Below are positions 1 through 36,104 of a stretch of 36,104 nucleotides of DNA, one piece after another. The notes beneath the pieces were generated by a model. That model did not search any database, was not told where the DNA came from, and was given only the letters and a program-made list of their open reading frames with translations. Both the position numbers and the translations under genes were made by a program. Position 1 is the first letter of the stretch; every line of letters starts with the position of its first letter. The stretch is from an uncultured Oscillospiraceae bacterium. Its GTDB lineage: Bacteria; Bacillota; Clostridia; Oscillospirales; Ruminococcaceae. The stretch is taken from contig CASEVW010000141.1 of assembly GCA_949291395.1 (NCBI GenBank), positions 1-36,104 on the forward strand. The letters are read 5' to 3'.

Positions 1-199
1 CTTTTTTCGCCTTTTTCTCTTTCTGTTTGAAGGGGTAGACCGGAAACCGCACCGCCAGCACCCGCACGGCGGCGGTGAACCGGCCTTTTTCATAACACAG
101 CTCGGCGGTGATGGGCACCAGCAGCGCCGCCGCCAGCAGGATCAATACTGCCAGCAGCAGCCACAGCACCCCTTTTAGGATCAGCCACAAAACGGCCAT
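1..199 (-). CDS. DUF2953 family membrane protein, 3' part cut off by the window
   Basis: The first 66 residues are visible, starting MAVLWLILKG; the gene runs off the left edge. A single hydrophobic segment covers about residues 3-28, followed by a charged stretch. An AAGGAG site ends 5 bases before the ATG and lies against the stop of scpB, so the gene is translated from the scpAB mRNA. In many Clostridia a DUF2953 protein follows scpB, and the visible N-terminus fits that family (known context). DUF2953 proteins have no well-established function; a link to sporulation or envelope work is only suggested by gene neighbourhoods elsewhere. The family call rests mostly on position and on the membrane-plus-short-loop pattern. 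Confidence 0.7.
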   Translation of the reverse strand, partial: MAVLWLILKGVLWLLLAVLILLAAALLVPITAELCYEKGRFTAAVRVLAVRFPVYPFKQKEKKAKK

Positions 200-210
200 G
201 CTTTTTCTCC

Positions 211-771
211 TTACTCTTCGTTGGGCGTTCCGGCCAGTTCCAGCTGGACGCCCTCGCCGCTATGCAGCGGGGGAAGCTGTTCCAGCGTGGCCAGGCCGAA
301 GGTGCGCAGGAACACCTCGGTGGTGCGGAAGCTGATGGGGCGGCCCGGCAGGTCCAGCCGGCCGGCCTCCTCCACCAGACCCTTTTCCATCAGTTTTGCA
401 ATGGTGGACGAGGAATCCACCCCCCGCACCTGCTCCACAAAACTGCGGGACACCGGCTGGTTATAGGCGATGATGGCCAGCACCTCCAGCGCCGCCTGGG
501 ACAGGGGGGTGTTGCGCCGGTTGTCCAGCACCCGCTTCACCGGCTCCTGCACGGCGGTCTTGGTGGCCATCTGCCACTTGTCGCCCAAAGGCAGGATGCA
601 CAGACCCCGGTCGACTTTCTCGTATTCCTTTTGCAGCTGTTCGATCAAAAGCACCACCTGGTCCTTTTTGATCTCCAGCGCTTCGGCGATCTTTTCGGCG
701 GCAATGGGCTCTCCATGTGCAAAGAGTATCGCCTCCACCGCCGCTTTGTATTCCTTTTCTTTTTGCGTCAT
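211..771 (-). CDS. scpB: Segregation and condensation protein ScpB
   Basis: A 186-residue kleisin-associated protein made of two winged-helix domains. It binds ScpA and works with SMC in chromosome condensation and segregation. The N-terminal half starts with the typical EAILFAHGEPI stretch, and the middle has LEVLAIIAYNQPVSR, the hallmark of ScpB. The C-terminal winged helix includes LVEEAGRLDLPGRPISFRTT. Length matches the family (about 180-200). Its start overlaps the end of scpA by four bases (ATGA), a sign of translational coupling, and DUF2953 follows directly. The call is secure. Confidence 0.96.
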   Translation of the reverse strand: MTQKEKEYKAAVEAILFAHGEPIAAEKIAEALEIKKDQVVLLIEQLQKEYEKVDRGLCILPLGDKWQMATKTAVQEPVKRVLDNRRNTPLSQAALEVLAIIAYNQPVSRSFVEQVRGVDSSSTIAKLMEKGLVEEAGRLDLPGRPISFRTTEVFLRTFGLATLEQLPPLHSGEGVQLELAGTPNEE

Positions 772-1484
772 GCCTTCACTCCCCTGTTTTTCTCCCGGCG
801 CAGCGACAGGTTTTCCTCCTCGTCGATCTGGATGCGGCCCGCGCGGATCAGCTCCAGCACGGCCAAAAAGGTGGCCACCGTCTGGCTGCGGCTGTCCTGC
901 CGGGCAAACAGCGCCCGCAGGCGGGCCACCTTGCCGGTGACCAGGCCCCGCAGCACATGCACCACCCGGCTTGCCACCGACACAAAGGGCGCGGTGACCA
1001 GCGGCTCAAAGCTTTGCTGGGTGGGCTGTTTGCGGCGCTTGCCCCGGCCCAGCAGCAGCTCCATGGCCTGGGCCAGCAGGCTGGCCTCGTGGGTGTGGTT
1101 GTAAGTGTTGTCCAGCTCCACCTCCAAAGGCGGGCGCACGAAGCTGCAATGCTTGGCGGCCTCGTCGCCCATCCGGCGGGCGATCTCCTTGCAGGCGCTG
1201 TATTCGATCAGCTGGCCGGTCAGCTCTTCTTTCATGCGCTCGGCTTCCTCGCTGCGGGGCAAAAGCAGATAGCTTTTCATCTGCACCAGCCGGGCGGCCA
1301 TCTCGATGAATTCGCTGGCCACCTCCATGCGGTTTTGCTGCAAGCTGTTGATGAGGGCGGTGTACTGGTCGATCAGGTCCAGGATGGCGATGTCGTAGAT
1401 GTTCATCTTGTTTTTGCTCACAAGATACAGCAGCACGTCCAGCGGGCCTTCAAATTCTTCCAGGTGAAAGGTCAATGCTTCCAT
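768..1484 (-). CDS. scpA: Segregation and condensation protein ScpA (kleisin)
   Basis: A 238-residue kleisin that bridges the SMC heads and recruits ScpB. The N-terminus (LTFHLEEFEGPLDVLLYLV) is the diagnostic SMC-binding motif, followed by the helical segment with EFIEMAARLVQMKSYLLLP. The C-terminal winged-helix part contains FLAVLELIRAGRIQIDEEE. An AAGGAGGG site precedes the ATG and overlaps the stop of the M50 gene upstream, so the order M50-scpA-scpB-DUF2953 is probably one operon. Family length is about 240-260, so the gene is complete. Confidence 0.96.
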   Translation of the reverse strand: MEALTFHLEEFEGPLDVLLYLVSKNKMNIYDIAILDLIDQYTALINSLQQNRMEVASEFIEMAARLVQMKSYLLLPRSEEAERMKEELTGQLIEYSACKEIARRMGDEAAKHCSFVRPPLEVELDNTYNHTHEASLLAQAMELLLGRGKRRKQPTQQSFEPLVTAPFVSVASRVVHVLRGLVTGKVARLRALFARQDSRSQTVATFLAVLELIRAGRIQIDEEENLSLRREKNRGVKA

Positions 1485-1499
1485 ACGCTCACACCCTCC

Positions 1500-2177
1500 T
1501 TACACGGCCACGCCGTAGGCCGCCGCCATCACCGCTTTGTCGATGAAGAAGGTGGCCTTGTCCAGCAGGTCCCACATGGCGTTGTTCAGCAGCGCCAGCG
1601 GCAGGTCGAACACGCCCAGCATCAGCAGCACGAACATGACCATAAAAATGTACCGCTCGTACTGCATCACCTTAAAATACAGACGGCGGGGCAGAAGCAC
1701 CAGGGCGATGCGGCTGCCGTCAAAGGGCGGCACCGGCAGCAGGTTGAACACCGCTAGCGACACGTTCACCGAGGCCAGCACCATCAAAAAGTTCAACAGC
1801 AGGCCCCAGACCATGGTGTCCGGGGTGAAGTAATACACCAGCTTATACAAAATAACGGTGATAAAGGCCAGCAGCAGGTTGGAGACCGGCCCCGCCGCGG
1901 CGCTGATGGCCATGCCGGCCTTGGGGTTTTTGTAGCGGTAGGGGTACACCGGCACCGGCTTTGCCCAGCCCACGCCCACAAAGATCATGCACAGCGCGCC
2001 CAAAAGGTCAAAATGCGCCATGGGATTCAGTGACAGCCGCCCCATGTTTTTGGCGGTGGGATCGCCCAGCTTGTCGCTGACAAACGCGTGGGCGGCTTCG
2101 TGCACCGGGATCGCCAGCAGCATGGCGATGCCCCGCATCACCCAGACCATCATCTGGGCAGGACTGATCAGACCCAT
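1500..2177 (-). CDS. Site-2 protease family (M50) membrane zinc metalloprotease
   Basis: About 225 residues with several membrane segments. Zinc ligands are visible as HEAAH at residues 26-30, and the second conserved motif near residue 155-165 reads NLLPVPPFDGSR, matching the NxxPxxxxDG signature of the rhomboid-like M50B group (YwhC/YwmF type). I chose the ATG at 2177, preceded by AGGGAG at good spacing; a TTG six codons upstream lacks a ribosome site. These proteases cut membrane proteins within the bilayer, but substrates of this subgroup are mostly unknown. It sits upstream of scpA, an arrangement common in Clostridia. Confidence 0.9.
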   Translation of the reverse strand: MGLISPAQMMVWVMRGIAMLLAIPVHEAAHAFVSDKLGDPTAKNMGRLSLNPMAHFDLLGALCMIFVGVGWAKPVPVYPYRYKNPKAGMAISAAAGPVSNLLLAFITVILYKLVYYFTPDTMVWGLLLNFLMVLASVNVSLAVFNLLPVPPFDGSRIALVLLPRRLYFKVMQYERYIFMVMFVLLMLGVFDLPLALLNNAMWDLLDKATFFIDKAVMAAAYGVAV

Positions 2178-2366
2178 AATTTTCTCCCTAAACAAAAAAT
2201 TCGTATTGCCAAATGGCAGTATACATTATATAATACAAACGAAAGCCGCGGGGGCAGTAAAGGGCCGCCCGGCCCGAGGCTGCTTTTCATTATATCCTTT
2301 TTTTCGCTTGTTCACAAGCAAATTCCCGCTTTTTTACGGTTTCGCAAAGATATTTTAAAAAAACAC

Positions 2367-2395
2367 TTGATTTTTCGCCGTAAACTTGTTATTAT
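2367..2395 (+). promoter_or_regulatory. Sigma-A promoter of rpmB
   Basis: TTGATT at 2367-2372 and TATTAT at 2390-2395 are separated by exactly 17 bases, in an AT-rich stretch that contrasts with the GC-rich surroundings. The start of rpmB is 35 bases downstream of the -10 box. Confidence 0.8.
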
Positions 2396-2429
2396 ATTCT
2401 AGCGACTTAATTAAGAGGAGGTGCAGCAA

Positions 2430-2618
2430 ATGGCAAAGTGCAATTGTTGTGGCAAGGGCGTTTCCTTCGGCATCCAGGTTTCCCACTCTCATCGTCGGTC
2501 TAACCGCACCTGGAAGGCTAACGTGAAGCGTGTTAAGGCTATTGTAGACGGTTCTCCCAAGTACATCTACGCCTGCACCCGCTGCCTGCGCTCGGGCAAG
2601 GTTACCCGCGCTGTCTGA
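2430..2618 (+). CDS. rpmB: 50S ribosomal protein L28
   Basis: A 62-residue ribosomal large-subunit protein beginning MAKCNCCGKGVSFG. It contains the family core VSHSHRRSNRTWKANVKRVK. Cysteine pairs at 4/7 and 49/52 form a zinc ribbon, so this is the zinc-binding (C+) form of L28, which needs zinc and would be the paralog replaced under zinc starvation where a C- copy exists; no second copy is in this window. An AGGAGGT site at 2416-2422 sets the ATG at 2430. The gene stands alone between its own promoter and terminator, as L28 often does. Confidence 0.98.
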   Translation: MAKCNCCGKGVSFGIQVSHSHRRSNRTWKANVKRVKAIVDGSPKYIYACTRCLRSGKVTRAV

Positions 2619-2635
2619 TCTACAACGCAAAAACG

Positions 2636-2663
2636 GCCAGTCACTTCGGTGGCTGGCTTTTTT
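2636..2663 (+). terminator. Intrinsic terminator of rpmB
   Basis: GCCAGTCAC pairs with GTGGCTGGC (one wobble) around a TTCG tetraloop, followed by six T. Confidence 0.92.
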
Positions 2664-2674
2664 GTTGTTTGTTC

Positions 2675-2703
2675 TTGACCCTCCCTGTCCCCCATTCTAT
2701 AAT
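2675..2703 (+). promoter_or_regulatory. Sigma-A promoter of the esterase gene
   Basis: TTGACC at 2675-2680 and a perfect TATAAT at 2698-2703 with a 17-base spacer, 44 bases before the GTG start at 2748. Confidence 0.88.
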
Positions 2704-2747
2704 AAGGATAAAGTACGATCCGTATTCTTGATTGGGAGTGATTTTGC

Positions 2748-3491
2748 GTGCAGATCCAATATTACAAAGAACCCAGCCGCTTTTTGAAACGGGAGATGGA
2801 ATACAAGGTGTTCGGCCACGGCGGCCTGCCCTGCCTTGCCTTTGCCTGTGAGGGCGGCCGTTTTTACGACTTGGAGGATCACGGCATGGTGGCCGCCCTG
2901 GCCCCGCTGATCGAAAGCGGGCAGCTGCAATTGTTCTGCGCCGACAGCATCGACGGCGAAAGCTGGCTGGGCGGCGGCGAGGGCCGGCAGCGCAGCGAGA
3001 TGCAGGAGCGCTGGTTCAACTACCTCACCGGCGAACTGATCCCCCGTGTGTTGCAGCAAAACGGCGGCGGGCACGATAAAGTGCTGCTGCTGGGATGCAG
3101 CCTGGGCGCGGGCCATGCTTTGAACCTCTATCTGCGCCGCCCGGACCTTGCCTGCGGGGCGGTGTGCCTGTCCGGCAGTTACTCTGCCGGGGACTGGTTC
3201 GGCGATTACAGCGACGATTTGACCCTGCGCAACAGCCCGCTGGACTATCTGCCCCTGCTGAACGCCGACCGGCTGCCCCGCACCCCGGGTTCTCCCCTGG
3301 TGCTCTGCTGCGGCCGGGGCCCCTACGAGGCCCGGTTCCTGGCCAGCACCCGGGCCATGGAAAGCGCCCTCACCGCCCGGCGGATGCCCGCCTTTGTAGA
3401 CTACTGGGGCGAGGACGTGACCCACGACTGGCCCTGGTGGGCAAAGCAGGCCGCCTACTTCCTGCCGCAGATCCTGAAAGCCCGCACATAA
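2748..3491 (+). CDS. Putative alpha/beta-hydrolase esterase (COG4947-like)
   Basis: A 247-residue soluble protein with an alpha/beta-hydrolase fold. The nucleophile elbow is GCSLG with Ser118, and a likely catalytic histidine lies in DVTHDW near the C-terminus, which is followed by the WPWWAKQ stretch typical of the COG4947 esterase group. The start is GTG with GGGAGTG upstream. No signal peptide is seen, so it should act in the cytoplasm. The substrate cannot be told from sequence; D-family esterase or acyl-carbohydrate hydrolysis are both possible. It is a single-gene unit with its own promoter and terminator. Confidence 0.8.
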   Translation: MQIQYYKEPSRFLKREMEYKVFGHGGLPCLAFACEGGRFYDLEDHGMVAALAPLIESGQLQLFCADSIDGESWLGGGEGRQRSEMQERWFNYLTGELIPRVLQQNGGGHDKVLLLGCSLGAGHALNLYLRRPDLACGAVCLSGSYSAGDWFGDYSDDLTLRNSPLDYLPLLNADRLPRTPGSPLVLCCGRGPYEARFLASTRAMESALTARRMPAFVDYWGEDVTHDWPWWAKQAAYFLPQILKART

Positions 3492-3508
3492 ATGATCTTG
3501 CTATAAAA

Positions 3509-3541
3509 ATGCCGCCCGTTAAAAAACGGGTGGCATTTTTT
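3509..3541 (+). terminator. Intrinsic terminator after the esterase
   Basis: ATGCCGCCCGTT pairs with AACGGGTGGCAT (one wobble) around an A-rich loop, followed by a run of T to 3541. Confidence 0.93.
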
Positions 3542-3590
3542 GCGGCTTTCCGCCGGAAAAACTATCTTCGGCAAAAATTTTTCCATTTTG

Positions 3591-3616
3591 TGTAACGGAC
3601 ACTGCCGATCGCCGTC
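3591..3616 (+). promoter_or_regulatory. ECF-type promoter of the sigma/anti-sigma operon
   Basis: TGTAAC at 3591-3596, a 16-base spacer and CGTC at 3613-3616. This matches the promoter type used by Bacillus SigW/SigX/SigM (AAC in the -35 region, CG in the -10 region). It stands directly before the ECF sigma gene, so autoregulation is likely. Confidence 0.75.
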
Positions 3617-3671
3617 TAATCAATCGAAACGGCCGGTTTCAAACCATTCCACCGGGAAAGGAGGTCTGCCC

Positions 3672-4178
3672 TTGCAGGACCTGGAAACACTGTACCAGAT
3701 GTACAGTCAGGACATCTACCGCTATCTGTGCGGTTTGACCCATGACCCGCTTTGGGCTGAGGACCTTTTGAGCGAGACCTTTTTAAAGGCGGTGCGCAGT
3801 TTCGACAAATTCCAGCAGCGTTCCAGCGTAAAGACCTGGCTGTTCACCATTGCCCGGAACGCCTGGATCGACGGGCTGCGCCGCAGACGGCCCACCCTTT
3901 CTTATGACGACATGCTGGCCGGATACATCAGCGAGGATACGGCGGACCCCCGCCGCTTGGAGGAAGACTGGGACGCCCACGAGCTGGCCCAGCGTATCCG
4001 CCATCTGCTGGACAGCTGCCGCCCCTTAGCCAAAAAGGTGGTGCTGCTGCGGGCCGAAGGGTATTCCTTTGCCGAGATCGCCCAGGCCTGCGGCATCTCG
4101 GAGGGCTCTGCCCGCACCTTGAATTTTCGCACCCGCACCTGGCTGCGGGAGACCTTACGCAAGGAGGATCTGCCATGA
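3672..4178 (+). CDS. ECF-family RNA polymerase sigma factor (sigma-70 family)
   Basis: A 168-residue ECF sigma factor. Region 2 is residues 1-70 (LYQMYSQDIYRYL, then DPLWAEDLLSETFLKAVRSFDKF) and region 4 is about residues 105-160, with the helix-turn-helix EGYSFAEIAQACGISEGSART. I place the start at TTG 3672 because AAAGGAGGT lies just upstream; an upstream extension would run into the promoter. It overlaps the anti-sigma gene by four bases (ATGA). With the matching promoter at 3591-3616 it probably drives its own operon, being released when the membrane anti-sigma senses envelope stress. Confidence 0.93.
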   Translation: MQDLETLYQMYSQDIYRYLCGLTHDPLWAEDLLSETFLKAVRSFDKFQQRSSVKTWLFTIARNAWIDGLRRRRPTLSYDDMLAGYISEDTADPRRLEEDWDAHELAQRIRHLLDSCRPLAKKVVLLRAEGYSFAEIAQACGISEGSARTLNFRTRTWLRETLRKEDLP

Positions 4179-4753
4179 ACAAAGGCATTGTGTGTGATAT
4201 TTCCTGCGATGTGTGCCGTGACCTGATCCCGCTGGTGGCCGACCAGGTGGCCAGCGCCGACAGTGAGGAACTGGTAAGGCATCATATCGCCCGCTGCGAG
4301 GCCTGCAAAGTCTATCTGGAATCCGGCGGGGTCCAGCTTTCCCCCGCCCCCATGCCGGACGCTGAGCGGCTTCTCGGCCGCATCCAGCGCCGTCTGATCT
4401 TACAGACCGGCCTGTTGAGCGTGGCCGCCGTGCTGTTCAGCGTCCTGCTGGCGGGCAGCCCCTATCTGATCTGGGCATTGCCCCTGGTGGGCGCCGCCGG
4501 TTTTGTTTGGATGAAGCAGAACGCGTGGCTGCTGCCCCTCGTCCTCTGCCCCGTGCTGTTTGTGACGGTGGCTGCATTCCGGCTCGAGCTATGGGCTGCC
4601 ATCATCACCGCGGTATTCTACACGCTGGCGCTGCTGCTGGGCATCCTGGCGGCCATGCTGCTGCATTTTGCGTTCGGCGGGCTGCACCCTTTCCGCCGCC
4701 ATCAAAAGGAGGAATCTTTCCATGACGAGCCATCTGAAACTCCCCACCCTTAA
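4175..4753 (+). CDS. Membrane anti-sigma factor with zinc-binding domain
   Basis: A 192-residue protein. The N-terminal ZAS domain shows Cys14, then His37-x3-Cys41-x2-Cys44, the zinc motif of anti-sigma factors, in the usual context CRDLIPLVADQVAS...VRHHIARC. About residues 75-175 hold four hydrophobic segments, so the sensor part is mostly within the membrane with little outside. It would bind and hold the ECF factor encoded just upstream (overlap ATGA). Its last 32 bases overlap the next gene. Family assignment is firm; the signal is unknown. Confidence 0.9.
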   Translation: MNKGIVCDISCDVCRDLIPLVADQVASADSEELVRHHIARCEACKVYLESGGVQLSPAPMPDAERLLGRIQRRLILQTGLLSVAAVLFSVLLAGSPYLIWALPLVGAAGFVWMKQNAWLLPLVLCPVLFVTVAAFRLELWAAIITAVFYTLALLLGILAAMLLHFAFGGLHPFRRHQKEESFHDEPSETPHP

Positions 4754-5651
4754 GCAAACGCCCCTCACCCGCGCCGTGGCGGGCGCTGCCGGGTTTTGCA
4801 TCATCCTCGGCCTGGTCTTGCTGGTGGACTACCGGGTGGGCAACCCCCTGTCCGCAAAATGGGCCGTGCACCAGATCAACGCCCACTTTGCCCAAGAACA
4901 CCCGGACGAGACCTATGTGGTAGGCCCCGCCCAGTATACCTACCAGGGCGACCGAAAGCGCTATGTCTGCCGGGTCTATTCCCCGGACAGCGTGGACACC
5001 GGCTTTTCCGCCTACCTCAGCGGGGGCAGGGTGTACACCTCCAAAGCCGCCGAGACGGACAGCGGCGTGAACACCTACAACCGCTTCCGCTGGGCCCTGG
5101 GGCGGGAGCTGGACGTTCCCCAGCTGTGCAAGGCGCTGAAAGGCTATGCCCCAGACATGGTGAACCTTACCTTTTATCCTAAGAACAACGGCGCTGTTTT
5201 CTCCCCCGACGACCCGCTGTTCGTTCCGGATGCGGAATTTGACCGGGACCGGCTCCCCCTGCCCACCGTGCTTTCCATGAGTTTTGCCCCCGGCTCCCAG
5301 GAGCAGCCCGTCTCTCTGACGCTGGAACAGGCGGCGAAGCATCTCATCGCCCTGAAAAACGCCGCCGGGCAGCAGGGGCTGGAATACGACTACTATTCCG
5401 TTTCGATCTACACCCCCTCCTGCCACTGGGAGCTGTTGGACGTGCCCGCCGCCCGCATCCCCGCCAGTGCCGATGAGGAGGACGGGGCCGCCCTGGCCGC
5501 TTTGACGGAGTATCTCGAGCAGAATGGCCAATCCAGCGACGGGCTGTACCGTTCCGCCCCCGCCGGCAGCGCCCTCCCTCTGTATGAACAGAAGATGGAT
5601 CTGTTTTATGAATCCCAGTACGCCGCGTTCCAGCCCTGCCTGCACGGCTGA
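4722..5651 (+). CDS. Membrane-anchored protein of unknown function in the ECF operon
   Basis: A 309-residue protein with one N-terminal membrane segment (about residues 18-36, AGAAGFCIILGLVLLVDY), so most of it faces outside. AAAGGAGGA lies just before the ATG at 4722; the start is inside the anti-sigma gene, overlapping by 32 bases. No catalytic motif was recognised. The segment with WAVHQINAHFAQEHPDETY resembles the YfjL-like group found beside ECF sigma genes in other Firmicutes, but this is only a resemblance. Given its place it may modulate the anti-sigma or be an envelope effector of the sigma factor. Confidence 0.7.
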   Translation: MTSHLKLPTLKQTPLTRAVAGAAGFCIILGLVLLVDYRVGNPLSAKWAVHQINAHFAQEHPDETYVVGPAQYTYQGDRKRYVCRVYSPDSVDTGFSAYLSGGRVYTSKAAETDSGVNTYNRFRWALGRELDVPQLCKALKGYAPDMVNLTFYPKNNGAVFSPDDPLFVPDAEFDRDRLPLPTVLSMSFAPGSQEQPVSLTLEQAAKHLIALKNAAGQQGLEYDYYSVSIYTPSCHWELLDVPAARIPASADEEDGAALAALTEYLEQNGQSSDGLYRSAPAGSALPLYEQKMDLFYESQYAAFQPCLHG

Positions 5652-5658
5652 ATCTTTT

Positions 5659-5702
5659 CCCCGCCCTATCTTGCCACCGGCAAAACAGGGCGGGGCTTTT
5701 TT
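5659..5702 (+). terminator. Intrinsic terminator of the ECF operon
   Basis: CCCCGCCCT (5659-5667) pairs with AGGGCGGGG (5687-5695), with a small inner TTGCC/GGCAA stem, followed by C and six T. Confidence 0.92.
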
Positions 5703-5725
5703 CTCGCAAAATTGCGAAAAACCAG

Positions 5726-5754
5726 TGCGAAAGGGTCGTGCCCCGTGTTATAAT
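5726..5754 (+). promoter_or_regulatory. Probable promoter of the ddh operon
   Basis: A perfect TATAAT at 5749-5754 is preceded at 17 bases by TGCGAA, a poor -35 match. The position between the terminator and ddh supports it; the -35 is uncertain. Confidence 0.5.
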
Positions 5755-5848
5755 AGCCCTGTAGCGGCTATCATACCAGTTTACTGGCACATTGCGCTGC
5801 CGGGCTGGCAGATACGCCCGATCTTTGATTTTTATGGAGGTGTCTTTT

Positions 5849-6835
5849 ATGACGATCCGTGTTGGTATTTTGGGATACGGCAACCTGGGCCGGGGCGTGG
5901 AGTGCGCTGTGCGCCAAAACCCTGATATGGAACTGGCGGCCATTTTCACCCGCCGGGACCCGGCCAGCCTGCAGGTGCTCACCCCGAACGTTCCCGTGGT
6001 AAAAGCAGAGGAAGCCGCCCAATGGGCAGACCGCATCGACGTGATGATCCTGTGCGGCGGCAGCGCCACCGACCTGCCGGTGCAGGCGCCCCAGCTGGCC
6101 CAGTGGTTCAGCCTGGTGGACAGCTTTGACACCCACGCCAAGATCCCCGAGCACTTTGCCGCCGTGGACGCGGCCTGCGCCGCCGCTTCCACCACCGCCC
6201 TCATCAGCGGCGGCTGGGACCCGGGCCTGTTCTCGCTGAACCGGCTGTACGCCAGCGCCATCCTGCCCCAGGGCGAGACCTACACTTTCTGGGGCAAGGG
6301 CGTGAGCCAGGGCCATTCCGACGCCATCCGCCGCATCCAGGGCGTGGTGGACGCCCGGCAGTACACTGTGCCGGTGCCCCAGGCCCTGGAGCAGGTGCGC
6401 AGCGGCGAGCGGCCCCAGCTGACCACCCGCCAAAAGCACACCCGTGAGTGCTTCGTGGTGGCCGAGCCGGGCGCAGACCTTGCCCGCATCGAGCATGAGA
6501 TCAAGACCATGCCCAACTACTTTGCCGACTACGACACCACCGTGACCTTTATCACGCTGGAAGAGCTGCGCCGGGATCATTCCGGCTTGCCCCACGGCGG
6601 CAGCGTGCTGCGCTCCGGCACCACCGGCTGGAACGGCGAGCACAATCACACCGTGGAATACAGCTTGCAGCTGGACTCCAACCCCGAGTTCACCTCCAGC
6701 GTGCTGGTAGCCTGCGCCCGGGCGGTATACCGGATGCACGGGGCTGGTCAGACCGGCTGCAAGACCATCTTCGACGTGCCCCCCGCCCTGCTCAGCCCCC
6801 TGAGCGGCGAGGAACTGCGCCGGCAGATGCTGTAA
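5849..6835 (+). CDS. ddh: meso-Diaminopimelate D-dehydrogenase
   Basis: A 328-residue NADP-dependent enzyme (EC 1.4.1.16) that aminates L-tetrahydrodipicolinate to meso-diaminopimelate in one step, feeding lysine and peptidoglycan synthesis. The N-terminal Rossmann motif is VGILGYGNLGRG, followed by AIFTRRDP; CGGSATDLP and the SGGWDPGLFSLNR segment are strongly typical of Ddh, as are GTTGWNGEHNHT and the C-terminal MHGAGQTGCKTIFD. Length equals the family norm (about 326). GGAGGTG at 5836-5842 fixes the ATG at 5849. The MBL-fold gene follows after 23 bases, so an operon is likely. Confidence 0.96.
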   Translation: MTIRVGILGYGNLGRGVECAVRQNPDMELAAIFTRRDPASLQVLTPNVPVVKAEEAAQWADRIDVMILCGGSATDLPVQAPQLAQWFSLVDSFDTHAKIPEHFAAVDAACAAASTTALISGGWDPGLFSLNRLYASAILPQGETYTFWGKGVSQGHSDAIRRIQGVVDARQYTVPVPQALEQVRSGERPQLTTRQKHTRECFVVAEPGADLARIEHEIKTMPNYFADYDTTVTFITLEELRRDHSGLPHGGSVLRSGTTGWNGEHNHTVEYSLQLDSNPEFTSSVLVACARAVYRMHGAGQTGCKTIFDVPPALLSPLSGEELRRQML

Positions 6836-6858
6836 CGCCCTGTTAGGAGATTTTTTCC

Positions 6859-7530
6859 ATGAATGTGACCCATATCTACCACAGCGGCTTTCTGGTGGAG
6901 CTGGAACATACCCTGCTGCTGTTCGACTACTACCAGGGTCCGCTGCCCCCGCTGGACCCGGCAAAGCCCCTGTTCGTGTTTGTCTCCCACAAGCACTACG
7001 ACCATTACTGCCCGGCCATCTGGCAGCTGGCGGAGCAGCACCCTGCGGTGTGGTATGTGCTGGATCAGGCCATCCCCGCCCGCCGGTCGGCCAATGTGCT
7101 GCTGGTGGAGCCCCGCCAGATCTATCACTGGCAGGGGCTGACCATCGAGACGCTGCGCTCCACCGACGAGGGCTGCGCTCTTCTCGTCACCGCCGAGGGA
7201 AAGACCCTGTACCATGCGGGCGATCTGAACTGGTGGCACTGGGAGGGCGAGCCGGAAGCAGACAACGCCTGGCACGACAAGGCCTTCCACGAGGAGCTGG
7301 AGCGCATCCGGGGCCGCCGGTTTGACGCCGCTTTCCTCCCGCTGGACCCCCGGCAGGAGGGCAATGCCTGGTGGGGCTTTGTTGAGTTTTTGCACGCCTG
7401 CCCCTGCCGGCATGTGTTCCCCATGCATTACGCCGATAACAAGGCGGCGATGCTGGCCTATTTGATCCTGCCCCAGCTGGCGGAATTTCTGCCCGCCATC
7501 CACACCGAAGACCAGTGGCAGGAAGCCTGA
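6859..7530 (+). CDS. MBL-fold metal-dependent hydrolase
   Basis: A 223-residue metallo-beta-lactamase-fold protein. The metal motif is SHKHYDHY with His44, His46, Asp48 and His49 (HxHxDH), and further ligands are probable in YHAGDLNWWHW and FPMHYADN. There is no signal peptide. The shortened fold resembles small UPF0173/UlaG-like hydrolases acting on cyclic nucleotides, lactones or phosphoesters, but the substrate is not evident. TAGGAGAT precedes the ATG. It lies between ddh and a glyoxalase-like gene in a probable operon. Confidence 0.88.
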   Translation: MNVTHIYHSGFLVELEHTLLLFDYYQGPLPPLDPAKPLFVFVSHKHYDHYCPAIWQLAEQHPAVWYVLDQAIPARRSANVLLVEPRQIYHWQGLTIETLRSTDEGCALLVTAEGKTLYHAGDLNWWHWEGEPEADNAWHDKAFHEELERIRGRRFDAAFLPLDPRQEGNAWWGFVEFLHACPCRHVFPMHYADNKAAMLAYLILPQLAEFLPAIHTEDQWQEA

Positions 7531-7565
7531 CTGGTCGCCACCCCAACAAAAGGAGACCCTGCCCC

Positions 7566-7937
7566 ATGAAATTTAAAATGATCCACGAAAACTACAACGT
7601 GCTGGACTTAGATCGTTCCCTGGCCTTTTACCACAAGGCCCTGGGCCTTAACGAGGTGCGCCGCATCAACGCCGAGGACGGTTCCTTCATCATCGTCTAT
7701 CTGGCCAGCCCCGAAAGCGATTTTCAGCTGGAGCTGACCTGGATGCGGGATATGGACCGGCCCTATGACCTGGGTGACTGCGAGTTCCATCTGGCCTTTG
7801 AGACCGAAGACTTTGAAGCAGCTCACAAGTTGCACCAGGAGATGGGCTGCATCTGCTTTGAAAACCCGGCCATGGGCATTTACTTCATCCAGGACCCGGA
7901 CGGCTACTGGCTGGAGATCCTGCCCGCAAACAAATAA
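7566..7937 (+). CDS. Glyoxalase I-like VOC-family metalloprotein
   Basis: A 123-residue protein of the vicinal oxygen chelate fold. All four metal positions of glyoxalase I can be seen: His7, Glu56, His75 and Glu117, in contexts (DLDRSLAFYHKALGL, LELTW, FHLAFE, QDPDGYWLEI) like those of lactoylglutathione lyase GloA. Length is slightly below E. coli GloA (135). Low-GC-type Clostridia generally lack glutathione, so it may use another thiol adduct or be a general methylglyoxal-type lyase. AAAGGAG precedes the ATG at 7566. Confidence 0.85.
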   Translation: MKFKMIHENYNVLDLDRSLAFYHKALGLNEVRRINAEDGSFIIVYLASPESDFQLELTWMRDMDRPYDLGDCEFHLAFETEDFEAAHKLHQEMGCICFENPAMGIYFIQDPDGYWLEILPANK

Positions 7938-7950
7938 ACCCCTGTGCATC

Positions 7951-7997
7951 AAACAAAAGGAGCCGGCCTGGCAAAACCAGGTCGGCTCCTTTTGTTT
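7951..7997. terminator. Bidirectional terminator between the VOC gene and the MATE gene
   Basis: Arms of 21 bases (7951-7971 and 7977-7997; one wobble/mismatch) flanked by AAACAAAA on one side and TTTTGTTT on the other. It serves both convergent genes; its right arm reaches the MATE stop codon. Confidence 0.95.
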
Positions 7998-9348
7998 ATT
8001 CCGGCAGCGTTTGGTCGATCTTTTTCATCATATTCCGGTACAGCAGCACCGCCGCCAGGGCCGCCAGGCATTCCGCCACCGGGAAGGCCGCCCACACGCC
8101 GTTCAGCCCCCACACACGGGAGAGCACCGTCGCCAGGGGCGGGATGATCACCAGCTGACGCAGCAGCGACACCACCAGTGAGTGCACCCCTTTGCCCAGG
8201 GCCTCAAAACAGCCCGCCAGCACGGTGCCGAAGGTGGAAGCCAGAAAGCCCAGGCTGATGATGCGCAGCATGGGCACGGCAATGGCCAGCATGGCCTCGT
8301 CCGCATCGAACAGGCTCATGATCTGCGCCGGGAAGGCCCAGGCCAGCAGGGTGCCCGCCGCCATGATCAGGGCGGTGAGCACCAGGTCCCATCGGATGGT
8401 CTGGTGCATCCGGTGCTTTTTGCCCGCCCCATAGTTGTAGCTGACGATGGGCCGCATGCCCTGGATCAGGCCGTTGGCAGGCATATACACAAAGGTCTGT
8501 AACTTAAAGTACAGGCCGAACACCGCCACCCCAAGCTGGTGCAGCTGGGCCAGCAGGGCATTCAGCACGCCCACCAGCAGGCTGGGCATGGCGGTCATCA
8601 GGCAGGAGGGGATGCCCACCGCATAAATGGTCTTGGCGATGGACGGGTCGATGCCCATATCCGTCCGGCGGATGTGGATGCCGGTATTGGTGCGGATAAA
8701 GTAGATCACTGCCAGGGTGCAGGCGGTCATCTGGCCGATGATGGTGGCCACCGCCGCACCGGTCACCTCCATGCGGGGCGCGCCGAACATGCCAAAGATC
8801 AGGATCGGGTCCAGGATGATATTCACAATGGCTCCCACCCCCTGCAGGATCATGGGCACGAACATATTCCCCACCGACTGGAACAGCTTTTCAATGTAAA
8901 TGTGGTACAGGCTGCCGAAGGCCAGGCAGATGACCACACGGGTATAGTCCACGCTCATCTTCAAAATGGCGGGATCGCTGGTGAACATGCGCAGGAAGGG
9001 CTCTGCCGCAAACAGGCCCACCAGCAAAAACAGCAGCGAATGGATGGCGGTGAACACCACGCCCATGGAGGCAGCCTTGTCCACCGCTTTGTAATTGCCC
9101 TGGCCCAGGTTGCGGGCGATGAATGCGTTGGAACCCACGCCAAAGCCCACCGCCACCGCCAGCACCATGTTTTGCAGCGGGAACGCCAGCGACACGGCGG
9201 TGAGGGCGTCGCTGCTGAGGCGGGCCACAAAGACGCTGTCCACCACATTATACAGGGACTGGATCATCATGGAAACAATGGGCGGCAGCGACATGCTCAC
9301 CAGCAGCGGCAGCACCGGGCGCTGGCCCATACGACTTGCATTGCTCAT
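7996..9348 (-). CDS. MATE-family efflux transporter
   Basis: A 450-residue multidrug and toxin extrusion protein with about twelve membrane helices in two pseudo-repeats. The N-terminus (MGQRPVLPLLVSMSLPPIVSMMIQSLYNVVDSVFVARL) is typical of the Clostridial MATE group, and the second half has GLIQGMRPIVSYNYGAGK. These proteins export cationic drugs, metabolites or dyes using sodium or proton gradients. Start: ATG 9348, with AAGGAG nine bases before. The same frame stays open upstream for 29 more codons through the leader hairpin, but without a better ribosome site. Confidence 0.92.
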   Translation of the reverse strand: MSNASRMGQRPVLPLLVSMSLPPIVSMMIQSLYNVVDSVFVARLSSDALTAVSLAFPLQNMVLAVAVGFGVGSNAFIARNLGQGNYKAVDKAASMGVVFTAIHSLLFLLVGLFAAEPFLRMFTSDPAILKMSVDYTRVVICLAFGSLYHIYIEKLFQSVGNMFVPMILQGVGAIVNIILDPILIFGMFGAPRMEVTGAAVATIIGQMTACTLAVIYFIRTNTGIHIRRTDMGIDPSIAKTIYAVGIPSCLMTAMPSLLVGVLNALLAQLHQLGVAVFGLYFKLQTFVYMPANGLIQGMRPIVSYNYGAGKKHRMHQTIRWDLVLTALIMAAGTLLAWAFPAQIMSLFDADEAMLAIAVPMLRIISLGFLASTFGTVLAGCFEALGKGVHSLVVSLLRQLVIIPPLATVLSRVWGLNGVWAAFPVAECLAALAAVLLYRNMMKKIDQTLPE

Positions 9349-9370
9349 AACATTTTTCTCCTTGACACAC

Positions 9371-9426
9371 AAAAAGAGCCATATATTCGCCTGTTTGTAA
9401 GTCAGAAACAGGAAAATATATAGCCC
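9371..9426 (-). promoter_or_regulatory. Terminator-like hairpin in the leader of the MATE gene
   Basis: On the transcribed (minus) strand, twelve base pairs (arms 9415-9426 and 9376-9387 with wobbles), an inner loop, then CCTGTTT/AAACAGG, followed by five T at 9371-9375. It lies between the promoter at 9480-9508 and the ribosome site, so it could stop transcription early and act as an attenuator. It does not match a riboswitch class I know. Confidence 0.7.
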
Positions 9427-9445
9427 TTCATACACAAAAATTCAT

Positions 9446-9463
9446 CGGCATGCCCCCATGCCG
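9446..9463 (-). promoter_or_regulatory. Upstream leader hairpin of the MATE transcript
   Basis: A perfect seven-pair stem CGGCATG/CATGCCG with a four-base loop, close to the predicted 5' end of the MATE mRNA and upstream of the terminator-like hairpin. Confidence 0.6.
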
Positions 9464-9479
9464 TTTTGGGACGGCTATT

Positions 9480-9508
9480 ATAATACCATCCCTGTCTAAC
9501 TTTGTCAA
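9480..9508 (-). promoter_or_regulatory. Strong sigma-A promoter of the MATE gene
   Basis: On the minus strand: TTGACA (9503-9508), 17-base spacer, TATTAT (9480-9485). Predicted start near 9473 gives a leader of about 125 bases. Confidence 0.88.
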
Positions 9509-9516
9509 GCACAAAC

Positions 9517-9563
9517 AAAAAGCGGCATGGAAGGCCTTGTTTCGGCCTTCCATGCCGCTTTTT
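9517..9563. terminator. Terminator after the Cys-tailed protein gene
   Basis: A perfect 20-base inverted repeat (9517-9536 / 9544-9563) with A-rich and T-rich ends on both sides. Read on the minus strand it ends the gene at 9585-9920. Confidence 0.94.
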
Positions 9564-9584
9564 CAAATCTTACTTGCCGCCGGT

Positions 9585-9920
9585 TCAGCAGCCGCAGCCC
9601 CCGCCGCAGCAGTTGTTGCAGCCATCTTCCCCATCATAGTTGGGGTAGTACAGGTTGTTGGCCACGAACTCCAGTTTTTCTTTCAAAATGTTTTCCAGCC
9701 CGCCGATCACGTTGACCATGTTGGCCACCGATTCGTTGACCTCCATCATCTGGCTGAAGTCGATCTCCTCCATGGCCAGAGCCTTTTGCAGCTTTTCACC
9801 TTCGGCGTTGAGAATGTGGCTCATGGCGGTCTCTTCCAGGGCGATGCTCTCCAGCAGATCGGTGACGGCTTGGCGCATACTCACAGGGTTGGGATTGCAG
9901 GCAATACTCGGCATAGACAT
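9585..9920 (-). CDS. Small hypothetical protein with LSHILNAEGEK-type motif and Gly/Cys tail
   Basis: A 111-residue protein. Residues 20-45 (TDLLESIALEETAMSHILNAEGEK) match a motif seen in many Firmicutes surface or exosporium-type and collagen-like proteins; this resemblance is from memory of the family, not a search. The middle is a likely coiled coil (about 45-85, SVANMVNVIGGLENILKEKLEF). The last 14 residues are a Cys/Gly tail with six Cys. GGAGGT precedes the ATG. No enzyme motif is seen. Disulfide or metal cross-linking in a surface or spore layer is possible. Its tail recalls the Cys-rich protein at 29959-31332. Confidence 0.75.
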   Translation of the reverse strand: MSMPSIACNPNPVSMRQAVTDLLESIALEETAMSHILNAEGEKLQKALAMEEIDFSQMMEVNESVANMVNVIGGLENILKEKLEFVANNLYYPNYDGEDGCNNCCGGGCGC

Positions 9921-10026
9921 TGTGCGTTACCTCCGTAAATTTGGATTCCCACATTTGAATGTTGGTTAACCCACTATATGCTTTTGCCAAGATTTTGTGC
10001 AGATACCCGGCCAATTCTTCCCTGTT

Positions 10027-12015
10027 TTATCCGTTCATCCGGTGTTCCGGGGCAATGTACAAACTGTCCTTGCCGATGCGTTTTGCCTGATACATGGCCG
10101 CATCCGCTTTTTCGTACAGGGCGGCAAAGTCCACGCAGTCTTTGTCCATATAGGCAACGCCGATGCTCACCGACACATGGTATTTGGTGTAGTACTCATC
10201 CAGTTCCCGGTGCACGGCCTGCAAAAAGCGCTCGCCTTTTTTGGCCACTGTTTCCGGCGAAAGGTAGCCGGTCAAAAACACCACGAACTCGTCGCCGCCT
10301 AGCCGGGCCTTGATGTCGTTTTCCCGGAACTGCCGGCGCAGCAGCTGAGCGAACCGGCGCAGCAGCGCGTCACCCTCGGCATGGCCGGCGGTGTCGTTCA
10401 CCGTTTTAAAGTTGTCCAGGTCCATCATCAGCATTACGCCCTGTCCCTCCGGGTCCTCCGCACGCCACTTCTGCACGTATTCCGTCAGCCTGCGCCGGTT
10501 GTCCAGTCCGGTAAGTTCATCCTGGTAATTACGCTTTTCGCTGTCTGAAAGGTCCTGCCGCAGCAGATCCTCCCGATCCCGCTGGGCGCTCACGTCCTCC
10601 ACAAAGGCATACAAGGTATCCAGGGAGATGGTGCGGTGGATGTGCAGCAGCCGGCCGTCTTTGGTGACAACGCTTTCCACGTTGTCCATCATTTCGTTAT
10701 CGTTCTGCTTGACCTTCTCCACCCGCTGCTGGAACACCTCCACGATCCTCGCTTTGCACTCTTCCTCGGTCATGGCCATGATATCCAGCAGATGATCCGA
10801 GAAAAAGAACTGGTTCAGCTTGGGGTAGTACTCATAGGCTGCCACCCCCTGGCCCATGTCATTGGCAATGGTGGAAAGCCGGGTCCCTGCCAGCTGGATG
10901 ACCGCAAGCACCTTGTCCAGATTGTCCGCCAGTTCGTCCAGGTCCCGTGTGGAGCCTCGGCCAAAAGAAATGTCCCGCTCGCCAGACACAAAACGAAGCA
11001 GGCCCTCGTTGATGTTTTCCACGCCCCGCAGCACCAGCCGGTCGATGAGGAAGAAGAGGGCTACCACGATCAGGACCGACAGCCCTGCCAGGCAGGCGGC
11101 GATCACCCTCATATAGGTATTCACGTTTTCTTTCATGTGCTGCAGCGTGGTGGCACAGCCGATGAGCATGCCCTCGTGATCCTGCACGCACACCAGCTGC
11201 TTTTCCCCGTTCACCACCATGATCTGGGGATCCTGCAAAGCAGTGAGCAGCATTTCCTTGCGGTTTTCGATCTGCAGCGCCTGGTCATTGTTGGCAGAAA
11301 CGCCCAGCAGCTGGTCAGTGGCTTCTTCAATGGCAAACACCGTGCGGTAATGCCGGGTGGGAATGGTTCCAAAATACCGCTCGATGCTGTAGGCATCCTC
11401 AAATTTGGTCAGCGTCTCCGGCGAAGCCTCGATCCATATCACACTGCCCCCCAGATAGTCCGAGCGGATGGCTAGGTTCACTGTTTCCTCACCGGCGGCA
11501 AGAGAAACGCCCTGCAGATCGATCACAGGATCTACCCGCTCAGGGTCTTCGAGCAGCGGAAGAATCTCCGCCGCCCGGGGATCATCCGAAATATCCAGGC
11601 CAATGCACGCCGGCGCGCTGCTTTGCAGGATCACGCCGTCCAGGCCGATCACATGGATGACGTCCAGGCCTCTGCTTTTGGCGGCCTCCTGCCACTCCTC
11701 GTTGGACACAGCGCCGTCGGGGCTGCTTTCCGCCAGGGCGTTCACCAGCTCCAGCCGGTTCAGGCGGTCGTTGAGAAACAACTGCCGCGCCTCGTCCTCC
11801 AGCTCTTCGTTGATCTTCATGTTCTCCACGATCTGGTCAATGATCGTGCGGGAGGACGCTTTCTCCATGCTCAGCTCGTGCCCCATGGAGATCAGCCAGC
11901 AGACGGCCAACAGTGCCACTCCTGCCACAAGCATCACCAGGGAAATATAAGTAAGTATTTTCAGGCGCATATTCAGCCGTTTTTTGCCGCCTTTGTTTGA
12001 CAGCCTTCGATCCAC
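10027..12015 (-). CDS. Membrane diguanylate cyclase (GGDEF) paralog 1
   Basis: A 662-residue protein. One membrane helix at about residues 16-40, an extracellular sensor region of about 260 residues, a second helix near 304-326, a HAMP-like linker, a PAS-like segment (MGQGVAAYEYYPKLNQFFFSDHLLDIM) and a C-terminal GGDEF domain. The active site is RLGGDEFVVF, and RxxD lies five residues before it (REND), the product-inhibition site, so it should make c-di-GMP and be feedback-limited. Start: GTG at 12015 after AGAGGTG; this aligns with the start of paralog 2. Much of the length is close to paralog 2. No EAL domain is present. Confidence 0.92.
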   Translation of the reverse strand: MDRRLSNKGGKKRLNMRLKILTYISLVMLVAGVALLAVCWLISMGHELSMEKASSRTIIDQIVENMKINEELEDEARQLFLNDRLNRLELVNALAESSPDGAVSNEEWQEAAKSRGLDVIHVIGLDGVILQSSAPACIGLDISDDPRAAEILPLLEDPERVDPVIDLQGVSLAAGEETVNLAIRSDYLGGSVIWIEASPETLTKFEDAYSIERYFGTIPTRHYRTVFAIEEATDQLLGVSANNDQALQIENRKEMLLTALQDPQIMVVNGEKQLVCVQDHEGMLIGCATTLQHMKENVNTYMRVIAACLAGLSVLIVVALFFLIDRLVLRGVENINEGLLRFVSGERDISFGRGSTRDLDELADNLDKVLAVIQLAGTRLSTIANDMGQGVAAYEYYPKLNQFFFSDHLLDIMAMTEEECKARIVEVFQQRVEKVKQNDNEMMDNVESVVTKDGRLLHIHRTISLDTLYAFVEDVSAQRDREDLLRQDLSDSEKRNYQDELTGLDNRRRLTEYVQKWRAEDPEGQGVMLMMDLDNFKTVNDTAGHAEGDALLRRFAQLLRRQFRENDIKARLGGDEFVVFLTGYLSPETVAKKGERFLQAVHRELDEYYTKYHVSVSIGVAYMDKDCVDFAALYEKADAAMYQAKRIGKDSLYIAPEHRMNG

Positions 12016-12063
12016 CTTTGAAACACCTCTTTGTTTTTGCGGGCCTTGTCCATCGTCCGCCTG

Positions 12064-12107
12064 AAAAAAACAGCGGAGCCTATGCACGATTACATAGACC
12101 CCGCCGT
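12064..12107 (-). promoter_or_regulatory. Terminator-like leader hairpin of GGDEF paralog 1
   Basis: Arms 12099-12107 and 12070-12078 with an inner TATG/CATA stem, followed on the minus strand by seven T (12064-12070). It lies downstream of the gene's own promoter (12186-12214), so it can act on this gene's transcription; it may also end read-through from paralog 2. Confidence 0.72.
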
Positions 12108-12185
12108 ATTTTTTATAGGGAACGGACAACGATCTGTTTTATCCCAAGTTTTTTTAAAACAAATCGAAAGACGATTGCTAACCCT

Positions 12186-12214
12186 ATTATACCCATCGTC
12201 CCGCCGCCCGTCAA
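12186..12214 (-). promoter_or_regulatory. Sigma-A promoter of GGDEF paralog 1
   Basis: Minus strand: TTGACG (12209-12214), 17-base spacer, TATAAT (12186-12191). Predicted leader about 165 bases. Confidence 0.87.
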
Positions 12215-12256
12215 GAGGATTTTTGCCCGGTGCAAAGCCATTTTGCGCCGCCTTTG

Positions 12257-14257
12257 TCACGTTTTCAGGATGCTGGAGCCATCAATATACAAGCTATCCT
12301 TGCCGCTACGCTTGGCAATATACATGGCGGCATCCGCCCGCTCGCCCAGGGTGTCAAGGTCCGGGCAGTTTTCGTCCATATAGGCAACGCCGATGCTCAC
12401 CGAAACATGGTATTTGGTATAGTACTCCCGCAGCTCCTGGCGCACCGTTTCCAAAAAACGCCGGCCCCGCCGCTCCACTTCTTTGGGAGCGACATACAGC
12501 GGCAGGAACACCACAAATTCGTCGCCGCCCAGCCGAGCCTTGATGTCTCCTTCCCGGAACTGATGGTTCAGCAGCTGTGCAAACAAGCGCAGCAGCCGGT
12601 CGCCCTCGGCGTGGCCCGCCGTGTCGTTCACCATTTTAAAGTTATCCAGATCCATCATGAGCATCACGCCCCGGCCTTTGGGGTTCTGCTTCTTCCACTG
12701 TTCCAGATACTCCGCCAGCCGGCGGCGGTTGCTCAGGCCGGTCAGCTCGTCCACATAACTGCGCTCCTCGCTGTGGCGCAGGTCCTGGCGCAGCATGTCC
12801 TCCCGGTCTCGCTGGGCGCTCACGTCCTCCACAAAGGCATAGGAGGCGTTATAGGAGACCGTACGGTGGATGTGCAGCAGCCGGCCGTCCTTGGTGATGT
12901 AATACTCCACATTCTCCACGATCTCTGCGCCAAGCTCTTCGCCCCGCAGCCGCTGCTTCTCAAACACCTCCACGATCTTATCCTTGCATTCCTTCTCGGT
13001 CATATTCATCAGCTCCAGCAGATGATCCGAGAAGAAAAACTGGTTCAGCTCGGGGTAATATTCGTAAGCTTCCACTTCCTGGCTCATGCCGTTGACTACC
13101 TGGGCCAGCCGGGTGCCGGTCACCTGGATGGCCCCCAGCACCTTGTTCAGATTTTCGGCCAGTTCGCTCAGCTCGTTGGTATTGCCTGGCCCAAACATCA
13201 CGTCCGATTCGCCGGACACAAAGCGCACCAACCCGCTGTTGATCTCTTCCACTTTCCGGAGCATCAGCCAGTCGATCAAAAAGTAAAGGGTAATGCCCAC
13301 CAGGGCGGACAGGCCCACCAAACAAAGTGCCACCACGACCATATAGGCTTTCACATTTTCCATCAGCTGGGCCATAGTGGAAGCACAGCCGATGAGCATG
13401 CCATTGTACTCCTCCACATACACCACCTGGGACTCGCCGTTCACCTGGATCACCTGGGGCTCTTCCAGTGCAGTGCGCAGCGTTTCCAGCCGGTCGTCGA
13501 TCTCCAGTGTCTGCTTGTTATTTTCCGAAATACCCAGCAGCTCATCGGTGGTGCCGTCCACCACAAAGATGGTGCGGTAGCGGCGGGTGGGGATGGTGCT
13601 CACATACCATTTAATGTTGTAGGCGTCCTCGTAATCGTACAGGTCGTCCATGGAGATCTCCAGCTGGATCACACTGCCGCCCATGTAATCGGAACGGAGG
13701 CCCATATAGACCTGCTGGTGGCCGGTGGTAATGGAGATCCCCTCCATATCCACATAATAGGCTTCCCGGCTGTTCGATTCGATCAGCGGGATAAATTCCG
13801 CCAATTCCGGGTGGGCGTAAAAATCAAGGCCAATGCTTGCCGGGGCGCTGCTCTGGACGATCACGCCGTCCGACCCGATCACGTGGATGGCAGCCACATC
13901 CACAGTGTCCGCGATGTTCTGCCATTTGGCGGGATCAGCGTTGCCGTGCAGGTTGCTCTCCAGCAGCGAGCGCACCAGCCGCAGCCGGTTCAGGTAGTCC
14001 TCCACGAACAGGCCCCGGACCTCGGCATTCAGGGTCTCGTTGTTCTTTATGGTCTCCAGCACCTGGGCCACTTCGGCCAGCTGAGACTCTTTTTCCAATT
14101 TGATCTCGTGGAACAAAGAGGTGTTCCAAAACACGCCGGTCAGCAGCAGCGTGGTGACAAGCATCACTGCTGTAATATACAACAGCAGTTTGCGCCGTAT
14201 GTTGAATTTTCGCCTGGCTCCGCCCTTTCTGCTTGCCCTCTTATTGCCGCTTCCCAT
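12257..14257 (-). CDS. Membrane diguanylate cyclase (GGDEF) paralog 2
   Basis: A 666-residue protein with the same layout as paralog 1: basic N-terminus, helix at about 21-45, extracellular sensor of about 260 residues containing IHVIGSDGVIVQSSAPASIGLD, second helix near 300-325, HAMP-like linker, PAS-like segment and GGDEF domain. The active site is RLGGDEFVVF with an I-site RxxD (REGD) five residues before. Start is the ATG at 14257 with a G-rich AGGGGGG site. The GGDEF and PAS parts are much closer to paralog 1 than the sensor part, as expected of a tandem duplication followed by change in ligand range. Confidence 0.93.
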   Translation of the reverse strand: MGSGNKRASRKGGARRKFNIRRKLLLYITAVMLVTTLLLTGVFWNTSLFHEIKLEKESQLAEVAQVLETIKNNETLNAEVRGLFVEDYLNRLRLVRSLLESNLHGNADPAKWQNIADTVDVAAIHVIGSDGVIVQSSAPASIGLDFYAHPELAEFIPLIESNSREAYYVDMEGISITTGHQQVYMGLRSDYMGGSVIQLEISMDDLYDYEDAYNIKWYVSTIPTRRYRTIFVVDGTTDELLGISENNKQTLEIDDRLETLRTALEEPQVIQVNGESQVVYVEEYNGMLIGCASTMAQLMENVKAYMVVVALCLVGLSALVGITLYFLIDWLMLRKVEEINSGLVRFVSGESDVMFGPGNTNELSELAENLNKVLGAIQVTGTRLAQVVNGMSQEVEAYEYYPELNQFFFSDHLLELMNMTEKECKDKIVEVFEKQRLRGEELGAEIVENVEYYITKDGRLLHIHRTVSYNASYAFVEDVSAQRDREDMLRQDLRHSEERSYVDELTGLSNRRRLAEYLEQWKKQNPKGRGVMLMMDLDNFKMVNDTAGHAEGDRLLRLFAQLLNHQFREGDIKARLGGDEFVVFLPLYVAPKEVERRGRRFLETVRQELREYYTKYHVSVSIGVAYMDENCPDLDTLGERADAAMYIAKRSGKDSLYIDGSSILKT

Positions 14258-14313
14258 AAATCAACACGCCCCCCTGTTTTTCACATCTGTGTTTCGCCGG
14301 TATTTGCCCGCAC

Positions 14314-14357
14314 AAAAAGCAGCGGGGCCTATGCTGTGTCACATAACCCCCGCTGCT
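14314..14357 (-). promoter_or_regulatory. Terminator-like leader hairpin of GGDEF paralog 2
   Basis: A ten-pair stem AGCAGCGGGG/CCCCGCTGCT (arms 14348-14357 and 14318-14327), an inner TATG/CATA stem, then five T on the minus strand. It lies downstream of the gene's own promoter and resembles the hairpin before paralog 1. Confidence 0.75.
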
Positions 14358-14417
14358 TCTTTCAAACGAATGCTAACGGTTTTTATACCGAATGAGACCA
14401 GTTTCTATTCTGCTTTT

Positions 14418-14446
14418 ACTATAGCAGATATTCCCATTACAGTCAA
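14418..14446 (-). promoter_or_regulatory. Sigma-A promoter of GGDEF paralog 2
   Basis: Minus strand: TTGACT (14441-14446), 17-base spacer, TATAGT (14418-14423). Placed between the glgX stop and the leader hairpin. Confidence 0.87.
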
Positions 14447-14480
14447 GAAAAACGTACATTTTTTACAAAACTATTTTTCT

Positions 14481-16574
<2,094 letters not shown>

Positions 16575-16638
16575 GGTGTGCTCCCTCCTTTTCCGGGCAG
16601 GTGGATGCCGGGCCGGCCCGGCTCGTTTTGGTCTGTGG

Positions 16639-16980
16639 TCATTCCCAGGTCTGCCAAACCTCCGGGCAGCAGCCCACGGCAGCCTGGCGGCCGTTGCGCA
16701 CGATGGGCGTTTTCAGCAGCTGCTGGTTTTCAAACAGCTTGTCCGCCTGCTGCTCCGGGGCCAAAAAGCGCAGCAGGGTCAGGGTGGCTTTGTCCTTGGC
16801 GTTCTCGTCCACCAAAGCCTGCCAGCCGCCCACCGCCCGGCAGACGTTGTCGAACTCGCCCCGGCTCATGGGCTTTTCCTTCAGGTCGATCATCTGGAAC
16901 TTGATGCCCCGCTCCTTGAACCAGCGCTGGGCCTTTTTGGTGTCGAAGCTTTTATTGGTGCCAAAAATCTGAATGTTCAT
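16639..16980 (-). CDS. ArsC/Spx-fold protein lacking the catalytic cysteine
   Basis: A 113-residue thioredoxin-like protein of the ArsC/Spx/YffB family. The N-terminal loop reads FGTNKSFDTKKAQRWFKERGI; where family members usually have Cys (as in GxKxCDT) this one has Ser11. The C-terminal part has LLKTPIVRNGRQAAVG, matching the conserved TPIxR segment. Without the Cys it cannot work as a classical arsenate reductase; a role as a regulator or a substrate-binding relative is possible. AAGGCGGAA lies upstream of the ATG. Confidence 0.85.
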   Translation of the reverse strand: MNIQIFGTNKSFDTKKAQRWFKERGIKFQMIDLKEKPMSRGEFDNVCRAVGGWQALVDENAKDKATLTLLRFLAPEQQADKLFENQQLLKTPIVRNGRQAAVGCCPEVWQTWE

Positions 16981-17012
16981 CGCATTTCCGCCTTTTTGTT
17001 TTTATTACTTCC

Positions 17013-17021
17013 ATTATACCA
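17013..17021 (-). promoter_or_regulatory. Possible extended -10 promoter of the ArsC-like/glgX unit
   Basis: Minus strand TGGTATAAT, a perfect -10 with an upstream TG, 33 bases before the gene. No good -35 is visible, which an extended -10 can tolerate. Confidence 0.55.
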
Positions 17022-17097
17022 TAGTAAGACGACGCTCTCCCCATTTTTTTCGTTTTGTAGTATACTGGTTTTATTCCCAACGAAAGGATGATCCCCC

Positions 17098-17580
17098 ATG
17101 ACCATACGCTTTGCCACCCCTGCCGACCTGGACGCTTTGGTGGAGCTGGAAGACCAGTGCTTCCCGCCCCAGGAGACCGCCACCCGGGAAGCTTTTGCCC
17201 AGCGCCTGGCGGTGTTCCCCCATCACTTTTGGCTGCTGGAAGAAAACGGCTGGCTGCTGGCCTGCGTGAACGGCTGCGTCACCGACCAGCCCCTGTTGCA
17301 GGATGAAATGTTTGAAAACGCCGCCCTGCACGATGAACAGGGTGCCTGGCAGATGCTCTTCGGGGTGGAGACCCGGCCGGACGCCCAGGGCCGGGGCCTT
17401 GCCAGCCAGCTGATGCAGCGCATGATCCAGGACGCCAAAGCCCAGGGCCGCAAGGGCGTGGTGCTCACCTGCAAGCGGGAACTTCTGCCCTTTTACCAGC
17501 GCTTCGGCTTCGTGAACGAGGGCCAGTCCGCCTCCCAGCACGGCGGCGCTGTGTGGTACGATATGCGGCTCACCTTCTAA
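17098..17580 (+). CDS. GNAT-family N-acetyltransferase
   Basis: A 160-residue acetyl-CoA-dependent acetyltransferase. Motif A is seen as GVETRPDAQGRGLASQLMQRMIQDAK (about residues 88-113) with the acetyl-CoA pyrophosphate loop QGRGLA, and the C-terminal LPFYQRFGFVNEG is the usual motif B. The overall shape resembles arylalkylamine-type GNATs. The acceptor is unknown. GAAAGGATG precedes the ATG; TATACT at 17061-17066 may be its -10 box. It lies alone before yaaA, 87 bases away. Confidence 0.9.
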   Translation: MTIRFATPADLDALVELEDQCFPPQETATREAFAQRLAVFPHHFWLLEENGWLLACVNGCVTDQPLLQDEMFENAALHDEQGAWQMLFGVETRPDAQGRGLASQLMQRMIQDAKAQGRKGVVLTCKRELLPFYQRFGFVNEGQSASQHGGAVWYDMRLTF

Positions 17581-17667
17581 ACTGGCCCTGTTGCGTACAA
17601 TTTGCCCCGGCAACAGCCCGCCGGGCGCAGAGCTGTTACAATGAGTGCAAGAAAGGAGGCCCCGCCC

Positions 17668-18432
17668 TTGCGTTTTATCATCTCCCCCGCCAAAAAGATG
17701 AATGTGGATACCGATTCCTTTGCGCCCCAGGGCCTGCCCCGTTTTCTGGACAAGGCCGAAACGCTGAAAACCTATCTGCAAGGCCTTTCTTATGAGGAAT
17801 GCAAGGCCCTTTGGAAGTGCAACGACCAGCTGGCCCAGCTGAACTTTGACCGGGTGCAGCGCATGGACCTGCACCGGGCCCTTACTCCCGCCCTGTTTGC
17901 CTACGAGGGGCTGCAATACCAATACATGGCCCCCAGCGTATTCACCCAGCAGGAGCTGGACTATGTGCAGGAGCACCTGCGCATCCTCTCCGGCTTTTAC
18001 GGCCTGCTGAAGCCGCTGGACGGCATCGTGCCCTACCGGCTGGAGATGCAGGCAAAGCTCGCCGGTTTTTCCCACAAGACCCTGTACGACTACTGGGGCG
18101 GCGCGCTGGCCGATGCCCTGGCCGCCGAGACCGACTGCATCGTGGATCTGGCGTCCAAGGAATACAGCCGCTGCGTGCAGGGCCGCCTGCCCGCCGGGGT
18201 GCGCCTGGTGAAGGTGACCTTCGGCCAGCTTTCCGGCGGCAAGCTCACCGAAAAGGCCACCCTGGCCAAGATGGCCCGGGGCGCGATGGTGCGCTACGCC
18301 GCCGAGCATGGCTGCCAGGCTCCCCAGCAGCTGACCGGCTTTGACCGGTTCGGTTTTGTGTTTGACCCCCAGCGCTCCAGCCCGGACCATCTGGTCTTTG
18401 TGCTGGACCCGGATGCCCCGCAGGCCCAATGA
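17668..18432 (+). CDS. yaaA: Peroxide stress protein YaaA (DUF328/UPF0246)
   Basis: A 254-residue protein. The N-terminus MRFIISPAKKMN and the segments ALWKCNDQLAQLNFDRVQ, YEGLQYQYM, RILSGFYGLLKPLDGIVPYRLEM and VDLASKEYSR are family hallmarks. In E. coli YaaA limits damage by intracellular iron during hydrogen peroxide stress and has a helix-hairpin-helix-like DNA-binding fold (known). Start is TTG at 17668 with AAAGGAGG upstream. The peroxiredoxin gene bcp follows, so the pair fits oxidative defence in an anaerobe. Its TGA lies within the GACC-type repeat array at 18430-18485. Confidence 0.94.
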   Translation: MRFIISPAKKMNVDTDSFAPQGLPRFLDKAETLKTYLQGLSYEECKALWKCNDQLAQLNFDRVQRMDLHRALTPALFAYEGLQYQYMAPSVFTQQELDYVQEHLRILSGFYGLLKPLDGIVPYRLEMQAKLAGFSHKTLYDYWGGALADALAAETDCIVDLASKEYSRCVQGRLPAGVRLVKVTFGQLSGGKLTEKATLAKMARGAMVRYAAEHGCQAPQQLTGFDRFGFVFDPQRSSPDHLVFVLDPDAPQAQ

Positions 18433-18485
18433 CCCATTTTGACCCATTTGACCATTTTTTATTGTTGACCAAAATACGACCAAAA
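18430..18485 (+). repeat. Array of TGACC(C)ATTT motifs before bcp
   Basis: GACC-type units begin at 18431, 18441, 18450, 18467 and 18478 (spacing about 10, 9, 17, 11), mostly followed by ATTT. The same motif makes up the arrays at 20627-20663 and 22788-22846 around the sigma-54 activator gene. No -24/-12 promoter lies next to this copy. Confidence 0.7.
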
Positions 18486-18493
18486 AGGAGACG

Positions 18494-18964
18494 ATGACCA
18501 TGCTGCCCGTTGGCACAAAAGCCCCCGACTTCACCCTGCCCGACAAGACCGGCACGCCGGTGCGCCTTTCGGACCTGAAAGGCAAAAAGGTAGTGCTGTA
18601 TTTTTACCCCAGAGACAACACCCCCGGCTGCACCCGCCAGGCCTGCGCCTTTGCCGCCCAGACCCCCGCACTGAGCGAGGAAAACGCCGTGGTGGTGGGC
18701 GTGAGCAAAGACAGCGCCGCTTCTCACCTGAAATTCGCCGAAAAGCACCAGCTGCCCTTCCTGCTGCTCTCCGACCCGGATTTGCAGGCCATCCAGGCCT
18801 ATGACGTTTGGAAGGAGAAAAAGCTGTACGGCAAGGTGAGCATGGGCGTTGTGCGCACCACCTATGTGATCGACGAAGAGGGCGTGATCGTCTGGGCCAA
18901 AGAGAAAGTAAAACCGGACGAAAACGCCGCCGAGATCCTGGCCTTCCTGCGGGGCGAGGGCTGA
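18494..18964 (+). CDS. bcp: Thiol peroxidase, Bcp/PrxQ-type peroxiredoxin
   Basis: A 156-residue thioredoxin-fold peroxidase that reduces hydrogen peroxide and organic peroxides using thioredoxin. The peroxidatic Cys46 and resolving Cys51 are in TPGCTRQACAF, the PrxQ signature with the five-residue spacing. APDFTLPDKTG and VLYFYPRDNTPGC are typical. Start: ATG 18494, with AAGGAG four bases upstream; an ATG at 18500 fits the spacing better, so two residues are uncertain. It follows yaaA and is followed by a strong terminator. Confidence 0.95.
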   Translation: MTMLPVGTKAPDFTLPDKTGTPVRLSDLKGKKVVLYFYPRDNTPGCTRQACAFAAQTPALSEENAVVVGVSKDSAASHLKFAEKHQLPFLLLSDPDLQAIQAYDVWKEKKLYGKVSMGVVRTTYVIDEEGVIVWAKEKVKPDENAAEILAFLRGEG

Positions 18965-19006
18965 CCCTCTGCCCTGCCCCCCTTTCCATTCCCCTGAAAC
19001 AAACAG

Positions 19007-19058
19007 CACCCCCGCCGAATATGGGCGCATGTTGTCCCATATCCGGCGGGGGTGTTTT
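19007..19058. terminator. Terminator between bcp and the cysteine desulfidase gene
   Basis: CACCCCCGCC.ATATGGG pairs with CCCATAT.CGGCGGGGGTG (19 pairs with a mismatch) and is followed by four T. The convergent desulfidase gene on the minus strand can also use it. Confidence 0.85.
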
Positions 19059-19126
19059 GGCTGTTTGGCCCGCTATCTCAGGGCCGCTTTAAAAAAGAGA
19101 AGAGAGTAAAGAAGAATATCGTGTTG

Positions 19127-19166
19127 TTAGCCGAGTCCGGGTAAGGAAACTTTGGCCTCGGCTTTC
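19127..19166 (-). repeat. Copy 1 of a 40-bp dispersed repeat, next to the desulfidase stop
   Basis: Differs at one base from 35221-35260. On the minus strand it starts three bases after the desulfidase stop codon and forms a seven-pair stem AGCCGAG/CTCGGCT with a 20-odd-base loop holding TTCCTTACCCGG. It thus lies in the 3' end of that mRNA. Confidence 0.85.
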
Positions 19167-19169
19167 CGC

Positions 19170-20459
19170 TCAGCCCTTGTCCTTTTCCATCATGATGTCC
19201 AGGATGGTCTTGTCGGTGGCAGTCATGCCCGGGTTGCTGATGCGGCCCATGTTGCGGATGGCCTTTTCCGGGGTGGTATCGCAGATGCCGTCGCTGGCGC
19301 TCACCACAACGCCGCCCATGGCCAGGTAAGCGCTCATCAGCGCCGCGCTGGAGGCGGTGGCCAGCTTCAAGGCGCAGCCGATCTTACCGCCGTCGCAGAT
19401 CATGCCGGTCAGGTTGCCGGTCATGTTGATGATGGCAGCGCCCATCTGGGCATCGGTGCCGCCCATCAGCCAGACCATGGCGGCGGAAGCGGCAGCCGCA
19501 GCAGACACGCCGCAGCCGCAGGTGGCGCTCAGCTTGCCGGTGAAGATCTTGATGTATACGTTCAGCATGTGGGAGAAGGCCAGGGCTTTTACGGTGGCTT
19601 CCTTGCTGGCGTTCACGTGCTTAGCCATTTCCACCACCGGGATGATGGCGGTGATGCCGTGGTTGCCGCTGCCAGCGCTGCTCATCACGGCGTAGGGGCA
19701 GCCGGACATACGGCCCTCGGCGCTGGAGGCCACACGCACCATGGTGTTGCTGAACAGGTTGTTGCCCATCACGTCGGTGCCCAGCTGGGCTTTCAGGGTG
19801 TCGGCGATGCCAATGCCCAGCCGGTTGGACAGGCCGTAATCCGACAGGTTCTCGTTCATCTCGGCGCCTTCCATCATGAAGTCCAGCTCTTCCTCGGTGG
19901 CGCTGTCCACCAGTTCCCGGATCTGGGCCACGGTCATGGTCTTCAGCTTTTCATGCAGCTCGTCCTCGCCGCCCAGGGTGTACTCTTTTTCAAACAGAAC
20001 CTCGTTGTTGGCGGCGGTGTACACGATGTTGGAGTGGGTGTTGCGGATGGTGCTGATGCCGATGCCCCGGGTGGTGATGACCTCGGCGTGGGCGTACAGC
20101 TGGGTCTCCTCCTCGGCGATGGTCACGGTCACCTGCTTTTCTTCCACCAGGCGGGTGGCCTCTTTGCTCACGATGCTGTTGATCTCTTCCAGCAGCTGCA
20201 AGCCCTTTTCCGGGTTGCCCAGGCAGGCGCCCAGGGCGGCGGCGTACTTCAGGCCCACCCGGTCAAATCCGGGGATGCCCACCGACATGCCGTTTTTGTA
20301 AACGCCCGGGTTCACTTCCATCTTCACGGACACGATCTGACCGCCAATGGCGTGGTAGGCGTCGGCGGCGGCCAGCGCCACGCAGACCGGCTCGGTGCAG
20401 CCCAGTGCGGGCACGACTTCCTGGTGCAGAAGGGTCAGCATTTCCTGTTTGGTCAACAT
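19170..20459 (-). CDS. cdsB: L-cysteine desulfidase (CdsB/CyuA, UPF0597 family)
   Basis: A 429-residue iron-sulfur enzyme of the YhaM/CyuA/CdsB family that splits L-cysteine into pyruvate, ammonia and sulfide. Diagnostic segments: [16 protein letters not shown] near the N-terminus, [30 protein letters not shown] and [17 protein letters not shown]; the Cys residues in the last three are likely cluster ligands. Family members are 420-440 residues. AGGAGAG precedes the ATG at 20459. A perfect -24/-12 sigma-54 promoter lies 70 bases upstream and the sigma-54 activator gene is divergent, as in the CdsB/CdsR pair known in C. difficile. A serine-dehydratase activity is a less likely option. Confidence 0.92.
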
Positions 20460-20528
20460 AATATTCGCTCTCCTATTCAAACGTTTTGTATCGAGGCACA
20501 TCCTCGGATCTTGTTCCACCCTCATTCT

Positions 20529-20544
20529 AGCAAATTCCGTGCCA
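20529..20544 (-). promoter_or_regulatory. Sigma-54 (-24/-12) promoter of cdsB
   Basis: Minus strand TGGCAC-GGAAT-TTGCT, a perfect match to the sigma-54 consensus TGGCAC-N5-TTGCT. GG and GC are exactly twelve bases apart. Start of transcription would be near 20518. Confidence 0.93.
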
Positions 20545-20588
20545 ATTTTACCATATTCCCAAAAATTTATTTGTTTTCGGGGTTTCTC

Positions 20589-20618
20589 TTGACAATCCCT
20601 GCCCAAAAGGTGCACAAT
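20589..20618 (+). promoter_or_regulatory. Probable sigma-A promoter of the activator gene
   Basis: TTGACA (20589-20594), 18-base spacer, CACAAT (20613-20618, four of six). The motif array follows at once, so the activator may also control its own gene. Confidence 0.65.
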
Positions 20619-20626
20619 GAAAGCAG

Positions 20627-20663
20627 AATTGGTCAAATCGGTCATTAAAAATTGGTTAAACAG
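20627..20663 (-). repeat. Array of TGACC(C)ATTT-type motifs between cdsB and the activator
   Basis: On the minus strand AACCAATTTT, TGACCGATTT and TGACCAATTC follow one another (spacing 14 and 9). The array is about 100 bases upstream of the cdsB sigma-54 promoter, the usual distance for an activator site. Confidence 0.75.
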
Positions 20664-20672
20664 GTGATTTGT

Positions 20673-22790
20673 ATGAAATATATCGCAGTCATTTCCTGGG
20701 ATCCCCTGGCTGGGCAGTTTTACGGCAAGCAGGTGCAGGATCTGTTTGGCAGCGCCGTCAGCGTGCAGGTGTACAGCGTGCGGGATGGCTCCATCGCGCA
20801 GATGAAGCGCCGGTTCGATCTGTATATGTCCTCCACTGACGCCTTTGAATCCGGCCGGGACCTGCGCCAGTACCTGCCCATCGACGGCGAGGTCATGGAG
20901 ATCCACCTTACCTTTTTGTGGTCGGTGGTGCGGCAGCTGCAAAAGCTGCCCGCCGGCAGCCGGGCGCTGTTCGTCAACCTGAGCGACAAGATGTCCCGCG
21001 AGGCGGTGAGCCGGCTGGACCAGCTGGGGGTGAACCAGTTCACCATGGACCTGTACCACCCAGGCTGCCCCCTGCCGGACATGAGTCAGTATGATTTTGT
21101 CATCACTCCCCACGAGACCCGCTATGTGCCCGAGGGGGCAAAGCAGGTCATCGACATCGGCCACCGGGTGTGCACCAGTGCCACCATGACCGAGGCTGCC
21201 CTGCGCCTGGGGCTGGAGGACCTGCTGGAATCCCCCCGGTTCCACCGCTACCAGGAAGAGGTAGCCGCCAACACCTACAGCTTTGACCGGGTGTTCAACC
21301 GCAGCCGCCAGCTGGAGAGCCAGTTCGACATTTTGATCGACATTCTGGACGAGGGCCTGGTGGGGGTGAACGAAAAGGGCGAGGTGTTCGCCAGCAACAA
21401 AAAGATGGAGGAGATCACCCAGGTGAGCAGCCGTTTGGCGCTGCACCGCCGGGCCAGCGAGGTCTACCCGTTCCTGCCCTTTAAACAATGTTTAAAGACC
21501 AAAGAGCCGCTGCCCGCCCGGGTGGTGAAAGCCGGCGGCACCAACCTGACGGTGACCGTGGCCCCGGTGCTGCGGGGCGGCGAGTGCATCGGCGCGTTTG
21601 CCACAGTGCAGCGCTTCAGCGACGCTGAGCAGCGCCAGAACGAATTGCGCAGCCAGTTGACCCACAAGGGCTACCGGGCAAAGTACACCTTTGCGGACGT
21701 GCTGGGCCCCTCCCCCGCCATCCAGCGCACCATTGAGATTTTAAAAAAGATGGCCGCCACCCATCTGCCGGTGCTGCTCATCGGCGAGACCGGCACCGGC
21801 AAGGAGCTGTTCGCCCATGCGGTGCACAACGCTTCTCCTCGGGCGGACGGGCCCTTTGTGGCCATCAACTGCGCCGCCATGCCGGAAAACCTGCTGGAAA
21901 GCGAGCTGTTCGGCTATGAGGACGGCGCCTTCACCGGCGCAAAACGGGGCGGCAAGCCCGGCCTGTTTGAATTTGCCCACCAGGGCACCCTGTTTTTGGA
22001 CGAGGTGGAGGGCATGAGCGCCGCGCTGCAGTGCAAGCTGCTGCGTGTATTGCAGGAGCACGAGATCATGCGGGTGGGCGGCAACCGGATCATCAGCGTG
22101 GACGTGCGCATCGTGGCCGCCACCAACGAGGACCTGGAACAGCGGGTGGAAGAGGGCAGCTTCCGCCGGGACCTTTACTACCGGCTGAACACCCTGCCCG
22201 CCCTCATCCCGCCCCTGCGGGAGCGGGGCGACGACCTGCTGCTGCTCATCGACAAATTCCGCCGCAGCACCGGGGTGGATTTCACCCTCTCGGAGGAATT
22301 GCAGCAGCTGCTGCGCACCCACCAGTGGCGGGGCAACATCCGGGAGCTGCGCAACGTGATGGAGTATTTCAGCTACACCGGCAACCCGGTGGTGGGTCCC
22401 CAGGACCTGCCCCCCACCTTTCATTACCTGCCCATCCAGGGCCAGGCCAACTGGCGCAGCAGCCTGACGCTTCAGCCCGTCGTGCCCGCCAGCCTGCCCG
22501 TGCCCGCTGAGCCGGAAGCAGCCCCCGCCCCCGGGCCGGAAGGATTCAGCCAGCAGGAGTGGTTCATCCTGGAACAGCTGTACCAGGCCAGCCGCCAAGG
22601 CCGCAGCGCCGGGCGGGAAGCCCTGCTGGCCGAAGCCCGCCGCCAGGGGGTGCTTTTGAGCCAGCAGCAGACCCGGCAGATCCTGGGCCGGCTGGCTCAG
22701 GCGGGCTATGTGCACGTGAGCCGGGGCCGGGGCGGCAGCCAGCTGACCGCCCAGGGGCAGCGCCTGTTTGCCGAAAAGGCGGGGGAATGA
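20673..22790 (+). CDS. Sigma-54-dependent transcriptional activator (CdsR-like)
   Basis: A 705-residue enhancer-binding protein. Residues 1-200 form a Rossmann-like or PrpR_N-like sensor domain, 210-320 a PAS-like domain ([27 protein letters not shown]), and 340-570 the AAA+ domain with Walker A GETGTGKE (371-378), the sigma-54-contacting GAFTGA (418-423), Walker B TLFLDEVE and arginine finger RRDLYYRLN. The C-terminus (about 625-700) looks like a winged helix ([24 protein letters not shown]) rather than the Fis-type helix-turn-helix usual in this class. Start: ATG 20673 with AGGTGAT upstream. It lies between two units with sigma-54 promoters, so it most likely controls both. CdsR of C. difficile is the best-known functional match. 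Confidence 0.93.
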
Positions 22791-22846
22791 CCCATTCTCC
22801 ACCAATTTTTGACCCATTTTGTCCTATTGACCATTTTAACCAGTTT
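22788..22846 (+). repeat. Array of TGACC(C)ATTT motifs after the activator gene
   Basis: Units start at about 22789, 22800, 22811, 22821, 22829 and 22838 (spacing 11, 11, 10, 8, 9), reading GACCCATTCT, CACCAATTTT, GACCCATTTT, GTCCTATT, GACCATTTT, AACCAGTTT. It begins at the stop codon and is about 200 bases before the sigma-54 promoter at 23026-23041. The remaining gap to 23025 holds an A/T-rich stretch with TATAAT at 22910 but no convincing -35. Confidence 0.8.
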
Positions 22847-23025
22847 CAAATTCTCGCCGGCCCATTGTCCGCCCATCCCCCGCATACCCGCCGGGGCGGC
22901 GCTTTATAATACAATTTAAGGGAGCGGCTGGCAGCCAAAAACCCACAGCAAAATGCCAAAAGATGCTCTCATTGTTTTGTGTATTCTTACAAAGTGACGA
23001 AAACAACACCGAAAAATGCATGGTT

Positions 23026-23041
23026 TGGCATGGGATTTGCT
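23026..23041 (+). promoter_or_regulatory. Sigma-54 (-24/-12) promoter of the C-S lyase operon
   Basis: TGGCAT-GGGAT-TTGCT matches the consensus except for one base. GG (23027-23028) and GC (23039-23040) are twelve bases apart. The lyase start lies 68 bases downstream. Confidence 0.92.
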
Positions 23042-23108
23042 ACATTGTTAAGCGAGAAGATGGCCCCGGCCGCCAAGGCGGGGCAACGTGAAAGGAAGGA
23101 AGCCTACT

Positions 23109-24278
23109 ATGAAATACGATTTCGACACCGTTGTGGACCGGAGCAAAAACAACGCCGCCAAATACGACGAGCGGATCAAGAAGTTCGGCACCGACAAGGT
23201 CATCCCCCTGTGGATCGCCGACATGGACTTCAAAGCCCCCCAGCCTGTGATCGACGCGCTGACCGCCCGCGCTCAGGAGGGCATTTGGGGTTACACCAGC
23301 CGGCCGGACAGCTACTTTGAAGCCATCTGCAACTGGCAGCAGCGCCGCAACGGCTGGACCATCGACCGCAGCCTGGTAAGCTGGAGCCTGGGCGTTGTGC
23401 CCGCGCTGAGCATGCTGGTGAAGCTGTTCACCCCGGAAGGCAGCAAGGTGCTGATCCAGACCCCCGTTTACGGCGAGTTCTACGATGTGACCGAGGCCTG
23501 TGGCCGCACCGTTGTGGAAAACAAGCTGGTGGAAAAGGACGGCAAGTGGACCGTTGACTGGGAAGACTTTGAGGCCAAGCTGCCCGAAGTGAGCATGTTC
23601 CTGCTGTGCAGCCCCCACAACCCCCTGGGCATCGTGTGGACCCGCGAGGAACTGACCCGCATGACCGACCTGTGCCGCAAGTACGGCGTGCTGCTGGTGT
23701 CGGACGAGATCCATTCCGACCTGATCTTCCACGGCAAAAAGCACATCCCCACCGCTACCCTGTCTGACCAGGTGGCCCACGAGGTCATCAGCTGCATCTC
23801 CGGCACCAAGACCTTTAACCTAGCCGGCCTGCAGGCTTCCACCACCGTGTTCCCCAACAAGCGGATGAAGGACCTGTACGACCGTGCCTGGATGAACATG
23901 GACATCCACCGGAACAACGCTTTTAGCCTGACCGCCATGCAGGCCGCCTTCAACGAGGGCGAGGAATGGCTGGAGCAGCTGCTGGAGTACATTTCCGGCA
24001 ACTTTGACTTCATCCACGACTACTGCGCCAAGAACATCCCCCAGATCAAGCCCCTGATGCCGGACGCCACCTACCTGGTTTGGCTGGACTGCCGTGACCT
24101 GGGCATGACCAACGAGGAGCTGCGACGCTTCATGATCGAGAAAGCGGGCCTTGGCCTGAACGAGGGCTGGGCATTCGGCCGCAGCCTGAACGGCTACATG
24201 CGTTTGAACGCCGCCTGCTCCCGCAAGGTGCTGGAACAGGCCATGAAGCAGCTGGAGGCCGCCGTCAAGGCTCTGTGA
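23109..24278 (+). CDS. MalY/PatB-family PLP-dependent C-S lyase / aminotransferase
   Basis: A 389-residue fold-type I PLP enzyme. The MalY/PatB start MKYDFDTVVDRSKNNAAKYDE and VIPLWIADMDF are diagnostic; CSPHNPLG, VSDEIHSDLIF and the PLP lysine Lys234 in SGTKTFNLAGL complete the active site. Known members are cystathionine or cysteine beta-lyases releasing pyruvate, ammonia and a thiol or sulfide. Placement behind a sigma-54 promoter next to the activator and cysteine desulfidase supports action on cysteine, cystine or a related thiol compound. GAAAGGAAGG precedes the ATG. The symporter gene follows after 71 bases. Confidence 0.92.
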   Translation: MKYDFDTVVDRSKNNAAKYDERIKKFGTDKVIPLWIADMDFKAPQPVIDALTARAQEGIWGYTSRPDSYFEAICNWQQRRNGWTIDRSLVSWSLGVVPALSMLVKLFTPEGSKVLIQTPVYGEFYDVTEACGRTVVENKLVEKDGKWTVDWEDFEAKLPEVSMFLLCSPHNPLGIVWTREELTRMTDLCRKYGVLLVSDEIHSDLIFHGKKHIPTATLSDQVAHEVISCISGTKTFNLAGLQASTTVFPNKRMKDLYDRAWMNMDIHRNNAFSLTAMQAAFNEGEEWLEQLLEYISGNFDFIHDYCAKNIPQIKPLMPDATYLVWLDCRDLGMTNEELRRFMIEKAGLGLNEGWAFGRSLNGYMRLNAACSRKVLEQAMKQLEAAVKAL

Positions 24279-24349
24279 TCCGGGGCATGCCCGCAAAAAA
24301 GGAATATGCTCTGTGCGGACGGAGCAGAAAATAAAAAGGAGAAATCATT

Positions 24350-25615
24350 ATGTCTAACACCACGACCAAAAAGCCCTCTTTGTGGCAGCAGTACAAGCTG
24401 CCCATCCTGCTGCTGGGCGGCATCGCCATCGGCTCCATCATCGGCATCGTCTCCCCCAGCGCCGGCCAGGCTCTGCAGCCTGTGGGCCAGATCTTCCTGA
24501 ACCTGATGTTCACCATCGTTGTGCCCCTGGTGTTCGTTTCCATCGCCAGTGCGGTGGGCAGCATGGCCAACATGAAGCGTCTGGGCAAGATCCTGGGCAG
24601 CACCATCTTCACCTTCCTGGCCACCGGCGCCGTCGCCTCCGTGTGCATCCTGGTATGGGTGAACATCTTCAGCCCCTCCGCCGGCACCAACATCGAGATG
24701 GGCACCGCCGAGATGGGCGAGATGCAGAGCGTGAGCGAGATGATCGTCGGTTCTCTGACCGTGAGTGACTTCTCCCAGCTGCTGAGCAAGGACCACATGC
24801 TGCCCCTGATCATCTTTGCCATCCTGTTCGGCTTCTGCGTTTCCGCCTGCGGCGGCGATGAGAGCCCTGTGGGCAAGCTGCTGGCCAACCTGAACGAAGT
24901 GATCATGAAGTTCATCGGCGTGATCATGACCATCGCCCCCATCGGCCTGGGCGCTTACTTTGCTAACCTGGTGGCCACCTACGGCCCCGAGATCATCGGT
25001 GACTACGGCCGCTCCATGGCGGTGTACTATCCCATCTGCCTGATCTACGTTGTGGTATTCTTCCCCCTGTATGCCTACTTTGCCGGCGGCAAGCTGGGCG
25101 TAAAGCGCATGCTGAAGCACATCTTCACCCCCGCTGTTACCGCTTTTGCCACCCAGAGCTCCGCTGCTACCCTGCCCGTGAATAAGGAAGCCTGCGATAA
25201 CATCGGCGTTCCCAAGGACGTGAGCGACCTGGTATTGCCCATGGGCTGCACCATGCACATGGACGGCTCTGTGCTCAGCTCCATCACCAAGATCGCCTTC
25301 CTGTTCGGCGTGTTCAACATGGAATTCACCGGCGTTGGCACCTACGCCATGGCCATCGTTGTTGCCATCCTGTCCGCCTTCGTGCTGTCCGGCGCTCCTG
25401 GCGGCGGCCTGGTGGGCGAGATGCTGATCGTCAGCATGTTCGGCTTCCCGCCGGAGGCTTTCCCCCTGATCGCCACCCTGGGCTTCCTGTTCGACCCCGC
25501 CGCCACCTGCCTGAACGCTTCCGGCGACACCATCGCTTCCATGATGGTTGCCCGCATGGTAGAGGGCAAAGACTGGCTGGTCAAGGCTGTTAAGGCCAAG
25601 GGCGAGACCGCTTGA
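24350..25615 (+). CDS. Dicarboxylate/amino acid:cation symporter (DAACS family)
   Basis: A 421-residue membrane transporter with about eight transmembrane helices and two re-entrant loops. The serine-rich motif TQSSAATLPV (near 265) and the LPMGCTMHMDGS motif near 300 are the substrate and sodium sites of the GltP/DctA/TcyP family. This family moves glutamate, aspartate, C4-dicarboxylates, or, in Bacillus TcyP, L-cystine; the neighbours make cystine or another sulfur amino acid the favoured inference. AAAGGAG precedes the ATG. It is co-transcribed with the C-S lyase. Confidence 0.92.
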   Translation: MSNTTTKKPSLWQQYKLPILLLGGIAIGSIIGIVSPSAGQALQPVGQIFLNLMFTIVVPLVFVSIASAVGSMANMKRLGKILGSTIFTFLATGAVASVCILVWVNIFSPSAGTNIEMGTAEMGEMQSVSEMIVGSLTVSDFSQLLSKDHMLPLIIFAILFGFCVSACGGDESPVGKLLANLNEVIMKFIGVIMTIAPIGLGAYFANLVATYGPEIIGDYGRSMAVYYPICLIYVVVFFPLYAYFAGGKLGVKRMLKHIFTPAVTAFATQSSAATLPVNKEACDNIGVPKDVSDLVLPMGCTMHMDGSVLSSITKIAFLFGVFNMEFTGVGTYAMAIVVAILSAFVLSGAPGGGLVGEMLIVSMFGFPPEAFPLIATLGFLFDPAATCLNASGDTIASMMVARMVEGKDWLVKAVKAKGETA

Positions 25616-25653
25616 TCCCTTTTTCCCCATGCAGAACACAAACGTTTTTGCTA

Positions 25654-25682
25654 TTGATTTTTTGTACCGGACTCGCTATAAT
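25654..25682 (+). promoter_or_regulatory. Sigma-A promoter of ridA
   Basis: TTGATT (25654-25659), 17-base spacer, perfect TATAAT (25677-25682). It gives ridA a promoter of its own besides possible read-through from the symporter. Confidence 0.87.
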
Positions 25683-25757
25683 ATAGTTTAGTATCTTCAT
25701 GGTCGTCTTCTGCGGCCACAGCAAGGACGTCATCTCAGTTTAAGGAGGACTTTTATC

Positions 25758-26126
25758 ATGATCGTTATCGATACCAAGAACGCCCCCGGCGCCATCGGCC
25801 CCTACTCTCAGGGCTTTGAGGTAGGCAACCTGGTCATCACTTCCGGCCAGCTGCCCGTAGACCCCTCTACCGGCAACATGCCCGAGGGCATCGCTGCTCA
25901 GGCCGAGTGGAGCTGCAAGAACGTGGGCGCCATCCTGGAGGCCGCCGGTTCCGGCTTTGACAAGGTGGTCAAGACCACCTGCTTCCTGGCCAACATGAGC
26001 GACTTCGCCGCTTTCAACGAGGTGTACGCCAAGTACTTCACCTCCAAGCCCGCCCGCAGCTGCGTTGCTGTGAAGGACCTGCCCAAGGGCGCTCTGTGCG
26101 AGATCGAGGCCATTGCCGAGAAGTAA
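25758..26126 (+). CDS. ridA: RidA-family reactive intermediate (enamine/imine) deaminase
   Basis: A 122-residue YjgF/YER057c/UK114 protein. GAIGPYSQGFEVGNLVITSGQLPVDP and the active-site Arg100 in KPARSCVAV, with Glu115 in ALCEIEAIA, are all present. RidA speeds hydrolysis of 2-aminoacrylate, which PLP enzymes make from serine or cysteine and which otherwise damages PLP enzymes. It thus fits next to a cysteine-degrading set. TAAGGAGGA precedes the ATG. Confidence 0.96.
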   Translation: MIVIDTKNAPGAIGPYSQGFEVGNLVITSGQLPVDPSTGNMPEGIAAQAEWSCKNVGAILEAAGSGFDKVVKTTCFLANMSDFAAFNEVYAKYFTSKPARSCVAVKDLPKGALCEIEAIAEK

Positions 26127-26146
26127 TCGCTTTTAACAAAGCAAAC

Positions 26147-26179
26147 AAAAACACCCCCGAGATCCGGGGGTGTTTTTTT
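26147..26179. terminator. Terminator between ridA and the ABC-F gene
   Basis: ACACCCCCG pairs with CGGGGGTGT around AGATC, followed by seven T; an A-run on the other side lets it work for the convergent ABC-F gene also. Confidence 0.93.
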
Positions 26180-26206
26180 GTTGCTTGAAAGCGGCGGCAG
26201 AAACCG

Positions 26207-28099
26207 TCACTCATCCTGTTCGTACTGTTCCTGCTCTTCCAGCAGCTTTTCCCACTCGTCAAACAGTTCCTGCTGGTGGAAGCGGCAGTCGTCCAGCTCG
26301 TCGCATTTGTCCCGCAAAAGCAGATGGTCCCGCAGCACTTCCGGCGAGCTGATCTCGTTTTCCAGCTCCACGATGTGCGCGCCCAGGCTTTCGATCTCGT
26401 CCTCCACCGCTTTGATGCGGCTGCGCAGTTCCGCCTTGCGGCGGCGCTGCTCCTTGCCGTAAGCCGCCTTGCCGGCGGGCTTTTCCGCCTTTTCCTCTTT
26501 CGGGGCGGCGGGTTCGGCGTCCGCCCGGTGCATCATCTTGTCGTAGCTTTCGTACAAGATGGCCTCGCCATTTTCCACATACAGGATGGGACAGGCCAGG
26601 CTGTTCATCAAATAGCGGTCGTGGGTGATGAGCAGCAGGGTGCCCTCGTAGGCCATCAGGGCCTGGGTCAGGCTCTCCCGGGTGTAGATGTCCAGATGGT
26701 TGGTGGGCTCGTCCAAAAACAGCAGGTTGGGCCGTTCCAGCACGATCTCCGCAAAGCGCAGCCGGGCCAGCTCGCCGCCGGACAGGGCCGCACAGCTTTT
26801 GAACACTTCCTCGCCCCGGAACCCAAAGCGGGCCAGATGGCTACGCACCTCCAGCTCGGTGAAGCGGGGCCACTTGTCCCAGATGGCGTCGATCACCCGG
26901 CCGCCCCGGCGCATCTGCTGCTGTTCAAAGATGCTGGGTTTTGCGCCGGTGCCCAGCCGGACCATGCCGCCGGAGGGCTTGCGCTTGCCGTCCAGCACCT
27001 GCATCAGGGTGGACTTGCCCGCCCCGTTGGGCCCGGCGATGACCAGCCGCTCGCCCCGCAGCACCTGCAGGCTGAAAGGGTTCAGCAGCACCCGCTCGCC
27101 GATCTTCACGCTCAGGTTCTTGATGGTGAGCAACTCTTTGTAGGGGGTAATGTCAAATTCAAACTTGAAATTCAGCTGCTGGGGCCCGCTGCGGGGCTTT
27201 TCGGTGATCTCCATCTTTTCCAGCTGCTTGCGGCGGCTTTGGGCCATCTTGGTAGTGGAGACACGCACCAGGTTGCGGGCGATGTAATCCTCCAGCTTTT
27301 GGGCCTTGGCCACATCCGCGTCGTGCTGCTTTTGCTGCAGGGCCACCGCCGCCTCCTTTTGGGGCAGGTAGGCCGAATAGTTGCCCTTGTAGCTGGTGAG
27401 GGTGTTGGCCTCCACCTCCCAGATGCGGGTGCACACCGAATCCAGGAAATAGCGGTCGTGGCTGACCACCAGCACCGCCCCGGAGTAGGTTTTCAGATAG
27501 CTTTCCAGCCATTCCATGGTGGCAAAGTCCAGATGGTTGGTGGGCTCGTCCAGGATCAGCACATCCGGCCGCTGCAGCAGCAGCTTTGCCAGTCTCAGGC
27601 GGGTGTGCTCGCCGCCGGACAGCACCGACACGCTTTTCTCGTAGGTCTCGGGGCCAAAGGCCATGCCGCTGAGCACCTTTTTGATCTGGGTGTCCATGTT
27701 ATAGCCGTCCGCCGCGTCGATCACCGCCGACAGCTCGGCGTGTTTGGCCAGCAGTTCCTCGCTGTGGGGCGCCCGTTCCAGCTTTTTCTCCAGCACCTGC
27801 ATCTCCGCCATGGCGCTGAGCACCGGCGCAAAGGCATTGCGCATCTCGCCGTACACGTCCAGAGCGGGGTCCAGCTTGCTGTTCTGTTCCAGATAGCCCA
27901 GGGTGACGCCCCGGCTGATCTGGTAATCGCCCTCGTCGGCCTGATATTCCCCGCACAGCACCTTCAGCAGCGTGGTCTTGCCCGCGCCGTTTTCACCCAC
28001 GATGCCAATGCGTTCGCCGTTTTCCACCGTGGCGTTGATGTCATGCAGCACCACGGTATCGCCAAAGCTTTTGCCTAAATTTTGTAATGATATGAGCAT
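26207..28099 (-). CDS. ABC-F family ATPase (ribosome-associated type)
   Basis: A 630-residue protein with two ABC domains and no membrane part. Walker A motifs are GENGAGKTT (about 36-44) and GPNGAGKST (near 352); signatures are LSGGEHTRLRLA and LSGGELARLRFAE; both Walker B stretches read ILDEPTNHLD or FLDEPTNHLD. A basic linker (about 240-320) with KMAQSRRKQLEKME and a C-terminal coiled coil follow. ABC-F proteins bind the ribosomal E site to rescue stalled translation or protect against antibiotics; the type here (YdiF/YfmR-like) is probably housekeeping. It is the last gene of a three-gene minus-strand run, 15 bases after the lipase-like gene; its ribosome site is weak. Confidence 0.93.
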   Translation of the reverse strand: MLISLQNLGKSFGDTVVLHDINATVENGERIGIVGENGAGKTTLLKVLCGEYQADEGDYQISRGVTLGYLEQNSKLDPALDVYGEMRNAFAPVLSAMAEMQVLEKKLERAPHSEELLAKHAELSAVIDAADGYNMDTQIKKVLSGMAFGPETYEKSVSVLSGGEHTRLRLAKLLLQRPDVLILDEPTNHLDFATMEWLESYLKTYSGAVLVVSHDRYFLDSVCTRIWEVEANTLTSYKGNYSAYLPQKEAAVALQQKQHDADVAKAQKLEDYIARNLVRVSTTKMAQSRRKQLEKMEITEKPRSGPQQLNFKFEFDITPYKELLTIKNLSVKIGERVLLNPFSLQVLRGERLVIAGPNGAGKSTLMQVLDGKRKPSGGMVRLGTGAKPSIFEQQQMRRGGRVIDAIWDKWPRFTELEVRSHLARFGFRGEEVFKSCAALSGGELARLRFAEIVLERPNLLFLDEPTNHLDIYTRESLTQALMAYEGTLLLITHDRYLMNSLACPILYVENGEAILYESYDKMMHRADAEPAAPKEEKAEKPAGKAAYGKEQRRRKAELRSRIKAVEDEIESLGAHIVELENEISSPEVLRDHLLLRDKCDELDDCRFHQQELFDEWEKLLEEQEQYEQDE

Positions 28100-28114
28100 A
28101 ACGTTCGTTCTCGC

Positions 28115-29059
28115 TTACTTTTTCTCCAAATGTTGTTCCGCCCAGGCAAGAACATCTTCATACACCTGCTGGCGGCCTGTTTCGTTGAGCATCTCGTGGC
28201 GGCCGCCGGGATACAGCGTCACCCGCACGTCCTTTACGCCTGCCTGGCGCAGCAGTCCCGCCACCTTTTTGACCCCTTCGCCATAGTCGCCCACCGGGTC
28301 CATGTCGCCGGAAAACAGCCAGACCGGCAGATCCTGGCGGATCTTCTGGGCCCATTGCAGGCTGCTCACCTGGCGCAGGGTGCAGAACAGCTCGTGGAAA
28401 GCGCTCACCGTGAACACAAAGGTGCACTTGGGATCCGCCGCGTACCGGTCCACGATCGCCGTGTCCCGGCTGATCCAGTCGTAGGGGGTGCGGGGCTTTT
28501 CCACCTTTTTCAAATAAGCGCCGAAGGCCAGCCGGTTCACAAGGCCGGACACATACTTGGGGCCTTTCCATTTTGCCGCAAGGCTGCTCACCTGGATGCC
28601 AAAGCCCACCAGCGGGTTGGGGCCGCCGGTGCCGCTGAGGATCAAAGCATCCAGGTCCTGGGGGTATTCGGCGGCGAACCACCGGGCAAAAAAGCTGCCC
28701 ATGCTGTGCCCCAAAAGCACCAGGGGCAGGCCGGGGTATTTCTGCCGGGCCAACTGGTTCATGGTCTTCAGGTCCCGCAGAACGTCATACCGGCCGTCCG
28801 TTTCGCCAAAAAAGCCGTCGGTGCCCTCTTTGCCGCTGGTCTGGCCGTGGCCCAGGTGGTCGTTGCCGCACACCACAAACCCGTTGCGGGCCATGAAGGC
28901 GGCAAATTCTTCATACCGGCCAATGTACTCGCACATGCCGTGGCTGATCTGGAGGATGGCTTTGGGCTGCACCTGGGGCATGGTATAGAAATAACCGGCC
29001 ACCGTGTCCACGCCGTTGCTGGATTTAAAACTGATGTTTTCGGTTTTTAAGTCCCACAT
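28115..29059 (-). CDS. Alpha/beta-hydrolase, monoacylglycerol lipase-like (serine aminopeptidase S33 fold)
   Basis: A 314-residue cytoplasmic hydrolase. SHGMCEYIGRYEEFAAFMARNGFVV and NDHLGHGQT are classic for lysophospholipase/monoacylglycerol lipase relatives. The catalytic triad can be placed as Ser in LLGHSMGSF, Asp in SGDMDPVGDYG and His in YPGGRHEML. The substrate is likely a lysophospholipid or monoacylglycerol. GGAGGA precedes the ATG, within the end of the HAD gene (overlap 35 bases). Confidence 0.9.
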   Translation of the reverse strand: MWDLKTENISFKSSNGVDTVAGYFYTMPQVQPKAILQISHGMCEYIGRYEEFAAFMARNGFVVCGNDHLGHGQTSGKEGTDGFFGETDGRYDVLRDLKTMNQLARQKYPGLPLVLLGHSMGSFFARWFAAEYPQDLDALILSGTGGPNPLVGFGIQVSSLAAKWKGPKYVSGLVNRLAFGAYLKKVEKPRTPYDWISRDTAIVDRYAADPKCTFVFTVSAFHELFCTLRQVSSLQWAQKIRQDLPVWLFSGDMDPVGDYGEGVKKVAGLLRQAGVKDVRVTLYPGGRHEMLNETGRQQVYEDVLAWAEQHLEKK

Positions 29060-29762
29060 TTTGCAGCTCGTCCTCCTCCATTACGATGGAATACAGCTCC
29101 TGCCAGTTGTGAATGGTGTAGGTGGGTTTGTTCTCCTCCGGCTCTTCTTGGCCGTTAAAGTTGCACCAGCAGGTGGCCAGGCCCGCGTTCTGGCCGCCCT
29201 TGATGTCGGCAGAGAGGCTGTCGCCCACCACCAGCACCCGGTCCCGGTGCTCGATGCCCAGGGTCTTGAGGGCCTGCTCGAAAAAGCGGCGGTTGGGTTT
29301 TTCCACTCCCAGCTGCTCGGACACAAACACCTCGTCCATGTAAGGCTCCAGGCCGGAGTCCCGCAGGCGGCTGGCCTGCACCTTCGCCACCCCATTGGAA
29401 ACGATGGCCAAAGTGGCCACCTCCGACAGCTCCCGCACAGCGTCCAGCGCACCGGGGATCAGGTCCGGGTGGCTGCCCAGCTGGTTCAGATAATAGGCGT
29501 TCATCTTTGCGGCGTCGCCCTTCTGGCCCAGGGTCTTCAGCAGGCGGCTGAACCGCTCGGCGCCCAGCTTGTCCCGCTTTACCTGACCCTTTTCCAGGGC
29601 GGCCCAAAGCTCTTTGTTGATGCGGATGTAGGTCTCTTCCGTCTCGTGGTCGGTGGGCAGCGAAAAATGCTCCAGGGTCTCCTGCAATGCCTTGTGCTCG
29701 GCAGCTTCAAAATCCAGAAGGGTGCCGTCCATATCCAATAACAAACAATAGTAATATGCCAT
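29025..29762 (-). CDS. yjjG: HAD-superfamily nucleotidase, YjjG type
   Basis: A 245-residue HAD phosphatase. The four motifs are LLLDMDGTLLD, VSNGV, KPNRRFFEQAL and VVGDSLSADIKGG. The order and the N-terminal LDxEAAE cap resemble YjjG, which removes phosphate from non-canonical pyrimidine nucleotides. AAGGGAG is upstream of the ATG. It is the first gene of the run yjjG-lipase-ABC-F, behind a promoter at 29848-29876 and an 85-base leader. Confidence 0.85.
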   Translation of the reverse strand: MAYYYCLLLDMDGTLLDFEAAEHKALQETLEHFSLPTDHETEETYIRINKELWAALEKGQVKRDKLGAERFSRLLKTLGQKGDAAKMNAYYLNQLGSHPDLIPGALDAVRELSEVATLAIVSNGVAKVQASRLRDSGLEPYMDEVFVSEQLGVEKPNRRFFEQALKTLGIEHRDRVLVVGDSLSADIKGGQNAGLATCWCNFNGQEEPEENKPTYTIHNWQELYSIVMEEDELQNVGLKNRKHQF

Positions 29763-29847
29763 AGGGTCAAAATCTCCCTTTTATAAAAATATCCTGCCGG
29801 ATGCCGCCGGCGCAAAACCGGGGCAAATGCCGTTTGCAGCTCTTTTT

Positions 29848-29876
29848 ATTATCCCTTATTCCTGAGGGTTCGTCAA
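29848..29876 (-). promoter_or_regulatory. Sigma-A promoter of the yjjG operon
   Basis: Minus strand: TTGACG (29871-29876), 17-base spacer, GATAAT (29848-29853). Confidence 0.82.
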
Positions 29877-29900
29877 GCGGTAGTTCCGGCGGGCAGGCGC

Positions 29901-29936
29901 AAAAAAGGGCGCAAGGCCGAAGCCCTGCGCCCTTTT
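29901..29936 (-). terminator. Terminator of the Cys-rich repeat gene
   Basis: AAAAGGGCGC (29903-29912) pairs with GCGCCCTTTT (29927-29936); read on the minus strand it ends in six T. Confidence 0.88.
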
Positions 29937-29958
29937 GGGAGAATGACCGAAAACCCGG

Positions 29959-31332
29959 TCAGATCTGGATAATGGGATAGCCCATGTCGTTGCGGACCAC
30001 ACCGCGGCTCAGCACCGTGCGGCTGGCCGTTTGGACGCGGCGGACGAAGCGGACCGTATTGCCCTGGTCACCGCAGCAGCAGCCAGTGCCCGCAGTGGCG
30101 GTGCCGTTGTCGCAGCAGGTGTTGCACCCACAGCCATCGTTGCAATTGCAGCCGCAGCCAGTGTTGGCCGTGTTTGTCCCGGTGCCACAGCAGTCATTGC
30201 AACCGCAGCCACAGCCGGTGTTCGTGGTGGCAGTGCCATTGTTGCAGCAGGGATCGCAGGCATCGCAGCAGTTACAACCACAGCCATTGTTGGTGTTGGC
30301 GGTACCGTTGTTGCAGCAACAGTCGTTCCAGTTCCCGTTACAACCACAACCAGTGTTCGTGGTGGTAGTGCCGTTGTTGCAGCAAGGGTCACAGGGATCG
30401 CACTCACAGCCACAGCCGCAGCCGCTGTTGGTGGTCGCGGTGCCGTTGTTGCAGCAGGGATCACAGGGATCGCACTCACAGCCACAGCCACAGCCGCAGC
30501 CGTTGTTGGTGGTCGCGGTGCCGTTGTTGCAGCAGGGATCACAGGGATCGCACTCACAGCCACAGCCACAGCCGCAGCCGTTGTTGGTGGTCGCAGTGCC
30601 GTTGTTGCAGCAGGGATCACAGGGATCACATTCACAGCCACAGCCGCAGCTGTTGTTGGTGGTGGCTGTGCCGTTGTCACAGCAGCAGTCATTCCAGTTC
30701 CAATTACAGCCGCAGCCGTTATTCGTGGTCACAGTGCCGTTGTTGCAGCAGGGATCACAGGGATCGCATTCGCAGCCACAGCCGCAGCCGTTGTTGGTGG
30801 TCGCAGTGCCGTTGTCACAGCAGCAGTCATTCCAGTTCCAGTTACAGCCGCAGCCGTTATTCGTGGTCGCAGTGCCGTTGTTGCAGCAGGGATCACAGGG
30901 ATCACATTCACAGCCACAGCCGCAGCCGTTGTTGGTGGTCGCAGTGCCGTTGTTGCAGCAGGGATCACAGGGATCGCACTCACAGCCACAGCCGCAACCA
31001 TTGTTGGTGGTGGCTGTGCCGTTGTCACAGCAGCAGTCATTCCAGTTACAGCCGCAGCCGGTGTTCGTGGTCACAGTGCCGTTGTTGCAGCAAGGGTCGC
31101 AGGGATCGCATTCGCAGCCACAGCCGCAGCCGTTGTTCGTGGGGCACGTCCCATTTGCACAGCAGCCACAGCCATTGGTGGTGCGGACATTGTCACAACC
31201 ATTGCAGTTGTTGCAGCCGCACCCCCAGCGGAAATCAAAGTGATCCACACTACCGTCTGTTACATCCTCGTCCCCCGTGTTGGTGGGACATAGCTCTGCC
31301 AGGGTATACCATTTATCGTTCAGGTTCATCAT
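29959..31332 (-). CDS. Very cysteine-rich tandem-repeat protein of unknown function
   Basis: A 457-residue protein with about 109 cysteines. Residues 1-67 are a non-repeat head (KWYTLAELCPTNTGDED), 68-416 hold about 15 repeats, and the 41-residue tail ends MGYPIIQI and includes VRFVRRVQTASRTV. There are two main repeat types: GCGCGCECDPCDPCCNNGTATTNN (about 24 residues) and a version with NWNWNDCCC (about 22). No signal peptide or membrane helix is seen. AGAGGAGGTGC precedes ATG-ATG at 31332-31327. I do not recognise the family. Metal binding, disulfide-built surface or spore layers are possible; none is shown. The lack of stop codons in several other frames is explained by the repeat. Confidence 0.8.
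   Translation of the reverse strand: MMNLNDKWYTLAELCPTNTGDEDVTDGSVDHFDFRWGCGCNNCNGCDNVRTTNGCGCCANGTCPTNNGCGCGCECDPCDPCCNNGTVTTNTGCGCNWNDCCCDNGTATTNNGCGCGCECDPCDPCCNNGTATTNNGCGCGCECDPCDPCCNNGTATTNNGCGCNWNWNDCCCDNGTATTNNGCGCGCECDPCDPCCNNGTVTTNNGCGCNWNWNDCCCDNGTATTNNSCGCGCECDPCDPCCNNGTATTNNGCGCGCGCECDPCDPCCNNGTATTNNGCGCGCGCECDPCDPCCNNGTATTNSGCGCGCECDPCDPCCNNGTTTTNTGCGCNGNWNDCCCNNGTANTNNGCGCNCCDACDPCCNNGTATTNTGCGCGCNDCCGTGTNTANTGCGCNCNDGCGCNTCCDNGTATAGTGCCCGDQGNTVRFVRRVQTASRTVLSRGVVRNDMGYPIIQI
30085..31131 (-). repeat. Tandem DNA repeat coding for the Cys-rich units
   Basis: About 15 units of 57-78 bases, mainly 72 (type A), 66 (type B) and 78 (A with an extra Gly-Cys). Order, from the start of the gene: A B A A B A B A A+ A+ A B then three degraded units. 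Central type A units are almost identical at DNA level, pointing to recent unequal exchange. Confidence 0.9.
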
Positions 31333-31336
31333 TAAT

Positions 31337-31377
31337 AAAGCACCTCCTCTGCCTTACTGTATGCAGAGGGGTGCTTT
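31337..31377 (-). promoter_or_regulatory. Hairpin covering the ribosome site of the Cys-rich gene
   Basis: On the minus strand AAAGCACCCCTCTGC pairs with GCAGAGG-A-GGTGCTTT: 15 pairs with a single bulged A. The right arm holds the entire AGGAGGT site. The hairpin starts four bases after the gpsA stop codon. Confidence 0.82.
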
Positions 31378-31385
31378 TTTGTTAA
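31356..31385 (-). promoter_or_regulatory. Possible promoter embedded in the hairpin before the Cys-rich gene
   Basis: Minus strand TTAACA (31380-31385), 18-base spacer, TACAGT (31356-31361). Transcripts from it would lack the left arm of the hairpin. The match is modest. Confidence 0.35.
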
Positions 31386-32344
31386 TGATCGAACTCGCCT
31401 TTCACGGTGCGCTGGAACAGCGGGGGCAGGGCCTCGTCCACGCTGCGGCCCTGATACAGCATGCTGTAAACGGTCTTGCAGATGGGCAGGTCCACTTCGT
31501 AGCGTTCCCCCAGCTGGACGAGCGCCTTCACCGTGGACGCGCCTTCCGCCAGCTGGTCAAAGGGCTCCCCTTTCACAAACGCCTCGCCAAACCGCCGGTT
31601 GTGGCTGTGGGCAGAAAAGAGGGTGGCCTCGTAATCGCCCAGGTGGCACAGCCCATAGGCGGACAGCTCGTTGCCGCCCATGGCCCGGATCAGGCGGGCG
31701 ATCTCCCGGGCGCCCCGGGCCATCAGTGCGCCTTTCAGGCTGGAATAGCCGATGCCATCCAGCATGCCGGCGGCGATACCGATGACGTTTTTGGCCGCTG
31801 CGCCCACCTCGGTGCCGATCAGGTCCCGGCCCTTGTACAGCCGGATCAGATCGCTGCTGAGGCTCTCCACCACAAGATCGGTGGTCTCGGGCTCGTCGGA
31901 GTCCACCACCATGCAGTTGGGGATGCCAGCGGAAAAGTCCTGCACATGGCCGGGGCCGACCCACACCGCCAGATGCACCGGCTGGGTTACCTCTTCCCGG
32001 AACACCTGGGTCAGGCGCTTGCCGCTTTCCACCTCGATGCCCTTCATGCACAAAATAAAGGTCTTGCCCGCCACATCCCGCTGCTGGATCTTTTGGGCCA
32101 GGTCCCGCAGCTGCTGGGCGCTGATGGAGATCACGATCACCTGGGCATAGTCCAGCGCCTGGTCCAGATCCTCGGTGAGGGCCAGGGCCGGGGGCAGCTC
32201 CAGATAGCTGTTTTTCCGCTGGGCCATCAGCTGGGCCATCGCCCGGGAGCCGGGGCGGCCCCAGAGCAGCACGTCGTTGCGGGCGCTGTGGTAGCAGGCC
32301 AAAAACGTGCCCCAGCGGCCGCAGCCCAATACAGTTAGTTTCAT
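31382..32344 (-). CDS. gpsA: NAD(P)-dependent glycerol-3-phosphate dehydrogenase
   Basis: A 320-residue enzyme (EC 1.1.1.94) that makes sn-glycerol 3-phosphate for phospholipids from dihydroxyacetone phosphate. The Rossmann motif MKLTVLGCGRWGTFLA opens the protein; CMKGIE, VWVGPGHVQDFSAGIPN, GAAAKNVIGIAAGMLDG and SYGLCHLGD-like segments are typical. The start at 32344 fits AAAGGATG upstream; an ATG four codons earlier lies in that site. SNGA-type motifs are slightly altered (GPGHVQDF for GPSHAEEV), which marks a divergent subgroup. Another divergent role is not excluded. Confidence 0.92.
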   Translation of the reverse strand: MKLTVLGCGRWGTFLACYHSARNDVLLWGRPGSRAMAQLMAQRKNSYLELPPALALTEDLDQALDYAQVIVISISAQQLRDLAQKIQQRDVAGKTFILCMKGIEVESGKRLTQVFREEVTQPVHLAVWVGPGHVQDFSAGIPNCMVVDSDEPETTDLVVESLSSDLIRLYKGRDLIGTEVGAAAKNVIGIAAGMLDGIGYSSLKGALMARGAREIARLIRAMGGNELSAYGLCHLGDYEATLFSAHSHNRRFGEAFVKGEPFDQLAEGASTVKALVQLGERYEVDLPICKTVYSMLYQGRSVDEALPPLFQRTVKGEFDH

Positions 32345-32389
32345 AAGGTCGCACATCCTTTCGTTGTGGGTCCGTTGCGAACCGGATGG

Positions 32390-32424
32390 AAAAAAGATCC
32401 GCCCTGCCGGGCAGAGCGGATCTT
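32390..32424 (-). terminator. Terminator of the HAD-SGNH operon
   Basis: Minus strand: AAGATCCGC pairs with GCGGATCTT with an inner CTGCC/GGCAG stem, followed by six T. Confidence 0.92.
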
Positions 32425-32439
32425 GGGTTCATATGAAGA

Positions 32440-34308
32440 TCATGCTGCCGGGCTGGTGCTTTCCGAGCCGGCAGGGCTGGATGTAGAACTGGCCGGAGGT
32501 TCCGGGGTGGAAGCCGGAGTGGGCGCCGGAGTGGGGTCCGGCGTAGGCGCCGGAGTGGGCGTGGGGGTGGGCGCCGGCTTCCCCTTCACCGTCACGGTGA
32601 TGCTGGCGGTCTTGCCGCCGGCGGTCACCGTGATGGTGTAAGTCGCGTCATTTGTGCTGTCATTGCCCGGAGCCGTGTAGGTGGCGTTCTTGCCGTTGCC
32701 GGAGACCGACCCGCCGGTGGTGCTCCACTGGTAGGAGTCCACCTTTGCATCAGCGGGATCCACGTTGGCGGTCAGGTTCAGGGTAGCACCAGGCTGCAGC
32801 GTGGTGCTACCGGAAGCCTGCAGCGTGACGCTGTTCACCGGGATCGGCGTGGGCGCGGCGGTGGCCTGCGGCTTCGCCTCCACCGTCAGTTTGAACTCGG
32901 CGGTCACGGTGCGGCCGTTCACGTTGATGGTAGCCCGGATGGTATGGGTGCCTGCGGGCCAGCTGCTCTGGCCGTAGCTGACGCCCTTCTTCACGTTTTC
33001 GCCGTTCAGGGTCCACTGCACGTTGTTGTCGTCGGCAGTGCCGCCCACGGTGGACACGTGCAGATAGTAGGCTTCGCCCTCTTTGATGGTGGCGGAGCTG
33101 CCCTCCTGGAAGGACAGGCCCAGCTTGGCGCTGAACATGGCGGTCACGTTCACGTTCTGCTTGAAGTTCTTGTCGGTGCGGGTGGGGCTGGTGTTGCCGT
33201 CGCTCCACTTCACGAACTCGTAGCCCTCGTTGGGCACAGCCTTCACCGTGACGCTGTCGTTCTTGGTCAGGTCCTCGAACTTGATGCTGGTCTTGCCGGT
33301 CACGTCACCGCTGGTGAGGGTGCCGCCCACGTTCTTCTCTACATTATATTGGGCGGTAAAGGTCTCGCCGGGATCCGGCGTTGCGGTGGCCTCGGCGCTG
33401 GAGGTGCTGCTCACGCCGGACTTGCGGGCCCGGGTGGGGATGTTGTCGGTATCCGGGCGGCGGTCCTCGGTGCCCAGGTAAGCGTGGGTGCGGGCGTAGT
33501 CCATAATGCCGGTGAGGGCATCCTTTTTCAGGTGGATATCGCCCTGCTGGTAGTAATGGGCCTTGCCGTAGCCGCTCTCGTCCATCAGCAGCTCGCTGAT
33601 GTTCAGGAACTTATAGCCGTTGTCCTGGCACATCTGGGCCAGGGCGATGTTGAACTCGTTGATGGTCTCCTGGCTCATGTTGGGGTAGAAGCTGTGATCC
33701 TCCGGGATGGGAGGCACCGCAGCCACGATCACATCGCAGTGGGGGTAGGCCGTGGTGATGGCGCTGAGCGCATCCTTGTAGCTGTTGGCAAAGCTGTTTG
33801 CGTCCATGCTGCCGTCGGCATTGTTGGTGCCCATCATCACGATGATGCGCCGGGGCTTCATCTTGGCCAGGGCCTCGGGGATGGAATAGCCGTTGTCGTC
33901 GTTTTTAAAGTAGATGGACTTGTCGGTGGTGAGCTGCTGGATGCCCAGGCCTTCCACCGCCATCACCTGATCCAGCGGCAGCAGGCCGTTCTGGTAGTAA
34001 CGGTAGGTGTTGGAATCGCCCACAAAGATGGTCTCGTTGATGTATTCCTTGCCGGCGTCGTCGGTCTCGGCCAATACGGTGTCGCCATACTGGCTGGCGT
34101 CAAAGCCGCTGTCCAGTGCGGCACCGGAGGAAACACTGGTAGAGATCGAACTGCTGTCGTCCGCCGGGCCGTTGGACCGGGAAACGATCATCACCACCGC
34201 CACAACGGTGATCAGGAACACAAGGGCGCAGACCGCCAGCACAATGGCCGCCTGCTTCTGTTTGGGGGTCAAGTTAAGACCAGAAGATCCACTTCTTTTC
34301 TTAGCCAT
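32440..34308 (-). CDS. Membrane-anchored extracellular SGNH hydrolase with Ig-like and InlB-type domains
   Basis: A 622-residue protein. A basic head and one membrane helix at about 19-42 anchor it with the rest outside. Residues about 90-270 are an SGNH esterase: GDS block in IFVGDSNTYRYY, GTNN block in MMGTNNADG, and the Asp-x-x-His-type block in QGDIHLKKDAL. Then a bacterial-repeat (InlB B-like) domain with VKAVPNEGYEFVKWSDG, two Ig/Big-like domains and a Thr-Pro-rich tail (TPTPTPAPTP). No LPxTG is seen. It could deacetylate cell-wall or host glycans. AAAGGAGGC precedes the ATG; the HAD gene is 30 bases upstream. Confidence 0.85.
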   Translation of the reverse strand: MAKKRSGSSGLNLTPKQKQAAIVLAVCALVFLITVVAVVMIVSRSNGPADDSSSISTSVSSGAALDSGFDASQYGDTVLAETDDAGKEYINETIFVGDSNTYRYYQNGLLPLDQVMAVEGLGIQQLTTDKSIYFKNDDNGYSIPEALAKMKPRRIIVMMGTNNADGSMDANSFANSYKDALSAITTAYPHCDVIVAAVPPIPEDHSFYPNMSQETINEFNIALAQMCQDNGYKFLNISELLMDESGYGKAHYYQQGDIHLKKDALTGIMDYARTHAYLGTEDRRPDTDNIPTRARKSGVSSTSSAEATATPDPGETFTAQYNVEKNVGGTLTSGDVTGKTSIKFEDLTKNDSVTVKAVPNEGYEFVKWSDGNTSPTRTDKNFKQNVNVTAMFSAKLGLSFQEGSSATIKEGEAYYLHVSTVGGTADDNNVQWTLNGENVKKGVSYGQSSWPAGTHTIRATINVNGRTVTAEFKLTVEAKPQATAAPTPIPVNSVTLQASGSTTLQPGATLNLTANVDPADAKVDSYQWSTTGGSVSGNGKNATYTAPGNDSTNDATYTITVTAGGKTASITVTVKGKPAPTPTPTPAPTPDPTPAPTPASTPEPPASSTSSPAGSESTSPAA

Positions 34309-34338
34309 GGATTTGCCTCCTTTTTCCTTCAAACGAAT

Positions 34339-34986
34339 TTAAACTTCCAGGATGTAATCCGCCAGCTGCTGGCAAGTTTGGGCGGTGAACACCGGCGCAA
34401 AGGGGCGAAGCTCCTCCTCGCTGCCGTAGCCATACAGCACCGCTGCCGCGGGCACGCCGCAGTCCGCCGCGCCCCGCATGTCGTCGTGCCGGTCGCCCAC
34501 CATCAGCACCCGGGCGCTTTGCAGCTCCGGGCGGCGCAGCACCTGCTGCATCACCGCCGTTTTGGTGTCCACGCTTTTGTCCTCGCTGGCGCCGCCGATG
34601 AAATCAAAATATCCGGCGAGGCCCTGCTCTTCCAAAATGGGCGCGGCCACCACCGTGGGCTTGGAGGTGGCGGTGTACAGCCGGATGCCGGCCTGCTTCA
34701 ACCATTCCAACATGGGCTTTACTCCGTCGAACACCTGGCAGTCATGGCAGCCGAACTCCGCATAGCGGTCCCGGTAGATCTCCACCATTTTTTCCACGCT
34801 GGCTTCGTCTGCAAAATGCTCGCCAAAGCTGCGGCGCAGCGGCGGCCCCAGGTACCGGGTCAGGTCGATCCCCTTGGGATCGATCCCCATCTGCGAAAAG
34901 GTGTATTCCATCGTTGCCAGGATCCCCGGGCTGGAATGGATCAAGGTGCCGTCCACATCAAACAGTACAGCATCGTATCGTGCCAC
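34339..34986 (-). CDS. HAD-superfamily phosphatase, phosphoglycolate phosphatase/PpaX-like
   Basis: A 215-residue HAD phosphatase with a helical cap. Motifs: DAVLFDVDGTLIHS, YTATSKPTVV, and MVGDRHDDMRGAADCGVP. These match the Gph/PpaX group, acting on phosphoglycolate or pyrophosphate; substrate choice is uncertain. Start is GTG at 34986. It has its own promoter (35046-35074) and leads into the SGNH gene. Confidence 0.88.
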   Translation of the reverse strand: MARYDAVLFDVDGTLIHSSPGILATMEYTFSQMGIDPKGIDLTRYLGPPLRRSFGEHFADEASVEKMVEIYRDRYAEFGCHDCQVFDGVKPMLEWLKQAGIRLYTATSKPTVVAAPILEEQGLAGYFDFIGGASEDKSVDTKTAVMQQVLRRPELQSARVLMVGDRHDDMRGAADCGVPAAAVLYGYGSEEELRPFAPVFTAQTCQQLADYILEV

Positions 34987-35045
34987 AATTCCACCAACCT
35001 TAAATAATGTAATAAGCGCATTGGTATAACAGCCGCTTCTGGGTT

Positions 35046-35074
35046 ATTATACCACTTTTTTGCGGTGCCGACAA
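35046..35074 (-). promoter_or_regulatory. Sigma-A promoter of the HAD-SGNH operon
   Basis: Minus strand: TTGTCG (35069-35074), 17-base spacer, TATAAT (35046-35051) with an upstream TG (extended -10). Confidence 0.82.
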
Positions 35075-35184
35075 TGCAAAGCACCATTTTTGCATTTTTT
35101 CACCGGATACAACGGCACGCCCCGGCTATACACTGTTAGTTTGGGCTGCAAATAAGATAACGATACAACCGCCCGTTCTATTGC
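35073..35184. other. Non-coding stretch with a weak hairpin
   Basis: AATGCAAA (35073-35080) pairs with TTTGCATT (35089-35096), followed by T; no gene ends here on the plus strand. The rest to 35184 shows no gene or clear site. Confidence 0.4.
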
Positions 35185-35222
35185 AAAACAGCCCTGCTTT
35201 TTTTCAAAGCAGAGCTGTTTTT
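35185..35222. terminator. Terminator of the DUF1904 gene
   Basis: AAAACAGC-CTGCTTT pairs with AAAGCAG-GCTGTTTT; usable on both strands. On the minus strand it follows the 40-bp repeat. Confidence 0.9.
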
Positions 35223-35260
35223 AGCCGAGTCCGGGTAAGGAAGCTTTGGCCTCGGCTTTC
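35221..35260 (-). repeat. Copy 2 of the 40-bp dispersed repeat
   Basis: One base differs from 19127-19166. It starts five bases after the DUF1904 stop on the minus strand and before the terminator. Stem AGCCGAG/CTCGGCT. Confidence 0.85.
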
Positions 35261-35265
35261 TCGAT

Positions 35266-35586
35266 TCAGGTCTCGTATTCGTAAAATTTTTCCTGATACA
35301 GGGTGGTGAAGATCACCTGCACCAGGCTGTATCCCTGGCCCAGTACGGTGTCCCGGATGATCTGGGCCACCTTCTGGCGCACCTCGTCGGTCCGGTCGAA
35401 CCAGGAGACCTCCACGATGGGGAAGCCCTTCACCTGCTGGCCCTGGGAATAAAAGGTGGAGTGGCTCAGTTCCAAAATAAGCCAGTCCTCCGGGCAGCCG
35501 ATGGCCTCGGCCAGCTGGGGGATCAGCGGCGTGCTGATCCGCTTCATCTCCTCGTCGGTGAGTCCTTTTACTGTGATCTGCGGCAC
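35266..35586 (-). CDS. DUF1904 protein, tautomerase-like fold
   Basis: A 106-residue protein starting (M)PQITVKGLTDEEM, with Pro2, the catalytic position of the tautomerase/MIF superfamily that DUF1904 resembles. I take the GTG at 35586, with AAGGAGACG upstream, since it places Pro at position 2. The rest (WLILELSHSTFYSQG, VEVSWFDR) matches DUF1904. Activity is unproven. It lies 30 bases after the symporter gene, in the same direction. Confidence 0.82.
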   Translation of the reverse strand: MPQITVKGLTDEEMKRISTPLIPQLAEAIGCPEDWLILELSHSTFYSQGQQVKGFPIVEVSWFDRTDEVRQKVAQIIRDTVLGQGYSLVQVIFTTLYQEKFYEYET

Positions 35587-35616
35587 GTTATCCCGTCTCC
35601 TTCGCAAAATTTTTCT

Positions 35617-36104
35617 TTATTGTATCACACCGGCCGCCGGGCAGTCCAGTTTTTCCGCCTGCTTTTCCGCCGCAAAGTACCGTTTTGTTTCCCGGAACAC
35701 CTGGGGCGAGAGCCAGAGCACTGCCAAAAGGTTCGGCGGCACCATCAGGCCGTTGAAGGTGTCGCTGATCTGCCACACCAGATCCAGCCGGGTCACGCAG
35801 CCTACCACGATGCACCCCACATAGACCGCCTTGTACACCGGCACCGCTTTGTGCCCCAGCAGGTATTCCACCGCCCGCTCGCCGTAGTAGCTCCAGCCCA
35901 GCAGGGTGGAAAAGGCGAACAGCATCAGCGAGACCGCGATCAGCGCACCGCCCGCCTGGCCGAACACCGCCCGGAAGGCGTCCGCCGTCAGGGCCGCCCC
36001 GTTGGGCAGCCGGGCAAAGGCCTCGGTGCCCAGGGCCGCGCCGTACACCGCCGGGTCGTATACCCCGGAGCAGAGGATCGCCAGGGCGGTGAGCAGGCAC
36101 ATAA
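35617..36104 (-). CDS. Sodium:alanine/glycine symporter (AGCS family), C-terminal part
   Basis: About 162 residues of the C-terminal third of an AGCS carrier; the start lies beyond the window. FAFSTLLGWSYYGERAVEYLLG is the family signature, followed by helices with YVGCIVVGCVTRLDLVWQISDTFNGLM. It imports alanine or glycine with sodium. Its stop is 30 bases before the DUF1904 start, so the two may be an operon. Confidence 0.93.
   Translation of the reverse strand, partial: MCLLTALAILCSGVYDPAVYGAALGTEAFARLPNGAALTADAFRAVFGQAGGALIAVSLMLFAFSTLLGWSYYGERAVEYLLGHKAVPVYKAVYVGCIVVGCVTRLDLVWQISDTFNGLMVPPNLLAVLWLSPQVFRETKRYFAAEKQAEKLDCPAAGVIQ

Follow-up and report, generated by a model that had tools for sequence, protein, structure and literature searches.

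The window, the whole stretch of DNA that was analysed (36,104 nucleotides), contains a cysteine-breakdown cluster at positions 19170-26126, made up of cdsB, a gene for a sigma-54 activator (EBP), patB, a symporter gene and ridA. This five-gene set had been proposed in a sequence-only reading, and all five genes are present where it placed them, with their families confirmed by profile matches. The features of the cluster are as follows.

19173..20459, minus strand: cdsB/cyuA, L-cysteine desulfidase, 429 aa (PF03313 SDH_alpha, 189 bits)
20545-20529, minus strand: -24/-12 promoter of cdsB, TTGGCACGGAATTTGCT, matching 13/13 specified positions of YTGGCAYGNNNNTTGCW
20589..20618, plus strand: sigma-70-type promoter (TTGACA-18-CACAAT) for the activator gene
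20631..20659, plus strand: putative UAS for cdsB in the activator 5' leader (GGTCAA, GGTCAT, GGTTAA; spacings 9 and 14)
20673..22790, plus strand: sigma-54 activator, 705 aa (PF00158 Sigma54_activat, 235 bits; GAFTGA)
22809..22841, plus strand: putative UAS for patB (TTGACC, TTGACC, TTAACC; spacings 18 and 9)
23025-23041, plus strand: -24/-12 promoter of patB, TTGGCATGGGATTTGCT, matching 13/13 specified positions of YTGGCAYGNNNNTTGCW
23109..24278, plus strand: patB/malY-type PLP C-S lyase, 389 aa (TIGR04350 C_S_lyase_PatB, 473 bits, cut-off 340)
24350..25615, plus strand: DAACS symporter, 421 aa (PF00375 SDF, 338 bits)
25654..25682, plus strand: sigma-70-type promoter of ridA, TTGATT-17-TATAAT
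25758..26126, plus strand: ridA, enamine/imine deaminase, 122 aa (TIGR00004, 160 bits, cut-off 106; Ribonuc_L-PSP, 136 bits)
26147..26177, plus strand: terminator 3' of ridA

The gene order is kept in relatives, as the sequence-only reading would predict. In 19 of the 19 named loci from relatives (L042-L060), cdsB, the EBP gene and patB are found together, the contig ending within cdsB in L046 and L051. In 16 of the 19 loci patB is followed downstream by a symporter with at least 76% identity; in three the symporter is replaced. For ridA the figures are 15 loci in which it was found and four in which it was not. Flavonifractor plautii and Fournierella massiliensis, two named species from the gut, are among the carriers of the cassette.

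Both of the -24/-12 promoters that had been claimed are real matches to the pattern and recur in the relatives' loci. The best score is at least 11/13 in 21/21 orthologous cdsB regions and in 21/21 patB regions, the patB promoter of the F. plautii locus (L058) scoring 11/13. In 200 rounds of shuffling, a mean of 0.41 (cdsB) or 0.62 (patB) of the 21 regions reached at least 11, with a maximum of 3/21. Since these 21 loci are relatives of one another, some of them close ones, they do not amount to 21 independent tests. One copy of rpoN, whose presence the sequence-only reading asked to be confirmed, is found elsewhere in the same genome (contig G000:C135, 5.8e-49), with the 5' end that encodes its N-terminal part cut off by the contig edge.

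Within the 2.58-Mb genome there are 7 matches to TGGCAYRNNNNTTGCW, compared with 1 in a read-backwards control, and two of the 7 are the cdsB and patB promoters. The match on contig C110 begins 54 nt 5' of the start codon of a gene judged by eye to be DJ-1-like, which makes this gene a possible further sigma-54 target, although the same 16 bases have no match in the six relatives searched. Those on C83 and C136 were rejected as targets, being inside opposite-strand genes (6-phosphofructokinase-like and ROK-kinase-like, named by eye). No clear target gene was found for the match on C33. The remaining match is on C146.

Half-sites of the form TTTRACC, spaced most often by 9 bp, flank the activator gene in the orthologous regions, oriented toward each target promoter. 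In this orientation there are 44 against 5.8 expected on one side and 38 against 5.7 on the other, while in the opposite orientation there are 6 against 3.7 and 7 against 5.0; the half-site form GGTYAW was picked after the k-mers had been viewed, which makes its enrichment in part post hoc. Neither orientation nor spacing entered into this choice. The shuffled controls were resampled from a first-order Markov model. On the patB side, half-sites facing the expected way are absent from 3 of the 21 regions. Among the spacings within the cassette, 9 takes second place on each side, with z 1.7 and 2.3, after 21 and 18, and a 9-bp period is not demonstrable across the whole EBP family. A first repeat pattern, TTGGTYW, was discarded, with only weak enrichment (17 against 4.6, shuffle maximum 12; 12 against 4.9, shuffle maximum 13). 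The exact double-repeat pattern WTTRACCNNWTTRACC has a match at 22826 in the patB-side array, one of 3 in the genome, the others being in the bcp leader and on contig C188, with no clear target there. In the six relatives searched it has no match in the cassette, and its matches lie outside, inside open reading frames. The TTTRACC arrays are likely to be the binding sites of the activator. One of them lies in the 5' leader of the activator gene itself, a position that suggests self-repression through this array.

As to the sigma-70-type promoter of the activator gene, all of the 21 orthologous regions contain a -35-like hexamer with 5/6 or more matches, together with a -10 at 3-4/6. Since ridA has a sigma-70-like promoter of its own, the sigma-54 unit proper is patB-symporter. 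The earlier inclusion of ridA in the sigma-54 regulon is weakened by this promoter-like site, which is seen in this genus. A candidate hairpin lies in the ridA leader, for which the alignment is heavily gapped.

CdsB aligns with the L-cysteine desulfidase of PDB 9fsl (E 1.6e-31), and in this alignment the Cys-x-Glu pair and the cluster cysteines of CyuA are retained. The catalytic Cys/Glu and cluster cysteine motifs are kept as well in 17/17 further loci examined. The roles of these residues in CyuA, the catalytic Cys-x-Glu and the cysteines of the cluster, are described in the part of PMC12647591 drawn on here. The best PDB match of PatB is 4dgt (6.8e-119). In DAACS transporters of acidic amino acids an arginine (position 397 in GltPh) binds the side-chain carboxylate. 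Aligned with PDB 9bgz, the symporter has Ala in place of this substrate arginine, and so lacks the mark of an acidic amino-acid carrier. The same Ala is present in 16/17 orthologous symporters, including that of the window, with L054 ending before the site, and in all of the substitute symporters from loci with a replacement. The protein therefore looks like an uptake system for a neutral amino acid, although not one specific for cysteine, and could transport serine or alanine instead.

The activator has an N-terminal domain (residues ~1-200), a PAS domain (~221-314), an AAA+ domain and lid with GAFTGA (344-584) and a winged helix (~620-705). With this AAA+ domain, its GAFTGA motif and rpoN in the genome, it has the features of a sigma-54 activator (bEBP). 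Of all the candidates scored in its own genome, it is the single EBP match at 1e-15 or better; counts in the relatives' genomes are lower bounds because scoring was limited to 11 candidates per genome. Of 391 genomes sampled from the class, 32 encode the N-terminal domain. Among 25 members scanned, no Pfam family beyond PAS appeared above chance and none (0/25) matched PrpR_N (PF06506) at E up to 1. The hhalign comparison with PrpR_N covers 198 columns, at E 0.0015 and a probability of 17%, and the profile of the domain has no match to PDB sequences at E up to 10. With residues 1-338, the best 50 Foldseek matches listed are mainly PAS-containing structures. Fis is absent from the 15 Pfam matches of the activator and from the 25 of 33 families listed for the C-terminal alignment. 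Foldseek matches of the DNA-binding domain are at E 0.0099 or worse, although regulators of the winged-helix type make up most of the top ones.

Other members of the activator's EBP family adjoin genes for other amino-acid or peptide catabolism, and the family as a whole therefore does not imply cysteine. We tentatively propose, at somewhat less than even odds, that these proteins form an undescribed class of Clostridia sigma-54 activators, in which a new alpha/beta sensor domain is joined to PAS and to a winged helix that reads direct-repeat half-sites about 9 bp apart. Its members would govern amino-acid and thiol catabolism, and the cysteine regulon would be all that the sigma-54 system still serves in some gut bacteria, one of which has rpoN next to it.

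The cluster is best explained as a compact sigma-54 regulon for degrading cysteine or closely related thiol amino acids, to which we assign a probability of about 0.7. The central proposal of the sequence-only reading is supported: one activator at the centre of a sigma-54 regulon that includes a transporter and two enzymes from families known to release sulfide. The activator would be expressed from its sigma-70-type promoter, and its C-terminal winged helix would bind the TTTRACC half-sites on both sides of its gene. The N-terminal and PAS sensor region would detect the signal, most likely cysteine or a cysteine-derived metabolite. The AAA+ ring would then open sigma-54 polymerase at two promoters, that of the divergent cdsB and that of patB-symporter, a pair predicted to be co-transcribed. 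CdsB, an Fe-S cysteine desulfidase, and PatB, a PLP C-S lyase, would both release sulfide from the presumed cysteine substrate, while the symporter would take up a neutral amino acid. RidA, next in line and partly independent, would remove the 2-aminoacrylate left by the PLP enzyme. The leader array would probably also let the activator repress its own gene.

PatB-type lyases are broad and also split cystathionine and other S-conjugates. The same architecture could thus have S-substituted cysteines or cystathionine (or serine) as substrate and signal, with cdsB clearing the cysteine formed and sulfide from free cysteine being secondary. The neutral but not cysteine-specific look of the symporter is compatible with this, and the related EBP2 cluster in locus L062, where patB is paired with an M20 peptidase/aminoacylase-type protein and an AbgT transporter, would fit N-acyl S-conjugates. 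However, none of the cassette genes in the window encodes an acylase, the cassette holds a desulfidase with the CyuA-specific Cys/Glu pair, and the same enzyme pair is used with cysteine by C. difficile, where MalY is also affected by SigL (PMC5767170, in part). An S-conjugate role is therefore considered unlikely. Peptide degradation was assigned in 2019 by Nie et al. to the XcyR group, with XcyR controlling malY-pepT-hyp, Flavonifractor included (Table 1 of PMC6615313). XcyR is a group of Clostridiales EBPs known by prediction only, with a UAS motif called distinct, and it may be the closest published group to the activator, matched by description only. Both have a sigma-54 promoter before malY/patB and both occur in Flavonifractor, F. 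plautii carrying a cassette orthologue. The targets differ, being patB-symporter(-ridA) and cdsB here, and Table 1 of that paper does not name cdsB, the symporter or ridA for XcyR. None of the five cassette genes in the window, nor any gene at the corresponding positions of F. plautii L058, encodes a peptidase, and cdsB is likely to be a second target in every one of the 21 loci, which leaves a peptide role very improbable.

It is hardly to be expected, either, that the activator is simply the orthologue of C. difficile CdsR, an identity that the sequence-only reading had implied and that is not upheld. The two systems share a sigma-54 promoter before cdsB, a GAFTGA activator and a cysteine desulfidase as target. 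CdsR is a 591 aa PAS-AAA-Fis protein with a putative inverted-repeat UAS, as given in the part of PMC5767170 used here, whereas the activator has 705 aa, an extra N-terminal domain of about 200 residues without a Pfam family, a winged helix for Fis and direct repeats, and it flanks both cdsB and patB. Moreover, relatives (loci L039, L240, L243) carry a different EBP beside a different cdsB, these EBPs being termed CdsR-like from gene layout and not from a true CdsR sequence.

To our knowledge, the regulation of cysteine breakdown has been worked out in few bacteria only. Cysteine breakdown is described as a ubiquitous sulfide route in the human gut microbiome (PMC8564485, in part). The cassette occurs in named gut bacteria and therefore gives testable promoters, putative binding sites and a regulator. 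Sigma-54 control of cysteine breakdown is a known idea from C. difficile; what is new is a switch protein of a different, little-studied kind, and in related bacteria cdsB-type genes adjoin two unlike sigma-54 activators. The earlier reading did not include the arrays of half-sites that flank the activator, the single-EBP genomes, which are unusually simple sigma-54 systems, or the published XcyR-malY prediction.

The CyuA-CyuP system of E. coli has the regulator CyuR, which is not of the sigma-54 type, and a transporter of a family other than DAACS. The DNA-binding domain of RtcR is a winged helix, and a non-Fis DNA-binding domain is perhaps common to RtcR and the activator described here. 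In CyuA-CyuP, uptake of cysteine is linked to a desulfidase from the family to which CdsB of the cluster belongs (PMC12647591). MmCyuA (PDB 9fsl and 9he0) belongs to this enzyme family too and has the catalytic Cys-x-Glu and cluster cysteines of CdsB, but it is archaeal, and a sigma-54 context is not described for it in the part of PMC12647591 drawn on. RtcR, according to the part of PMC9650030 drawn on, is like the activator an EBP whose sensor domain is not one of the usual ones, and differs from it in its CARF sensor and RNA-repair targets.

The cassette was followed through its own genome (G000) and through the genomes (G) and loci (L) of relatives. The activator and the four genes that the sequence-only reading had placed around it were found in that order by gene reading and family profile matches. 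They are listed here with the two -24/-12 promoters.

19173-20459, minus strand: cdsB, L-cysteine desulfidase
20529-20545, minus strand: promoter of cdsB
20673-22790, plus strand: activator, 705 aa, sigma-54 type with GAFTGA motif
23025-23041, plus strand: promoter of patB
23109-24278, plus strand: patB, C-S lyase
24350-25615, plus strand: DAACS symporter
25758-26126, plus strand: ridA

Each promoter matches all 13 specified consensus positions, ending 69 nt (cdsB) or 67 nt (patB) upstream of the start codon, and the pattern occurs 7 times in G000 versus once for a read-backwards control. The rpoN gene sought in this genome is present as one copy running off a contig edge, near a thioredoxin-reductase-like gene (named by eye). 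Elsewhere in the window, at 29959-31332 (minus strand), is a Cys-rich protein with GCGCECDPCDPCCNNGT repeat units, which may be a surface or coat component.

CdsB aligns with a structure-solved L-cysteine desulfidase and keeps the Cys, the Glu and the cluster cysteines; PMC12647591 reports this Cys and Glu as essential in MmCyuA. PatB scores well over its family cut-off. The symporter has Ala at the substrate-arginine position of the aligned aspartate transporter, as do 16 of 17 orthologous symporters including the window's (L054 stops short of the site). The residue suggests that the substrate is a neutral amino acid, without proving that it is cysteine.

A scan with the activator N-terminal domain gave 25 named loci, including 19 (L042-L060) from Gemmiger, Fournierella, Flavonifractor and MAGs labelled Intestinimonas, Oscillibacter, Enterenecus and Oscillospiraceae. 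The gene order is kept in these relatives, with cdsB, the activator and patB together in 19 of 19, cdsB being cut by the contig end in two. The symporter (at least 76% identity) follows patB in 16, at a distance of about 1 kb in L051. In L048, L053 and L060 it is swapped for another DAACS (44-46% identity), likewise with Ala at the arginine position and, in L048 and L060, lying beyond a further enhancer-binding activator (EBP).

These 19 loci, the window and G026 (L033) make a set of 21, including several near-identical pairs, in which the expected promoter conservation is seen: both sides score at least 11 of 13 in all 21. On the cdsB side 14 loci score 13, six score 12 and one 11; on the patB side these numbers are 9, 11 and 1. 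The four GG/GC columns are invariant by construction, because they were demanded in scoring, and the spacer bases vary. In shuffled regions, scored without demanding GG/GC, a value of 11 is attained by no more than 3 of 21.

The placing of ridA in the regulon holds only in part. The gene is present in 15 of the 19 loci, with one of the four losses (L054) falling at a contig end. In the window it has its own sigma-70-like promoter, and its near relatives show a -10-like hexamer, TATAAT or TATAGT, before it. Seven other loci (L046, L050-L053, L056, L058), however, have it only 50-67 nt behind the symporter, some still with a -10-like hexamer. A possible stem-loop lies between the ridA promoter and ribosome-binding site (window 25683-25757) and in relatives, where its arms vary and still look paired by eye.

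Half-sites (GGTYAW) show a preferred orientation in the intergenic gaps of the 21 loci. Between cdsB and the activator 44 point one way and 6 the opposite way (shuffles 5.8 and 3.7), and between the activator and patB the numbers are 7 and 38 (shuffles 5.0 and 5.7), so that the half-site reads TTTRACC toward either promoter. Spacing is most often 9 bp, in 8 of 23 adjacent pairs of the cdsB gaps and in 11 of 20 of the patB gaps. On the patB side no half-site of the expected orientation was found in 3 of 21 regions (L055, L057, G026). The TTTRACC arrays are likely to be enhancer sites of the activator. However, when the exact double repeat WTTRACCNNWTTRACC was searched for in G000 and six relatives, it was in the cassette solely in G000; G002, G004 and G006 have no match, and matches in G001, G014 and G026 fall outside the cassette, which counts against enhancer sites. 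The cdsB-side array sits downstream of the sigma-70-type promoter of the activator gene and ahead of the start codon, which suggests that the activator may repress its own gene.

Directly after yaaA, at 18429-18480 of the window, a TGACC repeat array resembling the half-sites overlaps a sigma-70-like promoter, whose gene was named by eye as a bcp-type peroxiredoxin; four near relatives (L042-L045) have a two-copy form. No sigma-54 promoter was seen at this array, so it might serve repression by the activator or be merely a -35 box.

At a cut-off of E 1e-30, rpoN is found in 8 of 61 relatives. A full-length activator orthologue is present in 7 of these 8 and in none of the other 53, a few of which have weak EBP-like matches. 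In G018, the eighth, another EBP is found, transcribed away from a different cdsB whose promoter scores 13/13. With every candidate scored, exactly one EBP at 1e-15 or better is found in four of the eight: in G000, G006 and G026 it is the activator or its orthologue, and the fourth is G018. The other four have two to four each. Five more matches in G000 (E 1.6e-8 or weaker) resemble other AAA+ proteins. In G026 (L235, 13833-16380) rpoN comes immediately after cdsB on the same strand, so that the sigma-54 cassette is nearly self-contained.

Among 297 genomes sampled from the family, several of them incomplete, rpoN is found in 33 and an EBP match (cut-off 1e-25) in 36, with 26 having both; EBP counts in this sample are lower bounds. 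At these cut-offs 7 have rpoN without an EBP match and 10 the reverse; either the coupling is therefore not strict or some genes were missed by the searches. Just one EBP match was found in 11 of the rpoN genomes; it is beside cdsB or patB in seven (G000, G006, G018, G026, G542, G633, G665) and, as far as seen, not in four (G465, G491, G671, G676; short loci only for the first two).

Pfam identifies an AAA+ domain, a lid and a weak PAS in the activator. In the AlphaFold2 model of its N-terminal part (mean pLDDT 79, pTM 0.56) residues from about 1 to 200 form an alpha/beta domain, for the most part confidently predicted, and 228-314 have a PAS-like fold. The C-terminal domain is modelled as a winged helix with pLDDT above 90 across most of the fold. 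Top Foldseek rows for the latter are mostly MarR-, MntR-, LmrR- or Rrf2-type proteins with weak E-values. Fis was found neither among all 15 Pfam families of the activator nor among the 25 of 33 listed for its C-terminal domain. The N-terminal domain is widespread, occurring in 32 of 391 genomes of the class. The 40 loci examined for it hold 41 members, 39 with a GAFTGA-type motif, and a scan gave 34 pairs of sigma-54-type promoter and downstream frame. Pfam confirmed some of the downstream genes (M20 peptidase, aromatic amino acid lyase, Asp/Glu racemase, lysine-2,3-aminomutase-like, DcuC-type carrier), and others were named by eye.

A paralogue, EBP2 (42-45% identity), precedes a second patB (50-53%) in L062-L064 and L066 (8900-12500). 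In L062 an M20 peptidase gene lies divergent to EBP2, and behind EBP2 come genes for an AbgT transporter, a pyridine-nucleotide-disulfide-oxidoreductase/rhodanese protein and a further protein of cdsB type. The sites upstream of EBP2 are GGTTGAA at 9-bp spacing in L062-L064, which does not hold for L066 or L061. This cluster suggests a sister regulon for acylated cysteine S-conjugates. In L065 (9001-11099) the EBP match is split into four overlapping pieces, adjoining a patB match in one piece, reflecting either a broken gene or sequencing errors.

The study of Nie et al. 2019 (PMC6615313) lists CdsR, the C. difficile activator of cdsB, apart from XcyR, whose entry includes Flavonifractor. The target listed for XcyR is malY-pepT-hyp, whereas the likely targets of the activator here are patB-symporter and cdsB. 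Since EBP numbers per genome range from one to thirty-five in that study, having just one is no novelty by itself. Among the literature matches listed, from a partial collection, the name XcyR was found only in that paper, and no other paper on such a sigma-54 cdsB/patB regulon was found. The parts of the cassette were therefore already known or predicted, but separately. One activator of this architecture likely controls cdsB and patB jointly, judging from the sequences compared. What is added here is this joint control, together with the direct-repeat sites and the genomes of this family that have a single EBP.
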